From: Bacteroidales bacterium | GTDB lineage: Bacteria; Bacteroidota; Bacteroidia; Bacteroidales; F082 | NCBI GenBank assembly: GCA_017538795.1 | Contig: JAFYIE010000093.1 | Coordinates: forward strand, 1 to 64,000 | Direction: 5' to 3' | Length of the DNA stretch: 64,000 bases | Shown: positions 1 to 64,000 of the stretch, piece after piece | Layout of the letters: every line of letters starts with the position of its first letter | How positions within the stretch are numbered: the stretch's first letter is position 1 | Made by a program: the position numbers and the translations under genes | Notes under the pieces: model-generated | Told to the model about the DNA's origin: nothing | Seen by the model: the letters and a program-made list of their open reading frames with translations, nothing else | The model's database searches: none

Positions 1-1371
1 CCGCAATGGGGCGAAAGCGGCATCCGCTTCAGTCAATTCAATTTCTCTACTCATTCGGCAGGTGTCTCTTTGGCCATCACCCCCAACCATGATGTTTTGA
101 GCTGTTTCTCCACTGCCGACCACGTAACCGTGGCTTTGCGTTTCCATCCCGACGGCACCTACGCCTGGGGCGAACAAGGCGTCACCCTTTTCGGCGGCAA
201 CGGCGGCTACCGTGCTGAAATCATCGCCGGCAGCGACGGCGGCGCATGGACTTTAGGATCTGACAACGAAAATCTTTATCTGCAATATGTCAACGCCGAC
301 GGCACATTGAACCCGCTCATCACCCTCGAACCGGACAACGACACCATCCAATACATGTTCGGGAAACTCACTCTCCGCGATGACAACAGCGTTTTCCTGA
401 CCTACGAACATAATTGGGTCCAACCAGGTTCCTATTCAAATTGGGGAACCAAGGAGATTCATCTCACCGGCTACGCCGTTGATGGCACACAAACCATTTC
501 CGATGTCGTGTTGTTGCCAATGGTGGATTGCATAACCACATACAACCACTCTGTGGAACCAGACGGCTTGGGCGGTGCATACGCCTACATATCAATTCCA
601 TGCGATTCCATAAATCCCATGTACAAAACCATTGTGTTCCACTACGATGCCAATGGCAGCAGCACCATCAGCGACCCATACGGAGCCAATGTACACTCCG
701 ATGATCCTTATCACCAATATTTGTTGCCTTATGCATCCATCGAACCCGTCACCCATGACCTGCTCATCACCTACCTACAGACAAATACAGATCATAAAGA
801 GCACAAAATATATGCCAACCGCATCACTGCCACAGGCGAGCGCGTTTGGGACGAAGGTTTATTGGTTTACGAAGCAGGAGATCCACTCTATGCACTCTCC
901 ACTCCATTCATATCCGCTTTCGAAGACGGCAGCGGGTTCGCTGTGACCTATTTCAGACTCGACGATATATGGGATTACAAAACATACACCGTTGAGGCGG
1001 CTGGCTATGACATAAACTGCAATGTGTTGTGGAACAAACAACTCTGTTCCAACAATTATGCCAAGAATCTTCCCGAAACAATCTCTGGCTTCCATAACGG
1101 ACAAAATATAATAGCATGGGCCTATAAAGACAAGAGCATAATCTACGCCCAGAACTTCGGCATTGACGGCACAATGGGTCAAGGCGTAGTAGGCATAGAG
1201 GAAATCTTCAGCGATGAAGAGGAAATCGTCAACGTGGTGAGAATCTTCAACGTCAACGGACAGGTCATGCAGTGCAACGACTTGAACGAACTCAACATTG
1301 GAGTTTACATCATCCAGGGAACAACAGAAAGCGGCAAGACGATAAACAAGAAAATCGTCGTCGCGAAATAA
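1..1371 (+). CDS. Secreted protein with T9SS C-terminal sorting domain (5' partial)
   Basis: The frame is open from base 1, so the true start lies outside the window; an internal TTG at 70 is not the start. The visible 456 residues are rich in Trp, Tyr, Gly and Asp, with repeated short beta-strand-like blocks (for example DGGAWTLGSDNENLYLQYV), as in beta-propeller or beta-sandwich exoproteins. The last 45 or so residues (VVRIFNVNGQVMQ, then LNIGVYIIQG, ending KKIVVAK) fit a type A sorting domain, although the usual YPNP start of that domain is not present. It is therefore probably exported by Sec, taken across the outer membrane by the type IX system and anchored or released. The substrate or role cannot be told. 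A strong terminator follows. Confidence 0.75.
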   Translation, partial: PQWGESGIRFSQFNFSTHSAGVSLAITPNHDVLSCFSTADHVTVALRFHPDGTYAWGEQGVTLFGGNGGYRAEIIAGSDGGAWTLGSDNENLYLQYVNADGTLNPLITLEPDNDTIQYMFGKLTLRDDNSVFLTYEHNWVQPGSYSNWGTKEIHLTGYAVDGTQTISDVVLLPMVDCITTYNHSVEPDGLGGAYAYISIPCDSINPMYKTIVFHYDANGSSTISDPYGANVHSDDPYHQYLLPYASIEPVTHDLLITYLQTNTDHKEHKIYANRITATGERVWDEGLLVYEAGDPLYALSTPFISAFEDGSGFAVTYFRLDDIWDYKTYTVEAAGYDINCNVLWNKQLCSNNYAKNLPETISGFHNGQNIIAWAYKDKSIIYAQNFGIDGTMGQGVVGIEEIFSDEEEIVNVVRIFNVNGQVMQCNDLNELNIGVYIIQGTTESGKTINKKIVVAK

Positions 1372-1392
1372 TTCCTTATAGGAATAATATTT

Positions 1393-1446
1393 AAAAGCTG
1401 AAATCAGACCAGAAATACATTTCTAAAGTCTGATTTCAGCTTTTTT
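1393..1446 (+). terminator. Rho-independent terminator
   Basis: A perfect 17-bp inverted repeat (AAAAGCTGAAATCAGAC at 1393-1409 and its complement at 1428-1444) runs into a T tract. It ends the T9SS gene and lies just before the thiL promoter. Confidence 0.85.
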
Positions 1447-1458
1447 CAAAAAATTTGC

Positions 1459-1466
1459 TATTTTTG
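1459..1466 (+). promoter_or_regulatory. Promoter -7 box for thiL
   Basis: TATTTTTG matches the Bacteroidota consensus TAnnTTTG and lies 20 bases before the thiL ATG. No clear -33 TTTG was found at the usual spacing. Confidence 0.6.
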
Positions 1467-1486
1467 CATAAAATTTTATCACAAAA

Positions 1487-2521
1487 ATGGCAGATCAGGA
1501 AAACATCACCAATCTCTCGGAACTGGGCGAGTTCGCACTCATCGACAAGCTCGTCAAGAACGTCAAGATTTACAACGACTCAACGATGAAAGCCGTCGGC
1601 GACGACGCAGCTGTCATCGACCATAAAGACGAGCAAACGCTTGTCTCCGTTGACATTCTCTGCGAAGGAGTGCACTTCGACATGACGTATTGCCCGCTGA
1701 AACATCTTGGCTACAAGGCAGCAGTCGTCAACTTCTCAGATATCTATGCGATGAACGGCATCCCGACACAAATCGTGGTAGGACTTGGCATCAGCAGCAA
1801 ATATTCCGTAGAGGCGATTGAAGAGATTTATCGCGGCATCCGTCTGGCTTGCGACCGCTACCACGTCGATCTCGTAGGTGGCGACACAACAGCCTCAAAA
1901 TCAGGACTTTTCATCTCTGTGACGGTGATTGGAAAGGCAAAGAAAGAAGACATCGTTTATCGTAGCGGCGCAAAACCAAACGACCTGCTTTGCGTGAGCG
2001 GAAACCTCGGCGCAGCTTATACCGGATTGCTAATCCTCGAACGCGAAAAAGCAGCTTTCATGGCCGACCCGAACATGCAACCTGAATTTGCCGGATATGA
2101 TTATATTTTGGAACGTCAGCTGAAACCTGAAGTTCGTCGCGATATCGTCGAAAAACTCAAGGAAATAAAGGTGAAACCGACGTCAATGATTGATATTTCC
2201 GACGGACTGGCTTCTGAAGTTTTGCATCTCTGCAAAGAGTCGAAGGTGGGATGCATGGTTTACGAAGACCGTATCCCAATGAACCAGAAGACGATACAGA
2301 CGGCAAAAGATTTCAACATCGTGCCAAGCATCGCAGCTTTGAATGGCGGCGAGGACTACGAACTGCTGTTCACCGTCGCGCAAAGCGACTACGAGAAAGT
2401 GAAGGATTTGGATGACGTCCGCATCATCGGCTACATGACCGCCGACGAGGGACAAGCCAACCTCATAACACCTGATAATCATCAGATCCCGCTTGAAGCT
2501 CAAGGGTTTAAACACTTTTAA
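1487..2521 (+). CDS. thiL: Thiamine-monophosphate kinase ThiL
   Basis: ThiL phosphorylates thiamine monophosphate with ATP to give thiamine diphosphate, the last step of cofactor synthesis, in the cytoplasm. The 344-residue length is normal. The AIR-synthase-like fold is recognisable from GDDAAV (residues 38-43), DILCEGVHF (56-64) and SDIYAMNG (84-91), which supply Mg and nucleotide ligands, and from DLVGGDTT and the late GGEDYELLF segment. The ATG at 1487 follows a promoter box at a sensible distance. No other thiamine genes and no TPP riboswitch are visible nearby. The next gene, uvrC, is 80 bases downstream across an octamer repeat array. Confidence 0.93.
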   Translation: MADQENITNLSELGEFALIDKLVKNVKIYNDSTMKAVGDDAAVIDHKDEQTLVSVDILCEGVHFDMTYCPLKHLGYKAAVVNFSDIYAMNGIPTQIVVGLGISSKYSVEAIEEIYRGIRLACDRYHVDLVGGDTTASKSGLFISVTVIGKAKKEDIVYRSGAKPNDLLCVSGNLGAAYTGLLILEREKAAFMADPNMQPEFAGYDYILERQLKPEVRRDIVEKLKEIKVKPTSMIDISDGLASEVLHLCKESKVGCMVYEDRIPMNQKTIQTAKDFNIVPSIAALNGGEDYELLFTVAQSDYEKVKDLDDVRIIGYMTADEGQANLITPDNHQIPLEAQGFKHF

Positions 2522-2522
2522 A

Positions 2523-2600
2523 TAGTTAGTCAGTTAATCAGTTAGTCAGTTGTTCAGTTAAACTGACTAACTGAATAACTGAACAACTGAATAACTAAAA
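2523..2600. repeat. Inverted octamer array between thiL and uvrC
   Basis: Four and a half copies of an 8-base word of type CAGTTnnT (2523-2559) are followed by four and a half copies of AACTGAnn (2561-2600), which is the same word inverted. The whole gap can fold into an imperfect hairpin. It fills nearly all the space between the two genes. Confidence 0.85.
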
Positions 2601-2601
2601 A

Positions 2602-4374
2602 ATGTTAGTTTCCGACAAGATAACCTCGATATTAAAAACGATTCCAACTTCGCCAGGGGTTTACCAATACTTTGACGATACTGGTGAGATTATTTATGTC
2701 GGCAAAGCAAAGAACCTAAAGCGCAGAGTATCAAGCTATTTTAACAAAGAGCAGACCGGCAAGACACGTCTTTTAGTCAGCAAAATCGCCGATATCCGTT
2801 TTACCGTGGTCGGCAGCGAGGCAGAAGCTTTTTTGCTTGAAAACAACTTCATCAAGCAGTACAAGCCGCGCTACAACATCATGCTCAAGGACGACAAGAC
2901 GTATCCTTGGATCTGCATTAAAAACGAACGTTTCCCACGAATTTTCCTTACGAGAAAAAAAGTCAACGACGGCTCGCAATATTACGGCCCCTACCCTTCC
3001 GTAATGACAGCGAGAACGCTGCTTGACATCCTAAAACAGGTTTATCCGTTGAGAACTTGCAAGCATTTGTTGAACCGCCCTTGCCTCGAATATCATATCG
3101 GCAACTGCAAGGCTCCGTGCGCCAACCTCATCTCCGAAAAGGATTATAACTCCATGATTTCCAGCACAAAAGAAGTCATAAAAGGCAATATATCCGGAGT
3201 TTTGAAAGACCTGAAAGCACAGATGATGGACCACGCCTCGCGTCTGGAATTCGAGCAGGCGCAGGTACTGAAAAAGAAATATGATCTCCTCGAAAACTAT
3301 CACGCGCACTCAATTGTAAGCAGCAATACGCTTCATGATATGGAGGTCTTCTCCTTCGACGATGCCGATAACTCATTCTATGTCAACTACATGCGCATCA
3401 TACAAGGTGCAATAATACAATCGTTCTCCATTGAGATGAAACGCAAACTAGAAGAGACTCAGGAAGAACTTTTATCATTGGCTATCATTGAGTTACGTCA
3501 ACGTTTTGAAAGCAGCGTCAAAGAAATCATCGTGCCGCTGAAACTCGACATGGAGCTGGAAAACGTCAAGTTCACCATCCCGCAAAAAGGCGAAAAATTT
3601 GAGATTCTGGCTCTTTCGACGCGCAACGCTAAGCAATATCGTTTCGAGACCGAGAAACTGCGCTCTTTGGTCGACCCGGAACGTCATTCAAAGCGTATTC
3701 TGGCTGAGCTGCAAAAAGACTTGCATCTCCAAGAACCGCCATCGGTCATCGAGTGTTTCGACAACTCCAACTTCCAAGGCGACTACGCAGTCGCAGGCAT
3801 GGTGCAGTTTGTGGACGGCAAGCCAAACAAGGCCGGTTATCGTCATTTCAACATCAAAACGGTGGAAGGTCCCGACGACTACGCCTCGATGCGCGAGGTA
3901 GTCCGCCGGCGCTATTCACGCCTCGTGGAAGAAGGCAAGGAACTGCCCAATCTCATAATCACCGATGGAGGCAAAGGTCAGATGGAGATTGTGCGCCAAG
4001 TCATTGAGGATGAGCTGCATCTCGAAATCCCGATTGCGGGTCTCGCCAAAAACGACAGCCACCGCACCAACGAGCTTTTATTCGGTTTTCCGCCTCGCGT
4101 GGTGCAGCTGAAGCCCAATTCCAGCGCCTTCCATCTGCTTTCACAGATTCAGGAAGAAGTGCATCGTTTCGCCATAAATTTCCACCGCAAAAAATTCGAG
4201 AAAGGCTTTGTGCATTCCGAACTCAACGACATCAAAGGCATAGGAAAGACCACAGCCGAGAAACTGCTTCTCGAACTGAAATCCGTAAAAAATATCAAGT
4301 CTGCTGATTTACAAAAGCTTAGCGAAATAATCGGTCCCGCGAAGGCGAAAATCGTCTTCGACCATTTCCATTAG
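2602..4374 (+). CDS. uvrC: Excinuclease ABC subunit C
   Basis: UvrC makes both incisions around a damaged base in nucleotide excision repair, acting with UvrA and UvrB. The protein is 590 residues, slightly short of the usual 600 or so. The N-terminal GIY-YIG nuclease is clear (GVY at 19-21, YVG at 32-34, then KAKNLKRRV). A Cys cluster follows (CKHLLNRPCLEYHIGNCKAPC), then a UVR helix pair (about 200-235, EFEQAQVLKKKYDLL), the RNase H-like nuclease half starting at IECFDNSNFQG, and a C-terminal helix-hairpin-helix (LNDIKGIGKTTAEKLL). Its stop overlaps the stop of the convergent lipoprotein gene by four bases. Confidence 0.95.
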   Translation: MLVSDKITSILKTIPTSPGVYQYFDDTGEIIYVGKAKNLKRRVSSYFNKEQTGKTRLLVSKIADIRFTVVGSEAEAFLLENNFIKQYKPRYNIMLKDDKTYPWICIKNERFPRIFLTRKKVNDGSQYYGPYPSVMTARTLLDILKQVYPLRTCKHLLNRPCLEYHIGNCKAPCANLISEKDYNSMISSTKEVIKGNISGVLKDLKAQMMDHASRLEFEQAQVLKKKYDLLENYHAHSIVSSNTLHDMEVFSFDDADNSFYVNYMRIIQGAIIQSFSIEMKRKLEETQEELLSLAIIELRQRFESSVKEIIVPLKLDMELENVKFTIPQKGEKFEILALSTRNAKQYRFETEKLRSLVDPERHSKRILAELQKDLHLQEPPSVIECFDNSNFQGDYAVAGMVQFVDGKPNKAGYRHFNIKTVEGPDDYASMREVVRRRYSRLVEEGKELPNLIITDGGKGQMEIVRQVIEDELHLEIPIAGLAKNDSHRTNELLFGFPPRVVQLKPNSSAFHLLSQIQEEVHRFAINFHRKKFEKGFVHSELNDIKGIGKTTAEKLLLELKSVKNIKSADLQKLSEIIGPAKAKIVFDHFH

Positions 4375-4709
4375 TTCTTCATCTTTAACAGGCGCGCCTC
4401 CACCGAGTCAATAATCCTCACAAGTGTCTGAGGCTCAACCTCATTGTAATAAGTCATATTCTCTCTAAAGATTGAATCGGTAATGCCGTAATGCGAGAAA
4501 AGTGTATCGAAACCAACCGTCTTTATGCGCGCTACCTTCTGATTATCATTTCTTTTGTAGCTCACAATACTTTCCATTATCTGGACGTCAGTGAGCACTT
4601 CAACCATCTGAGGCTCAGAGAGAAGCACAGTCGGCGCAGGCCGCTTCGACTTGCTGTCACAGCTAAAGAAAAAGCAAATGACAAATAATAAAAGCAATGA
4701 CTTTTTCAT
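4371..4709 (-). CDS. DUF4296-type lipoprotein
   Basis: This is a 112-residue lipoprotein. Residues 1-18 form a signal peptide that ends in a lipobox at FFSC, and the mature part carries the pattern LLSEPQMVEVLTDVQIMES that I associate with DUF4296, a small Bacteroidota family of unknown function. It is translationally coupled to recQ: its ATG shares one base with the recQ stop (TAATG). The partnership with a DNA helicase is probably only positional. It ends tail to tail with uvrC with a four-base overlap. Confidence 0.8.
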   Translation of the reverse strand: MKKSLLLLFVICFFFSCDSKSKRPAPTVLLSEPQMVEVLTDVQIMESIVSYKRNDNQKVARIKTVGFDTLFSHYGITDSIFRENMTYYNEVEPQTLVRIIDSVEARLLKMKN

Positions 4710-6913
4710 TAGTTTCCAACTTCAGATAAGAACTGTATCCTCATCAACCTTACTTCTTCCTCCTCGTACTCATTCTCGCCGAGGGTCTTCATCGCCGTCT
4801 CAAGGTCGTCACTCTCAGCTTCCTTGAAATACTGGATGATATCCTCCTGATGATACTGGTCAATGTTGTCGCGGGTGTAATAGCTGATATCCAGATGAGT
4901 GCCGCTGGCGACAATACTCTCGATTTCTGTCAACAGCTCGTCGAACTCAAGGTTCTTCGAATATGCGATGTCTTCAAGCGGAATCTCCTTGTCTATATTC
5001 TGTATGATACTGATTTTCAAGGCCGACTTGTTCACCACCGACTTCACCACCATGTCGTTCGGGCGCGTGATGTCGTTCTCCTCAACGTATTCTTTGATGA
5101 GGTCGATGAACGGCTGACCGAACTTCTGTGCCTTTCCGGCACCCACGCCTGCTATCTGGGTCAACTCTTCCATTGTGATAGGATACTGGATCGCCATATC
5201 CTCCAACGACGGATCCTGGAAAATCACGAACGGAGGCAGGTTTTTCTTCTTTGCGATGGTCTTGCGGAGGTCTTTCAGCATCGAGAACAAAGTCTTGTCG
5301 GTGCCTGAATCCTTCGAAAGCGCCACTCTTTCTTCATCGAATTCGTCTTCGTCACCTTTGTCGTAATCGTGATCCATTGCCACCATCACGGTGTACGGTT
5401 TTTTAATGAAATCCTTGCCTTCTTTCGGAACCTTCAAAATTCCGTAGTTATCTATATCCTTGACTAACAATTTGTTAACCAGAGCCTGACGGATTATGGA
5501 TGTCCAATATTTCTCGTCGTGATCGTCGCCGGCACCGAAATACTCGTTGGTGTCGTGCTTAGCCGTCTTGATGTCGCCAGTCTCTTTGCCAGCAAGGAGT
5601 TCCGAGATATGCTTGGTCTTGAACAGCTGTTTCGTCGCCAACACCGCTTCGATGACGAGTTTGATGTCTTCCTGACCGTCGAAACGAACCTTAGGATTCA
5701 AGCAGTTGTCGCAAGCGCCGCAGTTTTCCTTGTCGTATTCCTCGCCGAAGTAATGCAGCAACAATTTATGCCTACAAACAGGCGATTCGGCGTATGTCAC
5801 GGTCTCGTTCAACAGCTCGCGTGCGATCTCCTGCTCCGCGACGTTTTTGCCTTTGTTGAACTTCTCGAGTTTATGGATATCCTCGTAGTCGTAGAAAGCG
5901 ATGCAGTTGCCTTCTCCGCCGTCACGACCAGCGCGGCCTGTCTCCTGATAATATCCTTCAAGGCTCTTCGGGATGTCGTGGTGAATCACGAAACGGATAT
6001 CCGGCTTGTCGATTCCCATACCGAAAGCAATTGTCGCCACGATGACGTCGACTTCCTCCATCAGGAACTTATCCTGATTCTCGCGACGTGTCTGGCTGTC
6101 CAAACCGGCGTGGTATGGCAACGCCTTGATACCGTTAACTTGCAGAGTCTCAGCGAGTTCTTCCACTTTCTTACGGCTCAAAGTATAAACGATTCCCGAT
6201 TTTCCTGGGTTCGATTTTATATATTTGATAATGTCTTTGACGACATCTTTTGTCTTCGGACGTACTTCATAATAAAGATTCGGACGGTCGAACGACGACT
6301 TGAAAATCTTGGCATCCTGAATCTCGAGGTTTTTCATGATGTCCTGCTGCACCTTCACGGTAGCGGTGGCCGTCAATGCGATGATAGGCAATTTAGGATT
6401 TATCGCGTTGATGATCGGGCGCAGACGGCGGTATTCCGGACGAAAATCATGACCCCATTCAGAGATACAGTGCGCCTCGTCGATGGCGAAAAATGAAATG
6501 TTCAAGCCACGCAGAAACTCCAGCGTCTCCTCCTTCGTCAGCGATTCTGGAGCCACATAGAGCAACTTCGTCTTCTTGCTCACGAGGTCTTCCCTGACCT
6601 GCAGAAGCTCGGCTTTCGATAGCGATGAGTTCATCACATGGGCGATACCTGTGTCGGCACCGAAATTTCTGATCATGTCCACCTGATTCTTCATCAAGGC
6701 AATAAGTGGTGAAACCACAATTGTCGTACCCTCGCTCATCAAGGCAGGCAGCTGGTAGCACAACGATTTACCGCCACCCGTCGGCATCAGCACAAAGGTG
6801 TTGTTTCCCGACAAAATACTTTTTATGATGGCTTTCTGATTGCCTTTAAACTGGTCGAATCCAAAGACATTCTTCAGTAAATCATGTAAACTTTTTTCAT
6901 CAATTTTTGCCAT
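4709..6913 (-). CDS. recQ: ATP-dependent DNA helicase RecQ
   Basis: RecQ is a 3'-5' helicase that processes stalled forks and recombination intermediates. At 734 residues it is the long Bacteroidota form. The sequence shows Walker A (MPTGGGKSLCYQLPAL, near residue 45), the DEAH box followed by the aromatic-rich loop (IDEAHCISEWGHDFRPEYRRL), the second RecA-like domain with QETGRAGRDG, a four-Cys zinc site in the RQC part (CRHKLLLHYFGEEY, then CGACDNC), and an HRDC-like segment (ITMEELTQIAGVGAGKAQKFG). The C-terminal 130 or so residues are acidic and specific to this lineage. A near-consensus box TATTTTTA (about 6926-6933, minus strand) could drive it. Confidence 0.94.
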   Translation of the reverse strand: MAKIDEKSLHDLLKNVFGFDQFKGNQKAIIKSILSGNNTFVLMPTGGGKSLCYQLPALMSEGTTIVVSPLIALMKNQVDMIRNFGADTGIAHVMNSSLSKAELLQVREDLVSKKTKLLYVAPESLTKEETLEFLRGLNISFFAIDEAHCISEWGHDFRPEYRRLRPIINAINPKLPIIALTATATVKVQQDIMKNLEIQDAKIFKSSFDRPNLYYEVRPKTKDVVKDIIKYIKSNPGKSGIVYTLSRKKVEELAETLQVNGIKALPYHAGLDSQTRRENQDKFLMEEVDVIVATIAFGMGIDKPDIRFVIHHDIPKSLEGYYQETGRAGRDGGEGNCIAFYDYEDIHKLEKFNKGKNVAEQEIARELLNETVTYAESPVCRHKLLLHYFGEEYDKENCGACDNCLNPKVRFDGQEDIKLVIEAVLATKQLFKTKHISELLAGKETGDIKTAKHDTNEYFGAGDDHDEKYWTSIIRQALVNKLLVKDIDNYGILKVPKEGKDFIKKPYTVMVAMDHDYDKGDEDEFDEERVALSKDSGTDKTLFSMLKDLRKTIAKKKNLPPFVIFQDPSLEDMAIQYPITMEELTQIAGVGAGKAQKFGQPFIDLIKEYVEENDITRPNDMVVKSVVNKSALKISIIQNIDKEIPLEDIAYSKNLEFDELLTEIESIVASGTHLDISYYTRDNIDQYHQEDIIQYFKEAESDDLETAMKTLGENEYEEEEVRLMRIQFLSEVGN

Positions 6914-6938
6914 AGTTAACGCATTTAAAAATAATCCT

Positions 6939-6946
6939 TATCTTTG
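6939..6946 (+). promoter_or_regulatory. Promoter -7 box for kdsD-lptB
   Basis: TATCTTTG fits TAnnTTTG and is followed by GCA, a common extension in this window. It lies 71 bases before the kdsD ATG, in the divergent gap with recQ. Confidence 0.55.
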
Positions 6947-7017
6947 CATCGTTATTTTTACAAAGTTATAACTTTTAATTTTAATAAAGCAAGAAAATTT
7001 TCAAAAATTTTTAACAG

Positions 7018-7974
7018 ATGGAAAATTTACGCGAAATTGCACTACAAGTCATTGATACTGAGGCCAATTCTATCATAGGATTAAAGTCACTTCTCACCGA
7101 TGATTTCGCAAAAGTGGTCGAATTAATCTATAATTCGAAGGGTAATGTCATCGTTTCCGGCATCGGAAAAAGTGCAAATATAGCGCAAAAAATAGTCGCG
7201 ACTTTAAATTCTACGGGCACGACCGCCGTTTTCATGCATGCTGCCGACGCCATCCACGGCGACCTTGGCATCATCCGCGACGACGACGTGGTGATAATAG
7301 TGTCGAAAAGTGGCGAGACACCAGAAATAAAAGTTTTGATACCTTTAATTAAAATTAGGAAGAACAAACTCGTTGCCATCGTGGGCAACAAAGCGTCATA
7401 TCTCGCAAGCCAAGCTGACTTCGTGCTCGACACCACCGTGCCACGCGAGGCGTGTCCTAACAACCTCGCTCCTACCAGCAGCACCACCGCCCAGCTCGTG
7501 ATGGGCGACGCCATGGCTGTGGCATTGTTGAAAATGCGCGGATTCACCTCCGAGGACTTCGCGAAGTTCCACCCGGGCGGCGCTCTCGGCAAACGTCTCT
7601 ACCTCACCGTGGGCGATGTATGCATCAAAAACGGCGTGCCACAAGTCAAACCAAACGACATCATGACTCAGGCCATCATCGAGATCTCAGAGAAGATGCT
7701 CGGCGCGGCGGCAGTCATCGACGACGACAAGCTCGTGGGCATTGTCACCGACGGCGACCTTCGTCGCATGCTGATGAAGCATCCCAACATCGAGACCGTG
7801 CACGTCAACGAGATCATGACGAAAAACCCAACCACGATCGAGAAGTCAGCACACGTGGCCGACGCGCTCAACATCATGCAAAGCAAGGAAATATCAGTGC
7901 TTCCGGTGATGGAAAACGGCAAATATGTCGGCATGATTCATATTCACGATATTATCAAGGAAGGAATTATATAA
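7018..7974 (+). CDS. kdsD: D-arabinose 5-phosphate isomerase
   Basis: The enzyme interconverts ribulose 5-phosphate and arabinose 5-phosphate, the first step of KDO synthesis for lipopolysaccharide. The 318 residues contain an N-terminal SIS domain ([21 protein letters not shown] near 43-63; [24 protein letters not shown]), then [11 protein letters not shown], and two CBS domains from about residue 205 ([21 protein letters not shown], then [23 protein letters not shown]). This is the normal KdsD/KpsF layout. The stop overlaps the lptB ATG (TAATG), so the two are coupled; with waaA 4 kb away this points to an LPS-making organism. Confidence 0.93.
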
Positions 7975-8711
7975 TGTTACTCAGAACCGATACTTTAGTC
8001 AAGAAATACAAGCAGCGCACCGTCGTCAAGGGCGTCAGCATCGAGGTCAACCAAGGCGAGATCGTCGGACTTTTAGGTCCTAACGGCGCCGGAAAGACCA
8101 CAACATTCTACATGATAGTGGGTCTCATCAAGCCATTTTCAGGCCACGTCTTCCTTGATAATGAAGAGATTACAAAATTTCCGATGTACAAACGCGCTCA
8201 GATAGGCATCGGCTACCTCGCGCAGGAAGCTTCAGTGTTCCGCCAGATGTCGGTCGAAGACAACATCTACTCCGTGATGCAGTTTAAAGCAGGCATGACG
8301 AAGCAGCAACGCGATGAAAAACTCGAATCGTTGCTCGATGAGTTCGGATTGCAGCACATCCGCAAAAGCAAGGGTATCCAGCTCTCCGGTGGCGAACGTC
8401 GTCGTTGCGAGATAGCGCGCGCCCTCGCCATCGACCCGAAATTCATCCTCCTCGACGAGCCTTTCGCCGGCGTCGACCCTATCGCTGTTGAGGATATTCA
8501 ACGTGTTGTCGCAAAGCTGAAGACGAAAAACATCGGAGTGCTCATCACCGACCACAACGCCAACGAAACGCTGTCAATCACCGACCGCGCATATCTGGTT
8601 TTTGAGGGACAGCTTTTGAAAGCGGGCACGCCTGAAGAATTGGCGAGCGACCCTGTCGTGCGCAGCCACTACCTCGGCACCAATTTCGAATTAAGAAAGA
8701 AGGAGTTTTAG
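7974..8711 (+). CDS. lptB: LPS export ABC transporter ATPase LptB
   Basis: LptB powers extraction of lipopolysaccharide from the inner membrane by the LptFGC complex. The 245-residue protein has Walker [10 protein letters not shown], the Q-loop in [20 protein letters not shown], which is typical of LptB, the signature [15 protein letters not shown], Walker [14 protein letters not shown] and the switch histidine in [11 protein letters not shown]. The reading frame is open further upstream (from 7620), but the ATG at 7974 matches the family start and overlaps the kdsD stop. It ends with a four-base tail-to-tail overlap with the M16 peptidase gene. Confidence 0.95.
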
Positions 8712-9952
8712 CCTTCCTGACCGTTGTAAATCAACAGATTGACCTTATTTTTATCGTAAATATCGTTAGCGATTTCAAGCAAGTCGCTTGCCGTGATTTT
8801 CTCAAGTTTCGCTATCGTTTCGGGCAGCGTCTCGATATGCTCTTCGAAGAAACCGGCACGCACCATGCTCAACAGATCGTTCATTCCCGACTCGTTGCTC
8901 AACGCCACCTGCCCGATGAGCTGCTTTTTGGCGTTGGAAAGCTGCAATGTGCCGAGTTTTTGCATCATCAGTTTATCTAACTCTTTGTAAACCAACTCAA
9001 TAGAACGTTCCTGCGAATGCGGGTCAACGCCCATATAGATGGTGTAGTTGCCAGTGTCGGAATACGCATTATATTGAGACTCAATGGTATAAGCAAAGCC
9101 ATATTTCTCACGAATGTTCAGGTTCAGTCGGGTATTCATGCCCGGACCGCCAAGGATGTTGTTCAAAAGAATCATCTTAAGTTTGCGGTCATCGTTGTAA
9201 CGATACGCCAAGCCACCCATAATGACATGAGTCAGGTGGTTTTTACGTTCTTCAGTACGGAAAGCAGGAACATTCGCCACAAACGGGACTCTCTCGAACG
9301 GCAAGGCATTCCCTTGATAATCAGCGAAATATTTGTTTGCGAGCTTCAAGAAATCCTCGAAAGAAATATTACCGATGCAAGCCAGCACCATCCTGTCGGG
9401 AGCGTAATGTTGGTTGCGGAACTTCACGATATCGTTTCGAGTGTATTTACTCACTAAGTCGATGGTTCCCAATATGTTACGTCCCAGCTGATGGCCACGG
9501 TAAATCAAGTTTTCAAACTCATCAAATATCTCATCGGCAGGAGTGTCGCGGTAGGAATTTATCTCGTCGAGAATCACCTCTTTCTCCTTTTCCATCTCGT
9601 TTTCCGGGAATGTGCTGTTGAAGATCACGTCGGCGAACAAGTCCATCGCCTTGTTGATATGTTCTTTCAGGAACGAGGCATGGATGCAGGTCTCCTCCTT
9701 GGTAGTGAACGCGTTAAGGTCGCCGCCCACGTTCTCGAGGCAACTCAGGATGTGATATGCCTTACGGCGTTTCGTGCCTTTAAAGACAAGGTGTTCGATG
9801 AAATGCGCCAGCCCGTTCTCGTCCTCTTTCTCGTCACGCATTCCCGCGTTTACCATCAGGGCTAAATGCGATAATTCACCGGCGCGGTGCCGGTGAATTA
9901 TCTTTATTCCATTCGATAAAATTGCTTGCGAAATAATATTTTCGTCTGACAT
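8708..9952 (-). CDS. M16 family zinc metallopeptidase
   Basis: This is a 414-residue peptidase of the pitrilysin/processing-peptidase family. The inverted zinc motif HFIEH is at residues 50-54, and the third ligand region [18 protein letters not shown] lies about 75 residues later, so the protein should be catalytically active. No signal peptide is visible, which suggests a cytoplasmic single-unit enzyme like the YmxG/PqqL group. It follows its lipoprotein partner by one base, so they form one transcript. The substrate is unknown. Confidence 0.88.
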
Positions 9953-9953
9953 T

Positions 9954-10706
9954 TTATTTTATTCTAAACATACGGAATGCGGCCTCATCCGACATCTTTT
10001 CTGTGCCGAAATCGGCACGCTTGCCGCCAAGCCATGGATTATTCTCAGCTAAGCCATCGGCGTCGCCAAGGATACGGAATGAATTCTTTGGAGCAAGATT
10101 CGGGTTACCACTAGTTTCCAACAAGATAACAGCAACTTTGAAGTCGCCCAAGCCGCCGAGTTCAGGATTCCAGTTACCGCTGAAAATTGTCGACTGCTTG
10201 GCATACAAGCCATCAGGATAACCTTCTGTGATATAATAACAAGTGAAATTCTCATCTTCGCCTACCACATAAAGGTCTCTATAAACTTCCTCATAATCAT
10301 TTTGTTTTCCAAAGAAATTGACTTTATCGCCGTTTCTCTCAAACGCGATATAACGATCACTAAATTGAGAACCAATACTGTCCTGAGCAAATGTTGAATG
10401 TATCAAAACGTGTGGACGTGAAACAAACTGACCATAAATCGCAGGAGGATTCTCTCCGCTGTAAATGTTCATGTGAGCTGTAACAGCTTCGTACAATAAG
10501 CTATCCACCGTAGTCACACTATCATTTATTATCGGGAAAACTGCCGGAGGCAAAACTCCGCCGGAATTTGGTTCAGGCGACCACGGATCTTCCCATGGAT
10601 TTTCATTTGTATTTTTGTCTTTCTTCTTACATGAAACGAAGCATAAAACAACAACAAGAGCTAATACACTAAAAATCAATGAGATAAATCTAAAATTCTT
10701 ATTCAT
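9954..10706 (-). CDS. Hypothetical lipoprotein
   Basis: Not recognised. This is a 250-residue lipoprotein with a hydrophobic N-terminal segment and a lipobox at CFVSC (Cys 26), followed by a lysine-rich KKKDK stretch and a Pro/Asn-rich linker (residues 35-60). The rest looks like a compact beta-rich domain (YIAFERNGDKVNFFGKQNDYEEVYRDLYVV). A promoter box lies about 28 bases upstream and the gene is followed after one base by the M16 peptidase, so the two are made together. It may be surface or periplasmic. Confidence 0.7.
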   Translation of the reverse strand: MNKNFRFISLIFSVLALVVVLCFVSCKKKDKNTNENPWEDPWSPEPNSGGVLPPAVFPIINDSVTTVDSLLYEAVTAHMNIYSGENPPAIYGQFVSRPHVLIHSTFAQDSIGSQFSDRYIAFERNGDKVNFFGKQNDYEEVYRDLYVVGEDENFTCYYITEGYPDGLYAKQSTIFSGNWNPELGGLGDFKVAVILLETSGNPNLAPKNSFRILGDADGLAENNPWLGGKRADFGTEKMSDEAAFRMFRIK

Positions 10707-10734
10707 AACATTTAAATTTTTGAAATTTCAACTG

Positions 10735-10742
10735 CAAAAATA
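10735..10742 (-). promoter_or_regulatory. Promoter -7 box for the lipoprotein-M16 operon
   Basis: On the minus strand the box reads TATTTTTG and is followed by CA. It lies 28 bases before the lipoprotein ATG. Confidence 0.6.
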
Positions 10743-10805
10743 CTATATTTTTTTTATTTACTAAAACATTTTCAAAAATAATAAACGAAATTCCAAAACG
10801 TTTAT

Positions 10806-10813
10806 TATCTTTG
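10806..10813 (+). promoter_or_regulatory. Promoter -7 box for the outer-membrane protein-waaA-pepA run
   Basis: TATCTTTG followed by CA lies 23 bases before the ATG at 10837, back to back with the minus-strand box at 10735-10742. Confidence 0.65.
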
Positions 10814-10836
10814 CAAGGAATAAATATTTATTTGTT

Positions 10837-11604
10837 ATGAGATTTAAAAGGCTGATTTTCATATTGTTAGCGGTAATACCTTTTATAACTAAAGCTCAGC
10901 AGGATATAAAAAAAGACCATGTTTCAACTTGGATGTTCCAGGTGACATACGCTTATCAGTCACCGGGACAGGACACAAAAGTCTTGTTTGGCAACAACCA
11001 TTCTGTAGGCGGCAGCGTTATTTTTAAGACAAAAAGCAACTGGCTTTTCAGCATAAACGGCAACTTCATCTCTGGAAACGAGGTAAACATAACAAGAGAA
11101 GAGCTCTTCGGCGATATTTTGGACAACAACGGCCAAATCATCACCGGAGACGGTATCTACGGAAGCTATGCTCTCTTTGAGAGAGGCGCGCATTTTCAGG
11201 CGAAAGTCGGAAAGATTTTCCCGGTCTTGGCACCAAACCCTAACTGCGGATTCTTTGTGCAGGGCGGCTTGGGATACCTTTTCAACAGAATCAGATGCGA
11301 GTTCGGCTCCTACGCCTCACCACCACCGGCGTTGGCTGGCGACTACAAATACGGCTACGACAGAATGCGTGGCGGTTTCGCATGGTCGGGAGAGATCGGA
11401 TATCTGTTTATGAGCAACTCAAGAGTATTGAATTTCTCACTTTCATTGGAATTTGTTCAGGCTTACACAAAGTCATTGCGTGAATGGGATTTCAACATGA
11501 TGAGCAAGGATAAAAACACCTACATCGACCAGTATTTCGGCATCAGAGCCGCTATCTACATCCCGACGTACAGACGTAAACCTGCAGAATATTACTATAA
11601 TTAA
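10837..11604 (+). CDS. Outer-membrane beta-barrel protein, unknown role
   Basis: This is a 255-residue protein with a signal peptide (MRFKRLIFILLAVIPFITKA, cleavage before QQD). The rest alternates aromatic and small residues as in membrane beta-strands (WLFSINGNFISGN, GYLFNRIRCEFG, FAWSGEIGYLFMSN, FSLSLEFVQAY). It has no lipobox. It is the first gene of a run with waaA one base after its stop, and then an aminopeptidase. Linkage to the KDO transferase suggests an envelope role, but that is only context. Confidence 0.7.
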   Translation: MRFKRLIFILLAVIPFITKAQQDIKKDHVSTWMFQVTYAYQSPGQDTKVLFGNNHSVGGSVIFKTKSNWLFSINGNFISGNEVNITREELFGDILDNNGQIITGDGIYGSYALFERGAHFQAKVGKIFPVLAPNPNCGFFVQGGLGYLFNRIRCEFGSYASPPPALAGDYKYGYDRMRGGFAWSGEIGYLFMSNSRVLNFSLSLEFVQAYTKSLREWDFNMMSKDKNTYIDQYFGIRAAIYIPTYRRKPAEYYYN

Positions 11605-11605
11605 T

Positions 11606-12835
11606 ATGCGACTTTTATACACTTTCTTTGTTCGCTGCTATGCCGCATTGATACATATAGCAGCCTTTTTCGGTAATAAAAAAGCCAGACTGTGGCGTGA
11701 CGGTCGTAAAGGCCAGTGGTACAAACTCAAAAAGCAAGACCCTGACACTCAATGGATTTGGATTCATGTATCGTCACTCGGAGAATTTGAGCAAGGACTT
11801 CCTATCATCGAAGCTGTAAAGAAAAAATTACCGCAATACAAACTCCTCCTCACTTTCTTCTCCCCTTCGGGATACGAACTGAAAAAGGATTATCCGCTCG
11901 CCGATTTGGTGGCTTACATGCCGCTCGACACCTTGGCAAACGCCCACAGACTGATACGCCATTTCAACTTCAAGGCAGCGATTTTCGTGAAATATGAGTT
12001 CTGGTTTAACCATATTAAAATGCTGAAAGACAAGCACGTACCTTTATTCTACATCTCTACGACGCTGCGTAAAAACCAGTATTTCTTCAAATTCTGGGGC
12101 AAATGGTTCAGAAATCATTTCTACGATGTAGAACATTTCTTCACTCAGAATGAAGAGACCGCCGAATTGCTTCGTAAGATGGACATCAACAACTTAACTG
12201 TAGCCGGAGACACCCGTTTCGACCGTGTATACCAGATAGCGCATCAGGCACAGCGTTTCCCCGACATTGAAGAGTTTATCGGCGACAGAAAATGTATCAT
12301 CGCAGGCAGCAGCTGGCCGTCAGATGAGAGGATTCTCTATCATTTCATCGAAAACATGCCCGAAAACTACTGCTTCATCATGGTGCCGCACGACATCTCC
12401 GACTCGCATGTCAAACACATCGAATCGCACCTCAACGACTATCAGCTATATACCGATTTTGATCCAAGCAACAAGACCAGGACTTTGGTAATCAACAAGA
12501 TAGGAATTCTTTCGAAGATTTACAGATATGCACAGTTCGCATATATCGGCGCCGGGTTCTACGATGGAATCCATAACATTCAGGAAGCTATCGTCTACGA
12601 CGTGCCTGTAGTCTTCGGTCCAAAATATCACGAATTTGAGGAGGCCGTCGATCTCGTGGCGTTGAAAGGCGCTTTCGTCATCAACAACCAGAACGAGCTC
12701 GAAGACGTGTTCTACAAATTCATCAACGACGAGAGTTTCTACAAGGAAGCATCGAAGATTTGCCATGATTACGTGGCAGGAAAAATCGGCGCTACAGAAA
12801 AGACAATGCGCGTTTTGGAGGGATTTTTATCATGA
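11606..12835 (+). CDS. waaA: 3-deoxy-D-manno-octulosonic acid (KDO) transferase
   Basis: WaaA is a GT30 glycosyltransferase that attaches KDO from CMP-KDO to lipid A precursor at the inner face of the cytoplasmic membrane. The 409-residue length is normal. An N-terminal membrane anchor (LLYTFFVRCYAALIHIAAFF) is followed by WIHVSSLGEFEQGLPII with the conserved catalytic Glu. The C-terminal half has the GSSWPSDE donor-site motif and IGAGFYDGIHNIQEAIVYDVPVVFGPKYHEFEEA. The ATG follows the upstream stop by one base, and the stop overlaps the pepA start by four bases (ATGA). Confidence 0.94.
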   Translation: MRLLYTFFVRCYAALIHIAAFFGNKKARLWRDGRKGQWYKLKKQDPDTQWIWIHVSSLGEFEQGLPIIEAVKKKLPQYKLLLTFFSPSGYELKKDYPLADLVAYMPLDTLANAHRLIRHFNFKAAIFVKYEFWFNHIKMLKDKHVPLFYISTTLRKNQYFFKFWGKWFRNHFYDVEHFFTQNEETAELLRKMDINNLTVAGDTRFDRVYQIAHQAQRFPDIEEFIGDRKCIIAGSSWPSDERILYHFIENMPENYCFIMVPHDISDSHVKHIESHLNDYQLYTDFDPSNKTRTLVINKIGILSKIYRYAQFAYIGAGFYDGIHNIQEAIVYDVPVVFGPKYHEFEEAVDLVALKGAFVINNQNELEDVFYKFINDESFYKEASKICHDYVAGKIGATEKTMRVLEGFLS

Positions 12836-14265
12836 CAACATTAAAGTTTAGGAACAACGACAAGGTTTCTGCAAAAGTTTTCATTTTAGAATCGGCAGAA
12901 GACGTCGATAAAATCGGTCTTCGCAAGGAAGAAGCCGATTACGTCAGGAAAAGTTACGACGACGACAAGAAGAAAACCGTCGTAATCAACAGATACACAG
13001 AGTGTTTCCACATATTTTTCATCGACAGCGAAGAGCCTGAAAGCAAAATTATGGAGCAGTGCCGCAGAAAAGGCGCGTCAATTTGTAAGTCGCTCAATGC
13101 CAACAAATATGAGGAAGTCCTGATTCAAAATATCGGCGGCAAGCGTTGCGTGAAGATGGGAACGGCGGAAGGCATGATGCTCGCCAACTACGAGTTTAAC
13201 AAATACAAGACCGACGCCAAGAGCAACACCTTGAAAACCATTTATTTCCTTGAAGGAACGGCTTGCAACGACTGCATGGAGAAGCTCAATATCACCGTTG
13301 AGGCCACTTTGATGGCTCGCGACCTCGTGAATGAGCCTGTCAACCATCTGAACGCCCAAGGTCTCGCCGAATTCATCAGCGAAAAGGTACGCTCAGTGGG
13401 CGGTGAAGCCGAGGTCTTCAACAAAAAGAAGATCGAGGCGCTGAGGATGGGCGGATTGCTCGCCGTCAACGCAGGCAGCATCGACGAGCCGACGTTCACC
13501 ATCCTTGAATGGAAGCCTGAACATCCTGTCAACGAGAAACCGATAGTGCTTGTCGGTAAAGGCATCGTCTTCGACACCGGCGGCTACAACCTCAAGTCAG
13601 CGACATACATGAACGACATGAAAGACGATATGTCGGGCGCGGCTACCGTCGCATGCACCGTCTACGCCGTAGCGAAAGCCAAGCTTCCGGTTCACGTCAT
13701 CGCTCTCGTGCCAGCTACCGACAATCGTCTGGATGGCAACGCACACGTCACAGGCGACGTCATCACCATGTACGACGGCACAACGGTAGAGGTTCTCAAC
13801 ACCGACGCTGAAGGACGCTTGATTTTAGCCGACGCGCTCGCCTATGCAAAGAAGTACGATCCTATAATGGTGTTCGACTTCGCGACTCTCACCGGTGCGG
13901 CATCGAATGCTATAGGTCCTGTAGCGACAGTGGCTATGGAGCACAACGCCGAAGAAATATACAAACAGCTCGAAACCGTGGGCGAGCGCGTGTACGAACG
14001 CCTCGTCAAGTTCCCGATGTGGGAAGAATATGGCGAGCTGATAAAATCGGACATCGCCGACATCAAGAACATTGGTGGAAAATTCGGTGGTGCCATCACT
14101 GCCGGCAAGTTCCTCGAACACTTCACCGACTATCCGTGGGTGCATTTCGACATCGCTGGACCGGCATACATCGAGAAGCCTGACCATTACAAAACAGCAG
14201 GCGGCACCGGCATTCACGTAAGATTACTGATGAGATTCTTACGAGATATGGTGAAGAAAGACTAA
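12832..14265 (+). CDS. pepA: M17 leucyl aminopeptidase
   Basis: This is a cytosolic two-metal aminopeptidase of 477 residues. The catalytic C-terminal half carries the M17 metal ligands: GKGIVFDTGGYNLKS (Lys and Asp), MNDMKDDMSGAA (Asp), and the signature NTDAEGRLILADAL (Asp, Glu and the catalytic Arg). The N-terminal 160 or so residues form the variable regulatory domain. It overlaps the waaA stop by four bases and ends with a four-base tail-to-tail overlap with tadA. The symbol is used in the broad sense; an exact PepA/PepB assignment is not possible here. Confidence 0.92.
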   Translation: MTTLKFRNNDKVSAKVFILESAEDVDKIGLRKEEADYVRKSYDDDKKKTVVINRYTECFHIFFIDSEEPESKIMEQCRRKGASICKSLNANKYEEVLIQNIGGKRCVKMGTAEGMMLANYEFNKYKTDAKSNTLKTIYFLEGTACNDCMEKLNITVEATLMARDLVNEPVNHLNAQGLAEFISEKVRSVGGEAEVFNKKKIEALRMGGLLAVNAGSIDEPTFTILEWKPEHPVNEKPIVLVGKGIVFDTGGYNLKSATYMNDMKDDMSGAATVACTVYAVAKAKLPVHVIALVPATDNRLDGNAHVTGDVITMYDGTTVEVLNTDAEGRLILADALAYAKKYDPIMVFDFATLTGAASNAIGPVATVAMEHNAEEIYKQLETVGERVYERLVKFPMWEEYGELIKSDIADIKNIGGKFGGAITAGKFLEHFTDYPWVHFDIAGPAYIEKPDHYKTAGGTGIHVRLLMRFLRDMVKKD

Positions 14266-14702
14266 CGCTTCTTTTTAAAGAAATCGGTCAACATTTGCAG
14301 GCATTCTTCTTTCAGGATGCCTGTTTTTATTTCAGTTTTAGGATGCAGCAGGTTTCCGAAGCGCTGGAAGCCGTTTTTCGGGTCGTCGCAAGCCCACACC
14401 ACTTTCTTGATATGACAGTGTTCCAACGCGCCCGCGCACATCACACATGGCTCGAGTGTGACATACAAGGTGCAGTCGTCGAGATATTTCGTTCCCAAAG
14501 CGTTGCAGGCGGCGGTGATGGCTAAAATCTCGGCATGAGCCGTAACATCGGTAAGCAGCTCCACCTGGTTATGTGCGCGGGCTATTATCTTGTCGTTCAC
14601 CACAACAACGGCTCCTACCGGCACCTCGTCGGCATCGGCGGCGGCTTTGGCTTCAGCCAAAGCCTGCCGCATGTAACTCTCGTCAGAAAATATCGATAAC
14701 AT
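14262..14702 (-). CDS. tadA: tRNA-specific adenosine deaminase
   Basis: TadA converts the wobble adenosine of tRNA-Arg(ACG) to inosine. The 146-residue protein has the zinc-binding deaminase motifs HAE (56-58, Glu being the proton shuttle) and PCVMC (85-89), with the family block GAVVVVNDKIIARAHN before them. It is last in a tight minus-strand run: its ATG shares a base with the stop of the MORN lipoprotein gene. Confidence 0.94.
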   Translation of the reverse strand: MLSIFSDESYMRQALAEAKAAADADEVPVGAVVVVNDKIIARAHNQVELLTDVTAHAEILAITAACNALGTKYLDDCTLYVTLEPCVMCAGALEHCHIKKVVWACDDPKNGFQRFGNLLHPKTEIKTGILKEECLQMLTDFFKKKR

Positions 14703-15136
14703 TATTTGTATTCTTTGACGTCGACCAAACTACCGTTTTCGTCGTAATATTTCCAAATACCATAAGGTTTCCCGTTGCGATACTCGTTTTCCGTGTTTAC
14801 CACGCCGTTTTCGTGATAAATCTTGCCTTTGCCTTCACGTTTTCCCTTCACGAACTTGCCGACGCTCATCAACTCGCCCGAGGGGAAATAGCCTCTAAAC
14901 TCGCCTTCTCGCTTATCATCAACGATTTTACCTTCAAGATTAAGCACGCCGTTTTCATGAAACCACCTCTCCTCTACCCATGTCGAGTCTTTTCCCACCA
15001 CATCATAATAATAAATAACCCACGGCAAATTCGTTCCTGTATGATAACGGACTACCTTCTGGACATGACGCACGGTCTTGTCCTGGCACGAAGCCACTAT
15101 CAAAGCGAGTAAAATTATTACAAAAATCTTTTTCAT
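14702..15136 (-). CDS. MORN-repeat (YwqK-like) lipoprotein
   Basis: The start is set at 15136, where the peptide MKKIFVIILLALIVASC gives a lipoprotein signal; a longer frame begins 10 codons earlier inside pyrC and is less likely. The 144-residue mature protein has four or so MORN-type repeats (WFHENGVLNLEGKI, YFPSGELMSVGKFVKGKREG, IYHENGVVNTENEYRNGKPYG, YYDENGSLVDVKEY). Such repeats are often annotated as YwqK-family antitoxins without evidence of that role. The gene sits between pyrC and tadA with spacing of one base or less. Confidence 0.8.
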   Translation of the reverse strand: MKKIFVIILLALIVASCQDKTVRHVQKVVRYHTGTNLPWVIYYYDVVGKDSTWVEERWFHENGVLNLEGKIVDDKREGEFRGYFPSGELMSVGKFVKGKREGKGKIYHENGVVNTENEYRNGKPYGIWKYYDENGSLVDVKEYK

Positions 15137-15137
15137 A

Positions 15138-16493
15138 TCAACGTTCAAATTCAAGTTGTTTGCCATTTACTTTTTCAACTATTCCATCATGATAAACGAG
15201 TTTACCGTTCACAAAAGTATGCGTCACCTGCGATTTTACAGTCAACCCGTCGTATGGCGTCCAGCCGCATTTATAAAGCATGTCGTCGTTTTTAATAATC
15301 TTTTCGTGATTCAAATCGACGAGAACAAGGTCGGCGTAGTAACCTTCACGAATGAAACCTCTTCCTTTGATTTGATATAAAGTCGCCGGATTATGGCACA
15401 TCAGCTTCACTATCTGCGGCAACGAAACCAACCCTTGATGATAGAGATTCAGCATCACGTCAAGGCTGTTTTGTATCGACGGGAAACCCGATTTTGCCGT
15501 AAAATAGTCGTCGGTAAACTTCTCATGCCACAGATGCGGCGCGTGGTCGGTGCCTATGGTGTCGATATGTCCGTCGATGATGGCTTTACGCAAAATATCA
15601 CGGTCGGAGGCCATCTTTATTGCCGGGTTGCACTTGATGGCAAAGCCTTTCTCATCGTAATCCCTATCGCAGAACGTGAGATAATGAGGACATGTCTCGG
15701 CTGTTATCTTCTTGTCTTTCAGCGGGATATCGTTTCTGAACAGTGTCAGCTCCGACTTCGTCGAGATATGCATTATATGCAGACGTGCGCCGAACTTCGC
15801 GGCCATGTCGACAGCCTTCGCCGACGATTTATAGCATGCTTCGGTAGTACGCACAAAGGGATGAATTCCCGCGTCAGCCACCACCTCGCCTTTTGAAGCC
15901 AAATCTTTGCAGCATACGGTGTTTTCATGAATCGTTTTCTCGTCCTCGCAATGTGCAGCGATAAGGCATGGCGACTCGTTAAACAACCGCACCAACGCAT
16001 CGTCTTCGTTGACGAGCATGTTGCCGGTGCTCGAGCCCATGAACAGCTTGATGCCGCACACCTTCTTCGGGTCGACTTTCTTCACCTCGTCGATGTTGTC
16101 GTTGGTGGCGCCGAGGTAAAACGAATAATTCGCCACTGATTTCTGTGCGGCGAGGTCGAATTTCTGTTGCAGAAGCTCCACCGTTGTCGTTTGCGGGTTG
16201 GTGTTCGGCATGTCCATAAACGACGTCACGCCGCCGGCCACGGCGGCGTGGCTCTCCGTGAAGATATCCGCCTTCTGCGTCAATCCCGGCTCACGGAAAT
16301 GCACATGCTCGTCGATGATGCCAGGGAACAGATATAATCCTTCGGCATCGATGACATCATAATTTGTAAAGACGTGCCATGGCGCGTCTCTACCAATCAA
16401 AATCTTCTCGATTTTTTCGTCAGAAATGACAACACTTGCCAACGTGGTCGTCCCTTCGTTGACAAGTGTCGCGTTTTTAATGATGTAATTCAT
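15138..16493 (-). CDS. pyrC: Dihydroorotase (class I), with a repeat-derived peptide
   Basis: The enzyme cyclises carbamoyl-aspartate to dihydroorotate in pyrimidine synthesis. The 451-residue length fits class I enzymes. Zinc ligands appear in DEHVHFREPG (HVH at 63-65), in AAHCEDEK, in HIMHISTKSEL and in GTDHAPH. Residues 34-44 (GRDAPWHVFTN) are encoded by a 28-base palindromic repeat at 16366-16393 and lie in a variable loop of the N-terminal beta-sandwich before VIDAEGLYLFPG. The gene overlaps the glycosyltransferase stop by one base and is followed after one base by the MORN lipoprotein. Confidence 0.93.
   Translation of the reverse strand: MNYIIKNATLVNEGTTTLASVVISDEKIEKILIGRDAPWHVFTNYDVIDAEGLYLFPGIIDEHVHFREPGLTQKADIFTESHAAVAGGVTSFMDMPNTNPQTTTVELLQQKFDLAAQKSVANYSFYLGATNDNIDEVKKVDPKKVCGIKLFMGSSTGNMLVNEDDALVRLFNESPCLIAAHCEDEKTIHENTVCCKDLASKGEVVADAGIHPFVRTTEACYKSSAKAVDMAAKFGARLHIMHISTKSELTLFRNDIPLKDKKITAETCPHYLTFCDRDYDEKGFAIKCNPAIKMASDRDILRKAIIDGHIDTIGTDHAPHLWHEKFTDDYFTAKSGFPSIQNSLDVMLNLYHQGLVSLPQIVKLMCHNPATLYQIKGRGFIREGYYADLVLVDLNHEKIIKNDDMLYKCGWTPYDGLTVKSQVTHTFVNGKLVYHDGIVEKVNGKQLEFER
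16366..16393. repeat. 28-base palindromic repeat inside pyrC
   Basis: On the plus strand it starts GTAAAGACG and ends GCGTCTCTAC around a CCATGG core, an imperfect palindrome with one symmetric mismatch pair in each half. The same ends, with a different core, occur at 25853-25880 inside murF-alr. It is translated in frame in pyrC. Confidence 0.85.
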
Positions 16494-17230
16494 TATTTTT
16501 GTCTCGGTTTAATCTTACCAAACATTCCTCTCCATCTCAGGTTGAGAACACCGAAAATAGCTTCTCTGAAGATACCGCCCGACATCTTTGAGGTGCCTTC
16601 GCGACGGTCGGTGAAGATAATGGAGACCTCTTCGATCTTGAATCCGAGCTTCCATGCGGTGTATTTCATCTCGATTTGGAAAGCGTATCCAATGAATTTG
16701 ATCCTGTCGAAGTCGATGGTTTCAAGCACTTTACGTGTGTAGCACACGAATCCGGCAGTGGTGTCGCGCACTTTCATTCCCGTCACGAAACGGACGTAAG
16801 CGGAGGCGTAGTACGACATCAAGACACGACCCATCGGCCAGTTCACCACGTTGACACCGCATTTGTAACGTGAGCCAACGGCGAGGTCGGCACCGTTAGC
16901 ACAGGCGTCGCGCAAACGGATGAGGTCGTCAGGGTTATGCGAAAAGTCAGCATCCATCTCAGTAACATACTGATAATCACGCTGCAAAGCCCATTTAAAA
17001 CCATGGATATAAGCGGTTCCAAGTCCCAGCTTGCCTTTTCTTTCCTCGATGAAAAGCCTGTCGGGAAACTCCTGCATGAGGCGTTTCACTATGTCGGCAG
17101 TGCCGTCAGGACTGTTATCTTCAATGACCAGGATGTCGAAAGACATCGGAAGGTTGAAGACATAACGGATTATCTTTTCAATATTCTCTTTCTCGTTATA
17201 CGTCGGGATGATAACTAAATTATCTGCCAT
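16493..17230 (-). CDS. GT2 polyprenol-phosphate mannosyl/glucosyltransferase
   Basis: This is a 245-residue soluble GT-A glycosyltransferase of the dolichol-phosphate mannose synthase type. It has the N-terminal IIPTYNEKENI, the nucleotide-binding VIEDNSPDGTADIV, the DxD metal site in TEMDADFSHNPDDL, and the acceptor-loop residues GSRYKCGVNVVNWP and DTTAGFVCY. It would transfer a sugar from a nucleotide donor to a lipid carrier for use in the periplasm. It lacks the C-terminal membrane domain of eukaryotic-type DPM1 fusions. It is the fourth gene of the TonB-receptor run, 11 bases after the DUF5689 gene. Confidence 0.87.
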   Translation of the reverse strand: MADNLVIIPTYNEKENIEKIIRYVFNLPMSFDILVIEDNSPDGTADIVKRLMQEFPDRLFIEERKGKLGLGTAYIHGFKWALQRDYQYVTEMDADFSHNPDDLIRLRDACANGADLAVGSRYKCGVNVVNWPMGRVLMSYYASAYVRFVTGMKVRDTTAGFVCYTRKVLETIDFDRIKFIGYAFQIEMKYTAWKLGFKIEEVSIIFTDRREGTSKMSGGIFREAIFGVLNLRWRGMFGKIKPRQK

Positions 17231-17241
17231 TTCTTTAAAAA

Positions 17242-18450
17242 TTATTCAGAGTCTGTTAATTCGTATTCGTTTGTATCTTTCATTCCTGATTTACCAAGAT
17301 ATGCCTTCAGGTTACCGTGCACCTTTAAGATCTTACCCAGATTCTCCGGATGGTCTTTTAAGTTGATTTCACGGATTCCAGAGGCTGCATTATGAGGCAG
17401 ATAAACGACGAGGCACTTGTTGATGTCTCTCTCATCCGCTTCATCTGCCAGGATGATATTGGTAATGTTTTCATTATAAGTGAACTCCGGTCCCCATGAG
17501 ATCTGATTATCATTGGTGATAGCACCACTTGCGATGTTTGCCGAGCCAACGATATAACCTCTAACCCATTGAGCCGTATCGCCTTGGTGCTCAAGTCCAG
17601 CCGCAATGTTAAACGGGTCGGTCTCTGTGCCACTGCCTTCTGGAGTGATAATTGACGCTTCTATCGGGTCACCAAACATCTGAACCTCAGAAATGGTACG
17701 GATAGTGAACTGCCATGCGTTGCCTGTGCTGTAATATGTAAGGATGCCAATGATGGTACCGTTACCCTGAGGGAGCATAGTCTTAGCGAAGCTTGCATAA
17801 TTACTTGTTCTCACAATGATTGACTCGTCGACAAGCGAATATGTGCTGTCGGCATTCATCTGATACTGAGCAAGGTTAAACTGTCCGTAAGCGTTGTCTG
17901 GAGCGTATGTGTTATTACGGTCAGCAGCCCTAAACTCAACATTGTAAAATTTCACAAGTCTGCCGATATAGTTACTATTTACATTAAGTGTGCTTATCGA
18001 GTCAGGCTCAATGAATTTGTTATTGGCAAGAATTGTTATATTCCTTGGCTCAAGATCCTGAATCTGAGGTGTGCCGCTGTATTCCGACAAGGTGGCGCCT
18101 TTCAGATACACACGTACCGAATCTCCGATGCGAAGGCCACTGGTGCTCTTCATATAAAGCTCGATAGCCTTGTCGCCGTCCTGGATAAATGAGGCTTTGT
18201 AAAGGTTTCCTGAAGCCTCATCGTCGGTAACAATACCATAAACCGAAGCATCCTGGGTGAATGTGTGTGTTCCTTCGGCATGCCACATGTAAAGCAAAGT
18301 GTCGATAGTGTAAACATCACCAACAGGGAGTTCAAAATTAATGCCCGGTGTCGGATAGTTGTTCTCTTTTTGATTCTTATCGATACACGAGGTCAAAACG
18401 ACCGCTGCCATAAGAACCAATATGCCGTATTTTTTTATTGACTTTAACAT
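17242..18450 (-). CDS. DUF5689 (OB-fold-like) lipoprotein
   Basis: This is a 402-residue lipoprotein (lipobox VLTSC near residue 22). The N-terminal half shows the DUF5689 pattern (ASVYGIVTDDEASGNLYKASFIQDGDKAIELYMK, GDSVRVYLKGATLSEYSGTPQIQ). From about residue 270 there is a second OB-like unit (PFNIAAGLEHQGDTAQWVRGYIVGSA, then KILKVHGNLKAYLGKSGMKDTNEYEL), resembling DUF6359. OB folds of this kind often bind nucleic acid or sugar. It lies between a second DUF5689 lipoprotein and a glycosyltransferase, downstream of a TonB receptor, so a surface-binding role in uptake is the best guess. Confidence 0.8.
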   Translation of the reverse strand: MLKSIKKYGILVLMAAVVLTSCIDKNQKENNYPTPGINFELPVGDVYTIDTLLYMWHAEGTHTFTQDASVYGIVTDDEASGNLYKASFIQDGDKAIELYMKSTSGLRIGDSVRVYLKGATLSEYSGTPQIQDLEPRNITILANNKFIEPDSISTLNVNSNYIGRLVKFYNVEFRAADRNNTYAPDNAYGQFNLAQYQMNADSTYSLVDESIIVRTSNYASFAKTMLPQGNGTIIGILTYYSTGNAWQFTIRTISEVQMFGDPIEASIITPEGSGTETDPFNIAAGLEHQGDTAQWVRGYIVGSANIASGAITNDNQISWGPEFTYNENITNIILADEADERDINKCLVVYLPHNAASGIREINLKDHPENLGKILKVHGNLKAYLGKSGMKDTNEYELTDSE

Positions 18451-18477
18451 ATCTGTAATATTTTGATTATCAATAAA

Positions 18478-20247
18478 TTATTCTTTTATTAACACATTTT
18501 TGACTTCCCAAGTAGGAGCGCCGGCAGTAGTGCTGTTGTATCTGAATGCGATACGCACAGTCTGTCCAAGATATGCTGCAAGGTCAATCGCTCCCGACTC
18601 ATAGAAGTTCCAGTTTTGTCCTGTTGGATAGTTAGGAATTGTAACAGGAGTCCATGATTCCGGTGATGGAGCTGTGCCTGGCTCGTAATCTGTGGAAATC
18701 CACAATGACATCTCACTTTGAGGATTTGCTCCATATTTGTATGCATGCTCAAATGTGAGTATTGCCGACGCAAATCCATCGAGGTCAATCTCAGGTGAAA
18801 TGAGCCAGCTGTCGCTTTGTAAAGCACTGCCTGAGAAAGCGCTTGCCTTCATGCATGAGTACTGTGAATCAAATTTCCAAATGTATGTCAAACCTGCCGG
18901 TACATCAACGTTATAAATTGTGAAGTCGCCCTGACCAGAACCGAATGTCTCGCTGAATATGTTCTGTGGTTGTGGTGTAGGCTCGCCTTCTCTCACCAAA
19001 ATCGATTTGATTTCGATGGTTCCGGCAGCTGAATCTGTAGAAGTGTATTTCACTGCCACATTCACTATCTTGCCGACGAAAGTTTCTGGCATCACCAGTT
19101 CAATATCTTCAAACTGATAATTATTATTCTCAATTTCCGCCGGAATCTGTGTCCATGTTGCTGTTTCAGGCAACGAATCGAATTCGTAGTTGTCCGAAAC
19201 CCAGAATGTCACATCATTATTTATATTATTGAAATACTTGGCGCCGTAGTTCACCTTCACCACGACCTTTTCAACTGCTGTCAAATCGACAGGTGAAGAG
19301 ATGAGCCAGTCTTCATTTTCATAATATGCCTTTCCTGAAACATAGCCCGACATCGTAGCCGCGCTATGATCGATATGCCATTCCTGGTCACCGATCACGC
19401 TCTTTGTAACATATGTTCCGAACGACGATGCAAAGCTCTGATTATATGGGATATCCATCACCTCACCGCCTTGGCCGCATCTGTTTCCGGTCAGGTTCAC
19501 ATCAGTGGTGTTACGGACGAGTAGTTGCCAAGTGGTGTTGTACACCGAAACTATGCTTGCCAATGTGCCTCTTCCCTCAGGAAGTGTATCGGCTGCAAAG
19601 TTGGCGTAGCCGCTTGTACGAACGATGATGGCATCACCGTCGCAGCTCACCAGCGATCTGTTTGTATTACTTGTGCCATCAGCGTATGTTTTACCAAGTT
19701 CGCTATCGTCAAACTGCACATTTTTAAGCTTCACTAGGTCGCAAAGATGATTACCTGCATTGATGTCTTCGATAGTTGTTTCAATAGGCTGAACCTTATC
19801 GTAGCAACCTCTTTTGTAAATAACAATCAATTTGTTAGGATCGTATTCCTGAACCTGAATCTGAGGCAGTTTGCTGTATTCCGAAATGATTGATCCGTAA
19901 AGCGAATAGCCGATATAGTCGCCGGTTTTGACGTTGAAGTCTTCACTTCCACCATCACTGGAGCCTTTTCTGTAAACAGCGATGCATTTTCCATCCTCGC
20001 CTCTCAAATAGAAGGTTCGGTAGATATTTCCGCCAGTCTCATCAGCGATAACGTAACCTTTCACTGTAGCGTTTTTATGCCATTCCTTGTCAAACTGGAA
20101 GGTTCCATTAGCCAAAGTGTCGAGGATTTGTTCGACAGTCCATTCATTTCCTGAAGGGAAATTTGGAATTTCAGGTCTGTCATTGTCTTTTTTGCAAGAC
20201 ATGAGCACCATTGATACACCTATTAATAATATAGCGAGTTTTTTCAT
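18478..20247 (-). CDS. DUF5689 lipoprotein with C-terminal jelly-roll (choice-of-anchor J) domains
   Basis: This is a 589-residue lipoprotein (lipobox VLMSC, Cys 18). Residues 30-250 resemble the DUF5689 part of the next gene (ATVKGYVIADETGGNIYRTFYLRGEDGKCIAVYRK, YSKLPQIQVQEYDPNKL), so the two genes look like diverged paralogues. The remainder has two jelly-roll-like modules with the 'choice-of-anchor' style (IPYNQSFASSFGTYV to WLISSPVDL; FSETFGSGQGDFTIY to WLISPEIDLDGFASAILTFEHAYKYG). It follows the TonB receptor by 18 bases. It is probably a surface-exposed partner of that receptor. Confidence 0.8.
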   Translation of the reverse strand: MKKLAILLIGVSMVLMSCKKDNDRPEIPNFPSGNEWTVEQILDTLANGTFQFDKEWHKNATVKGYVIADETGGNIYRTFYLRGEDGKCIAVYRKGSSDGGSEDFNVKTGDYIGYSLYGSIISEYSKLPQIQVQEYDPNKLIVIYKRGCYDKVQPIETTIEDINAGNHLCDLVKLKNVQFDDSELGKTYADGTSNTNRSLVSCDGDAIIVRTSGYANFAADTLPEGRGTLASIVSVYNTTWQLLVRNTTDVNLTGNRCGQGGEVMDIPYNQSFASSFGTYVTKSVIGDQEWHIDHSAATMSGYVSGKAYYENEDWLISSPVDLTAVEKVVVKVNYGAKYFNNINNDVTFWVSDNYEFDSLPETATWTQIPAEIENNNYQFEDIELVMPETFVGKIVNVAVKYTSTDSAAGTIEIKSILVREGEPTPQPQNIFSETFGSGQGDFTIYNVDVPAGLTYIWKFDSQYSCMKASAFSGSALQSDSWLISPEIDLDGFASAILTFEHAYKYGANPQSEMSLWISTDYEPGTAPSPESWTPVTIPNYPTGQNWNFYESGAIDLAAYLGQTVRIAFRYNSTTAGAPTWEVKNVLIKE

Positions 20248-20265
20248 GATTTTTCTCCTTTCAAA

Positions 20266-22854
20266 TTAATGTCTGACTGCTAAACTGATGAAATAATTTA
20301 TACCATATAGATATGAGTATTTCTCAGGGAAACGCTCCGGATCATCGTAGTCGGAACGAAGCTGTTCGTAACCGTAGAGAACGATGTCTTGGTTATTCAA
20401 CACGTTATTGATACTCACGTTAAGAAGGATTGTGTAACCCTTCACGTTCCACGATTTACCCGCGTAGAGGTCGATGGTGAAAGCGTCATCGAGTTTCTTC
20501 TGTTTGAGAAGCATATCTGTACGATAGTCTTCTTCGTAAAGATTCTCGAAAGCGTCTTTCACATGGTTGGTCGGGTTAACCGCGAGATAATAGTCGGCGA
20601 AATAGTTGGCGTTAACGCTAATCCACCAGTATTTAGGTGAGTTGTATTTCAATCCGATCGAACCGGCTGTCTGTGGCATATCGCCAACATAGTAGTCTTT
20701 AAGATAAACATCATCGCCGTCGTAGATTGCCTCGGCGTTGTTGTCTTCGTAGACATACACTTTCGGGCGGTTGGCATAGCGGTGCTCGCCAATTGTTCCG
20801 GCAAGCTGTGCACTGATTGTAGGTGTGATGTTGATGTCAGCGCCGAGCTCGATACCTTGAGCATACTGCTCGATGTCGTTCATGATGTAGTTGACAAATT
20901 TACCTGTCGACTCATAATAGAACGAGCGGTTCCATGTAAGCTGATAGAACTGTGTGCGATATGCTGCCAAACGTGCTTTCATGAATGGCGCGCGGAATTC
21001 ATAGCCGAGGTCGAAACTGAAGATTTTCTCGTTGTCGACATCGTTCACCACAGTGTTACGCACGCGCGGTGCCACGAACACGCTTCTGAACTCAGGAGCC
21101 TGGCTCTTCAGCATGATGTTGGCCACGATGTAGTTACGTCCGTTGAGAGCGTAGCTGCCACCGGTCTTTAAGCTACCGTTCACCTGATCAAGCTTCTTTG
21201 AGTCGCCATATGACTCATTACCTTGGAAACGACCGTTCTCGAAGTTACCTGTACGGTATAGCTGGGTGTAATCACCCTCCAAGCCGACGTAAGTCGACCA
21301 ACGGTTCTTCACATATGTCAGCTCACTCCAAAGAACCACTTTGTTGACATTGGCAACATAGTCGTAACCGATGATGTCGCCGACTGTTGCGACATGGTTC
21401 TTATTACGGAGATTGTTCTGCTGGGCGTCGGTGATTTCAAAAGCCTCGCCGTCAGCGTATTTGTCGATATCAAGGTAATAATCGCCACCGAGAAGGTCGG
21501 CCAACAATTTATAATAATGAGTCTTTGAGACACCTGCTCTCAAGCCGCCATAAAGATGGACGTTAGGGTTAAACTCATATTTAAATGTGCTCGACAAACC
21601 ATATTGCAACTTATCCTGACGGCGTTCCTCGATGATATATTTCGAGAATTTACCAGTTACAGTGTTGCCGATAATATTGTTGGCGTCGTTGACAGTCTTA
21701 AGGTTTCTCAAGTTGGCTGCATACAAGTTATCCCAGTTGATCTGATGCATGTATTCGTCATTGATCCACTGTTGCAAGTAAGCCTCATAGCCTTCTTGGG
21801 TATATCCATCTTTACCCAAATCGAGCATGTATTTATAATAGCTCGGGAGGTTACGATAGTAGTCAGGACGTGGGTCGGCCGCCTCGCCCCAGTCGAGAGC
21901 TGTTGAGCCACCTTTACCGAACCATACATATGCCGAGGTGTTGATTTGCCACTTCTCGTTCGGGGTCCAGTAATGCTGGAGCTGGAACATAGGCTGGTGA
22001 TACGAGCTCACGCGGGCGTTACGTTTGAATCTGCCGCCGTTTTCGTCGGTCTGCCATCCCCAGTTCGGGTTGTAATAATTATCATTGAGAAGATCGAACG
22101 CCTCTTGCACCGCCGGTGATGACCCCGCGCGGCTTGAAGGAGAGCCGAACACCAGAAATCCCAATGAATGTCTCTTATTAAGTTTCTTTTCAGCTGAAAG
22201 GAAATAGCTACTTCCAGCATACCATGTGCCTTCATTCCAGGCCAACACGCTGCTCATCGGAGTGTAACGTCCCGACACCGACACCGAGAAAGCCCATCCA
22301 TTGTTCATCAAGCCAGTGCTCGCCGTCGCCATAAGTCTATGTGCGTACGAACGGTTCGACAACGAATAGCTCAACGAGATCTGTTTACGGTAGTTGCTGG
22401 CTCTTGTCGAGATAGCCGTCACGCCGGCCGGACCGCCGAAGCTCTCGTAAGTGATGCCCGAGTTAACCATGATAACTGAGTTACGCATCACGTCATTCAA
22501 GCCACCCCAATTTGAGTAGTAAGGACGTCCGCCATCAGGGTCGTTCATCAAAACACCGTTGATCAAAACATCAGTGTATTTTGAATCGTAAGCACGGATA
22601 CGGAACCTTCTTGAGCTGAGGTTGTAAGCCGCGATGTTGTTGAATGCGTCGCGCGACGACTGCAAGAAACTCGAGATATCCGTAGAGCTCTGCGTATCGT
22701 CATACTCCGTGTCAATCATGATGATTGTCGGAAGCGATGTGTTCTCACTGACCGTAGTGTCAGCCGATTGCTTTTGCGCATCAGGTTCCACAAACTGTGC
22801 GTGCAAACTGATTCCTAATGCAACAGCAAGAATTAATAGTAGATACTTCTTCAT
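20266..22854 (-). CDS. TonB-dependent receptor
   Basis: This is an 862-residue outer-membrane receptor. A signal peptide (to about LHA, residue 19) is followed by a short region and a plug domain (FNNIAAYNLSSRRFRIRAYDSKYTDVLINGVLMNDPDGG; GITYESFGGPAGVTAISTRAS). A long barrel ends in the aromatic-rich GINYFISLAVRH with a near-terminal motif usual for barrels. It lacks the N-terminal carboxypeptidase-like domain of SusC proteins and has no SusD neighbour. It heads the run of two DUF5689 lipoproteins, and a secreted endonuclease/phosphatase family gene diverges from it, which suggests uptake of nucleic-acid breakdown products or phosphate (inference). Confidence 0.9.
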   Translation of the reverse strand: MKKYLLLILAVALGISLHAQFVEPDAQKQSADTTVSENTSLPTIIMIDTEYDDTQSSTDISSFLQSSRDAFNNIAAYNLSSRRFRIRAYDSKYTDVLINGVLMNDPDGGRPYYSNWGGLNDVMRNSVIMVNSGITYESFGGPAGVTAISTRASNYRKQISLSYSLSNRSYAHRLMATASTGLMNNGWAFSVSVSGRYTPMSSVLAWNEGTWYAGSSYFLSAEKKLNKRHSLGFLVFGSPSSRAGSSPAVQEAFDLLNDNYYNPNWGWQTDENGGRFKRNARVSSYHQPMFQLQHYWTPNEKWQINTSAYVWFGKGGSTALDWGEAADPRPDYYRNLPSYYKYMLDLGKDGYTQEGYEAYLQQWINDEYMHQINWDNLYAANLRNLKTVNDANNIIGNTVTGKFSKYIIEERRQDKLQYGLSSTFKYEFNPNVHLYGGLRAGVSKTHYYKLLADLLGGDYYLDIDKYADGEAFEITDAQQNNLRNKNHVATVGDIIGYDYVANVNKVVLWSELTYVKNRWSTYVGLEGDYTQLYRTGNFENGRFQGNESYGDSKKLDQVNGSLKTGGSYALNGRNYIVANIMLKSQAPEFRSVFVAPRVRNTVVNDVDNEKIFSFDLGYEFRAPFMKARLAAYRTQFYQLTWNRSFYYESTGKFVNYIMNDIEQYAQGIELGADINITPTISAQLAGTIGEHRYANRPKVYVYEDNNAEAIYDGDDVYLKDYYVGDMPQTAGSIGLKYNSPKYWWISVNANYFADYYLAVNPTNHVKDAFENLYEEDYRTDMLLKQKKLDDAFTIDLYAGKSWNVKGYTILLNVSINNVLNNQDIVLYGYEQLRSDYDDPERFPEKYSYLYGINYFISLAVRH

Positions 22855-22873
22855 TTAACAAAATTTAATCGCA

Positions 22874-22881
22874 CAAATTTA
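22874..22881 (-). promoter_or_regulatory. Promoter -7 box for the TonB-receptor run
   Basis: The minus strand reads TAAATTTG, 19 bases before the receptor ATG. The seven genes down to tadA are spaced by 27 bases or less, so this box may serve them all. Confidence 0.55.
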
Positions 22882-22959
22882 CAATTTTTTCCATTACCTT
22901 AAATAAAAATGGCAAAAATTAATTTCTCGTCAATTTTTATTGCTTATAAAAAAATTCAC

Positions 22960-22967
22960 TATATTTG
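22960..22967 (+). promoter_or_regulatory. Promoter -7 box for the secreted endonuclease/phosphatase gene
   Basis: TATATTTG followed by TAC lies 25 bases before the ATG at 22993. It supports that start over the ATG at 22909, which would be upstream of the box. Confidence 0.6.
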
Positions 22968-22992
22968 TACCCAAATTCATTTTCGTAAAACT

Positions 22993-24054
22993 ATGTTGAA
23001 AAAATTAAACTTTCTGGCAATAGTGATGTTATTCCTCATCACTTTAGCGAACGCTCAGCAACAACAGCTCAAGATGGCTCTCGTAGGTTTCTACAACCTT
23101 GAGAATCTTTATGATACCATCAACGACCCCGACAAGAACGATGAAGAATTTCTGCCTCAAGGCAAAAACGCCTGGAACACCGAGAAATACATCACCAAAC
23201 TGCATAACATGGCTTATGCCATCTCAACCATAGGCACCGACAAAAGCGAAAAGTTCTGCTCTCCTGACGGCCTCATGGTGCTCGGCGTCTCGGAAATCGA
23301 GAACCGCTATGTGCTCGAAGATCTGGTGGCACAGCCTGAGCTTGCCAGCCGCAACTACCAAATCGTTCACTACGACTCACCTGACCGCCGTGGCGTCGAC
23401 GTGGCGCTGCTCTACAACCCGAAGTTTTTCAAGGTGACAAACCACAAGTCATATCGCCTGAATGTCCCTAACCAGCCTAACTTCATCTCACGCGACCAGC
23501 TTGTGGTGACAGGTATCTTGGACGACGAGGAGTTCAGCTTCATCGTGATGCACTGGCCTTCACGTTACGGCGGCGAGAAACGTTCTTTGCCTGGACGTAT
23601 GGCAGCTGCCCACCTCTGCCGTCATATCGCCGACTCCATCATGGAGAAAAACCCTAACGCGAAAATCGTGATGATGGGCGACTACAACGACTATCCGACT
23701 AACAAGAGTATCATCGACGGATTGCGCGCTAAAGGCCGCGTCGAAGATATGAAGGAAGGCGATTTCTTCAACCCAATGTGGAAGATGCACCAAAACGGCG
23801 AAGGCACCAACTACTACCGCGACGTGAAAGGCGTGCTCGACCAATGCATCATCACTCCCGCATTGCTCAAAGACGAGAACAACCCGTTCGCGACATATCA
23901 GCTGTTCAAGCCTATGGTTCATTCGAAAGAATTCTTGAAACAGCACGACGGCCGCTACAACGGATACCCGTGGCGTTCATTCGCAGGCGGCGTGTGGCTC
24001 GGCGGTTATTCCGACCACTTCCCGGTTTACCTTATACTCCTTAAAAGACTTTAG
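22993..24054 (+). CDS. Secreted endonuclease/exonuclease/phosphatase family protein
   Basis: The start at 22993 gives a signal peptide (MLKKLNFLAIVMLFLITLANAQ) and follows a promoter box; a longer frame from 22909 would include the promoter. The 353-residue protein is an EEP-fold phosphoesterase: FYNLENLYD (metal Asn and Glu region), GVSEIEN, YDSPDRRGVDVALLY, VMHWPSR, MMGDYNDYP (the conserved D-x-N) and YSDHFPVY (the catalytic His). It would cut phosphodiester or phosphomonoester bonds in the periplasm or outside. It diverges from the TonB receptor/DUF5689 run. Confidence 0.88.
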   Translation: MLKKLNFLAIVMLFLITLANAQQQQLKMALVGFYNLENLYDTINDPDKNDEEFLPQGKNAWNTEKYITKLHNMAYAISTIGTDKSEKFCSPDGLMVLGVSEIENRYVLEDLVAQPELASRNYQIVHYDSPDRRGVDVALLYNPKFFKVTNHKSYRLNVPNQPNFISRDQLVVTGILDDEEFSFIVMHWPSRYGGEKRSLPGRMAAAHLCRHIADSIMEKNPNAKIVMMGDYNDYPTNKSIIDGLRAKGRVEDMKEGDFFNPMWKMHQNGEGTNYYRDVKGVLDQCIITPALLKDENNPFATYQLFKPMVHSKEFLKQHDGRYNGYPWRSFAGGVWLGGYSDHFPVYLILLKRL

Positions 24055-24062
24055 ACCTAGAC

Positions 24063-24090
24063 GTTAGCCATTAGCTATTAGCCATTATTT
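24063..24090. repeat. Heptamer array (ATTAGCC type)
   Basis: Four 7-base units (GTTAGCC, ATTAGCT, ATTAGCC, ATTATTT) lie directly before a terminator hairpin. The word is the complement of the array at 40907-40962. Confidence 0.75.
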
Positions 24091-24159
24091 TTTAATGCCA
24101 TATGCAGAAATGCGACCTACCACAGGGTACTGTGAGCATTTCGAAAATGGCATTAAAAA
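24088..24159. terminator. Bidirectional terminator hairpin
   Basis: TTTTTTAATGCCAT (24088-24101) pairs with ATGGCATTAAAAA (24147-24159). Inside are GAAATGC/GCATTTC and CACAG/TGTG pairs. It lies between convergent genes, and the T and A flanks suit termination in both directions. Confidence 0.75.
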
Positions 24160-26712
24160 CTATTCTTTCACATAAATTCGTTTTACACGTTGGGAAATTC
24201 GCGTCATGATTTCGTATGGAATCGTGTCGCAGGCTTCCGCTATTGTTTCAATAGGGTGATTGTCGTCGAAGAGTACGGCTGTGTCATCTTCCTGACAATC
24301 GATGCCGGTGACGTCGATCATGGTGAGGTCCATGCAGATGTTTCCGATTATCGGCGCCGCCTTGCCGTTGACCCAGAAACAGGCGTTGCCGTTACCCAGT
24401 TGGCGGCGCAAACCATCGGCGTAACCTATAGGAACCACTGCTATTCTTGAAGGTTTCGTGATCTTTCCGTGGCGACCGTAACCTATAGTCTCGCCAGGTT
24501 CGTATTCCTTGATTTGCTTGATTGTAGTCTTCAGCGACATCACATTATGCAGCTTTCCTCGGTCTTCGTCGCACACTGCCACGCCATAGACGCCAATGCC
24601 CAGACGCACCATATCGTATTGATACTCAGTGAATCGCGAGATGCCGGCAGTGTTCAAAAGATGACGCATGATCTTATACGGGAACGCTGCCACGATCTTC
24701 GAGCTCATCTTCTCGAACATCTCCACCTGATGCATCACAAAATCACGCTCCTCAGGCATGTCGCTCGTCGCGAAATGCGAGAAAACACTCATGATTTTGA
24801 GCTTCGGATTGGCTTTAACACGTTCAATCAAAGTGTCGATTTCTTCTGGAAGGAAACCCAAACGATGCATGCCGGTATCGACTTTGATATGTATTCCGAC
24901 AGGCTTTGTCAGCTCCGTATCCAGTTGATTTATAGCGTCTTCCAGCTGCGACAGGCAACGGAAACTGTAGATATCTGGCTCAAGATTATTTTCAATGATC
25001 TCGTCGAAGGTATTGGTCTCAGGCGTCATCACCATGATTGGCAAACGGATGCCTTTGTTGCGCAGTTCCACACCTTCGTCGGCATACGCAACAGTAAGAT
25101 AATCAACATGATGGAAAGCGAGAGCGTTCGACACCTCGTAGTTGCCGCTGCCGTAAGCAAAAGCCTTCACCATAACCATCATCTTGGTGTCTTTTTTCAG
25201 CTTTCCACGATAATAGTTGAGGTTTTTAATAAGGTTGTCGAGGTTGATCTCAAGCACCGTCTCATGCGACTTCTGCTGCAGCACTTTCATGATGCGCTCA
25301 AACTCGAAACTACGGGCGCCTTTCAACAGAACTATCTGATTTTCAAACATTTTCATCGGGTGATTAGCGAGAAAATCAGAAGTTGAGGTGTAAAAATATG
25401 AGGTTCCTCGCTGCGCTCGGAATGACAGCGTTTTTGAGTAGCGAATCAAAGCCGGACCGATGCCTATGAATGTGTCAACACCTTTATTTTCAATGAGTTG
25501 TGCAACATTTTTATAAAGGTCTTCTTCTTTCAGTTCGCTCTGGAGGATATCAGAAAGAATCAGCACCTTGTTGTCGTGATGCTGCGCGTTCATGAAGTCG
25601 AGGGCTATGGCGAGAGCGTTTCTATCGTTATTATATGAATCGTTGATTATCAGACAATTACGCACACCTGCTTTCAATTCCATTCGCATCTCTACAGCCT
25701 CTAGATGTGCCATACGCTCCGCTATTACATCATTCGGCAGACCGAGCAAGAGCGCCACGCACCAGCAGTTGATTGCGTTTTCAATCGATGCGTTGTCGAT
25801 GAAAGGGATGGTGATGGCGATTGTTTCACCACGGAATTGCGCAATGATTCGCGTAAAGACGCACGGCCGGGCGTCTCTACATACATTATCATTGTGTGTT
25901 ATCGATGAAACAAACAAATCGGCGTTTTCATCAATTTTACTCCATGAAAATGTATGGATTCCATGGTTTACAACGATTTCATCGACATCAGCGTTATCCT
26001 TGCAATAAACCAGATTATCAATTCCATCGAATAATTTTATTTTCTCCTCTATCTTCTGCTGAACATCTTTAAAATTCTTGCCGTGAGCAGGTCCGATGTT
26101 TGTGAACACACCAATGGTCGGTTTTATTATCTCGCGCAGCTTTTCCATCTCACCCGGACGCGAAATACCTGCTTCGAAAAGCGCTATCTCGTGCGTCGAA
26201 TCCATCTGCCACACCGACAATGGCACTCCTATTTGTGAGTTGTAGCTCTTCGGACTGCGGCACACCGACATCGAGGGCGACAATATCTGATACAGCCACT
26301 CCTTCACCACCGTTTTGCCATTGCTGCCGGTGATTCCTACGACAGGAATATTGAACTGCGAGCGATGATATGCAGCAAGGGTTTGAAGGGCAATCAAAGT
26401 ATCGTTAACAACCACAAAAACGGCGTCAGAATATTGTTTTAAGGCATCAAATTGCGCGTTAGCATCGTATTTTTCAATGTTTTTCTGCGAAATCACAAAG
26501 GATTTTACGCCTTTTTCATACAATTCGGCGATATATTTATGACCGTCATTCCTTCCGCTATAAAGCGCGAAAAACAGCGTGTTTTCAGCATCAATCAGCA
26601 ATCTGCTGTCAAACAAAATATCCTTTATAATAATTGTATCTGATTGATTACCAATTATTTGACCTCCAACGATAGAGACAATTTGTTTTATAGTATAACC
26701 TTCGTTTTGCAT
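24160..26712 (-). CDS. murF-alr: Bifunctional MurF (UDP-MurNAc-tripeptide:D-Ala-D-Ala ligase) / alanine racemase
   Basis: The 850-residue fusion joins two peptidoglycan steps: D-alanine supply and addition of D-Ala-D-Ala to the UDP-MurNAc tripeptide. The MurF part (1 to about 475) has the ATP loop VVGITGSNGKTVVKEWL, the lysine region ICRSPKSYNSQIGVPLS-like segment, and NDSYNNDRNALAIALDF. The racemase part begins near residue 485 with the PLP lysine in MVKAFAYGSG (about 514) and has YADGLRRQLGNGNACFWVNGK later. Such fusions are known in Bacteroidota. Two repeat-derived peptides lie in the MurF part: about 277-287 (CRDARPCVFTR) and about 428-436 (SFRAQRGTS). A promoter box lies only four bases before the ATG. 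Confidence 0.93.
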   Translation of the reverse strand: MQNEGYTIKQIVSIVGGQIIGNQSDTIIIKDILFDSRLLIDAENTLFFALYSGRNDGHKYIAELYEKGVKSFVISQKNIEKYDANAQFDALKQYSDAVFVVVNDTLIALQTLAAYHRSQFNIPVVGITGSNGKTVVKEWLYQILSPSMSVCRSPKSYNSQIGVPLSVWQMDSTHEIALFEAGISRPGEMEKLREIIKPTIGVFTNIGPAHGKNFKDVQQKIEEKIKLFDGIDNLVYCKDNADVDEIVVNHGIHTFSWSKIDENADLFVSSITHNDNVCRDARPCVFTRIIAQFRGETIAITIPFIDNASIENAINCWCVALLLGLPNDVIAERMAHLEAVEMRMELKAGVRNCLIINDSYNNDRNALAIALDFMNAQHHDNKVLILSDILQSELKEEDLYKNVAQLIENKGVDTFIGIGPALIRYSKTLSFRAQRGTSYFYTSTSDFLANHPMKMFENQIVLLKGARSFEFERIMKVLQQKSHETVLEINLDNLIKNLNYYRGKLKKDTKMMVMVKAFAYGSGNYEVSNALAFHHVDYLTVAYADEGVELRNKGIRLPIMVMTPETNTFDEIIENNLEPDIYSFRCLSQLEDAINQLDTELTKPVGIHIKVDTGMHRLGFLPEEIDTLIERVKANPKLKIMSVFSHFATSDMPEERDFVMHQVEMFEKMSSKIVAAFPYKIMRHLLNTAGISRFTEYQYDMVRLGIGVYGVAVCDEDRGKLHNVMSLKTTIKQIKEYEPGETIGYGRHGKITKPSRIAVVPIGYADGLRRQLGNGNACFWVNGKAAPIIGNICMDLTMIDVTGIDCQEDDTAVLFDDNHPIETIAEACDTIPYEIMTRISQRVKRIYVKE
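25400..25428. repeat. Interspersed repeat inside murF-alr (TCATTCCGAGC type)
   Basis: On the minus strand the unit runs TGTCATTCCGAGCG, then CAGCGAGGAACCTC. A similar unit in the opposite orientation lies at 57031-57056. It is translated as SFRAQRGTS in the last third of the MurF part. This sequence type recurs widely in bacterial genomes (my recollection). Confidence 0.8.
25853..25880. repeat. 28-base palindromic repeat inside murF-alr
   Basis: It has the same ends as the repeat in pyrC (GTAAAGACG and GCGTCTCTAC) around a different GC-rich core (CGGCCG). On the coding strand it is read in the same phase as in pyrC, giving RDA, three variable residues, then VFT. Confidence 0.85.
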
Positions 26713-26716
26713 ATCG

Positions 26717-26724
26717 CAAATTTA
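26717..26724 (-). promoter_or_regulatory. Promoter -7 box for murF-alr, four bases from the ATG
   Basis: The minus strand reads TAAATTTG, then CGAT, then ATG. The geometry would place the transcript start at or next to the start codon. Confidence 0.55.
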
Positions 26725-26772
26725 CGAAATTTTCACATAAATAATTGATTTTTAAAAATTTATTAAAAAATA

Positions 26773-26804
26773 TTTGGATTTTCAAAAAATTATTTCTACC
26801 TTTG
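26773..26804 (+). promoter_or_regulatory. Promoter (-33 and -7) for pdxA
   Basis: TTTG at 26773-26776 and TACCTTTG at 26797-26804 are separated by 20 bases, a textbook Bacteroidota promoter. It excludes the ATG at 26774 as start and supports the ATG at 26828. Confidence 0.75.
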
Positions 26805-26827
26805 ACGCTTTAAAACGAGCATTCTTT

Positions 26828-27841
26828 ATGACACCACAATTTAAGACATCAAATCTTCCTAAAATAGGTATCACCCAAGGTGACATCAATGGCATCGGTT
26901 ATGAGGTGATTCTCAAGGTTTTATCCGATTCACGCGTTCTTGATTCTTTCATCCCGATCATCTACGGACAATCGAAAGTATTTTCTTATTATAAGAAAAA
27001 TTTCGGCATGGAAGAGATGTCTTACACCGTCATCCGCGACGCGTCGCAGGCACAGCCGAAACGCATCAACATCATCAACCACACCGACGAAGAGCTTAAG
27101 GTTGAACCCGGATTTTCGACTCCGATAGGAGGAAAAGCGTCGTTCGCCGCTTTGAAACTTGCCACCAACGACCTCCGTAACGGTCTCATCGACGCCATGG
27201 TGACAGCTCCAATCAACAAAAGCAACATCCAGTCGGAACAATATAAATTCAACGGGCAAACCGATTATATCAAATCGTTTTTCCCTGAAAATGAATACAT
27301 CACACTGCTCGTTTGGGAAAATCTAAGAATAGGCTTCGTCACCAACCACATCCCGTTGAAAGACGTGCCGCATTCAATCAATAAAGATTTGATTATCAAG
27401 AAGTTAAAGTTAATAAATAATACTCTTGTAAAAGACTTTAACATAGTGGCACCAAAGATTGCCGTTCTCGGACTGAACCCTCATGCCGGTGACAACAGCA
27501 TCATGGGAAGCGAGGAGAAGGAAATCATACAACCTGCCATTGAAGTGGCCAAGAGTCAAGGGATTTTGGCATTCGGGCCGTTCCCGGCCGACGGATTCTT
27601 CGGCTCCGACGCATGGCGTAAATACGACGGCATCCTAAGCATGTACCATGACCAAGGATTGACTCCGTTCCGCGTCCTCGCCGTCGACGGAGGCGTGAGC
27701 TTCACCGGAGGCTTGCCAGTAGTGCGCACATCAACGACACACGGCACCGGCTATGACATAGCAAATAAAAATATCGCGGACCCCGAAGCAATGAGGCACG
27801 CGATATATTTAGCGATTGATATACTCCACAATCGTTCCTAA
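26828..27841 (+). CDS. pdxA: 4-hydroxythreonine-4-phosphate dehydrogenase
   Basis: PdxA oxidises 4-phosphohydroxy-L-threonine in pyridoxal phosphate synthesis. The start at 26828 is chosen because the upstream frame contains the promoter; this gives 337 residues. It has GITQGDINGIGYEVILK at the N-terminus, the three metal histidines in TNHIPLKDVP, LGLNPHAGD and MYHDQGLTPFR, and a C-terminal RTSTTHGTGYDIA block. The usual GHT motif reads GQT here (NGQTDYI), a small departure from what I remember of the family. A palindromic repeat starts directly at its stop codon. Confidence 0.93.
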   Translation: MTPQFKTSNLPKIGITQGDINGIGYEVILKVLSDSRVLDSFIPIIYGQSKVFSYYKKNFGMEEMSYTVIRDASQAQPKRINIINHTDEELKVEPGFSTPIGGKASFAALKLATNDLRNGLIDAMVTAPINKSNIQSEQYKFNGQTDYIKSFFPENEYITLLVWENLRIGFVTNHIPLKDVPHSINKDLIIKKLKLINNTLVKDFNIVAPKIAVLGLNPHAGDNSIMGSEEKEIIQPAIEVAKSQGILAFGPFPADGFFGSDAWRKYDGILSMYHDQGLTPFRVLAVDGGVSFTGGLPVVRTSTTHGTGYDIANKNIADPEAMRHAIYLAIDILHNRS

Positions 27842-27931
27842 CGTCATTTCGAGCGTAACGAAGTGAAGTCGAGAAATCTCCTCCAATTGCTTGAGATTTC
27901 TCCGTTCCGCTTCGCTTCAGTCGAAATGACG
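27842..27931. repeat. Interspersed inverted repeat (CGTCATTTCGAG type) between convergent genes
   Basis: The 90-base element begins CGTCATTTCGAGC and ends TCGAAATGACG, with inner arms GAGAAATCTC and GAGATTTCTC. It fills the gap between pdxA and the deaminase gene and may act as a bidirectional terminator. Related copies are at 29640-29754 and 57061-57149. Confidence 0.85.
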
Positions 27932-27941
27932 GGTTGGGTGA

Positions 27942-28979
27942 TTACTGTCTCTCGTACGTCTGCACTTCGTCGTACACGTATTCCAGCTTGATTCCTGCTT
28001 GACGGAACATCTCCTCTGACTCGGCGCCGTCGTGATATTTGCGTTGGCACACCACGCGCACTATACCGCAGTTTATTATCAGCATTGCGCATGTGCGGCA
28101 AGGTGTCATTCTGCAATACAACGTGCTGCCTTCAAGTGCGATGCCGCGACGTGCTGCCTGGGCAATGGCGTTCTGCTCGGCATGCACCGTTCTCACGCAG
28201 TGTTCAGTGATACGGCCATCAGCGTGAATCATCTTACGGAAAAGATGTCCTACCTCGTCGCAGTGCGGGAGTCCGCGTGGCGATCCGACATAGCCTGTCA
28301 CCAAAATCTGGCGATCCTTGACGATGACACAGCCGCTACGACCACGGTCGCAGGTGGCGCGCTCAGCCACGGTGTCGGCCAGATTCATAAAATATTCATC
28401 CCATGACGGACGTTTATATTTCTGAGCCTCAATCTCTTGCAGCACCTCTTCCACCCTCTTGTGAAGGTCTTCTATGCTGCCGTTGTTCTGGAACACATAG
28501 TCAGCCTGATGGATGCACTCGCCGAGGTTCTGTTTGTTAGGGTCGGCATTGTTCATCTCACGCTCCTCATTGGCCACGAAAGTCTCGTAACTCACTGAGT
28601 CTGTTTCAGATTTACGTTCAGTGATGCGAGCGTAACGAACCTTACGGTCGGCATCGACAGCAAACAGATGGAAGTTGCCTTTCGAGCGCAAAGCAGCGAT
28701 CTCGCCAGGGGTGCGGATGCTCTCGATGACAGCATCTTTACCATTGTTGTAGGCACGGTCGTAAAGCTGTTCGGCGATGTAACTTGGCGAGTTATTAGCT
28801 CTCAAGTCGTTAGCCACCGATGTCAGAGTGTCGCGATTCACTTCAAATCCGCGGCGTTTCACCTCTTCCGACAAAAACGCACGTACCGAATAGTGGACGT
28901 AGCCCTTTTTCTGCACCAGATAATCAACGATAGTGCCTTTTCCGGCTCCTAAAGTTCCTGTGATTCCAATTATATTCAT
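27942..28979 (-). CDS. P-loop kinase-like domain fused to dCMP deaminase
   Basis: The 345-residue protein has two parts. Residues 1-185 look like a nucleoside-monophosphate or dephospho-CoA kinase: intact Walker A GTLGAGKGT (8-16), the LID-like ARITERKSE region and VIESIRTPGEI. Residues 190-345 are a zinc cytidine deaminase of the dCMP type, with HAEQNAIAQ (HAE 266-268) and PCRTC (293-297). dCMP deaminase supplies dUMP for dTMP synthesis. The same order of domains is found in yeast Dcd1 and, in longer form, in antiphage AvcD-type deaminases. It is co-transcribed with a LOG-family gene 12 bases upstream. Confidence 0.85.
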   Translation of the reverse strand: MNIIGITGTLGAGKGTIVDYLVQKKGYVHYSVRAFLSEEVKRRGFEVNRDTLTSVANDLRANNSPSYIAEQLYDRAYNNGKDAVIESIRTPGEIAALRSKGNFHLFAVDADRKVRYARITERKSETDSVSYETFVANEEREMNNADPNKQNLGECIHQADYVFQNNGSIEDLHKRVEEVLQEIEAQKYKRPSWDEYFMNLADTVAERATCDRGRSGCVIVKDRQILVTGYVGSPRGLPHCDEVGHLFRKMIHADGRITEHCVRTVHAEQNAIAQAARRGIALEGSTLYCRMTPCRTCAMLIINCGIVRVVCQRKYHDGAESEEMFRQAGIKLEYVYDEVQTYERQ

Positions 28980-29003
28980 ATCTTTTATCTGTTATCTATT
29001 ATC
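28976..29003. repeat. Heptamer array (GATAAnA type) across a gene junction
   Basis: Read on the minus strand: GATAATA, GATAACA, GATAAAA, GATATGA. The first two units contain the LOG gene's final codons and stop, and the last contains the ATG of the deaminase gene. The same word occurs at 39521-39569. Confidence 0.8.
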
Positions 29004-29588
29004 TCTTTCGTCTTTAATATCATGAATCCATTTCTCGATTTTGACAGGATTATAATCCCTCATCCTCTCGAACAATTCCTTCGGATCGTCAGTAACGATA
29101 ATGTTTTTATTGTGATCTCCACGGACAAAACCGTCGCGCACTCCCCTATCAATCCACTTCACCAAATCGTCGTAATAGCCCAATGTGTTATACAACGCAA
29201 TTGGCTTCTCCATCAGTCGAAGTTGGTCGGCAACAACCACTTCCGAAAACTCATCAAGGGTACCGAAGCCACCCGGCATCGCTATGAAAGCGTCAGATTC
29301 GCGCATCAGGATATCCTTACGCTCAGCCATGGTCTTGGTCGGAATCATCTTGGTGATGGTCGGGTGACCAATCTCATGAGCTAGCAGGAAATCTGGCATA
29401 ACTCCCACGACCTCACAGCCACGTTCGAGCATCTTGTTGGCGATCACGTTCATCAGACCGACGCTGCCGCCACCATAATATAAGGTGCAGCCGTTGTCGG
29501 CGAGAACCTCTCCGAGACGTGCCGCCGCTTCCTCGTAACGCTTGTCGAAGCCCATGCTGCTTCCGCAGAAAACACAAATGTTTTTCAT
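28992..29588 (-). CDS. LOG-family protein (TIGR00730), putative nucleotide phosphoribohydrolase
   Basis: This is a 198-residue Rossmann-like protein. ICVFCGSSMG at the N-terminus, YYGGGSVGLMNVIANKML, the catalytic and phosphate motif MPGGFGTLDEF with an upstream MRESDAF, and KPIALYNTLGYYD all fit the LOG/lysine-decarboxylase-like family, which hydrolyses nucleoside 5'-monophosphates at the N-glycosidic bond. The start at 29588 is preferred over 29612, because the promoter box is at 29602-29609. Its last codons and stop lie in a heptamer array. Pairing with a deaminase/kinase suggests nucleotide salvage or clean-up. Confidence 0.87.
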   Translation of the reverse strand: MKNICVFCGSSMGFDKRYEEAAARLGEVLADNGCTLYYGGGSVGLMNVIANKMLERGCEVVGVMPDFLLAHEIGHPTITKMIPTKTMAERKDILMRESDAFIAMPGGFGTLDEFSEVVVADQLRLMEKPIALYNTLGYYDDLVKWIDRGVRDGFVRGDHNKNIIVTDDPKELFERMRDYNPVKIEKWIHDIKDERDNR

Positions 29589-29601
29589 TTTCAAATTTTT
29601 G

Positions 29602-29609
29602 CAAAAATA
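29602..29609 (-). promoter_or_regulatory. Promoter -7 box for the LOG-deaminase operon
   Basis: The minus strand reads TATTTTTG, then CA, 13 bases before the ATG at 29588. Confidence 0.6.
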
Positions 29610-29639
29610 CAAAAAGTTTTTAATATTTCATCTTTTTTC

Positions 29640-29754
29640 GTCATTTCGAGCTTGTCGAGAAATCCTTTTTTTACGTAAACAATTGATTGATTTCGAATAA
29701 CAAGGATTTCTCCATTACCCTCTCCACTTCGGTCGAGGTTCAGTCGAAATGACG
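29640..29754. repeat. Interspersed inverted repeat (CGTCATTTCGAG type) reaching into the M20 gene
   Basis: The element begins CGTCATTTCGAGCTTGTCG and ends TCGAAATGACG, with arms GAGAAATCC and GGATTTCTC. Its right end encodes the last residues RHFD and the stop codon of the amidohydrolase gene on the minus strand. Confidence 0.85.
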
Positions 29755-30840
29755 GGCGAGGTTTTCAAAAATATCAATACCTGTTTCAATTATCTCATCC
29801 TCGAAAATGTATTCCGGATTATGCAGCGGCAAATGTTCCTCACCGCAACCTAATCCGAACAGGCAAATCGGGCACACATCGGCGAAGCGACCGAAATCCT
29901 CCGACCAGCGGAAAGGCTCATCAATATATTGATAATCAAGATTTAATGATTTGGCTGCATTTTCAACTATTGCAACAGCTTCGTCGTTGTTCATAGTTGC
30001 TGAAAACGCCTCGTGTATGCTGCTTCCGAACTCAAAATTCTGCTTTTCGGCAACCATCGCGCACAGCTGTACCACGTCGGCTGTGAGATGCTGCAGTTTC
30101 TCGTTGTCGTACGAGCGCAAAGTGAGCCAAATCTCGGCATGAGCTGGCGCTACACCAAATGTCTCCTCGCCCAGGACGGCATGCGTCATCGTCATCATGG
30201 TTAGCGGTTTCTCATCGCGAAGCATCTCAGCTTTCTTGCCGAAAATATCAATCAATGCTGACAAAACATGCTGCGGACTATGACCAGTTTCAGGCTGAGA
30301 AGCATGAGCCGTCACACCGTCAAAAATCAGTTTCAAGCCCAGTGAGCCAGCTGCAAAACAGCCTTTTCTCAGTAAAATCTTGTTTTTCGCGTATCCCGGG
30401 ATATTGTGCAAGGCAAACGCCATATCGGGTTTTATCCGCTCGAACTGCGGGTCGGCGATGACGGCCTTGGCACCTTGCCCGGTCTCTTCTGCCGGCTGGA
30501 AAAGCAGCACGATTTCGCCGTTTTCGGGACGTTTTTCGCTCAATCTCTGTGCCAAACCAGCCAAAATCGAAGCATGTCCATCGTGACCGCAACGATGTGA
30601 GCAGTGACGGTTGCCTTCTGGGATATTCAGCGCATCGATATCGCCACGAACGAGAATACGCTTGCCTTTGTTTTTTCCTTTGAAAACCACAACTATTCCG
30701 TTGCCTCCGATGTTTTTGATATGCACATCCGGATTCAGCTTTTCCAAAAACTCATTTAAAATGGCGTTAGTCTTCACCTCCTTGCCCGAAAGCTCAGCGT
30801 TTTCATGAAGAATGTGACGAAGTTCGATAATACTCTGCAT
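29740..30840 (-). CDS. M20 family amidohydrolase (N-acyl-amino acid/hippurate hydrolase type)
   Basis: This is a 366-residue metallohydrolase of the M20D group. The dinuclear metal site shows as RGDIDAL and HRCGHDGHASIL, with FQPAEETGQGAKAV carrying the catalytic Glu pair and ALHNIPG a further ligand. It has no signal peptide. It would release amino acids from N-acyl, N-acetyl or peptide-like conjugates in the cytoplasm. The final four codons and the stop are made by an interspersed repeat, so the natural C-terminus may have been replaced; the loss can only be small because the length is close to the family norm of about 380-400. Confidence 0.9.
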   Translation of the reverse strand: MQSIIELRHILHENAELSGKEVKTNAILNEFLEKLNPDVHIKNIGGNGIVVVFKGKNKGKRILVRGDIDALNIPEGNRHCSHRCGHDGHASILAGLAQRLSEKRPENGEIVLLFQPAEETGQGAKAVIADPQFERIKPDMAFALHNIPGYAKNKILLRKGCFAAGSLGLKLIFDGVTAHASQPETGHSPQHVLSALIDIFGKKAEMLRDEKPLTMMTMTHAVLGEETFGVAPAHAEIWLTLRSYDNEKLQHLTADVVQLCAMVAEKQNFEFGSSIHEAFSATMNNDEAVAIVENAAKSLNLDYQYIDEPFRWSEDFGRFADVCPICLFGLGCGEEHLPLHNPEYIFEDEIIETGIDIFENLARHFD

Positions 30841-30860
30841 GTTTATTTATTATTTAAGTG

Positions 30861-30868
30861 CAAAAATA
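30861..30868 (-). promoter_or_regulatory. Promoter -7 box for the M20 amidohydrolase
   Basis: The minus strand reads TATTTTTG, then CAC, 20 bases before the ATG at 30840. Confidence 0.6.
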
Positions 30869-30923
30869 ATACAATTTTTGATGAAATTTTGTTGAAAAAA
30901 GTGAAATTATCACAAATAATTTT

Positions 30924-30931
30924 TATATTTG
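30924..30931 (+). promoter_or_regulatory. Promoter -7 box for an untranslated RNA
   Basis: TATATTTG followed by CAC sits in a 416-base gap. What follows for about 230 bases has no good reading frame but folds into a long hairpin. Confidence 0.5.
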
Positions 30932-30936
30932 CACTG

Positions 30937-31165
30937 TAAAATTAAAACGAATGGTCTAAAACGAAAAAAAGATAAAAAGACATATTGAGCTGACGCTCTT
31001 GTTCTCCATGGGAAAAGTCTGGAAAACTAATCATGATGCGAGAATAAGAATGCGGATAGTTCACGCAATAGGCGTGATTCTTTTCCTTCTTATTTGCATC
31101 TATGGTACTTCCAGACACCATCCCATGAAATAAGTGGACACAAAAAGAATTTACGCCTTTTTTAT
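30937..31165 (+). ncRNA. Structured RNA candidate, long-hairpin (6S-like) shape
   Basis: The gap 30841-31256 has no convincing coding frame. Downstream of a promoter box, successive arms pair in nested order: CATGGGA (31007-31013) with TCCCATG (31121-31127), GTCTGGAA (31017-31024) with TTCCAGAC (31109-31116), GATGC...AATAAGAA (31035-31050) with TTCTTATTTGCATC (31087-31100), and TCACGC with GCGTGA at the tip (31061-31077). The unpaired stretches between arms give a rod with internal bubbles, the shape of 6S RNA, which mimics an open promoter. A T tract at about 31158-31164 could end it. The ends are approximate and the 6S identity is a guess; tmRNA and RNase P signatures were not found. The rest, to 31256, shows only a small CGGCT/AGCCG pairing. 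Confidence 0.4.
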
Positions 31166-31256
31166 TCCCCATATTTCTCGAACAACGGCTGCCGACTCAA
31201 AGCAGGGAAGCCGAAAACTGCACACTTTAGAGTAGGTGAAATTAAAAGTTTACAAC

Positions 31257-31709
31257 ATGGAACTAATTATTATCAGAGGTCGTCAAGATGATGGCAAAAC
31301 AACGACTGCTACGATTTTACATAATGTACTGATAGAGTATGGTGCAAGTGTTAAAATGCTTCACACAAATGAAAATTCTCTTTCAGTTGGTACATGGATG
31401 GTCGATTTTCAAGCAGTTCTTGATTGGGTGAATAAAAGAATTGTCATCATTTCGGAAGGCGATTATAAAAATCGGTTGTCCGCAATTATGGACAGTTTGA
31501 TTTATGATTACCGACCTGATATAGTGGTGGTTTGTGCCAGATCCCGTGATGTTGATGGTTCTTCTTATAGAATGCTTACTGAGAAATACCAAGATTTGAT
31601 AAAGCCAGAAAATGAATTTTGGACCCAATTTGTCGATGATTATTCCCGAGTGATGGAGGTTAAACGCCCAATTGTCGAATTGATAATCAATAGAATATAT
31701 AACATTTAA
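31257..31709 (+). CDS. Small P-loop protein, unknown function
   Basis: Not recognised at family level. The 150-residue protein starts MELIIIRGRQDDGKTTTATIL, where GRQDDGKT fits a Walker A motif (GxxxxGKT), and has a hydrophobic strand (KRIVIISEGD) that could hold Walker B, then YDYRPDIVVVCARSRD. It resembles a stripped-down NTPase that handles a small ligand. The start at 31257 gives this P-loop right after the first strand; a frame from 31236 adds seven residues. The gene is AT-rich compared with its neighbours and is 11 bases before the next AT-rich gene, so the two may be a recent acquisition. Confidence 0.65.
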   Translation: MELIIIRGRQDDGKTTTATILHNVLIEYGASVKMLHTNENSLSVGTWMVDFQAVLDWVNKRIVIISEGDYKNRLSAIMDSLIYDYRPDIVVVCARSRDVDGSSYRMLTEKYQDLIKPENEFWTQFVDDYSRVMEVKRPIVELIINRIYNI

Positions 31710-31720
31710 ACTAATATGAT

Positions 31721-33109
31721 ATGAAAACAAATGTGATAATAAAGATTGCAGTATTCTTAATGATATCTGTCTTTGTTGATAGTTTAGTTTATGGACAAAT
31801 CAAAGTTGTTGGTGATGACTATGCAGAACAAATGACGGGGTCTTTAGATTATTATGACAGAGATGTGGATTTTGAGCGCTTTTTCCCTCATGTTACATCT
31901 GTAAAAGATGATCTTGGGACAATGTATTCTAATTTTTTTGATTATAAGAAAAAATCTTTTATTAATAATCTTGGAGATACTGTATATTGGGGGGAAAACA
32001 AATCATTCAAATCCAAAAACGATGGATATAATTTTTCTTTTGTTTTGGAGGGTAATGATGTTAGTTATAGTATGCCGGTTGGATATTATGTTGTGGATGG
32101 CTATATATTTGCTAAAGATAATGCTGATGCCGTAAGATTGTCATTAGGACTACAAAAAGGAGAATGGAGCCAATATTCTTCCGGTATTGAAAACATTCAA
32201 AAAGCTGATAGTAAAGAGTTAAAAGCGGAAATACTAAAAATGCAAGATGGTTTTACAGCCTATTATTTATACAATTGGCTTTATTATGTTATCCTCAAGT
32301 CTGTTAATGATAATACTACCGTGTATCTTCATGGTAATTATTACAAGGCAATGCCATTAAACTTCTATCACGAAGTAGAATCATTGATCGGGAAAGAAAT
32401 TGTTTTGACTGACGGAAAGAAAACAGTTCCATATGAGAAAGATGTATACAATAATGACCGTTTCAATCTCCTGTACGATGCATTTACCGATAATATGTTA
32501 AGACTTGAAGATTCTAAATATATTGTTAAAGATGTTGTTTATAAGGATGAAGGTTTATACGTTATATTGAATGGCGAAAAAACAGGAACGTTTGCTGTTA
32601 AAAGTGTACGTGTTCAATATGAATATTCATTTAATGATATTGGGCTTTACGGTTATTCTCCAGAACATACGGAAGGAATTAAGGGTGGAGATTTTCCATG
32701 TGTTATCATTGCATATGAATACAATAATGGTTATAATAAACCACTTCACTACATGGGAATTGTGCCATGTGAAAAACTTGCGTTATTGCATAAGCGAGAT
32801 GATATTGCTAAAGCTCAACGTGAAAAAGAAATGAAAGATAGAGAATTAAGAATAAAGAGGGAAAAACAGCAGAAAGAATCATCATTCTCCAATGAAATGA
32901 TCGCTAAATATGGCGATCAATATGGCTCTCTTGTAGGAAAAAGACAAGTTTCAATCGGTATGACACAAGAAATGTGTATGGATGCATGGGGCTATCCTAT
33001 GAATAAATACAGAACAACCACGGCTGGAAATGTTTCAGAAGTGTGGAGCTATGATTATAAAACACGTATATACTTTGTTAATGGCAAAGTGAAACAAATT
33101 GATAATTAA
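31721..33109 (+). CDS. Exported protein with BamE/SmpA-like C-terminus, unknown function
   Basis: This is a 462-residue protein with a signal peptide (to about SLVYGQ, residue 26). The bulk is unlike anything I recognise. A charged coiled-coil (residues 365-395, KRDDIAKAQREKEMKDRELRIKREKQQ) leads into a C-terminal domain with the pattern IGMTQEMCMDAWGYPMNKYRTTTAGNVSEVWSY, then IYFVNGKVKQID, which fits the two-helix plus sheet fold of BamE/SmpA-type or DUF-like outer-membrane accessory domains. Codon use is AT-rich. It follows the P-loop gene by 11 bases. Confidence 0.65.
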   Translation: MKTNVIIKIAVFLMISVFVDSLVYGQIKVVGDDYAEQMTGSLDYYDRDVDFERFFPHVTSVKDDLGTMYSNFFDYKKKSFINNLGDTVYWGENKSFKSKNDGYNFSFVLEGNDVSYSMPVGYYVVDGYIFAKDNADAVRLSLGLQKGEWSQYSSGIENIQKADSKELKAEILKMQDGFTAYYLYNWLYYVILKSVNDNTTVYLHGNYYKAMPLNFYHEVESLIGKEIVLTDGKKTVPYEKDVYNNDRFNLLYDAFTDNMLRLEDSKYIVKDVVYKDEGLYVILNGEKTGTFAVKSVRVQYEYSFNDIGLYGYSPEHTEGIKGGDFPCVIIAYEYNNGYNKPLHYMGIVPCEKLALLHKRDDIAKAQREKEMKDRELRIKREKQQKESSFSNEMIAKYGDQYGSLVGKRQVSIGMTQEMCMDAWGYPMNKYRTTTAGNVSEVWSYDYKTRIYFVNGKVKQIDN

Positions 33110-33146
33110 ATCGCTTTAATTCTTTATTTTTACAATCATCAACTCT

Positions 33147-33184
33147 GAATGGAATCCGTTAACCTAAGATTCCATTCTTTTTTT
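33147..33184 (+). terminator. Rho-independent terminator
   Basis: GAATGGAATC (33147-33156) pairs with GATTCCATTC (33168-33177), followed by seven Ts. It ends the two AT-rich genes. Confidence 0.85.
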
Positions 33185-33218
33185 GTTCTTAAAAGTCGCT
33201 TGACAAACGATTTTTTTG

Positions 33219-33226
33219 TATCTTTG
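33219..33226 (+). promoter_or_regulatory. Promoter -7 box for the ORF6N gene
   Basis: TATCTTTG followed by CA lies 47 bases before the ATG at 33274. Confidence 0.6.
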
Positions 33227-33273
33227 CAACCAGGTAATAAATCACTATTTAGTAACCTTTTAAATTCATAAAA

Positions 33274-34209
33274 ATGGATAATAATAGTTTAATTCAGACA
33301 AATGAAATTGAGAGAAGAATAATTCTCATTCGCAACTGTCAAGTAATGATTGACAGGGACTTAGCAGATTTGTATGGTGTTGAAACAAGACGTTTGAACG
33401 AACAAGTTAAACGAAATAAAGAACGTTTTCCCGAGCATTTTATGTTTCAACTGACAAAAGAAGAACAAGAAAACTACGAAACGTTTCGAGACAATATTCT
33501 TACAATTGACAAAAACTCGGATCCTTTGATATCGCAAATTGCGACATCAAATAAAGGTGGTAACCGAAAACCTTCTTATGCCTTTACAGAACAAGGAGTT
33601 GCGATGCTTGCTTCTGTGCTTCATAGCGATACTGCTATAAAAATGAGTATACGGATTATAGAAGCTTTTGTAGCTATGCGCAGATATCTTATGAATAATG
33701 CGAAGATCTTTATGGAAATCGAATCCATTAAAAAACATCAGATTGATTCGGATATACATATTTTGAACAATGAAAAAAAGATAGATGATGTGATGAAGTT
33801 GATGGAGAAAAACAATACAGAGGTTAGTCAAGGTATATTTTCGGAAGGTCAGATTTTTGATGCTTATATTTTTGTTATTGATTTGATTAAAAAAGCGAAA
33901 CAAGAGATAATTCTGATTGATAACTACATCGATGAAACAGTATTAACAATGCTGGATCATAGAAAAGAAAATGTGTCGGCAAAAATATATACAGCCCATT
34001 TTAACAACAATCTTAGACTCGCTTTAGTTAAACATAATTCTCAATATCAACTAATAAAAGTTGAGGTTTACAATAGGTCTCACGATAGATTTCTTATCAT
34101 TGACGACGAAGTTTATCTTATAGGAGCATCCCTTAAAGATATGGGAAAGAAGATGTTCGGCTTTTCCAAATTACACTTTACAAAAGAAGAAATTCTCAAT
34201 CGATTGTAA
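33274..34209 (+). CDS. ORF6N domain protein with phospholipase D-like C-terminus
   Basis: This is a 311-residue protein. Residues 8-130 match the ORF6N DNA-binding domain of phage and mobile-element proteins (ERRIILIRNCQVMIDRDLADLYGVETRRLNEQVKRNKERFPEHFMFQL, then YAFTEQGVAMLASVL). From about 200 the protein looks like a single phospholipase D-like unit (AKQEIILIDNYIDETVL, then SHDRFLIIDDEVYLIGASLKDMGKK), with HxRxxxxD in place of HxKxxxxD. Such proteins are common accessory genes in Bacteroidota and their role is not settled. It is AT-rich and has its own promoter. Confidence 0.85.
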   Translation: MDNNSLIQTNEIERRIILIRNCQVMIDRDLADLYGVETRRLNEQVKRNKERFPEHFMFQLTKEEQENYETFRDNILTIDKNSDPLISQIATSNKGGNRKPSYAFTEQGVAMLASVLHSDTAIKMSIRIIEAFVAMRRYLMNNAKIFMEIESIKKHQIDSDIHILNNEKKIDDVMKLMEKNNTEVSQGIFSEGQIFDAYIFVIDLIKKAKQEIILIDNYIDETVLTMLDHRKENVSAKIYTAHFNNNLRLALVKHNSQYQLIKVEVYNRSHDRFLIIDDEVYLIGASLKDMGKKMFGFSKLHFTKEEILNRL

Positions 34210-34249
34210 AAACTTTTAACTGATAACTGGTACCTTTCATCTTTTTTTG

Positions 34250-34257
34250 TATCTTTG
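34250..34257 (+). promoter_or_regulatory. Promoter -7 box for manA
   Basis: TATCTTTG lies 20 bases before the ATG at 34278. It rules out the in-frame TTG at 34263, which would be at the transcript start. Confidence 0.6.
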
Positions 34258-34277
34258 CGAGTTTGAATGATAATAAA

Positions 34278-35261
34278 ATGAACGTACTATATCCACTTAA
34301 ATTTCAGCCTATCTACCTGGAGAAAATCTGGGGCGGACAGAATGTCAAGTCGTTGCTGCACAAGGACTTCGGCAAGATGATGAACTGCGGCGAGATGTGG
34401 CTGCTGTCGGGTGTGGAAGGTCAGAACAGCGTGGTGGCGAACGGTAATTTTGAAGGCGACGAGCTTAACGATTTGGTGGAAACATTTATGGGCGACCTCG
34501 TGGGCGACAATGTTTTCGACAAATACGGCGAAACTTTCCCGCTTTTGATAAAGATTATCGACCCGCTTACATGGCTGTCGGTGCAGGTGCATCCCGACGA
34601 TGAGATTGCACAGAAAATCGGGCTCGAAAACGGCAAGACCGAGATGTGGTACGTGATGCATGCTGACAAGGACGCCGAACTCGTTTCAGGCTTCAACCGT
34701 GAGGTAACAAAAGCCGAAGTCGAGAAGCTGATTTACGAGAAGAAGATTTCAGAAGTCCTTAATTTTGAACAAGTTAACGACGGCGACGTGTTTTTCATTC
34801 CGGCGAGACGCATTCACGCTTTAGGTCCAGGCTGCATGGTGGCGGAGATTCAGCAGACCAGCGACACGACATACCGTGTTTACGACTGGGACCGCCTCGA
34901 CCAGCACGGAATGTATCGCGAATTGCATATTCCGCAGTCGCTGTTTACATTGAACTACAAGCATGAGGACAACTATCGCACCGAATACGACCGCGACAAG
35001 AAAGACGCCACCGTCAAGATGGTGGAATGCCCATTCTTCACGACAAATTACATCGATTTGGATGCGATCTTGGCAAAAGACTACTCGGAACTCGACTCAT
35101 TTGTGATTTTGACCTGCGTCGAAGGCGGCTTCACTTTGAAATACGAAGACGGCGAGGAAATCGTTAATAATGGTGAGTGCATTTTGATTCCAAACATCAT
35201 CAAAAAAGTGGAAATAAAGGCGTTAGGACATTGTAAAATATTAGAAACTTATATCGTTTAA
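34278..35261 (+). CDS. manA: Mannose-6-phosphate isomerase, class I
   Basis: The enzyme interconverts mannose 6-phosphate and fructose 6-phosphate for sugar use or for GDP-mannose. The 327-residue protein is the short cupin form: PLKFQPIYLEKIWGG at the N-terminus, then the zinc ligands in LSVQVHPDDEIA (Gln and His), KTEMWYVM (Glu), and FIPARRIHALGPGCMVAEIQQTSDTTYRVYDWDR, where the catalytic Arg region and the final His lie. The start is 34278 by promoter position. It is followed after 17 bases by a thioredoxin-like gene. Confidence 0.92.
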   Translation: MNVLYPLKFQPIYLEKIWGGQNVKSLLHKDFGKMMNCGEMWLLSGVEGQNSVVANGNFEGDELNDLVETFMGDLVGDNVFDKYGETFPLLIKIIDPLTWLSVQVHPDDEIAQKIGLENGKTEMWYVMHADKDAELVSGFNREVTKAEVEKLIYEKKISEVLNFEQVNDGDVFFIPARRIHALGPGCMVAEIQQTSDTTYRVYDWDRLDQHGMYRELHIPQSLFTLNYKHEDNYRTEYDRDKKDATVKMVECPFFTTNYIDLDAILAKDYSELDSFVILTCVEGGFTLKYEDGEEIVNNGECILIPNIIKKVEIKALGHCKILETYIV

Positions 35262-35278
35262 CCTTTAAAATTTATATC

Positions 35279-35770
35279 ATGAAAAAATTATTAGCAACCT
35301 TACTTTTCGGCTTCATGTTTTTCGGGCTGGCAGCTCAGAACTCTGATTTGCCGAACATCACATTGAAAAACCTCAACGGCGAATCTGTCAACATCGCTGA
35401 GATCAACAACGACGGCAAGCCTTTCGTTATGACCTTCTGGGCAACATGGTGTGGCCCTTGCGTGAAGGAACACAACGCTTTGAGCGACGTTTACGACGAC
35501 TGGGTAGAGGAAACGGGAATCAAGATTTTCTCTGTCTCCATCGACGACGCTCGTTCAACAGCGAAAATCAAACCTTTCGTCGACGGCAAGGGCTGGCCTT
35601 TCGAGATTTTGCTTGACGTGAACAAAGACCTGGCACGCGCCATGAACGTCACAAACCCGCCTCACACCTTCCTTTTTGACGGCGACGGCAAAATCGTTTG
35701 GCAGCACACCGGCTATCTCGACGGCGGCGAAGAGGATTTGTATCAAGAAATACTTAAGATTTCTAAATAG
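35279..35770 (+). CDS. Exported thioredoxin-like (TlpA/ResA) protein
   Basis: This is a 163-residue protein with a signal peptide (MKKLLATLLFGFMFFGLAAQ). The mature part is a TlpA/AhpC-type thioredoxin fold with the active site WCGPC (in FWATWCGPCVKEH) and the cis-proline region in NVTNPPHTFLFD. It would reduce or exchange disulfides in the periplasm. It is the first gene of a group with a DUF6029 barrel and an Omp28-type lipoprotein, which also has a CxxC pair. The gap to the next gene holds a heptamer array. Confidence 0.88.
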   Translation: MKKLLATLLFGFMFFGLAAQNSDLPNITLKNLNGESVNIAEINNDGKPFVMTFWATWCGPCVKEHNALSDVYDDWVEETGIKIFSVSIDDARSTAKIKPFVDGKGWPFEILLDVNKDLARAMNVTNPPHTFLFDGDGKIVWQHTGYLDGGEEDLYQEILKISK

Positions 35771-35775
35771 TGTAG

Positions 35776-35814
35776 AGTTTAGAGTAGTTATAAAGTTTAG
35801 AGTTTAAAGTTTAA
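35776..35814. repeat. Heptamer array (AGTTTAG type)
   Basis: Units AGTTTAG, AGTTTAA, AGTTTAA at 35794-35814 follow a degenerate part from 35776. The last unit runs into the first possible start codon of the next gene (ATG at 35814). Confidence 0.7.
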
Positions 35815-35819
35815 TGAAT

Positions 35820-37571
35820 ATGAAGAAAATATTGTTAATCGTTGCTGTAATGCTTTGCGTCACAACAATATACGCTCAAGACATCCTCAAGCAATCGAAG
35901 GTGTCGGGTAGCTTCCAGATCGACGGAAACTACTATTGGGAGGATGAAGGCATCGGCATCACCGAGGAAAGCATCGACGGTCAGAAATTCGGTTCCTACG
36001 GTTTCGGCAAGGTGCAGTACCAACTTGGAAACTTCACTGCTGGCATGCGTTTCGAGGCTTATAACACCACCCCAATGTCGGGTTTCGACGATAGAGTGAA
36101 AGGTAATGGTATCGCCAACTATTTCATCTCCTACGACGACGGAACCATCGGAATAACCGTTGGTGACATCTACGACCAGTTTGGCAACGGCTTGATTTTC
36201 AGAACTTATGAAGAATGGTCGTTAGGCTTCGACAACTCATTGCGAGGCATGAGAGCAATCTTCCGCCCATACAACGGCGTCACTTTCAAAGGTCTCTACG
36301 GAAAACAGAGATATTACTGGGCTTTGTATGGCGAAAACATTGACAAAGCAGAGCAAAGAGGTCAAGTTCGCGGTATCGACGGTGAATGGGATCTCAACCA
36401 AAGCATTTCCGAATTAAAAAGCTCTAAGTTTAAAGCCACAATCGGCGCAAGCTTTGTAAGCAAATACGAGACAGGCGACCACGAAGAAGGCACTATAATA
36501 TATCACATGCCGGAAAACGTAGGCGCTTACGCAGGAAGAGTTAACCTTGGCTACGGCAAATTCGGTCTGTCGGCAGAATACGCCCACAAGATTAACGACC
36601 CGTCGTTCTTCAACAACTGGATTTACCGTGACGGTGAGGAACTGTTGACTTCTGTGTCTTATTCACAGAAAGGTCTGGGTATGGTGTTGCAGTTTAAACG
36701 CGTCGACAACATGAGCTTCAAGTCGAAACGCGATGCTTCGCGAAACGATTTGGACATCGGATTCATCCCTCCTATCAACTACACCCACACTCACAGCCTG
36801 CCGTCGATGTTCCAATACGCGACACAGCCTAACGGTGAGATGGGCGTCCAGTTCCAGGTAAACTACACCATCCCGAAGAAGACTCTCCTTGGCGGAAAAT
36901 ACGGCACAAAACTCGCTTTCAACTACAGCCAGGTCAACGACATCAAGCGCAATCCTATTACTGTTGACGGAGTGGAAGTGCCTGTAGACCAGCCCGGCAC
37001 TCAAGGCTACGACTCACCATTCTTTGAATTTGGCAACCGTGTGTTCTTCCGCGACGTGAATTTTGAAATCGAGAAGAAACTCAACACCAAATGGAATGTC
37101 ACTTTGATGTACATAAACCTGCATTACGATATGGAGCAGATTGAAGGTCATGAAGGTGCAGAAGACGTTGAAGCCAACTTCGCTTTCGGCGAGGTGATTT
37201 ACAAAATCAACAGAAAACATAGCGTTCGCGTGGAGTTGCAGCACATGTGGGACAACATCAGCGAAAATTATGCAATAAACCCTGAGCATCCTGAAAATTA
37301 CATAAAACGCGGCAACTGGGCGGCATTTTTGGTTGAATACACCATAGCTCCGAAGTTTTTCTTCTCGATAGCCGACAAATACAACTACGGCAACCCTATC
37401 TCTGACAACCGCGACCATTATGTAACAGGTTCAATCGGTTACATCAAAGACCAGACACGTATCGCACTCAGCGGCGGACGTCAGAGCCAAGGCCTGGTCT
37501 GCGTTGGCGGTGTATGCCGTGAGGTGCCTGCATCAAGCGGAGTTTCAATAACAATAACAACATCATTTTAA
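35820..37571 (+). CDS. DUF6029-type outer-membrane protein
   Basis: This is a protein of about 583 residues with a signal peptide (MKKILLIVAVMLCVTTIYAQ). An ATG two codons earlier (35814) is equally possible. The mature part is full of amphipathic strands and tyrosine-rich turns (YGFGKVQYQLGNFTAGMRFEAYN, VGAYAGRVNLGYGKFGLSAEYAHK) and ends in SSGVSITITTSF with a C-terminal Phe, as in barrel proteins. I place it in DUF6029, a Bacteroidota family of unknown function. It lies between two thioredoxin-fold genes, so a link to redox or secretion of a partner is possible. Confidence 0.78.
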   Translation: MKKILLIVAVMLCVTTIYAQDILKQSKVSGSFQIDGNYYWEDEGIGITEESIDGQKFGSYGFGKVQYQLGNFTAGMRFEAYNTTPMSGFDDRVKGNGIANYFISYDDGTIGITVGDIYDQFGNGLIFRTYEEWSLGFDNSLRGMRAIFRPYNGVTFKGLYGKQRYYWALYGENIDKAEQRGQVRGIDGEWDLNQSISELKSSKFKATIGASFVSKYETGDHEEGTIIYHMPENVGAYAGRVNLGYGKFGLSAEYAHKINDPSFFNNWIYRDGEELLTSVSYSQKGLGMVLQFKRVDNMSFKSKRDASRNDLDIGFIPPINYTHTHSLPSMFQYATQPNGEMGVQFQVNYTIPKKTLLGGKYGTKLAFNYSQVNDIKRNPITVDGVEVPVDQPGTQGYDSPFFEFGNRVFFRDVNFEIEKKLNTKWNVTLMYINLHYDMEQIEGHEGAEDVEANFAFGEVIYKINRKHSVRVELQHMWDNISENYAINPEHPENYIKRGNWAAFLVEYTIAPKFFFSIADKYNYGNPISDNRDHYVTGSIGYIKDQTRIALSGGRQSQGLVCVGGVCREVPASSGVSITITTSF

Positions 37572-37582
37572 TTAGAAGTTAT

Positions 37583-38449
37583 ATGAAGAAAATATCAGTA
37601 ATATTCGCAAGTTTAGCTGTCGTTTTCGCAATGACGTCGTGCGATAAGATGGAAGAACCGTATTTCAACGAGCCAAGTGTCTCTGAAAGCGACACCATAA
37701 AATTGGAAGCATCCGACACCGTCAATTTTGACGGTAAAGTAGTGGTTCTTCTTGAAGACTACACCGGCATAAAATGTGTCAACTGTCCTAATGCTGCAGT
37801 AATAGCCAACGAGCTTGAGGAACTGAACGAAGGACATCTTGTGGTTTTGGGTGTACATCCGAGAACATCATTCCAAGACCCAGGCGCCAGTGGTCTTTTC
37901 CCAGATTTCAGAACTGATGACGGAGAAACATGGAGAACAAATTTAGGCATCGGCAGTGCATTCCCTAGCGGTTTGGTAAACCGTACAGGAGGAGTGCTAA
38001 CTCAGGCATCATGGACATCGGCTGTTGGCGAAATTATCGGAAGCGACGCTCCGGTAAGACTTATCATCAAATCAGCATATGACGATGCGACAAGAGAGTT
38101 AAGACTCAGCATACACTCTAAGTTTTTGCAGCCAGTCGAAAGCAACGACTTACGTCTCACCATATGCATGATGGAAGACAGCATCACAGGAAGACAGGTG
38201 ACACCTTCAGGTCTCGACACCGCTTATGTGCACCGTCATGTATTCAGAGGCACCGCCGACGGCTTAGCTTGGGGAAGAATGCTTGACCCTCAAGCCGGAC
38301 CGATAATAGAGGCAGGAAGAAACTTTATAACAAACATAAAGTTCAACCTCAGTGAGAATTACAACGATGAGCAATTTTATATTGTAGCTTTTATTAACGA
38401 CAACAACACCAATCGTGTGCTGATGTCGGCAAAGAAAAAGATAAAATAA
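37583..38449 (+). CDS. Omp28-related lipoprotein
   Basis: This is a 288-residue lipoprotein (lipobox AMTSC, Cys 20). Residues 55-160 have a thioredoxin-like start (VVVLLEDYTGIKCVNCPNAAVIANEL) with a CxxC pair, and a later proline in IGSAFPSGLVNRTGG. The C-terminal half is beta-rich (LTICMMEDSITGRQVTPSG, FNLSENYNDEQFYIVAFINDN). This fits the Omp28 family first described from periodontal Bacteroidota. It is 11 bases after the DUF6029 gene and ends in a terminator shared with the tRNA gene on the other strand. Confidence 0.85.
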   Translation: MKKISVIFASLAVVFAMTSCDKMEEPYFNEPSVSESDTIKLEASDTVNFDGKVVVLLEDYTGIKCVNCPNAAVIANELEELNEGHLVVLGVHPRTSFQDPGASGLFPDFRTDDGETWRTNLGIGSAFPSGLVNRTGGVLTQASWTSAVGEIIGSDAPVRLIIKSAYDDATRELRLSIHSKFLQPVESNDLRLTICMMEDSITGRQVTPSGLDTAYVHRHVFRGTADGLAWGRMLDPQAGPIIEAGRNFITNIKFNLSENYNDEQFYIVAFINDNNTNRVLMSAKKKIK

Positions 38450-38474
38450 AAAAGGAGGCCTTTTGACCTCCTTT
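38449..38474. terminator. Terminator hairpin between Omp28 gene and tRNA
   Basis: AAAGGAGG (38451-38458) pairs with CCTCCTTT (38467-38474). It follows the Omp28 stop closely and also lies just beyond the 3' end of the convergent tRNA, with A and T flanks on both sides. Confidence 0.75.
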
Positions 38475-38476
38475 AG

Positions 38477-38550
<74 letters not shown>

Positions 38551-38565
38551 TCGTGAAATGGGCTG

Positions 38566-38573
38566 CAAAAATA
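38566..38573 (-). promoter_or_regulatory. Promoter -7 box for initiator tRNA
   Basis: The minus strand reads TATTTTTG, then CAG, 15 bases before the 5' end of the tRNA. Confidence 0.65.
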
Positions 38574-38632
38574 CAACAATTTTGCTCTCATGTCAAGTGT
38601 TTTTTGAAAAAAATTGAAATATTTTTAAAAAT

Positions 38633-39514
38633 ATGGATCATAAAGCAGGTTACGTCAACATAATTGGCAAGCCAAACGTCGGAAAATCAACGCTGATGAA
38701 CGACTTGGTGGGCGAACGAATCAGCATCATCACGTCGAAGGCACAGACGACAAGACATCGTATTTTGGGCATAGTGAACGGCGACGACTTCCAGATTGTG
38801 TTCTCCGACACCCCTGGAATCATCAAAAATCCGGCCTACAAGATGCACGAAATCATGAACCAGTACATCAACGTGGCGTTTATCGACGCCGACTTGATAC
38901 TGTATGTGGTCGACATCACCGACAAGAAAATCGACGAGGACACGGTGGAACGCATCAAGAAAATGGAGGTTCCTGTGTTCGTTTTGTTAAACAAAATCGA
39001 CCTCTCAAGCCAAGAAGAAGTGGAGAAAGCCGTTGAGTTTTGGAAAAACACACTTCCGGCAGCAACAGTGTTCCCTATCTCAGCCATGCATCAGGCAAAC
39101 ATCAAATTCGTGTTCGAGAGCATCATCGAGAAGTTGCCGGTTTGTCCGCCATACTTCCCGAAAGACGAGCTCACCGACCGCTCGATGAGATTTTTCGTGA
39201 CGGAGATCATCCGTGAGAAGATTTTGTTGAACTATCAGCAGGAGATTCCGTACAGCGTTGAGGTTGTGGTGGACGCCTACGAGGAGAGTGCGAAGCTCAT
39301 CAACATCAAAGCGACGATTTACGCCTCACGCGAGTCACAGAAAGCTATATTAATAGGTAAAGGCGGATCTGCGATTAAAAAAGTAGGAATACAGTCGCGC
39401 GCCGACATCGAAGAATTCACAGGAAAGAAGATTTTCCTGGATCTGAGAGTGAAAGTCGATAAGGATTGGCGTGATAACGAGGAGGAGTTGAAGCATTTCG
39501 GATACGAAGCGTGA
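38633..39514 (+). CDS. era: GTPase Era
   Basis: Era binds the 3' end of 16S rRNA and helps mature the small ribosomal subunit. The 293-residue protein has G1 GKPNVGKST, the switch region KAQTTRHRI, G3 DTPGI, G4 NKID, G5 near ISAMH, and the C-terminal KH domain (KAILIGKGGSAIKKVGIQSRADIEEFTGKKIFLDLRVKV). It starts a run with der, an S4 protein and queA, all linked to rRNA or tRNA. No consensus promoter box was seen; an AT-rich palindrome (38619-38634) overlaps the start codon. Confidence 0.96.
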   Translation: MDHKAGYVNIIGKPNVGKSTLMNDLVGERISIITSKAQTTRHRILGIVNGDDFQIVFSDTPGIIKNPAYKMHEIMNQYINVAFIDADLILYVVDITDKKIDEDTVERIKKMEVPVFVLLNKIDLSSQEEVEKAVEFWKNTLPAATVFPISAMHQANIKFVFESIIEKLPVCPPYFPKDELTDRSMRFFVTEIIREKILLNYQQEIPYSVEVVVDAYEESAKLINIKATIYASRESQKAILIGKGGSAIKKVGIQSRADIEEFTGKKIFLDLRVKVDKDWRDNEEELKHFGYEA

Positions 39515-39520
39515 ATCTAA

Positions 39521-39569
39521 GATAACAGATAAAAGATAAAAGATAATAGATAATAGATAAAAGATGAGT
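39521..39569. repeat. Heptamer array (GATAAnA type) running into der
   Basis: Six units (GATAACA, GATAAAA twice, GATAATA twice, GATAAAA) are followed in register by GATGAGT, which holds the der start codon. It is the same word as at 28976-29003. Confidence 0.85.
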
Positions 39570-40871
39570 AATATAGTTGCAATTGTAGGCCGTCCAAACG
39601 TCGGTAAATCAACATTGTTCAATCGTTTGGTGCAGTCGCGTCAGGCGATTGTTGAGGAAAGCAGCGGCGTGACACGCGACCGTCATTACGGACACAGCGA
39701 CTGGAACGGCAAGTCGTTCACCGTCATCGACACAGGCGGTTATGTGGTCGGATCAGATGATATCTTCGAGGAAGAAATCCGCAAACAGGTCGATTTGGCT
39801 ATCGATGAGGCCGACGTCATCATCTTTGTGGTCGACGGACAGGCCGGAGTGCACGTCTTAGACGAAGACGTGGCGGTGATTTTGCGCAAATGCAAGAAAA
39901 AAGTGATCCTTGGCGTGAACAAAACCGACATCCCGAGCAAATTTGGCGAGGCAGCGGAGTTCTACGCCCTCGGATTGGGCGAGATTTATCCATTCTCAGC
40001 CATGACAGGCACAGGCACCGGAGAGCTTTTGGACGAGGTGGTGAAATATCTGCCGAACGACACGACCGAAGACTATTCGGAGTTGCCGAAATTCGCCGTC
40101 GTGGGTCGTCCTAACGTCGGAAAATCATCGATGATCAACGCGTTTTTGGGTCAGGAAAGAAACATCGTGACAAACATCGCAGGCACGACACGCGACAGCA
40201 ACAACACACGTTTCAACGCTTTCGGCATGGACTTCATGCTCGTCGACACCGCAGGTTTGCGCAAGAAGAGCAAAGTTTACGAAAACATCGAGTTTTATTC
40301 GGTGATGCGTTCCATCAGAGCAATCGAGGAATGCGACGTGGCAATTTTGATTATCGACGCGACACAAGGCTTCGACGCACAGGATATGAATATTTTGAGG
40401 CTCATCGAGAGAAACAAGAAAGGCTTGGTTTTGGTTGTGAACAAATGGGATTTGGTGGAGAAAGACAGCAACACTCATCTCTCGTTTGAGAACATGATCC
40501 GCGAGAAGACCGCTCCGTTTGTCGATTATCCGATCATTTTCACCTCGGCAATCAACCGTCAGAGGACGTTCAAGGTGCTTGAGATGGCGCAGAAAGTCTA
40601 TGAAAACCGTGAGCGCAAGGTCTCAGTGCGTGAGCTCAACGACACGATGTTGGAGATCATCAACAGTCAGCCACCGCAAATCGCTTCGCGCGGCCGTTAT
40701 CTGAAGATAAAATACATCACCCAGTTGAAAAGCCCTACCCCACAGTTCATCTTCTTCTGCAACCTGCCAAAGGACGTGAAGGACAACTACGTGAGGTTCT
40801 TGGAAAACAAGATCAGGAGCATTTGGGACTTCCACGGAGTGCCGATTCAATTATTTTTCAGGGAAAAATAA
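39564..40871 (+). CDS. der: Ribosome biogenesis GTPase Der
   Basis: Der (EngA) is a double GTPase needed for 50S subunit assembly. The 435-residue length is normal. The first G domain has GRPNVGKST and DTGGY with NKTD; the second, from about residue 175, has GRPNVGKSS, DTAGL and NKWD. A C-terminal KH-like domain follows (LKIKYITQLKSPTPQFIFFCNLP). The start codon sits in a heptamer array that fills the gap after era. Confidence 0.96.
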   Translation: MSNIVAIVGRPNVGKSTLFNRLVQSRQAIVEESSGVTRDRHYGHSDWNGKSFTVIDTGGYVVGSDDIFEEEIRKQVDLAIDEADVIIFVVDGQAGVHVLDEDVAVILRKCKKKVILGVNKTDIPSKFGEAAEFYALGLGEIYPFSAMTGTGTGELLDEVVKYLPNDTTEDYSELPKFAVVGRPNVGKSSMINAFLGQERNIVTNIAGTTRDSNNTRFNAFGMDFMLVDTAGLRKKSKVYENIEFYSVMRSIRAIEECDVAILIIDATQGFDAQDMNILRLIERNKKGLVLVVNKWDLVEKDSNTHLSFENMIREKTAPFVDYPIIFTSAINRQRTFKVLEMAQKVYENRERKVSVRELNDTMLEIINSQPPQIASRGRYLKIKYITQLKSPTPQFIFFCNLPKDVKDNYVRFLENKIRSIWDFHGVPIQLFFREK

Positions 40872-40962
40872 AGCCATTAGCTGATAACCATTAGATTTAA
40901 CCAGCGACTAATTGCTAATGGCTAATACCTAATGGCTAGCAGCTAATACCTAATGGCTAAAC
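40872..40962. repeat. Inverted heptamer arrays (AGCCATT / GCTAATG type)
   Basis: A left array (AGCCATT, AGCTGAT, AACCATT, AGATTTA; 40872-40899) faces a right array of eight units of type nCTAATn (40907-40962). The two words are complementary, so the gap can fold back. The S4 gene's ATG follows one base later. Confidence 0.85.
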
Positions 40963-40963
40963 T

Positions 40964-41347
40964 ATGGATAACGAAGAGTTAAGAGTTGATAAATGGCTTT
41001 GGTGCGCGAGGCTTTTTAAGACCAGGACGTTGGCTGCGGATGCTTGCAAAGGCGGCAAGGTGAAGGTCAACGAGGTCTCGATGAAGCCATCGCACGACGT
41101 GAAAATCGGCGAGGTAATCAGCGTGCAACTCGGTCAGCTGCATAAGGTTGTAGAAGTGTTGAGCATCCCGAAGAACAGGGTGTCGCCGAAAGATGTGGTG
41201 AACATTTATGTCGACCGTACGCCTGCGGAGGAGTACGAACGCATAGAGTTCATGCACGCCTACAAGGCCGAATACCGTGACAGAGGCGCAGGACGTCCGA
41301 CGAAAAAAGACCGCAGAATTTTAGACAAACTCAAAGGAGAAGAATGA
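40964..41347 (+). CDS. S4-domain RNA-binding protein (Hsp15-like)
   Basis: This 127-residue protein begins with an S4 domain (LRVDKWLWCARLFKTRTLAADACKGGKVKVNEVSMKPSHDVKIGEVISV) and ends in a basic tail (AGRPTKKDRRILDKLK). In E. coli the related Hsp15 (HslR) binds free 50S subunits carrying a stalled peptidyl-tRNA. It sits between der and queA, and its stop overlaps the queA start by four bases, which suits a ribosome-linked role. Confidence 0.9.
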   Translation: MDNEELRVDKWLWCARLFKTRTLAADACKGGKVKVNEVSMKPSHDVKIGEVISVQLGQLHKVVEVLSIPKNRVSPKDVVNIYVDRTPAEEYERIEFMHAYKAEYRDRGAGRPTKKDRRILDKLKGEE

Positions 41348-42570
41348 TTTCTAACGTTCAAAATATAAATATTGCTGAATACGACTACCCGTTGCCGGAT
41401 GGGAGGATTGCAAAATATCCGCTGGCAGAGAGGGATGCGTCGAAATTATTGGTTTTAAAAGGCGCGTCTTTACAACAGGACCATTTTCGTAATATCGGCA
41501 ATTATTTACCACCGAAATCCGTTTTGATTTTCAACGAGACCAAGGTCGTCCGCGCGCGTCTGCAGTTTGTGAAAGAATCTGGAGCCGCCATCGAAATATT
41601 CTGTTTGGAACCGATAACAGGCAACGGCGACTATCAGCTTGCGTTCTCGGCGGGGTCTCCGGTAGAGTGGCATTGTCTTGTTGGAAATTCAAGAAGATGG
41701 AAGGACGGATTTTTATACATGCCATTGAACATCAAAGGCAAAGACGTCGTTTTGAAAGCCGAACGCATTGAAAAAACCGACGCCTATTCTTTGATACGAT
41801 TTTCATGGGAGCCGGAGAACATCAGTTTTGCGGAGGTGCTTGAGTCGGCGGGAGAGATCCCGTTGCCGCCGTATCTGCATCGCGAGGCGGAGCCGAGCGA
41901 TAGGGAACGTTACCAGACGGTGTTCGCAAAATACGAGGGTTCAGTAGCGGCGCCGACTGCGTCGTTGCACCTCACCAAGCCGCTGATTGCTAAATTGAAG
42001 GAGCAGGGACACACTATAGAAGAAGTTACTTTGCACGTCGGCGCCGGCACATTCCGTCCGGTGGCAACAGATACCATCGGAGAGCACGAGATGCACTCTG
42101 AGTCTATCATCGTGAACAAGCAATGCATTGAGCATCTGCACGATAACATCGGCAGGACGATAATTCCAGTCGGCACCACCAGCATGCGCACAATCGAGTC
42201 GTTATACTGGATCGGCGTGATGCTGCTCGAACAAGGTTTCGAGGAACGCAATCTGCATGTAAACCAATGGTTTCCGTATCAGGACAGAGAAAAGCTGCCT
42301 TCAGCAAAAGAAAGCCTTGAAGCCATCTTAAAATATCTGGAAACGCATCATCTCGACGCTTTGCATGCCACCACTGCCTTGATGATAGCTCCCTCCTGCC
42401 CTATCATGATTACGAAGGCGCTCATCACCAACTTCCACCAGCCGAAGAGCACGCTTTTGCTGCTAGTTTCAGCCTTGATTGGCGACAAATGGAAAGAGGC
42501 GTACAAGTTTGCGTTGGAGCACGATTTTAGATTTTTATCCTACGGAGATTCGTGCTTGTTTGTGCCGTAA
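41344..42570 (+). CDS. queA: S-adenosylmethionine:tRNA ribosyltransferase-isomerase
   Basis: QueA transfers the ribosyl part of AdoMet to preQ1 in tRNA to make epoxyqueuosine. The 408 residues are longer than many QueA proteins (about 350), and the family is recognised by YPLPDGRIAKYPLAERDASKLLV, SVLIFNETKVVRARL, GEIPLPPYLHREAEPSDRERYQTVFAKYEGSVAAPTASLH, LHVGAGTFRPV, GTTSMRTIESL and NFHQPKSTLLLLVSALIG. It is the last gene of the era-der-S4 run. No preQ1 riboswitch was seen. Confidence 0.94.
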   Translation: MISNVQNINIAEYDYPLPDGRIAKYPLAERDASKLLVLKGASLQQDHFRNIGNYLPPKSVLIFNETKVVRARLQFVKESGAAIEIFCLEPITGNGDYQLAFSAGSPVEWHCLVGNSRRWKDGFLYMPLNIKGKDVVLKAERIEKTDAYSLIRFSWEPENISFAEVLESAGEIPLPPYLHREAEPSDRERYQTVFAKYEGSVAAPTASLHLTKPLIAKLKEQGHTIEEVTLHVGAGTFRPVATDTIGEHEMHSESIIVNKQCIEHLHDNIGRTIIPVGTTSMRTIESLYWIGVMLLEQGFEERNLHVNQWFPYQDREKLPSAKESLEAILKYLETHHLDALHATTALMIAPSCPIMITKALITNFHQPKSTLLLLVSALIGDKWKEAYKFALEHDFRFLSYGDSCLFVP

Positions 42571-42574
42571 CAAT

Positions 42575-42636
42575 GCAGCCCGCCATTAAGGGCTTTAACG
42601 GCGTTAAGGGCATTAATGGCGTTAATGCCGGGCTGC
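42575..42636. terminator. Terminator hairpin containing five 9-base repeats
   Basis: GCAGCCCG (42575-42582) pairs with CGGGCTGC (42629-42636), and T-rich sequence follows. Between the arms lie five exact 9-base units of form nTTAAnGGC (the last ends in GCC), at 42585-42629. It separates convergent genes and probably terminates both. Confidence 0.75.
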
Positions 42637-42643
42637 AATTTTC

Positions 42644-43618
42644 TTATTTAATCCTGTTATAAAGATAGTCAGCGTAATTTCTCAGCACCACCTTCTTCTC
42701 TTCCGGAACATCAATTTTTTCAAGGTGCTTCAATGAATTGTTGTAATAATCTGTCATCACGCCGTTGACAATTTTGCGCACATTATACTTTGCGAAGATA
42801 TCCAAAACAGCCTGCATCTTCTTGTCGTCGCGGCCTTTTGGCATCGAGAAATAACCTTCGAGACGTTTTTTATCCTCAGCCGAAGCAAGTTCCAAAGCCT
42901 TCAGATAGAGATAAGTCTTCTTGTTGTCGGCGATGTCGCCTCCTGGCATCTTGCCGAAAACCTTCACATCGCCATAGCAGTCGAACAGGTCGTCTTGCAA
43001 CTGGAACGCGATGCCGAGGTCGATGCCGAAGTCGTAGACAGCTTTCATGTTTTTCTCGTCGGCACCGGCCACGATAGCGCCTATCTTCAGCACTGAACCG
43101 AGCAAAACAGCAGTTTTCAGACGAATCATCTCGATATATTCGTCGAGTGTGACATCGTCGCGAGTCTCGAAATTCAGGTCGTGTTGCTGTCCCTCGCACA
43201 CCTCAAGCGCCACCTTGCAGAGCTCAGCGAGAATCTGTTGCGAATATGCCTTATTGGTACTAAGCGCATACTGAAAAGCCTTGATGAGCATGGTATCGCC
43301 AGAAAGCAAAGCGATGTTGGAGTTCCATTTGTGATAAACGGTCTCCAATCCGCGACGCAGCGGCGCCTCGTCCATGATATCGTCGTGAATGAGCGTGAAG
43401 TTATGGAAAATCTCAGCCGCCACCGCCGGAGTGAGGCATTCGTTGATGTCACCACCAAACATCTCGCAGGCGAGCAACGCCAAGGTCGGGCGCATACGTT
43501 TGCCTTTCTGACGCATGGTGTAGTCGATTGGAGCGTAAAGCTCGCTCGGAGTTCCCATAAATTCTTGTGACTCAATGAAATGAGTTATCAAATCCTGAAT
43601 TTTCTCAACAGATGTCAT
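42644..43618 (-). CDS. Polyprenyl diphosphate synthase
   Basis: This is a 324-residue trans-prenyltransferase that adds isopentenyl units to an allylic diphosphate to make the long isoprenoid chain of menaquinone or a shorter product. The first aspartate-rich motif is LIHDDIMDEAPLRRG and the second is QLQDDLFDCYGD; GGDIADNKKTYLYLKAL and QKGKRMRPTLALLACEMFGGD also fit. The exact chain length cannot be read from sequence alone. It overlaps the stop of the RND transporter gene by four bases, so the two are co-transcribed. Confidence 0.9.
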   Translation of the reverse strand: MTSVEKIQDLITHFIESQEFMGTPSELYAPIDYTMRQKGKRMRPTLALLACEMFGGDINECLTPAVAAEIFHNFTLIHDDIMDEAPLRRGLETVYHKWNSNIALLSGDTMLIKAFQYALSTNKAYSQQILAELCKVALEVCEGQQHDLNFETRDDVTLDEYIEMIRLKTAVLLGSVLKIGAIVAGADEKNMKAVYDFGIDLGIAFQLQDDLFDCYGDVKVFGKMPGGDIADNKKTYLYLKALELASAEDKKRLEGYFSMPKGRDDKKMQAVLDIFAKYNVRKIVNGVMTDYYNNSLKHLEKIDVPEEKKVVLRNYADYLYNRIK

Positions 43619-45918
43619 ATCTTTTTTCTATTAAATGTCAAAACTAATGCCGGAAGCACTAAGATGTTTGTTATCAAGGCGACAAGCAATGTCAACGGGA
43701 CAAGGAAACCGACGATCTTAGTGCCGCCAAACGACGAGAAAGCGAAGATGAGGAATCCGCAGATGAGGATGCTCGCCGAATAAATCATGCTTGGTCCGGT
43801 CTCTTGAATGGCCGCCATCACCGACTTCTTGATGTCGTTGCCGTTGATTTTCATCTGCAGCCTGTAACGCGCAAGGTAATGAATGGTGTTGTCGACGCTG
43901 ATGCCGAGCGCTATGCTGAACACAATAATCGTCGACATCTTGAGCGGGATGCCGAAATAACCCATCACGCCGGCGGTAAATAAAAGTGGTATCAAGTTGG
44001 GTATCAACGAGATAACTACCATCTTGAATTTATGAAACGTTATCACCATCAGAAATGCGATGACTAAAAATGCCAGAAACAGCGAATACGACAGGTTCCG
44101 GATGAGGTAATTCGTGCCTTGCAACGTCACCATGGCGCTACCCGTCATAACCACGTCGTATTTCTCCTTCGGGAAAATCTTATTTATCGCAGGTGTCAGC
44201 GACTTGCTGATGCTGTCGATTTTCGGCGTCGTGACGTTCGCCATCTGCACCGAGATTCGTGTGCACTGCATCTCTTTGTCCATGTACTGCGAGATGACGT
44301 TCGGCAGCTCGCCGCCCTTGTTTTCAGGCATGTATTTCAAGATAAAGCCGAATTCGTTGTTACTCGGTACCTTATATTGTTCTCTTTTTCCGTTGAAGAA
44401 GCCTTGTCGCGCGAACTTCACCACCTCGGCAATGGAGAGCGGGGAGCTGAACTCAGGATACAGCGCCAGAGTGTCCTGCAGCTGCTGCACCTTGCGGATG
44501 AACGTGGCGTTCATGATTCCCTTAGGTTTCTTGGTGTCGATGGAAATCTCGAAAGGCATCACGCCGCCCACATTTTCCTCAAAAAACATGATGTCTTTGT
44601 AAAGCTTGTCGCTCTTGGCGATATCGTCGACGACACGTCCGGATGTAGTCATTCGCATCGCCCCGATGACAACTACTATCATAACGACGCCAAGCACCGC
44701 ATAGATGAAGCGTTTGCGACCCAAAACGAATTTCGAGACCTCAGCCATGATGTAATTGATTTTCGGGCTGTTCATGTAGTTGACCATCTTCCCTTCCGGA
44801 TTTTTCTGATAGCTGAAAAACGTCGGGAGGAGCACAATCGTCAGGACGTATGTCAGCATGATGCAGACGCTGGCAAGGATGCCGAACGGCACGAGGAGCA
44901 CGTTTCTCGTGATGATGAAAGAGGCGAAGCTGACCGCCGTGGTCGTGTTAGTAAGGAAGTTGGCCGGGCCGATACGCACTATGACGTTGCGCAAAGCCTC
45001 GAACTTATCGTGACAAGCGTCGAACTCACGATGATATTTATTAAGCATGAAAATGGAGTTTTCCACGCCTATGATAATCAACAACGGCGGGAGCACGCCA
45101 GTCAGGATGGTGACGTCGAAGTTCAGCAGCACCATGATGCCGAACATGTAAGCCACAGATATTATGACTATCGACACCACCGACACAAGCGGACGCCATG
45201 AACGGAAGAACAGATACAGGATGAACCCTGCCACAAAAATAGAGAGGAGGGTGAATCCGACTATCTCCTTCACCATTTTCTGCGTCGTTATCTCACGGAT
45301 GTAAGGCATTCCCGACACGCATATCTCGATGCCGTGCGCCTCGCTATATTCGTCCAAAATCTGTTTCAACGAGAGCACCAAATCCTTGCGCACCTTCGTC
45401 GTTACGTGTTCTTCGTCAAGGGAGACAATCATCATGACGGAGTTTTTTTCCGGATTGAAAAGCAGACCGTCGTACATGGCGAGGCTCATGATCTCGTCTC
45501 TGATGGCATCAACCTCTTCCTGTGTCTCGGGACGGCTTTTCACCACCTGCGACAGCTCGAACTTCTTGATGCTGTCGTTTTTCTTAAGATTGTAAATCCT
45601 TGTGACAGAGAGACATTCAGTGACGCCATCAATCTCTCTTATCTTGGTATTGAGGTCGTAATAATCCTGAAAATGCTCAAGTGTGTAGAGGTCGGCGTCG
45701 TACATCCCAACGAAGACGCTTCTGCCATCTTGTCCGTATTTGTCGAGAAATTGTCTGTAAACAATCATGGTGGAGTCGGTGTCGGGAAGAGTGTTGGCGA
45801 GGTTGTGCCCCATCTTCACGTTAAACGCCTTCACGCCCATGAAAATCAGTATGATAGAGACTATAAAAAGGTTTAAAACTCGATGTTTTAAAATATAGTT
45901 AGCGATTGTATCCCACAT
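43615..45918 (-). CDS. RND/MMPL-family transporter
   Basis: This is a 767-residue inner-membrane protein with two repeats of an MMPL/HpnN-like unit. TM1 lies near residues 15-32 (HRVLNLFIVSIILIFMG), followed by a periplasmic loop and five TM segments (FTLLSIFVAGFILYLFF, VVSIVIISVAYMFGIMVLL, GVLPPLLIIIGVENSIFMLNKYH, and so on). The second half repeats this (LFLAFLVIAFLMVITF; MSTIIVFSIALGISVDNTIHYLARY). It has an SSD-like core and no matching adaptor or outer-membrane gene nearby. It may move a lipid or hydrophobic substrate. The start is set at 45918, below the promoter box. Confidence 0.88.
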   Translation of the reverse strand: MWDTIANYILKHRVLNLFIVSIILIFMGVKAFNVKMGHNLANTLPDTDSTMIVYRQFLDKYGQDGRSVFVGMYDADLYTLEHFQDYYDLNTKIREIDGVTECLSVTRIYNLKKNDSIKKFELSQVVKSRPETQEEVDAIRDEIMSLAMYDGLLFNPEKNSVMMIVSLDEEHVTTKVRKDLVLSLKQILDEYSEAHGIEICVSGMPYIREITTQKMVKEIVGFTLLSIFVAGFILYLFFRSWRPLVSVVSIVIISVAYMFGIMVLLNFDVTILTGVLPPLLIIIGVENSIFMLNKYHREFDACHDKFEALRNVIVRIGPANFLTNTTTAVSFASFIITRNVLLVPFGILASVCIMLTYVLTIVLLPTFFSYQKNPEGKMVNYMNSPKINYIMAEVSKFVLGRKRFIYAVLGVVMIVVVIGAMRMTTSGRVVDDIAKSDKLYKDIMFFEENVGGVMPFEISIDTKKPKGIMNATFIRKVQQLQDTLALYPEFSSPLSIAEVVKFARQGFFNGKREQYKVPSNNEFGFILKYMPENKGGELPNVISQYMDKEMQCTRISVQMANVTTPKIDSISKSLTPAINKIFPKEKYDVVMTGSAMVTLQGTNYLIRNLSYSLFLAFLVIAFLMVITFHKFKMVVISLIPNLIPLLFTAGVMGYFGIPLKMSTIIVFSIALGISVDNTIHYLARYRLQMKINGNDIKKSVMAAIQETGPSMIYSASILICGFLIFAFSSFGGTKIVGFLVPLTLLVALITNILVLPALVLTFNRKKI

Positions 45919-45939
45919 AAAAACATTCTTTACAATCTG

Positions 45940-45947
45940 CAAAGATA
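45940..45947 (-). promoter_or_regulatory. Promoter -7 box for the RND-polyprenyl synthase operon
   Basis: The minus strand reads TATCTTTG, then CAG, 21 bases before the ATG at 45918. An earlier frame start at 45957 would lie upstream of the box. Confidence 0.65.
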
Positions 45948-45980
45948 GAAAAAACACCCGAACAATTAAAATTATTTATG

Positions 45981-45988
45981 TATTTTTG
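45981..45988 (+). promoter_or_regulatory. Promoter -7 box for pssA
   Basis: TATTTTTG followed by CA lies 14 bases before the pssA ATG, and is back to back with the box at 45940-45947. Confidence 0.6.
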
Positions 45989-46002
45989 CAAAAAAATTAG
46001 TT

Positions 46003-46710
46003 ATGTCAATAGTCAAGCACATCCCGAACACCATCACATGCCTCAATCTTATAAGTGGCTGTGTTTCAATACTTTTAACCTGCAACAATCATATTTTGAT
46101 GGCTTCCGCGATGATATTTATCGCCGCGGTTTTCGATTTCTTCGACGGATTCGCTGCAAGGGCTTTGAACGCTAAATCGCCAATAGGCGGTGAACTCGAC
46201 TCGTTGTCGGATGTAGTGTCGTTCGGCGTTGCGCCATCATTCATCGTGGCATGGTTTCTCAGCACTTTGGATATCAGCTGGATGTTCATGAACATCAATG
46301 TCTTCCCGATGTTGGCGTTCGTTTTGGCTGCTTTCGCCGCCGTGCGTCTCGCAAAATTCAACATCGACACCCGCCAAACCAGTTCATTCATCGGACTTCC
46401 GGTGCCAACGGTAGGTTTGTTCATCGCGTCGCTGCCGTTCATGCTTTTCCACATCGGAAGAGAAAGTGTGCTTTACAATTTCGTGGTAAACCCTTATTTC
46501 CTCCTTGCAATGGTCGCCATCTTCAGCTGGCTGATGATCAGCGAGGTGCCGTTTTTCTCGTTCAAGATTAAAAACCTGAAATTCAAAGAAAACATTCTGC
46601 GCTACATCGTAGTTATATTCGCAATAACGGCAGTCGTCATCCTGCAATGGATGGCGCTGCCGTTTATATTTTTGTTTTATATTTTGTTATCAGTTATTTG
46701 TTACCGTTAA
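46003..46710 (+). CDS. pssA: CDP-diacylglycerol-serine O-phosphatidyltransferase
   Basis: The enzyme makes phosphatidylserine, the precursor of phosphatidylethanolamine, in the inner membrane. The 235-residue protein has the CDP-alcohol phosphotransferase signature in DFFDGFAARALNAKSPIGGELDSLSDVVSFG (DGxxAR, eight residues, GxxxDxxxD), near residues 46-76, and six or so hydrophobic segments. The family length fits. It is convergent with the C25 protease gene and overlaps its stop by four bases. Confidence 0.93.
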   Translation: MSIVKHIPNTITCLNLISGCVSILLTCNNHILMASAMIFIAAVFDFFDGFAARALNAKSPIGGELDSLSDVVSFGVAPSFIVAWFLSTLDISWMFMNINVFPMLAFVLAAFAAVRLAKFNIDTRQTSSFIGLPVPTVGLFIASLPFMLFHIGRESVLYNFVVNPYFLLAMVAIFSWLMISEVPFFSFKIKNLKFKENILRYIVVIFAITAVVILQWMALPFIFLFYILLSVICYR

Positions 46711-49700
46711 CGTTTAACGATTTTCGTCACATTTTCATTAACCTTCACGAAATACATTCCGGCGTTGAGGTCTGCAATGTTGATCTGCATGTCGCCTGAA
46801 ACGTTTTCATAACGTCTCACGATCTGTCCGACGCTGTTGTAAACCACAACATCCGACTGATTGTCACCGAGTTGTACATTCAGCACATCGTTGGCAGGGT
46901 TTGGATAGATTGTAACATTATTCTCGACCACTGTCTGGACATCGGTGATGATTGTCGATGCTGGGAATGCCACGTTGTCGATCCATGCGCAGTCTGAACC
47001 GCTCGACACCGACACGTCTTTGGTATATTCCCATTTAAGTTCATGGTTGCCTGGAGTCAAAGCGTAGCTTGCCTGTGTCCAAGCCACCTCGCCCGACCAG
47101 TTGTTTTTCTCCGAGCCGTCGATATAGAAGTGCAGTTTGTCGTAGTTGCTTTCCGATGACACCTTATAATAGAAGTTTATCTCGCTTTCCGTTCCAACCA
47201 TAACGCTGATATACAAAGCCGATGTCTCGCCATCCTGGATAGCCGACGACCTGGCGCAATAATGGCCTTCGTAAGGATTTTGTGTCACAACCTCCCATGC
47301 ATAAATCGGGCTTGAGCTGTGCCAGTCGAACGCGCTGAAGTCGCCTGTCTCGAAGCCGTCCATCGACTGTCCGACAGAGATATAATAAGAGTCATTCAAC
47401 ATATAATTTCCGTAATATGCAGCATAAGGCAGCTGATACATGGTGCCAAGCTCGACGTTCTGGCTCAAGGTAAAGTCCATGTCGACTGCAAACTCCTCGC
47501 CTGCCGCTATTGTTCCGAAATTCCATTCTGTCGTCTCTATCGTGATGTCGGCATGTCCGTTGAAAACCACGAAAACTGCCGATGGCACTGCTGCGCCGCC
47601 ATTGTTTTTCAAGACGAAATGCACTGTGCCGCTGTCGCCAGGAGCCAAAGCCGCGCCTGTTGATGTCTCGACTACAGCGCTCACGAGTTCAAACTCAGGA
47701 GCATAGATTCTTGCGTTGAAATGGCTTTCCCATGTCTCGGTGCCGTCGGTACAAGAGATGTTGAAACGCACGGCGGTGTTGTTCGGGACAGCGTCGCTCA
47801 CTGTGAAAGCGAAGGCGTTCTCCATCGTTACGCTCTGATTTCCGTCGACATTGCCTAAGTTCGCAGTCGCTTCATTGATGGTGACATATTCGCTATCGCA
47901 AGAAATCGTTGCTGTCACGTTGCTCGCGTTGACGCTGCCGACGTTTTTCATGACCATATTGAAAGCATAGTCGCCGCCAAATTCTATCTGTGCAGCGCCA
48001 TTTGCCAAGGTGTAGCTTTCATAAACGACATAAGGGGTGTTGCTTGGCACCGCCATCATCTCGACAGACTGTGGATATGAGCTGATACCCGTCACCTTCA
48101 TTATCATCTCGCCTACGCTTTGCAAGCCGCCTTCAAATTCAATCTCCGCCACGCCGTTTTCGTCGGTGGCACCCATCGCGATGACTTCGCCGTCCATGTA
48201 GACGAGGCAGCGGTAGTTCTTCAAGCCGTTGCCGCTTTCGTCGGTCACCTCGACTTCAATGGATTGTGTTCCAATAACCACCTGTGCAGGAGCCTCCACA
48301 ACAGCTGTGAAAGGCTCGTCGAGCCACACGTTGACAGCACCGTCGCCGAGTACGTTCATGTCGTAGAAGTTCCAACGCAGAGCACCTTCCTCCCACTGTC
48401 CAGGAGCCGTGACCCAAGGAGCTGTCATGCATTTGCCTTCAGAGATGGCGCATCCGAGGAAACCTATACGGTCGTTCCACTGTGCGTCGGTCATCTCTCT
48501 CTCGAGGTGAGCTCCAGGACCTTCTGTCTGACCCTCGTTAAACCAACCGTAGCGTGAGTTTCCGATGACGGCGACAGCGAAATTCTGCATCTTAACCATC
48601 TTTTCGAGGATACAGTCCGAATCAAAAGCGCCGCAGTCGCAACCTTGAGTATGAAAGAAGGTGTAGTTGTGTGTAGTGCCGTCAGCACCCGAGAAATCGC
48701 TGTTCGAAACGCCATACCATCCAGCCACATAGCCAGTGTTGGCATGTCCATCGTGATGCACGTAGCTTGTTCCCGCATTGATGGCCTGCTTTAGCAACGA
48801 GCCGCTCCAGTTACCTTGTTCCTCATAGAGTTTTGTAAAGTCGTAAGTCGTTGGATATCCGACAGTTGTGTAACCGTTATCATCGTGTGTTCCTATCAAA
48901 AGCTCGAGATAATCTGAGCCGTTTGATGTCGGGTTATCATAAAGATGTTCGCCAGCGAGAATCACTTTGTGGAACTCGCCGAGAACCGGAGTCTGCTGAT
49001 ATGACATCGATTTATGAACCATATTAGCGAGGTCGGTATTGCTATTGAACGACATACGGCTCATACCTATTTCAGGAAGGAGGTCATCCTCACCAGGCTC
49101 GCCATAACGGTTGTTTCCGTTGTCGTTCCATGTGCCGTCGAGGCCGCAATAATAAAGGTCTGCAGGAATGTTATTGCTTTCCTGGTCACCACCGCCTGAT
49201 GTCACATAGCAGTAGAAAGCGCGGTAAGGGATGATGTCGACATCGCCACCCAAAACAGCCATCATGATACCGTTGTTCTGGTATTCCTGGATGATGTAGT
49301 TACGAATCTTATCTTGGTTGTCGACACCTGTCATAGTGCTGTAAATGGCGTCGGTTGTGACGATTTCGTTACGCAAACCGATGCTGTTGTAATATTCGCG
49401 ATATTCAGCGTAAGCGTCAACATAGCTCGCGCCAGTGATAATCAAAACATCGTAGTTTGTGACTTCGCGGCCTCTCGTCTCATAATTTTCAACCATTTCA
49501 GGGTTTTGGGCAAGACGTTTCACGCTGTTTTTGATCTCCTGAGTTCCCCAAAGCATCTCGCTCTTGTCGGTTCTCGAAGATCTGACGTTTACACGGACAT
49601 TAGCGGTTTTTGCATACATCACCTTGCCTTCTGAAGGGACGTATTGAACTGGGGTGAATGACGAAAAAGCGAAGCCATAGCCGTTTTTGTATTGTGTAGT

Positions 49701-50090
49701 CACAACACCATGATTTTCAGCTGGATAGACACCTCTCGAAGCATAAATCTCTTCGTTTTTCACCAAATCTCTTTTCTCATTATCGCCGACTGTTCTTGAC
49801 GGTTGATACGGGAAGAGACTGATATTTCCTTCAATTTCCTGGAAATCAGAGAGTTCCACCTCAATTGACTCGGCTTCAGTGCCTTGTGGCAGCATGAGGC
49901 TGACAGCCTGATATGGCAACGAAGGATTACCTGCGACAGCGGTCTGCATACAGCCGTCGAAGCTGATTTGCTGATAACCGCGAAGCTCTGTAACTTTCGG
50001 ATTATCAAAGTGATAAGTCTTTTCAACTGTCTGAGCGAAAGTAATCAAGCTCATCATCGACAGAAGCACAAAAAACGTTAATTTTTTCAT
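46707..50090 (-). CDS. Gingipain-like C25 cysteine peptidase with T9SS sorting domain
   Basis: This is a 1127-residue secreted protease. A signal peptide (to about AQ, residue 20) is followed by a C25 propeptide-like region (residues 25-200), then the catalytic domain with NYDVLIITGASYVDAYAEYREYYNSIGL, AVLGGDVDIIPYR, the histidine in YVHHDGHANTGY (445-451) and the cysteine in TQGCDCGAFD (C484 most likely). Ig-like beta modules follow from about 620 and a MAM/jelly-roll-like part near 930-1030. The end (NNVTIYPNPANDVLNVQLGD to YFVKVNENVTKIVKR) is a classic type A sorting domain. It would degrade proteins at the cell surface. Confidence 0.92.
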   Translation of the reverse strand: MKKLTFFVLLSMMSLITFAQTVEKTYHFDNPKVTELRGYQQISFDGCMQTAVAGNPSLPYQAVSLMLPQGTEAESIEVELSDFQEIEGNISLFPYQPSRTVGDNEKRDLVKNEEIYASRGVYPAENHGVVTTQYKNGYGFAFSSFTPVQYVPSEGKVMYAKTANVRVNVRSSRTDKSEMLWGTQEIKNSVKRLAQNPEMVENYETRGREVTNYDVLIITGASYVDAYAEYREYYNSIGLRNEIVTTDAIYSTMTGVDNQDKIRNYIIQEYQNNGIMMAVLGGDVDIIPYRAFYCYVTSGGGDQESNNIPADLYYCGLDGTWNDNGNNRYGEPGEDDLLPEIGMSRMSFNSNTDLANMVHKSMSYQQTPVLGEFHKVILAGEHLYDNPTSNGSDYLELLIGTHDDNGYTTVGYPTTYDFTKLYEEQGNWSGSLLKQAINAGTSYVHHDGHANTGYVAGWYGVSNSDFSGADGTTHNYTFFHTQGCDCGAFDSDCILEKMVKMQNFAVAVIGNSRYGWFNEGQTEGPGAHLEREMTDAQWNDRIGFLGCAISEGKCMTAPWVTAPGQWEEGALRWNFYDMNVLGDGAVNVWLDEPFTAVVEAPAQVVIGTQSIEVEVTDESGNGLKNYRCLVYMDGEVIAMGATDENGVAEIEFEGGLQSVGEMIMKVTGISSYPQSVEMMAVPSNTPYVVYESYTLANGAAQIEFGGDYAFNMVMKNVGSVNASNVTATISCDSEYVTINEATANLGNVDGNQSVTMENAFAFTVSDAVPNNTAVRFNISCTDGTETWESHFNARIYAPEFELVSAVVETSTGAALAPGDSGTVHFVLKNNGGAAVPSAVFVVFNGHADITIETTEWNFGTIAAGEEFAVDMDFTLSQNVELGTMYQLPYAAYYGNYMLNDSYYISVGQSMDGFETGDFSAFDWHSSSPIYAWEVVTQNPYEGHYCARSSAIQDGETSALYISVMVGTESEINFYYKVSSESNYDKLHFYIDGSEKNNWSGEVAWTQASYALTPGNHELKWEYTKDVSVSSGSDCAWIDNVAFPASTIITDVQTVVENNVTIYPNPANDVLNVQLGDNQSDVVVYNSVGQIVRRYENVSGDMQINIADLNAGMYFVKVNENVTKIVKR

Positions 50091-50125
50091 TGTATAAATT
50101 TTTAATGATTAATCAATAAAGTTTG

Positions 50126-50133
50126 CAAAGGTA
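50126..50133 (-). promoter_or_regulatory. Promoter -7 box for the C25 peptidase
   Basis: The minus strand reads TACCTTTG, then CAA, 35 bases before the ATG at 50090. Confidence 0.6.
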
Positions 50134-50166
50134 CATTTTTTTTTGATATGTGAATAAATTTCTTTG

Positions 50167-50174
50167 TAATTTTG
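50167..50174 (+). promoter_or_regulatory. Promoter -7 box for the GH3 gene, four bases from the ATG
   Basis: TAATTTTG, then TAGT, then ATG. The spacing would start the transcript at the ATG itself. Confidence 0.5.
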
Positions 50175-50178
50175 TAGT

Positions 50179-52383
50179 ATGAAAACGAAGCTTTACATAA
50201 TTGTTGCGCTGTGTTTCTTGGTGTCATGCACGACATCAAAGAAAGACGATATCGACAAAAAAGTCGATAACTTATTGAGTAAGATGACTTTAACCGAAAA
50301 AATCGGGCAGTTGTGTTGTCCGATTGGATTCAACCTTGACGACGAGGCTTATCATCGTTTGATGGGCACCTTGCCTTGCGGCGGATTTTGGGCTGTTTTG
50401 CGCGCTGATCCGTGGTCGCAAAAGACTGTTGAGACAGGTCCCGACGCTCGTGAATCTGTCCTTATTTTCAACAAGATGCAGCGTTATGCGGTGGAAAATA
50501 CGCGCCTCGGCATCCCGATTTATTTTGCCGAAGAATGTCCTCATGGCTTGATGGCTGTTGGAGCCACGGTGTATCCCACTGGTTTAGGATTGGCGGCGAC
50601 ATGGGACGAGGAGTTATTATATAAGGTAGGTGACGCTATAGGCGCCGAGGCCGCAGGCCGAGGCGCTCAGTTCGGATACGGTCCGGTGCTCGACATCGCG
50701 AGAGATCCACGTTGGTCACGAGTGGAAGAAGGCTTTGGCGAAGACCCATATCTCTCAGGAATGTGCGGCAGCGCCGTCATCAGAGGCATGCAGAAACATC
50801 TGGCGGCGGCGGTGAAACATTTTGCGGCATACGGCATCCCTGAAGGCGGGCACAACGGCGCCGCCGCACAGACGGGACCAAATAAATTGATGTCGGATTA
50901 TCTGTCGAATTTTGAAATAGCAGTGAAAAACGGTGCAAAAAGCATCATGACGTCATACAACGCCATCGACGGAGTGCCTTGTACATCAAACAGCTGGCTC
51001 TTGAAAGATGTTTTGCGTGAGCAGTGGGGATTCAATGGCGTCGTCTTCTCCGACCTCGGCAGCATCTGGGCGCTCCACAGCACCCATCGAACAGCAGAAA
51101 ACCAGCTGATTGCCACAGCACAGGCCATCAACGCAGGCGTCGACATCGATTTAGGCGCATCAAATTATGGCGCGTTCCTGAAAATCGCCGTCGAAAACGG
51201 TTTAGTGCCAATCGAGAACGTCGATGACGCCGTTCGCAGGGTTTTACGATTCAAATATGAAGCAGGGTTGTTCGACAATCCGTATATTCCAATTCCTGAA
51301 TCAACAAACGATAACGAATTGGCGTTGGAAACGGCACAAAAATCAATTGTTTTATTAAAAAATGATGGTATTTTGCCATTAAAACATGACGTGAAATCCA
51401 TTGCCGTCATCGGGCCGAATGCCGACAATATGTACAATCAATTAGGCGATTATACCGCGCCTCAGAATCAGAATCACATCGTCACGGTGTTGGAGGGCAT
51501 CAGAAACCGTGCCAATTCTGACACGAAAATCGTCTACGCCAAAGGCTGCTCCATCCGCGACACCAAAGACGCCGACTTTGAATCAGCGATAAAGGCTGCA
51601 AAATCGGCAGATGTCACCATTTTGGTGGTCGGAGGTTCAAGCGCACGCGACTTCAAGACATCATACGAATCGACAGGTGCAGCTGTCGTCAACGATCACA
51701 TCTCCGACATGGACTGCGGCGAAGGATATGACCGTGTTTCATTGGAACTTTCTGGCTTGCAGGAGAACCTCATCAAAGAAATCTCAAAGCTTCACAAACC
51801 TTTGATTATTGTTTACATAGAAGGTCGTCCGCTGCTTAAAAACACCGCCGACGAGGTTGCCGACGCACTCCTCACCGCCTTCTACCCTGGCGAGCAAGGC
51901 GGCAACGCCATCGCCGACGTAATCTTCGGAAACTACAACCCAGCCGGACGTTTACCGATATCTCAGCCTCGCAACACAGGCCAGATTCCGATCTATTATT
52001 CGCAACCGAAACCACACGACTACGTCGAATGCGAAAGCACGCCACTGTTCTGCTTCGGATACGGTCTAAGCTATTCGGATTTTGAATATAACAATTTAAA
52101 TATCAAGAAATTAGAAAACGAAATAGAGGTTTCGTTCGACGTGAAAAACATCGGCAAATACCACGGCGACGAGGTGGTTCAGCTCTATCTCCGCGACGAA
52201 TACGCCACCATCACCCCTGCCGAGAAGCAGCTCAAAGGGTTCAAGAGAATAAATACTAAAAAGAATGATACTCAAAGAGTTACATTCACAATTCCGACAG
52301 CGAATCTAGAACCTGACGAGTTTACCATCATGGTAGGAGCATCGTCTGACGACATCCGTTTGAAAGAAAAAATTGTAATTTAA
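50179..52383 (+). CDS. GH3 family beta-glycosidase lipoprotein
   Basis: This is a 734-residue glycoside hydrolase family 3 enzyme, of the beta-glucosidase/beta-xylosidase type. The N-terminus carries a lipobox (FLVSC, Cys 15). The first TIM-barrel domain has GPVLDIARDPRWSRVEEGFGEDPYLSG, AAVKHFAAYG and the nucleophile Asp in GFNGVVFSDLGSI. The second domain (from about 370) has KSIVLLKNDGILPL, and the C-terminal fibronectin III-like domain is YNNLNIKKLENEIEVSFDVKN to VQLYLRDEYATITP. It probably acts on oligosaccharides in the periplasm or at the surface. No SusC/SusD pair is near. Confidence 0.92.
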   Translation: MKTKLYIIVALCFLVSCTTSKKDDIDKKVDNLLSKMTLTEKIGQLCCPIGFNLDDEAYHRLMGTLPCGGFWAVLRADPWSQKTVETGPDARESVLIFNKMQRYAVENTRLGIPIYFAEECPHGLMAVGATVYPTGLGLAATWDEELLYKVGDAIGAEAAGRGAQFGYGPVLDIARDPRWSRVEEGFGEDPYLSGMCGSAVIRGMQKHLAAAVKHFAAYGIPEGGHNGAAAQTGPNKLMSDYLSNFEIAVKNGAKSIMTSYNAIDGVPCTSNSWLLKDVLREQWGFNGVVFSDLGSIWALHSTHRTAENQLIATAQAINAGVDIDLGASNYGAFLKIAVENGLVPIENVDDAVRRVLRFKYEAGLFDNPYIPIPESTNDNELALETAQKSIVLLKNDGILPLKHDVKSIAVIGPNADNMYNQLGDYTAPQNQNHIVTVLEGIRNRANSDTKIVYAKGCSIRDTKDADFESAIKAAKSADVTILVVGGSSARDFKTSYESTGAAVVNDHISDMDCGEGYDRVSLELSGLQENLIKEISKLHKPLIIVYIEGRPLLKNTADEVADALLTAFYPGEQGGNAIADVIFGNYNPAGRLPISQPRNTGQIPIYYSQPKPHDYVECESTPLFCFGYGLSYSDFEYNNLNIKKLENEIEVSFDVKNIGKYHGDEVVQLYLRDEYATITPAEKQLKGFKRINTKKNDTQRVTFTIPTANLEPDEFTIMVGASSDDIRLKEKIVI

Positions 52384-52404
52384 CTTGTTTTTTCAGAAAA
52401 TTTG

Positions 52405-52412
52405 TATCTTTG
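52405..52412 (+). promoter_or_regulatory. Promoter -7 box for the deacetylase gene, four bases from the ATG
   Basis: TATCTTTG, then CATT, then ATG at 52417. The geometry is the same as for GH3 and murF-alr. It rules out the TTG at 52402 as start. Confidence 0.6.
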
Positions 52413-52416
52413 CATT

Positions 52417-53727
52417 ATGGATATGCTTATTTTAGTTTCGAAAACGACAAATCGTCTGCATTATATCTTTGACCTTATCTTCAAAGATTTGCTTGGTATT
52501 TCTTTCAAATTAACGACTGATAATGAGACTTTTACGTCTTATAACGGCCCTAAATTCCACTATGGCAACAACCAGTTTTGGAACGAGCCTTTCCAGAAAG
52601 CGACGACTCTGCTTTTCGAACACGACATCACCGAAAAAGAGTTGAAAATCGTTGATTATAAAGATACTAAGGCGATTTTTCCGGTATACAACGACAAGTC
52701 GATTTTCCCGTTCGACATCTTCGCGGCCTCATTCTACTTGGTATCGCGCTACGAAGAGTACCTGCCGCACATCAACGACAAATATAACCGCTTTCAGGCT
52801 AAGGACTCTATCTTATTCAAAATGAATATGTTAGACAAGCCACTCGTCAACATCTGGGCTATCGAACTGGGCAACATCTTGAAGGCGATTTATCCTGAGA
52901 TTCAGTTGAAAAAGAAGTCGTTTACCTTCATTCCGACCTACGACGTCGACGCGGCCTGGGCGTATAAAAACAAAGGTATTTTCCGCACTTTGGCATCATC
53001 GGCGCGCGACATTCTCAATGTAGATTTCAATGAGTTTAAGACAAGGAAGAATGTCATTTTAGGCAGACAGAAAGACCCGTTCGACACTTTCGACTATCAG
53101 CTGCAGCTGCAGAAAGAGCTGAATCTGCATCCTTTATATTTCATCCTTTGCGGAGAATACGACCTTAACGACAAAAATATCTCGCTGAGAAACGACAACT
53201 TCCAGAACCTGATAAAACGTCTTGGCGACTATGCGAAAGTAGGCATACACCCTTCATTTTCATCATATCTGAACAAAGAGAAAGTCAAGATGGAGGTGAC
53301 AAACCTCTCGAAGGTGCTGAATCGCGAAATCACAATAAGCCGACAGCATTTCCTGCGACTACGTATGCCGTTGAGCTATCAGATCCTCATCGATTTGGAT
53401 ATCACCGACGACTACACCATGGGTTACGCCACACTAACAGGCTTCCGCGCCGGCATCGCCGACACATTCCATTTCTTTGACCTCGAACACGACAACGTCA
53501 CCAACCTAAATATCCACCCATTCGCCGTGATGGACGGCACCTTGCGCGATTATCTCGACCTCAACGTCGACGAATCGTACGAAAAAACCGTAAAACTCAT
53601 ACAAGAGGTAAAAAATGTGAACGGGACATTCATCTTGCTATGGCATAACGAGACGCTCAGCGACGAAAAACGTTGGAAAGGCTGGGTTGCGCTTTATAGA
53701 AGAATCCTCGACTACGCACTGAATTGA
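52417..53727 (+). CDS. Polysaccharide deacetylase family protein (DUF7033-like N-terminus)
   Basis: This is a 436-residue protein. The N-terminal 165 residues (VSKTTNRLHYIFDLIFKDLLGISFKLTTD, FDIFAASFYLVSRYEEYLPH) match the domain I know as DUF7033, which precedes a deacetylase in Bacteroidota. The C-terminal part begins FTFIPTYDVDAAW, where the DxD metal site of NodB-type enzymes would lie, and later shows VGIHPSFSSY and LLWHNETLSD. It would act on a sugar polymer. It has no signal peptide. The start is 52417 or 52423 (second ATG). The FemAB-like gene starts within its stop. Confidence 0.82.
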   Translation: MDMLILVSKTTNRLHYIFDLIFKDLLGISFKLTTDNETFTSYNGPKFHYGNNQFWNEPFQKATTLLFEHDITEKELKIVDYKDTKAIFPVYNDKSIFPFDIFAASFYLVSRYEEYLPHINDKYNRFQAKDSILFKMNMLDKPLVNIWAIELGNILKAIYPEIQLKKKSFTFIPTYDVDAAWAYKNKGIFRTLASSARDILNVDFNEFKTRKNVILGRQKDPFDTFDYQLQLQKELNLHPLYFILCGEYDLNDKNISLRNDNFQNLIKRLGDYAKVGIHPSFSSYLNKEKVKMEVTNLSKVLNREITISRQHFLRLRMPLSYQILIDLDITDDYTMGYATLTGFRAGIADTFHFFDLEHDNVTNLNIHPFAVMDGTLRDYLDLNVDESYEKTVKLIQEVKNVNGTFILLWHNETLSDEKRWKGWVALYRRILDYALN

Positions 53728-54641
53728 TGATACGTTATTTGACTCATAATCAGATATATACGCAACGTTGGGACGAATGTATTGAGAAAAGTCCCGACGG
53801 AAACGTCTATGCTTGGTCGTGGTATCTCGATGTGGTTCATCCCAATTGGGAAGCCTTGGTTGAAGACGATTATGAGTGCGTGATGCCCCTTACAGGCAAC
53901 AAAAAATTCGGCATAAATTATTTGTTTCAGCCGTTTTTTACACAAAAATTTGGAGTTTTTGGGAAAACCGAGGTAACAGAAGAAAAAATCGAGCAGTTTT
54001 TTGAGGCGATTCCAGGGAAATTCAAGTTTGCGGAGTTTAGAATTAATAAGTCGTATGAGACTGATAATCATCGCAATATTGAACTTTCTTTAAATCAAAA
54101 TTATTCCGTTTTGGCCGAAAACTACCACTCCAACACCAAGCGTAATCTCGCCAAAGCTAAAAAACAAGGCCTGACGATAGTTGAAAACGCTGAACCATCA
54201 GCAATAATTGAACTCTTCAGGAAAAACAGAGGCAAGAAAATAAAACATTGGGGCGACAAAGAATACAATCGGTTGCTGAGCTTAGTCGAAGCAGCCAAGA
54301 ATCACAGCGCTTGTTTTGTTTTAGGAGTTCAAAACCCTGACAATCAGTTGATTGCCGGCTCATTTTTCATGACAAGCCACAACAAGATAGTGTTTCTTTT
54401 CTCCGGCTCCGACGAGTCGAACAAAGAGAACCACGGACTGACATTTTTGCTCGATTACGTCATCGAAAAATACAGCGGCACACAAAAAATCCTCGATTTT
54501 GAGGGCTCCGACAACGACGGATTAGCAAGGTTTTACAAGGGTTTTGGAGGAGAGGAAAAATTTTATAAAGAATTGAAGTTCAACAAACTAAATAAATTTT
54601 ATAACTTTGCGTTGAAAATTTTCAAACAAAATAAAATTTAA
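53727..54641 (+). CDS. FemAB/GNAT-like acyltransferase
   Basis: This 304-residue protein has the double-GNAT look of FemAB and related peptidyl or acyl transferases: HPNWEALVEDDYECVMPL, KNRGKKIKHWGDKEYNRLLSLVEAA, GVQNPDNQLIAGSFFMTSHNKIVFLFSGSDESNKENHGLTFLLDYVIEKY, and a final FEGSDNDGLARFYKGFGGEEKFY, which is a recurrent end motif in this group. The ATG at 53727 shares a base with the deacetylase stop (TGATG); a TTG one codon earlier is less likely. Coupling with a deacetylase suggests cell-wall or surface polymer modification, but the acceptor is unknown. Confidence 0.75.
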   Translation: MIRYLTHNQIYTQRWDECIEKSPDGNVYAWSWYLDVVHPNWEALVEDDYECVMPLTGNKKFGINYLFQPFFTQKFGVFGKTEVTEEKIEQFFEAIPGKFKFAEFRINKSYETDNHRNIELSLNQNYSVLAENYHSNTKRNLAKAKKQGLTIVENAEPSAIIELFRKNRGKKIKHWGDKEYNRLLSLVEAAKNHSACFVLGVQNPDNQLIAGSFFMTSHNKIVFLFSGSDESNKENHGLTFLLDYVIEKYSGTQKILDFEGSDNDGLARFYKGFGGEEKFYKELKFNKLNKFYNFALKIFKQNKI

Positions 54642-54647
54642 CAAATC

Positions 54648-55307
54648 ATGGTAAAAGTCATAGAAGTAGGTGCTAAAAACAGCATCATCAACAACTACAT
54701 AGCTGAGCTTAGAAACGTTGAAGTGCAAGGCGACAGGATGCGTTTCCGCAGAAATCTTGAACGCATTGGCGAACTCATCGCATACGAAATCAGCAAGACT
54801 CTTGATTATGAGACTGTTTGTGTCACCACCCCACTCGGTGAGAAAGAGATGAATATCTTGGTTGATCAGCCTGTCCTCGCCACCATCATGCGTGCCGGAC
54901 TGCCTCTGCATCAAGGCTTTTTGAATGTCTTCGACAAGGCCGACAACGCTTTCATCGCGGCATACAGAAAATATGACAAAAACGAGGACTTCGAAATCCG
55001 AATCGAATACTATTCAGCCGCCGACATCCACGACCGTGTCTTGATGCTAGTCGACCCGATGCTCGCCACAGGTTCCTCTCTCGTGCAGTGCCTCGACGGC
55101 CTTCTTCACGACGAAATGACGCCTAAGAAACTGCATCTCGTGTCTGTCATTGCAAGTGCTGAAGGCGTCGACTACGTGAAAAAGAAACTCAACAAATACG
55201 ATGCCACCTTGTGGATTGGCAACATCGACGACGAACTGACAGCGAAGGCATATATAGTACCAGGATTAGGTGATGCCGGCGACCTCGCATACGGAGAGAA
55301 GGAGTAG
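54648..55307 (+). CDS. upp: Uracil phosphoribosyltransferase
   Basis: Upp makes UMP from uracil and PRPP in pyrimidine salvage. The 219-residue protein has the PRPP-binding motif in LMLVDPMLATGSSLVQCLDGL and the uracil-site region YIVPGLGDAGDLAYGEKE at the C-terminus. RAGLPLHQGFLNVFDKADNAFIAAYRK also fits. It starts six bases after the FemAB-like gene. Its stop codon overlaps the first unit of a heptamer array. Confidence 0.94.
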   Translation: MVKVIEVGAKNSIINNYIAELRNVEVQGDRMRFRRNLERIGELIAYEISKTLDYETVCVTTPLGEKEMNILVDQPVLATIMRAGLPLHQGFLNVFDKADNAFIAAYRKYDKNEDFEIRIEYYSAADIHDRVLMLVDPMLATGSSLVQCLDGLLHDEMTPKKLHLVSVIASAEGVDYVKKKLNKYDATLWIGNIDDELTAKAYIVPGLGDAGDLAYGEKE

Positions 55308-55355
55308 TTTGAAATTTGAAGTTTGAAGTTAGCAGTTGTTCAGTTAGTCAGTTTA
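55305..55355. repeat. Heptamer array (AGTTTGA type) running into octamers
   Basis: Units AGTTTGA, AATTTGA, AGTTTGA, AGTTAGC, AGTTGTT start at the upp stop codon and pass into CAGTTAGT-type words like those at 2523-2600. Confidence 0.75.
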
Positions 55356-55387
55356 ACACCCAACGGATTAAATATATTTAAACCATT

Positions 55388-56734
55388 ATGGCAAATAATA
55401 AAGAAAGTTTCGGTTCAAAATTTGGGATTATAGCGGCGGCGGCAGGTTCAGCCATCGGATTAGGTAATATTTACCGTTTCCCGTGCGAGGCTGGTGCCAA
55501 CGGCGGCGGCGCGTTTTTCATAGTTTATTTAAGCGTGGTGATCCTTCTGGGGTTGCCGCTTATGGTTACCGAGTTTACCATTGGCCGACGTTCGGGCAAG
55601 AATCCGGTGGGCGCGTTCAAAGCTTTGGCTCCGAAAGCAAAAGGCTGGGGCTCAATAGGTTACATGGGCGTGATATGCGCATTCCTCATCCTCGCATTCT
55701 ACTGCACCGTGGCAGGTTGGACTATCGACGCTGTGGGAAAATCCATCATCAACTATTATCACGGCTTGGATAAGGCTACCATCCAGACTGATTTCAACAA
55801 CCTGATGAACGAGTCGTGGCAACCTATCCTCAGTGAAGGCATTTTCATCTTCCTCACCGCCTTTATCATCGTAAAAGGTGTGACAAAAGGCATCGAGAAA
55901 TACTCGAAAATCCTAATGCCCGTGTTGCTCGGCATACTTATCATCCTCGGTGTCAAATCGTTGACTTTATCAGGTGCAGCTGATGGTATAGAATTCTTCC
56001 TTAAACCCGATTTCTCTAAGATTACAGGCAAGGTGCTCATCAGCGCGCTCGGACAGGCGTTCTTCTCGTTGAGTTTGGGCATGGGCTGTCTGATAACCTA
56101 CGGCTCCTACATCGCGAAGAACGACAACCTCACCTCCACTGCGTTCGCTGTGTGCATCAGCGACACCCTCATCGCAATTTTGGCCGGCATCGTCATCTTC
56201 CCGGCGGCTTTCACGTTCGGAATCAAGCCTGAAGCAGGCAACGAGCTGGCGTTCGTCACTTTGCCGATGCTTTTCAACCAGATGGCCGGCGGCTATTTCT
56301 TCTGCCTGATTTTCTTCTTGCTTTTGACAATAGCAGCCCTCACCTCATCCATCTCATTGCTGGAAGTGCCGGTTTTGTATCTCACCGAACAGCTGCATAT
56401 AAGCCGCAAAAAAGCCACTTATTACTCGGCACTCGGAGTATTTGTGCTGTGCGTTATTTCAAGTGAAAGTCTGCACGACGGCTCCCCGCTGAGACTTTTC
56501 GGAATGAGTGTTTTCGACTCCCTCGACGCATTCACCTCGACATTCCTGATGACCATCGGTGGCCTGTTGACAGTGATTTTCCTCGGCTGGAAGATGAAGA
56601 AAGCCGATTTCATGGACGAATTCACGAACAACGGCACCGTCAATATGGAATTGAGAAAAATCATGTATTTCATCATCAAATTCTTAGCACCAGTGGCAAT
56701 AACAGTAATTTTGATTACACAATTTATTAAATAA
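55388..56734 (+). CDS. Sodium-dependent transporter of the NSS family
   Basis: This is a 448-residue inner-membrane symporter. The N-terminal signature is clear: GSKFGIIAAAAGSAIGLGNIYRFPCEAGANGGGAFFIVYL, which carries the Na1 and substrate residues of the LeuT fold, followed by TM2 (LSVVILLGLPLMVTEFTIGRRSGK) and eight or nine further hydrophobic segments. Bacterial relatives take up amino acids such as tyrosine, tryptophan or methionine with Na+; the exact substrate cannot be read. It has 11 or so TM segments, as many bacterial NSS proteins do. Confidence 0.92.
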   Translation: MANNKESFGSKFGIIAAAAGSAIGLGNIYRFPCEAGANGGGAFFIVYLSVVILLGLPLMVTEFTIGRRSGKNPVGAFKALAPKAKGWGSIGYMGVICAFLILAFYCTVAGWTIDAVGKSIINYYHGLDKATIQTDFNNLMNESWQPILSEGIFIFLTAFIIVKGVTKGIEKYSKILMPVLLGILIILGVKSLTLSGAADGIEFFLKPDFSKITGKVLISALGQAFFSLSLGMGCLITYGSYIAKNDNLTSTAFAVCISDTLIAILAGIVIFPAAFTFGIKPEAGNELAFVTLPMLFNQMAGGYFFCLIFFLLLTIAALTSSISLLEVPVLYLTEQLHISRKKATYYSALGVFVLCVISSESLHDGSPLRLFGMSVFDSLDAFTSTFLMTIGGLLTVIFLGWKMKKADFMDEFTNNGTVNMELRKIMYFIIKFLAPVAITVILITQFIK

Positions 56735-56783
56735 AGTTAGGAGTTAGAAGTTAGTAGTTAAATAATTTCTAACTTCTAACTAA
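56735..56783. repeat. Inverted heptamer array (AGTTAGA / TAACTTC type)
   Basis: Units AGTTAGG, AGTTAGA, AGTTAGT, AGTTAAA start right after the transporter stop and are followed by complementary units TAATTTC, TAACTTC, TAACTAA. All keep a 7-base register. Confidence 0.8.
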
Positions 56784-56797
56784 TAAAACCAATTTTT

Positions 56798-57544
56798 ATG
56801 GATAATTTCAAGCGTTTTATGACTTTTTCGCGTGGCGAACGCATTGCAATCATTACTATCGTGTCGATAATTGTTATCATATTGATTGCCAAATACTTAA
56901 TTATTTCAAATCCTCCAAAACGAACGTATTTTTTTCATGATTTGGATTCGATTATTGAACGTAGGAATGCGATGCTGGATTCGATTAGGATTGCTGATTC
57001 GATTGAGAAGCAGACTGCCAAACAGAATCAGATTCCTCGCTACGCTCGGAATGACAGAGCCGTCATTTCGAGTGAACCTCGAGCGAAGAGAGAGGGTAAT
57101 CGAGAAATCTCCGAGATTTCTCCACTTCCTGCGGTCGGTCGAAACGACGTGTTAATCGACATCAACACTGCCGACACCACATTATTGAAACAGTTGCCAG
57201 GAATTGGCGGCGCTTACGCAAAATGGATAGTGGAATATCGCGAAAAACTTGGCGGATACTGCGAGACAGAGCAGCTGCTGGAGATTTATCGCATGGACAC
57301 CACACGATACAACGAATTCAAAAATCAAGTGAAAATCGATTCGACTTTTATTCCTAAAAGACTGAGAATCAACTCTGATACATTTAAGGTTTTGTTAAAG
57401 CATCCTTATCTCGAATTCGACGACGTGAAGAAAATTGTGAATCACCGAGAACAAAAAGGAATGATTGCATCGTGGGAGCAACTCGTGAAAGTCGTTGGCG
57501 ACGCAATCAATCCGAAATTACAGTATTATATTGATTATCAATAA
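56798..57544 (+). CDS. Membrane-anchored helix-hairpin-helix (ComEA-like) protein with repeat-derived linker
   Basis: This is a 248-residue protein. A membrane segment lies at residues 17-37 (IAIITIVSIIVIILIAKYLII) and a charged stretch follows (40-77). Residues 78-117 (IPRYARNDR to AVGRNDV) are encoded by two interspersed repeats placed end to end. The C-terminal half has two helix-hairpin-helix units: DINTADTTLLKQLPGIGGAYAKWIVEYRE (about 120-150) and KVLLKHPYLEFDDVKKIVNHRE with its partner (about 190-220). The domain order fits the ComEA-like DNA-binding family in Bacteroidota, so it could tether DNA at the membrane. It abuts the ccsBA stop with no gap. Confidence 0.85.
   Translation: MDNFKRFMTFSRGERIAIITIVSIIVIILIAKYLIISNPPKRTYFFHDLDSIIERRNAMLDSIRIADSIEKQTAKQNQIPRYARNDRAVISSEPRAKREGNREISEISPLPAVGRNDVLIDINTADTTLLKQLPGIGGAYAKWIVEYREKLGGYCETEQLLEIYRMDTTRYNEFKNQVKIDSTFIPKRLRINSDTFKVLLKHPYLEFDDVKKIVNHREQKGMIASWEQLVKVVGDAINPKLQYYIDYQ
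57031..57056. repeat. Interspersed repeat inside the helix-hairpin-helix gene (TCATTCCGAGC type, reverse)
   Basis: GATTCCTCGCTACGCTCGG, then AATGACA, is the reverse orientation of the unit at 25400-25428. It is translated as IPRYARND. Confidence 0.85.
57061..57149. repeat. Interspersed inverted repeat inside the helix-hairpin-helix gene (CGTCATTTCGAG type)
   Basis: It begins CGTCATTTCGAGTG and ends GTCGAAACGACG, with inner arms GAGAAATCTC and GAGATTTCTC. It is the same type as 27842-27931 but lies inside an open frame, only four bases after another repeat. Confidence 0.85.
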
Positions 57545-59587
57545 TCAACTACCGTATGCGTGCATTCCGCCGAGAAGGTTGACGCCGAAATACGTCATCA
57601 GCACGGTGAGGAATGCCAAAATATTGAAAATGTGGAAATTCATAGGTTTCTGCAAACCAGGAGCCATGTTTTTGTGCAAAGCGATGGCGTAAACCATCAA
57701 CGTTATCAGCGACCACGTCTCCTTCGGATCCCAAGCCCAGTAAGTGCCCCACGAGATATTAGCCCATACCGCGCCAATCATGATGCCGAGCGCCAGACAC
57801 ATCACCGCAGGATAGTGCATCGCATGCGAGATGTCGGCCATACGTGTAACAGCAGTCTCCGAATCTTTATTGAAAATCCTGATAACCACAGCGGCTAAGC
57901 CGTTTATCAACATGAAAGCGAGCAAAGCATAGGCAATCATAATCACTGCGACATGCATGCCAAGCAGCGGTGACGAAAGCACCGGCACCAACGGCGTGAT
58001 TTTCGGGTTTTTCGAGCTCATCACCGCGACAAGCATCATCAAACCGCAGACTATCAAACCTGTTGCGACAACATTAACGCCATCGGTCTTCTTCCGTGAA
58101 GCCATGACACCTGCCATCAGGAGCGACACCCAAGCCATAAAATGTTGAGTCTCAGCACTTTTAGTCAACGGGATATATCCAGCCACAATCCAACGCAGTA
58201 TTATTAAAAACGTCAGGAAGGCGAACATTATCCAATTTATTGATAATGAAGTATTTGCAATGAATTTGGATATTTGTTTTCCCATAGCCGTGAAGACGCA
58301 GAAAATCACGAAAAGCACTATTCCGAAAAGTAACGAAAGATAGGCGACATAATTGTATTTTGCCCAGACATTGTAAATTTTCTCGGTTTTGAAGCGGAAA
58401 TCCGAAGGCAACGACGTCGTTCCGTCGGCTGCGATGCCGTTTTTCCGCTGGTAAGCCTTGATTTTTGCCAATGTCTCCGAAAGTGTCGCAAAATCCTGTT
58501 TCACCACGAGCTCATTAAGATAACTCATTGATTTTCTGATAAATATCCATTCGTCATCGCTTAACTTCTCAGGCAGATTGTCATTTGGGCTCAGCCATTT
58601 CACCGTTCCGTCGGGCTGTTGGCAAGGATAAATCTTTGTCAAGGCACCGGTTTGGAACGACTCAACAAGATGTTTCACTTCGTCGCGCTTACTCACCTGA
58701 CGCTCAGTGCCTTTCCAATATGTCGGGTAAAACATCCAGCCGGCAAGAACCTGTTCGGGCGTGAAGCCTTGGTAGGTCGTACTTCCGTAAAGTTTCACGG
58801 TAAAATCCTTCGCAAACGTCTGCATCGGCGATATTCTGCCGCCGTAATAGATGTAAAGGTCACCGATTTCAGCCGCGACATCTTTCGGCAATGTCTTGAG
58901 TTCATTGGCATTGGCAACCGGAGCTATCATCATCATTATCAGCAAGATAGCAAGGCTTTTCGCATATTGCGGCATCGGTTTTACAACTATCTTTTTAATG
59001 AAAATCAGAAGCATCGAAATTGTCAAAAGCAAGTAACCCAAATAAGTCACCGTGATACCCCAAGGGTCGTGCTGAACAGTGAGAGTGCAGCCTTTCAGGT
59101 CCTCGTCGAAATCTTCGTTAAAGAAACGGAATCCCTTGTATTTCAAGATGTTATTCATCGAAATCATGTCTTCTTTGAGGATATTGCCATCGTCGTCGGT
59201 GAGTGTCACGTATGAGACATAATCGGCATGCGACATGGTGCCGGGGTAATAGACGATGTCAAATTTATGCAGCTTGACAAAAAACGGCAACTCGCCTTTA
59301 ACCGGTTCATTTTCAACAAAATGCATGCTGAAATTCTGACTTGTGGTGTATGTCAGGAAGCCGCCGAGCAGAATAAGCACTATCGCCATATGAGTGCCGA
59401 AAACAGCAGGTCTTTTCCATGTTTTCCCTTTAATGACGCTGAAAACCAGCGAGGCGGCGAAGACGAACAGTAATGTCACGAACCACCATTTGTCGTAAAA
59501 CGGTGTTTTCACTAAAGTGCTGACTATCAAAGTGAGGATCGTTATAATCCGCACAATTAACGAGATTCGATGAATATTAATTTTCAT
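57545..59587 (-). CDS. ccsBA: Cytochrome c biogenesis fusion protein CcsBA (ResB-ResC)
   Basis: This is a 680-residue inner-membrane fusion that carries haem across the membrane and ligates it to apocytochrome c. The N-terminal ResB-like part has four hydrophobic segments and a periplasmic domain (SQNFSMHFVENEPVKGELPFFVKLHKFDIVYYPGTMSHADYV). The C-terminal CcsA part has the tryptophan-rich motif WANISWGTYWAWDPKETWSLI and histidines flanking it. Bacteroidota often place it beside cytochrome c nitrite reductase (nrfHA); those genes are not in this window. It has its own promoter box. Confidence 0.92.
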   Translation of the reverse strand: MKINIHRISLIVRIITILTLIVSTLVKTPFYDKWWFVTLLFVFAASLVFSVIKGKTWKRPAVFGTHMAIVLILLGGFLTYTTSQNFSMHFVENEPVKGELPFFVKLHKFDIVYYPGTMSHADYVSYVTLTDDDGNILKEDMISMNNILKYKGFRFFNEDFDEDLKGCTLTVQHDPWGITVTYLGYLLLTISMLLIFIKKIVVKPMPQYAKSLAILLIMMMIAPVANANELKTLPKDVAAEIGDLYIYYGGRISPMQTFAKDFTVKLYGSTTYQGFTPEQVLAGWMFYPTYWKGTERQVSKRDEVKHLVESFQTGALTKIYPCQQPDGTVKWLSPNDNLPEKLSDDEWIFIRKSMSYLNELVVKQDFATLSETLAKIKAYQRKNGIAADGTTSLPSDFRFKTEKIYNVWAKYNYVAYLSLLFGIVLFVIFCVFTAMGKQISKFIANTSLSINWIMFAFLTFLIILRWIVAGYIPLTKSAETQHFMAWVSLLMAGVMASRKKTDGVNVVATGLIVCGLMMLVAVMSSKNPKITPLVPVLSSPLLGMHVAVIMIAYALLAFMLINGLAAVVIRIFNKDSETAVTRMADISHAMHYPAVMCLALGIMIGAVWANISWGTYWAWDPKETWSLITLMVYAIALHKNMAPGLQKPMNFHIFNILAFLTVLMTYFGVNLLGGMHAYGS

Positions 59588-59604
59588 AGTTAAATTTTAA
59601 GCTG

Positions 59605-59612
59605 CAAAAATA
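59605..59612 (-). promoter_or_regulatory. Promoter -7 box for ccsBA
   Basis: The minus strand reads TATTTTTG, then CAG, 17 bases before the ccsBA ATG. Confidence 0.6.
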
Positions 59613-59630
59613 CTGATTTTTTAAATCGCT

Positions 59631-59975
59631 TCAATAAATTTCACAACAGCGTAACTGTTCGAGCGCCACCTCGCTGCCCATAGTCCAACCGTCACCAAAG
59701 TCATAGCCTATATTTATCACCACATGAGGCAAATCGATTCTGCCATGACCTTTTGCGTTTTTGTAACGGTCGGGATATGAATAGCGAAACATATTATCGC
59801 TGTAAAAATGTCGGGTGAAAACCGCCTCGCCATAACCTCCAATTGTTAATTTTGATTTTGTAACTTTTTGGTTTTCAGTAGAAATTGTGTCGTTTTCAGC
59901 AGCTCTTAAATCTTCCGTCAAGGAAAAAGAAATCAAAACCGTGAAAGCGAAAAATGATAATAAAAACTTTTTCAT
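59631..59975 (-). pseudogene. Truncated porin-like outer-membrane protein
   Basis: The frame encodes 114 residues: a signal peptide (to about RAAE), then KLTIGGYGEAVFTRHFYSDNMFRYSY and HGRIDLPHVVINIGYDFGDGWTMGSEVALEQ, which match the start of a much longer Bacteroidota porin-like barrel often found next to ccsBA and nrfA. After VALEQ the reading goes LRCCEIY and stops. In the family as I recall it, GWTMGSE and VALEQ are separated by some tens of residues, so this looks like an internal deletion plus loss of the rest. It is read here as a remnant. Confidence 0.65.
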
Positions 59976-60106
59976 CTCCTAAAAATTAACGCGTTTGTTG
60001 ATGAGGCGAAATTACTTCACATCATAAAGCGCTGGGGTCATCATTTTTAGGGATTTTTGTTTTTTTTGCATCATCATAATTGGTGATGATATGTAAAAAT
60101 TTTTTG

Positions 60107-60114
60107 TATATTTG
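60107..60114 (+). promoter_or_regulatory. Promoter -7 box for the polyvalent-kinase pseudogene
   Basis: TATATTTG followed by CA lies 24 bases before the ATG at 60139. The 60 bases upstream are T-rich and include a GCATCATCAT / ATGATGAT-like inverted repeat. Confidence 0.55.
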
Positions 60115-60138
60115 CATCGTAGAAAAAATAAAAGAATT

Positions 60139-60909
60139 ATGAACAATGCAGGGGTTTGGGCATCGATTAATGGCATCATTGCGGATGGTTTCACGCCTGA
60201 AGGTCTGCAAAAATTGGATAGTTATGCAGAACAATTCATCAGCGGGCGGTTGGTATATCAACGATTTTCACCGCGCGAACAGCATGGCTGCGCAGAGGGA
60301 GGTGCAACGCATGTCATTGCATCCTTACTCGCGGGAGCAAAAGCTGGAACAGATAGCGAGCATCAGGCAGCACTCGGCGATTTCAAAAGAGAGTGCCAAT
60401 TGGGAGCGCAGCAGGAAGCAGTAATTGAGATTTCATTTGGATATCAATTAGCCGAAGGAGGCGAAGCCATTGTTTATGACCATGGTTCAACCCTTATCAA
60501 ATCCATTGGATTGGACTATTTCATACAACCAATTTTTGCACTTGACCGTGTTTCTTTGCACAACGCCTATTTCCCTGAAACAGCAATGAAAGTGCTTGGA
60601 TTTGGCAGAACTGCAGAGGGTGATTTTAAAGTAATTGTTGAGCAACCTTTTATAGAAGGTTCACATGTATCAGACTAAAAAATTGCCGAATTTGCCCAAA
60701 AATTAGGCTTCGGTTTAATCAATCCTAAGAATTGGACTTATGCCACCCCTGAAATCTATTTGAGCGACCTTCATGATGAAAATGTAATACGCTCAAAGGA
60801 AGGGAATATTTTCGTTGTTGATTGCGACATCAGGATAAACACGCCAGAGTTGAAATGTGGTGGAAAAAGAAAATTGAATACTGATATAGAAATCATTAAT
60901 TACTTATAA
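60139..60909 (+). pseudogene. Putative polyvalent-protein kinase gene split by an in-frame TAA
   Basis: The frame runs 179 codons from the ATG at 60139 to a TAA at 60676-60678, then continues open and in frame for 76 more codons to a second TAA at 60907-60909. Both halves fit one protein: SYAEQFISGRLVYQRFSPREQHGCAEGGATHVIASLLAG, then IFALDRVSLHNAYFPETAMKVLGFGR and VEQPFIEGSHVSD before the stop, and FAQKLGFGLINPKNWTYATPEIYLSDLHDENVI with VVDCDIRINTPEL after it. This matches the kinase-like domain of phage and plasmid polyvalent proteins (HDEN catalytic loop, DCD for DFG). A single G-to-T change (GAA to TAA) would explain the stop. Confidence 0.7.
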
Positions 60910-60996
60910 TCATATATGTAAAAACACTATCCCAATTTTTTTGATATTTATCACTCTTCATTCCAAATCACAGAGAAAAAAGATAAAAATTTAATC

Positions 60997-61824
60997 TTAT
61001 TTTCGCTTATCAACAAAGATTTGTTGTTGGTCGAGACTAAATGTGAACATGCAATTATAAGCCGCGCTGAGCACACTGAAACTATTCATGCCTGCAGGAC
61101 GATAAAGAAGAAAATTGCAGATGTCGGTCGGCGTGATGAAAGGATTGTCTTTCAGATGTGAATGCACTGTCATTCTTACTTCCTCGCCACCTTCTTTTGT
61201 CGGAATAGATATCAATGAATTATGATATTTGCGGAAAGCAATCGGCTCCAGATTATCGTCGAAATCAATCGAATAATCATTACCGAAAGGTATCAGATCA
61301 TGCTTAACAGTTCCTTGAAGGACATACATCCTGATAAGACGGTCATTCATTTCTATAATATCAATATTCGGGGAGCCAAATGACTTGGACGCAAACAGCA
61401 TTTTATCGCCATATTTGCTGATGGCTCTCTCAAGAATTATATTCTTTCTATGCCACAAAGTCCTCTCTACCTCTGAAATCGGACGGATAGAGTCGATGAC
61501 ATACGCTTCATTGCCAAGTGTGCTGGTTCGGTATTCAAGCACACAGTTTTCGTTGTTTCTATCAAAGAAAACAACTGCCCAGGTGTTGGCATCAGGCTTA
61601 TAAGTGACACTGCCGCCCACATTCGCCAAATCACATTTTTCAAACATGAGATCAGTGGCAATCCAGTTGGCTCGCTCCGAGTAATAAAGTTGAAAACCTT
61701 CAGCGACAATGCTGTCGTTAATTGCTTGCATTTGGGCAGTCGATGGCATCTTTTTCAAAGTCGAGCATGATGCAAGACCAAATGCCACACAACAAAGTGT
61801 AAGTAACAGTTTTACGTTTTTCAT
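60997..61824 (-). CDS. Hypothetical lipoprotein
   Basis: Not recognised. This is a 275-residue lipoprotein with a lipobox at GLASC (Cys 20). The mature part reads as a mixed alpha/beta domain (GFQLYYSERANWIATDLMFEKC, VGGSVTYKPDANTWAVVFFD, NENCVLEYR). The pattern is repeated nowhere else in the window. Transcription starts from one arm of a perfect 20-bp palindrome shared with the GNAT-SDF fusion gene, so the two genes may be regulated together. Confidence 0.7.
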   Translation of the reverse strand: MKNVKLLLTLCCVAFGLASCSTLKKMPSTAQMQAINDSIVAEGFQLYYSERANWIATDLMFEKCDLANVGGSVTYKPDANTWAVVFFDRNNENCVLEYRTSTLGNEAYVIDSIRPISEVERTLWHRKNIILERAISKYGDKMLFASKSFGSPNIDIIEMNDRLIRMYVLQGTVKHDLIPFGNDYSIDFDDNLEPIAFRKYHNSLISIPTKEGGEEVRMTVHSHLKDNPFITPTDICNFLLYRPAGMNSFSVLSAAYNCMFTFSLDQQQIFVDKRK

Positions 61825-61832
61825 AGCAATTG

Positions 61833-61881
61833 TTTTTTCGGTGCAAATATAACAAAAATCATTATATTTGCACCGAAAAAA
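61833..61881. promoter_or_regulatory. Perfect inverted repeat holding two divergent promoters
   Basis: Two 20-base arms (61833-61852 and 61862-61881) are exact complements around a 9-base spacer. Each arm carries a TATATTTG box followed by GCACCG: 61863-61870 on the plus strand for the fusion gene, 61844-61851 on the minus strand for the lipoprotein. Confidence 0.7.
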
Positions 61882-61889
61882 GCATCTTT

Positions 61890-63614
61890 ATGTCAAAGAT
61901 TGACAATTCTCAACCAACCCGCAAAATTCGCAAAGTGTCGTTGCCTAAAGACGGCGAACGACTGCTCGAGGTCTTCGCGGCAGCGAAAGGCATCATGGCG
62001 GCGGATGGGAACGGGAACCAGTGGACTGACGGCTATCCGTCGCTGGAGATTGTACAGGCTGACATAGAGAAAGACGGCGGATTTGTGGTCGAAGACGATG
62101 GGAAAATAGTGGCTTATTTCGCATTTCTGCACTCGCCAGAACCGACATACGACAAGATTTATGACGGCAAATGGCTCGACGACACGAAACCTTACCACGT
62201 GATACACCGCATCGCGAGTTTCCCCAAAGTGCATGGTATCTTCCAGAGTATCATGGAGTTCTGCTTCGCAAGGGAACGCAACATCCGCATCGACACGCAT
62301 CGCGACAACAAAATAATGCAGCATAACATCCAGAAATTTGGATTCAAATATTGCGGCATCATACATCTCGCCAACGGCGACGAACGTTTAGCATATCAGA
62401 AAATGACAGAAAAGAAAAAACTTTCCCTTACCGCCCAAATCGGCATCGCCCTCGTGCTGGCGGTGATAGCTGGCGTGCTGCTGCGCAACCAGGCTGATTT
62501 CGTCAATGAATATATCAAACCGATTGGCGCGATCTTCCTTAACTTATTGAAATTCATCGTGGTGCCACTGGTGCTATTCTCAATAATGGCAGGCATTCTT
62601 TCGATGAACGACATCTCGAAAGTGGGCAGGCTTGGACTCCGCACCTTAATTTATTTTATAACGACAACCCTTTTCGCGGTGACGCTAGGACTCGTCGTGC
62701 CAAGTCTGGTGAAAGGCTTTCTCCCGACAATCCACATCAGCACGGAAGCCATTGCAGAAGCCGTCGAGACGCCTCATCTGACGATGATGGACCAGATAGT
62801 CGCAATGTTTCCCGACAACCTCCTTACGCCGATCAACTCGATGGCGATGATGCAGGTCATTGTGATTGCCCTGTTTTTCGGCATAGCAATGGTGCACGTT
62901 GGCGAAAAAGGCGCGATGGCGCGCAAGGTGACGCTCAGCTTCAACGACGTGGTGTGCAAGATTTTGGAATATATCATGGCTTTGGCCCCTATCGGTGTGT
63001 TCTGCATGCTTACACCAGTGGTGGTTGAAAACGGTCCGTCGGTGCTTGGCTCCTACGCGGCGCTGGTGGCTTTGGCATATTTCTGCTTTGCAGTACATGC
63101 TGGCTTGGTTTATTCTTCAGCAGTATGGTTTCTGGGCGGTCTGTCACCACTGAAATTCTTCAAAGGCATGCAACCAGCCATGCTGTTCGCCTTCTCAAGT
63201 GACTCGTCAGTGGCGACACTGCCTTATTCCATGCAATGCACCGAGAAACTTGGCGTCAGCAAAGACATCGGGCGTTTTGTGCTGTCGCTGGGTGCGACCA
63301 TCAACATGGACGGCGTAGCCATCTATCTCGGCGTCGCGTCGGTGTTTATGGCGAACTGCTGCGGCATCGACCTCTCCATGAGCCAGTATATGGCAATAGC
63401 GTTCGCTTCAACAATAGCTTCCATCGGAACGCCGGGTATCCCTGGAGGTAGCTTGGCGCTGATGGCGATGGTGTTCGCGTCGGCAGGAATCCCTGTAGAA
63501 TGTGTGGCAGTAGCGGCAGGCATCGACCGAATCATCGACATGGGACGCACCGTGATGTCGGTCACCGGCGACGCATCTTGTGCCATCGTGATGCAAAAAC
63601 TATCTAAAGTCTAA
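61890..63614 (+). CDS. GNAT acetyltransferase fused to a dicarboxylate/amino acid:cation symporter
   Basis: The 574-residue frame has two parts. Residues 1-171 are a GNAT N-acetyltransferase (WTDGYPSLEIVQADIEKDGGFVVEDDGKIVAYFAF; IRIDTHRDNKIMQHNIQKFGFKYCGIIHLANGDERLAYQ). From residue 172 (MTEKKKLSLTAQIGIALVLAVIAGVLL) an SDF/DAACS symporter follows, with FLNLLKFIVVPLVLFSIMAG, the FAFSSDSSVATLPYSM serine-rich loop, NMDGVAIYLG and the second hairpin region ASIGTPGIPGGSLALM. Residue 172 is itself a Met that could start a separate transporter protein. The start at 61890 follows the promoter box. The stop lies within a heptamer array. Confidence 0.85.
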   Translation: MSKIDNSQPTRKIRKVSLPKDGERLLEVFAAAKGIMAADGNGNQWTDGYPSLEIVQADIEKDGGFVVEDDGKIVAYFAFLHSPEPTYDKIYDGKWLDDTKPYHVIHRIASFPKVHGIFQSIMEFCFARERNIRIDTHRDNKIMQHNIQKFGFKYCGIIHLANGDERLAYQKMTEKKKLSLTAQIGIALVLAVIAGVLLRNQADFVNEYIKPIGAIFLNLLKFIVVPLVLFSIMAGILSMNDISKVGRLGLRTLIYFITTTLFAVTLGLVVPSLVKGFLPTIHISTEAIAEAVETPHLTMMDQIVAMFPDNLLTPINSMAMMQVIVIALFFGIAMVHVGEKGAMARKVTLSFNDVVCKILEYIMALAPIGVFCMLTPVVVENGPSVLGSYAALVALAYFCFAVHAGLVYSSAVWFLGGLSPLKFFKGMQPAMLFAFSSDSSVATLPYSMQCTEKLGVSKDIGRFVLSLGATINMDGVAIYLGVASVFMANCCGIDLSMSQYMAIAFASTIASIGTPGIPGGSLALMAMVFASAGIPVECVAVAAGIDRIIDMGRTVMSVTGDASCAIVMQKLSKV

Positions 63615-63651
63615 GGTCTAAAGTCTAAGGTCTAAAGACTAATGTCTAAAA
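63603..63651. repeat. Heptamer array (TCTAAAG type) between convergent genes
   Basis: Seven exact-length units: TCTAAAG, TCTAAGG, TCTAAAG, TCTAAGG, TCTAAAG, ACTAATG, TCTAAAA. The first two encode the end (LSKV and stop) of the fusion gene and the last two encode the end (RH and stop) of the rhomboid gene on the other strand. Confidence 0.9.
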
Positions 63652-64000
63652 TATCTCGGCTGCGTCAGCTCTTCTTTTGGAGGCTCGGGGACATCCCAAT
63701 AAGGGTCTTCATCGTCATTTTCGTTTTCGTCTTCGTTTTCGTCATCTTTTTCTCGTTGAGGACCCTCTTTGCGATAGACGATGGCGAGCGCAACGCCCAT
63801 GATGAATCCTGAGAGATGCCCTTCCCAGGAGATATGATTTTCGATGGCATATTTAGGATAAAGTCCCCAAATCAAACTTCCGTAAAGGAAAATCACGAGA
63901 AACGAGACGATGACAAGGCTTTTGTTGCGTCTGATGAAGCCGCTGAGCATCAGGAAAAACGCCAAACCATAAATCAAGGCGCTGGCTCCAATGTGAACGC
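63639..64000 (-). CDS. Rhomboid family intramembrane serine protease (5' partial)
   Basis: The frame stays open to the window edge, so the N-terminus is missing. The visible 120 residues begin VHIGASALIYGLAFFLMLSG, where GAS carries the catalytic serine of rhomboid proteases in TM4, then VIVSFLVIFLYGSLIWGLYP and NHISWEGHLSGFIMGVALAIVYRK, which supplies the catalytic histidine in the last TM. It cuts transmembrane proteins inside the membrane. The C-terminal tail is a run of Asp, Glu and Asn (DDENEDENENDDED) and is followed by a Pro-rich end. Confidence 0.88.
   Translation of the reverse strand, partial: VHIGASALIYGLAFFLMLSGFIRRNKSLVIVSFLVIFLYGSLIWGLYPKYAIENHISWEGHLSGFIMGVALAIVYRKEGPQREKDDENEDENENDDEDPYWDVPEPPKEELTQPRYFRH

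Follow-up and report, generated by a model that had tools for sequence, protein, structure and literature searches.

Palindromes translated in PyrC and MurF-Alr of a Bacteroidales bacterium are very probably RAYT-associated double-foot REPs in re-used protein loops

The window, a 64,000-nt stretch of a Bacteroidales genome (contig JAFYIE010000093.1 of GCA_017538795.1), raises the question of how two essential enzymes came to translate the same kind of palindrome. The features concerned are as follows.

15138..16493, minus strand: pyrC, dihydroorotase, 451 aa (Pfam Amidohydro_1), host of the CCATGG-type copy
16366..16393, minus strand: 28-bp palindrome with a CCATGG-type core, translated as (G)RDAPWHVFT in PyrC
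24160..26712, minus strand: murF-alr fusion, 850 aa (Pfam Mur_ligase_M, Mur_ligase_C, Ala_racemase_N and Ala_racemase_C), host of the CGGCCG-type copy
25853..25880, minus strand: 28-bp palindrome with a CGGCCG-type core, translated as (C)RDARPCVFT in MurF-Alr

On the plus strand, 16366-16393 reads GTAAAGACG-TGCCATGGC-GCGTCTCTAC and 25853-25880 reads GTAAAGACG-CACGGCCGG-GCGTCTCTAC. Both copies bear out what a preliminary description of this DNA had reported, namely shared ends, differing cores and a common reading phase that yields RDA-xxx-VFT in each gene (G-RDA-PWH-VFT-N in PyrC, where GRDAPWHVFT occupies residues 34-43, and C-RDA-RPC-VFT-R in MurF-Alr). Folding of the DNA predicts a hairpin for the pyrC copy (strand values of -4.8 and -6.6 kcal/mol, with z-scores of -2.2 and -3.4) and for the murF copy (-5.9 and -6.0 kcal/mol, with z-scores of -2.3 and -2.4). 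The perfect form of the family reaches a 12-bp stem and -12.5 kcal/mol, with GTAG paired to CTAC in the 28-bp form.

The best solved relative of PyrC is the dihydroorotase 2gwn, whose alignment spans residues 34-43 without a gap. AlphaFold, given a 25-row alignment, predicts the PyrC peptide to lie between strands 27-33 and 45-49 (mean pLDDT of the model 75.9), supporting the earlier proposal that a mobile-type repeat was fixed in frame in a loop. The preliminary description had asked whether relatives lacking the element share its residues or conserve the loop with unrelated DNA; in the PyrC and MurF alignments, sister proteins without the element have other residues at these positions, and the proposal thus withstood these checks. 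There is hence next to no chance that the peptides are ordinary conserved protein sequence with a DNA likeness due to common codons, since the sister proteins differ there and the same DNA turns up both in intergenic stretches and, in either of two phases, inside unrelated genes; we found no evidence in favour of that explanation. The statement that each element adds a peptide held in part. The element partly replaces a stretch of variable-length loop and is not simply added: in 34 alignments of sites at which a sister appears empty, the net gain per element had a median of +6 residues. At the PyrC peptide, 2gwn runs through gaplessly.

A dispersed family stands behind the two copies. Throughout the window's own genome (G000, a draft of 2.48 Mb, 93.5% complete), a tight pattern allowing up to 3 mismatches matched 28 times forward and 31 times in reverse, compared with 1 and 0 for a reversed control, and a looser pattern gave 48 matches vs 22 in the control at 3 mismatches and 26 vs 1 at 1 mismatch. 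A loose scan of the window by itself was weak (3 matches vs 1.4 in shuffles, with 18 of 100 shuffles reaching 3), so significance comes from the two exact matches and the genome-wide counts. The family consensus is GTAGAGACN12GTCTCTAC. Many copies carry both feet, and copies with a single tag also occur, for example ending in CGTCTCAAT. The feet of each window copy are one GTAG/CTAC and one degenerate GTAA/TTAC, which counts against reading them as double-foot elements. A few core types recur across many genes, and the exact 28-mer is found across phyla.

The genome-wide count proposed in the preliminary description also showed that translation is common, with 29 of the 38 copies examined in G000 and 41 of 61 in a sister species lying in ORFs. 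Host genes include those for PyrC, MurF, EPSP synthase, NqrA and a ClpB-type ATPase, among others; the greedy ORF calls put one gene or more in the wrong place (L040, judged by its counterpart in the sister species G011, lies on the plus strand). We rejected a preference for genes, since the ORF share of copies is below that of random places (29/86 copies vs 2678/3200 random positions), as predicted by blind insertion followed by selection. None of 70 in-ORF copies used the third phase, which contains a TAG stop, a count that is uninformative because the ORF caller cannot report such copies.

We initially considered a RAYT transposase (TnpA-REP, HUH/Y1) unlikely, given no PF01797 match and a distant palindrome: across six Y1 loci of the genus, a GTAG-type palindrome lay near one only, about 950 bp off. 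This view was overturned by an ORF of G011, a 194-aa Y1 gene that sits between two perfect copies and holds a third copy in frame. Among 48 distinct RAYT-type matches in relatives, tallied by hand, 29 had the palindrome inside or within 250 bp and 19 had none nearby; under stricter criteria the palindrome accompanied 21 of 30. The inner copy, present in 19 of the 48, follows MPNHxH in the aligned proteins, and RAYTs with both inner and flanking copies had a common core in 15 of 15 cases. The motifs given for subclass 2.4 RAYTs are NH[IFV]H, WQ and YIxNNP. In the RAYT alignment (A3) the two His residues, WQ and YIxxN never vary; some rows read DHxH and several lose the last P (YIENNV). On a tree of 24 RAYTs, core labels, which are coarse and were assigned by us, change 8 times, as few as 9 labels allow, and 0 of 200 shuffles were as low; many forks among other rows remain open, and bootstrapping recovers the CCATGG group as a single clade in just 18% of trees. 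Because the labels follow the tree at minimum changes, the pyrC (CCATGG) and murF (CGGCCG) copies probably come from two RAYT lineages. Copy number also tracks the transposase, with a median of 34 in the 25 genomes with a RAYT match vs 9 in the 16 without (p 0.002), though some copy-rich genomes lack a match (for example G012 with 63 copies and G045 with 35) and one genome with RAYT matches (G052) has zero copies.

Searches of the draft G000 with PF01797, the G011 RAYT and a 10-row RAYT alignment detected no RAYT, nor was one found in the draft genomes G017, G026 and G034. Loss of the RAYT gene is known for other genomes with REPs, and given this and the draft state of G000, the absence does not decide the kind of element. 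By inference, the copies were transposed by RAYTs that were at one time active in this lineage.

Could the hairpins have arisen where they stand, by template switching at unstable sites and without a transposase? In G017, the PyrC loop lacks a REP and consists of an inverted repeat of 43 nt whose arms are 20 bp long, a point in favour, but the exact 28-mer across phyla, the same few cores in many genes and the copies flanking RAYT genes make local formation improbable. Descent from the Rickettsia palindromic elements is less probable still. These too are palindromic and are read in frame within genes of unrelated kinds, but the portion of PMC10969869 available to us describes them as about 150 bp long, or as CGTC-tagged with 8-9 bp stems, and gives no RAYT link, whereas the family here is 28 bp, has GTAG feet and a stem of at most 12 bp, is RAYT-linked and thus falls outside that definition. 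The resemblance drawn in the preliminary description is best kept as an analogy, as the features fit RAYT double-foot REPs.

Taken together, the window repeats are very probably double-foot GTAG REPs of subclass 2.4 RAYTs, inserted blindly and retained in tolerant loops that are used again, the subclass being assigned by fit to its published description. Under this explanation, a RAYT would move GTAG-ended hairpins, with one core type per RAYT lineage, and insertion would probably be blind to genes. Selection would then retain copies that keep the frame open in tolerant loops, and a loop accepting one element would accept others, such that later lineages, and unrelated repeats as well, could refill the slots.

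Re-use of loops is directly visible among sister species, which place differing cores or repeats in the same slots, an observation new to this analysis. Among 19 sister pairs chosen by eye, 12 showed similar tips (183/216) in a shared loop around cores that bear no relation to each other (34/120 bases identical), and matches to other repeat families are 8-10 times denser in these loops than elsewhere. Cores were either near identical or random between sisters, with MurF (7/10) as the one intermediate case, a pattern that disfavours gradual compensatory drift; the MurF pair of G000 and G011 may nonetheless reflect a compensatory change. In PyrC, the boundaries and right flank of G000 and G011 are alike at 29 of 30 positions while the core differs at 7 of 10 bases, and this site in G005, G015 and G026 is occupied by yet another, third type of core.

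These PyrC comparisons and the near-identical-or-random pattern would fit a refinement of the RAYT explanation that we hold only tentatively and do not favour: RAYT lineages might overwrite the core in place, the resident element serving as a landing pad whose interior is swapped between copies sharing tips, and loops of housekeeping proteins would change from one species to the next as transposases come and go. The exchange could proceed by RAYT action, recombination or template switching. If true, the peptides would record past RAYTs even after transposase loss. Against it, the linkers next to the element at NqrA and elsewhere are longer or shorter depending on core type, which fits separate insertions; in this alternative, a tolerant loop would lose one element and later receive another. 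Tips of nine bases offer little length for homologous recombination, and the order of replacements cannot be set because a seven-genome tree resolves only G005+G017.

The name REP implies an extragenic location, and yet most copies examined in two genomes of these gut-type bacteria are translated. They map out, by natural example, which loops of essential enzymes accept foreign peptides, and they keep a record, readable from proteins, of transposase invasions; as a caution, such peptides are repeat DNA and not conserved motifs. For the subclass 2.4 genes of Bacteroidetes and Cyanobacteria, the accessible text of Quentin 2018 (PMC6006769) reports double-foot REPs, with GT[AG]G at one end, its complement at the other and copies flanking RAYT genes, as well as REPs lying in frame within the gene; likewise, the present family ends in 5' GT[AG]G and 3' C[TC]AC of a long hairpin. 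Unlike the REPs in that text, most examined copies here lie in other genes, housekeeping genes included, the same loops of sisters hold different cores or repeats, and the window's genome has no detected RAYT. In the part of Di Nocera 2013 (PMC3733652) that we could consult, GTAG/CGTC REPs are short hairpins, some in frame in ORFs and most intergenic, loops are suggested to be tolerant, and REPs lie near the same recB site in two Xanthomonas species; Bacteroidetes are not listed there for GTAG repeats and the tag is unpaired. Here, by contrast, the 28-bp form has its GTAG paired with CTAC, and species share many loops in which the cores have changed. Literature searches on the repeat letters, on REPs of rumen Bacteroidales and on loop insertions returned nothing useful.

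Cyanobacterial small dispersed repeats are reportedly dispersed hairpins of 21-27 nt with compensatory changes. Of the 22 copies of the exact 28-mer assigned to Cyanobacteria by record title, 2 lie inside ORFs. At empty sites, no target-site homology was found (mean best tip match 4.44 on site vs 4.51 off site), which counts against the RAYT explanation. Lastly, the window contains one further partial match.

41461..41478, plus strand: right-hand part of the element, GGCGCGTCTTTAC, in frame in a gene that we take to be of the queA type

The G011 ortholog carries the whole element at this site (L267:1759), and we read the window fragment as a probable truncated copy.

Upon re-checking the sequence, we found both palindromes where the preliminary description had placed them and read in the same phase:

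16366-16393, minus strand, 28-bp palindrome, probably a double-foot GTAG REP, with a CCATGG-type core, in pyrC
25853-25880, minus strand, palindrome probably of the same kind with a CGGCCG-type core, in murF-alr

The palindrome count within the window alone is weak evidence; across the window's own genome (G000; a 2.48-Mb draft with 122 contigs and 93.5% completeness), the pattern occurred at 28 and 31 places vs 1 and 0 with a reversed control. When copies in coding regions were counted, as had been proposed, 29 of 38 in the G000 loci examined fell inside ORFs (27 in ORFs of at least 150 aa, 2 in shorter ones), with 3 overlapping an ORF and 6 intergenic; this count used 29 of 45 loci, 9 being omitted as repeating included stretches and 7 excluded for mostly asymmetric copies. 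The 61 copies of the sister genome G011 comprised 40 in ORFs of at least 150 aa, 1 in a shorter ORF, 4 overlapping and 16 intergenic. The commonest core was CGCCATGGCA in G000 (11/38 copies) and CACGGCCGTG in G011 (30/61). Pfam identified as hosts AnmK, EPSP synthase (two copies), a TsaD-family protein, polysaccharide deacetylase, GH77 glucanotransferase, CutC, S66 LD-carboxypeptidase, U32 peptidase, a PIF1-like helicase, NqrA and a ClpB-type ATPase, and gave no family for 5 of 20 host ORFs checked. From sequence features, we take further G011 hosts to be NusA, TruB, QueA and RibD. In the presumed TruB gene (L301:1501), the REP lies close to the start; Di Nocera 2013 (PMC3733652) lists REPs in genes for pseudouridine synthase B from other phyla. 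Two similar T9SS-tail proteins of G000 (L015:1501 and L035:1682) differ in the core they hold at a shared position, yielding the peptides VETCHGASLQ and IETFQETSLQ.

To follow individual sites across species, we aligned 16 G000 and 36 G011 sites, PyrC and MurF being in both sets, with orthologs from the seven-genome group found with chimeric queries; 4 more G011 sites had no ortholog among the sequences compared. A crude regex classifier, which misses for instance an identical MalQ element in G011, called an element at the corresponding position in 29 of 85 sister states for G000 sites (4 same core, 12 another core, 13 another repeat family) and in 54 of 145 for G011 sites (10, 23 and 21, respectively). 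Regex matches numbered 29 in 1954 codons on site and 11 in 7117 off site for the G000 set (odds 9.7), and 54 in 3407 and 17 in 9011 for the G011 set (odds 8.5). The p-values of these densities mean little, since the calculation treats codons as independent and ignores the kinship of the species. A scan for strict hairpins found 21 at the sites and 8 outside them; the other AroA site accounts for 3 of the 8. The claim that the element adds a peptide held only in part: there is a net gain (per-site median 6 residues, range -5 to 18, in 34 site alignments counting PyrC and MurF twice each, with 73 sister segments judged empty), but it falls below the element's 9-10 codons, and the solved dihydroorotase 2gwn aligned with PyrC ungapped at the element position.

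The PyrC peptide lies in a modeled loop between strands 27-33 and 45-49 (mean pLDDT 75.9; 81-84 around the loop). This loop carries CCATGG in G000, CGGCCG in G011 and a GATTNATC-type core in the sisters G005, G015 and G026, and the sister comparison found no REP there in G017 or G034. By eye, an unrelated repeat, mostly encoding an EPVEG-type peptide, occupied the loop in 11 of 22 more distant rows; a literature search by its letters found no paper.

L053, L056, L057, L059, L060, L064-L066, L071-L073: unrelated PyrC-loop repeat in more distant congeners (EPVEG, RQAQ, GPSTGSG-type peptides)

In G017 pyrC (L049), an in-frame 43-nt inverted repeat with 20-bp arms takes the place of the REP and looks like a template-switch product. 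The polysaccharide deacetylase loop has tandem ~seven-base repeats (TLNSKLS-type peptides) in sister loci L086, L089 and L095-L097 where G000 has the REP. Repeats of the ATTTCGAGCG...GAGAAATC type look intergenic in the window (27844-27930, 29641, 57063-57146) and occur in sister species in frame in loops of TsaB, U32, LdcA, MalQ and others.

Among 19 visually selected pairs in which each species has a palindrome, cores were unrelated in 12 (34/120 identical; tips 183/216), two of these involving another 28-bp palindrome family, and alike in 7 (66/70). The finding is real, and the DNA is of a known kind. Quentin 2018 (PMC6006769) describes double-foot REPs, which may have arisen from inverted dimers, along with in-frame copies within subclass 2.4 genes; Di Nocera 2013 (PMC3733652) describes in-frame REPs in other genes, suggests loops and linkers, and places REPs at approximately matching positions in the recB genes of two Xanthomonas species. 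In our searches of open-licence papers, we found no report of the scale in Bacteroidales housekeeping genes, of loops re-used by several repeat families or of core change between sister species; the behavior of the elements across species is, to our knowledge, an unreported variant.

That RAYT (TnpA-REP) transposases moved these copies, and the manner of the core change, we infer. In G011, a 194-aa gene, whose Y1_Tnp match is barely above the cut-off (25.6 vs 23 bits), lies between two perfect copies and contains a third in frame. Its relatives were present in 37 of 70 genomes, and a 10-row alignment matched 8 of 16 chosen genomes; neither search found a RAYT in G000, G017, G026 or G034. A palindrome lay inside or within 250 bp at 21 of 30 RAYT loci under strict criteria and, by hand count, for 29 of 48 distinct matches under laxer ones, some of which are pieces of one gene; locus L420 duplicates L387. 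Nineteen of the 48 had a copy inside, and inner and flanking copies shared a core in 15/15 matches having both. On a tree of 24 RAYTs with the linker left out, core labels that we set from these inner and nearby palindromes required 8 changes, the fewest possible with 9 labels (shuffles averaged 16.1, and 0/200 were as low). CGGCCG RAYTs formed one clade spanning three families; a long-branch row nested among the CCATGG RAYTs keeps them from being a single clade in the best tree. Within G001-G041, genomes with a RAYT match had a median of 34 copies (25 genomes) vs 9 without (16; p 0.002), an excess that also holds per Mb. As exceptions, G012 and G045 are copy-rich with no RAYT match, and G052 has RAYT matches and zero copies.

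Lastly, at up to 1 mismatch the pattern occurred in 58 of 60 genomes of the genus including G000 (0 to 85 places each) and in 15 of 40 beyond it. An exact-match scan of named genomes with the CCATGG-type 28-mer gave at least 116 stretches, with 80 loci among the matches listed; these matches include many rumen and gut Bacteroidales drafts, cyanobacteria, three Patescibacteria drafts, a Turneriella draft and one further bacterium. Grouped by title, copies among the matches listed were inside greedy ORFs in 26/58 cases for Bacteroidales, 2/22 for cyanobacteria (Fisher p 0.003 between these two groups) and 1/6 for others. Since random places fall in ORFs at 2678/3200, copies avoid genes in every group, and do so least in Bacteroidales. 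Separately, window 61833-61881 holds a terminator-like inverted repeat whose 20-bp arms end in runs of T and A.
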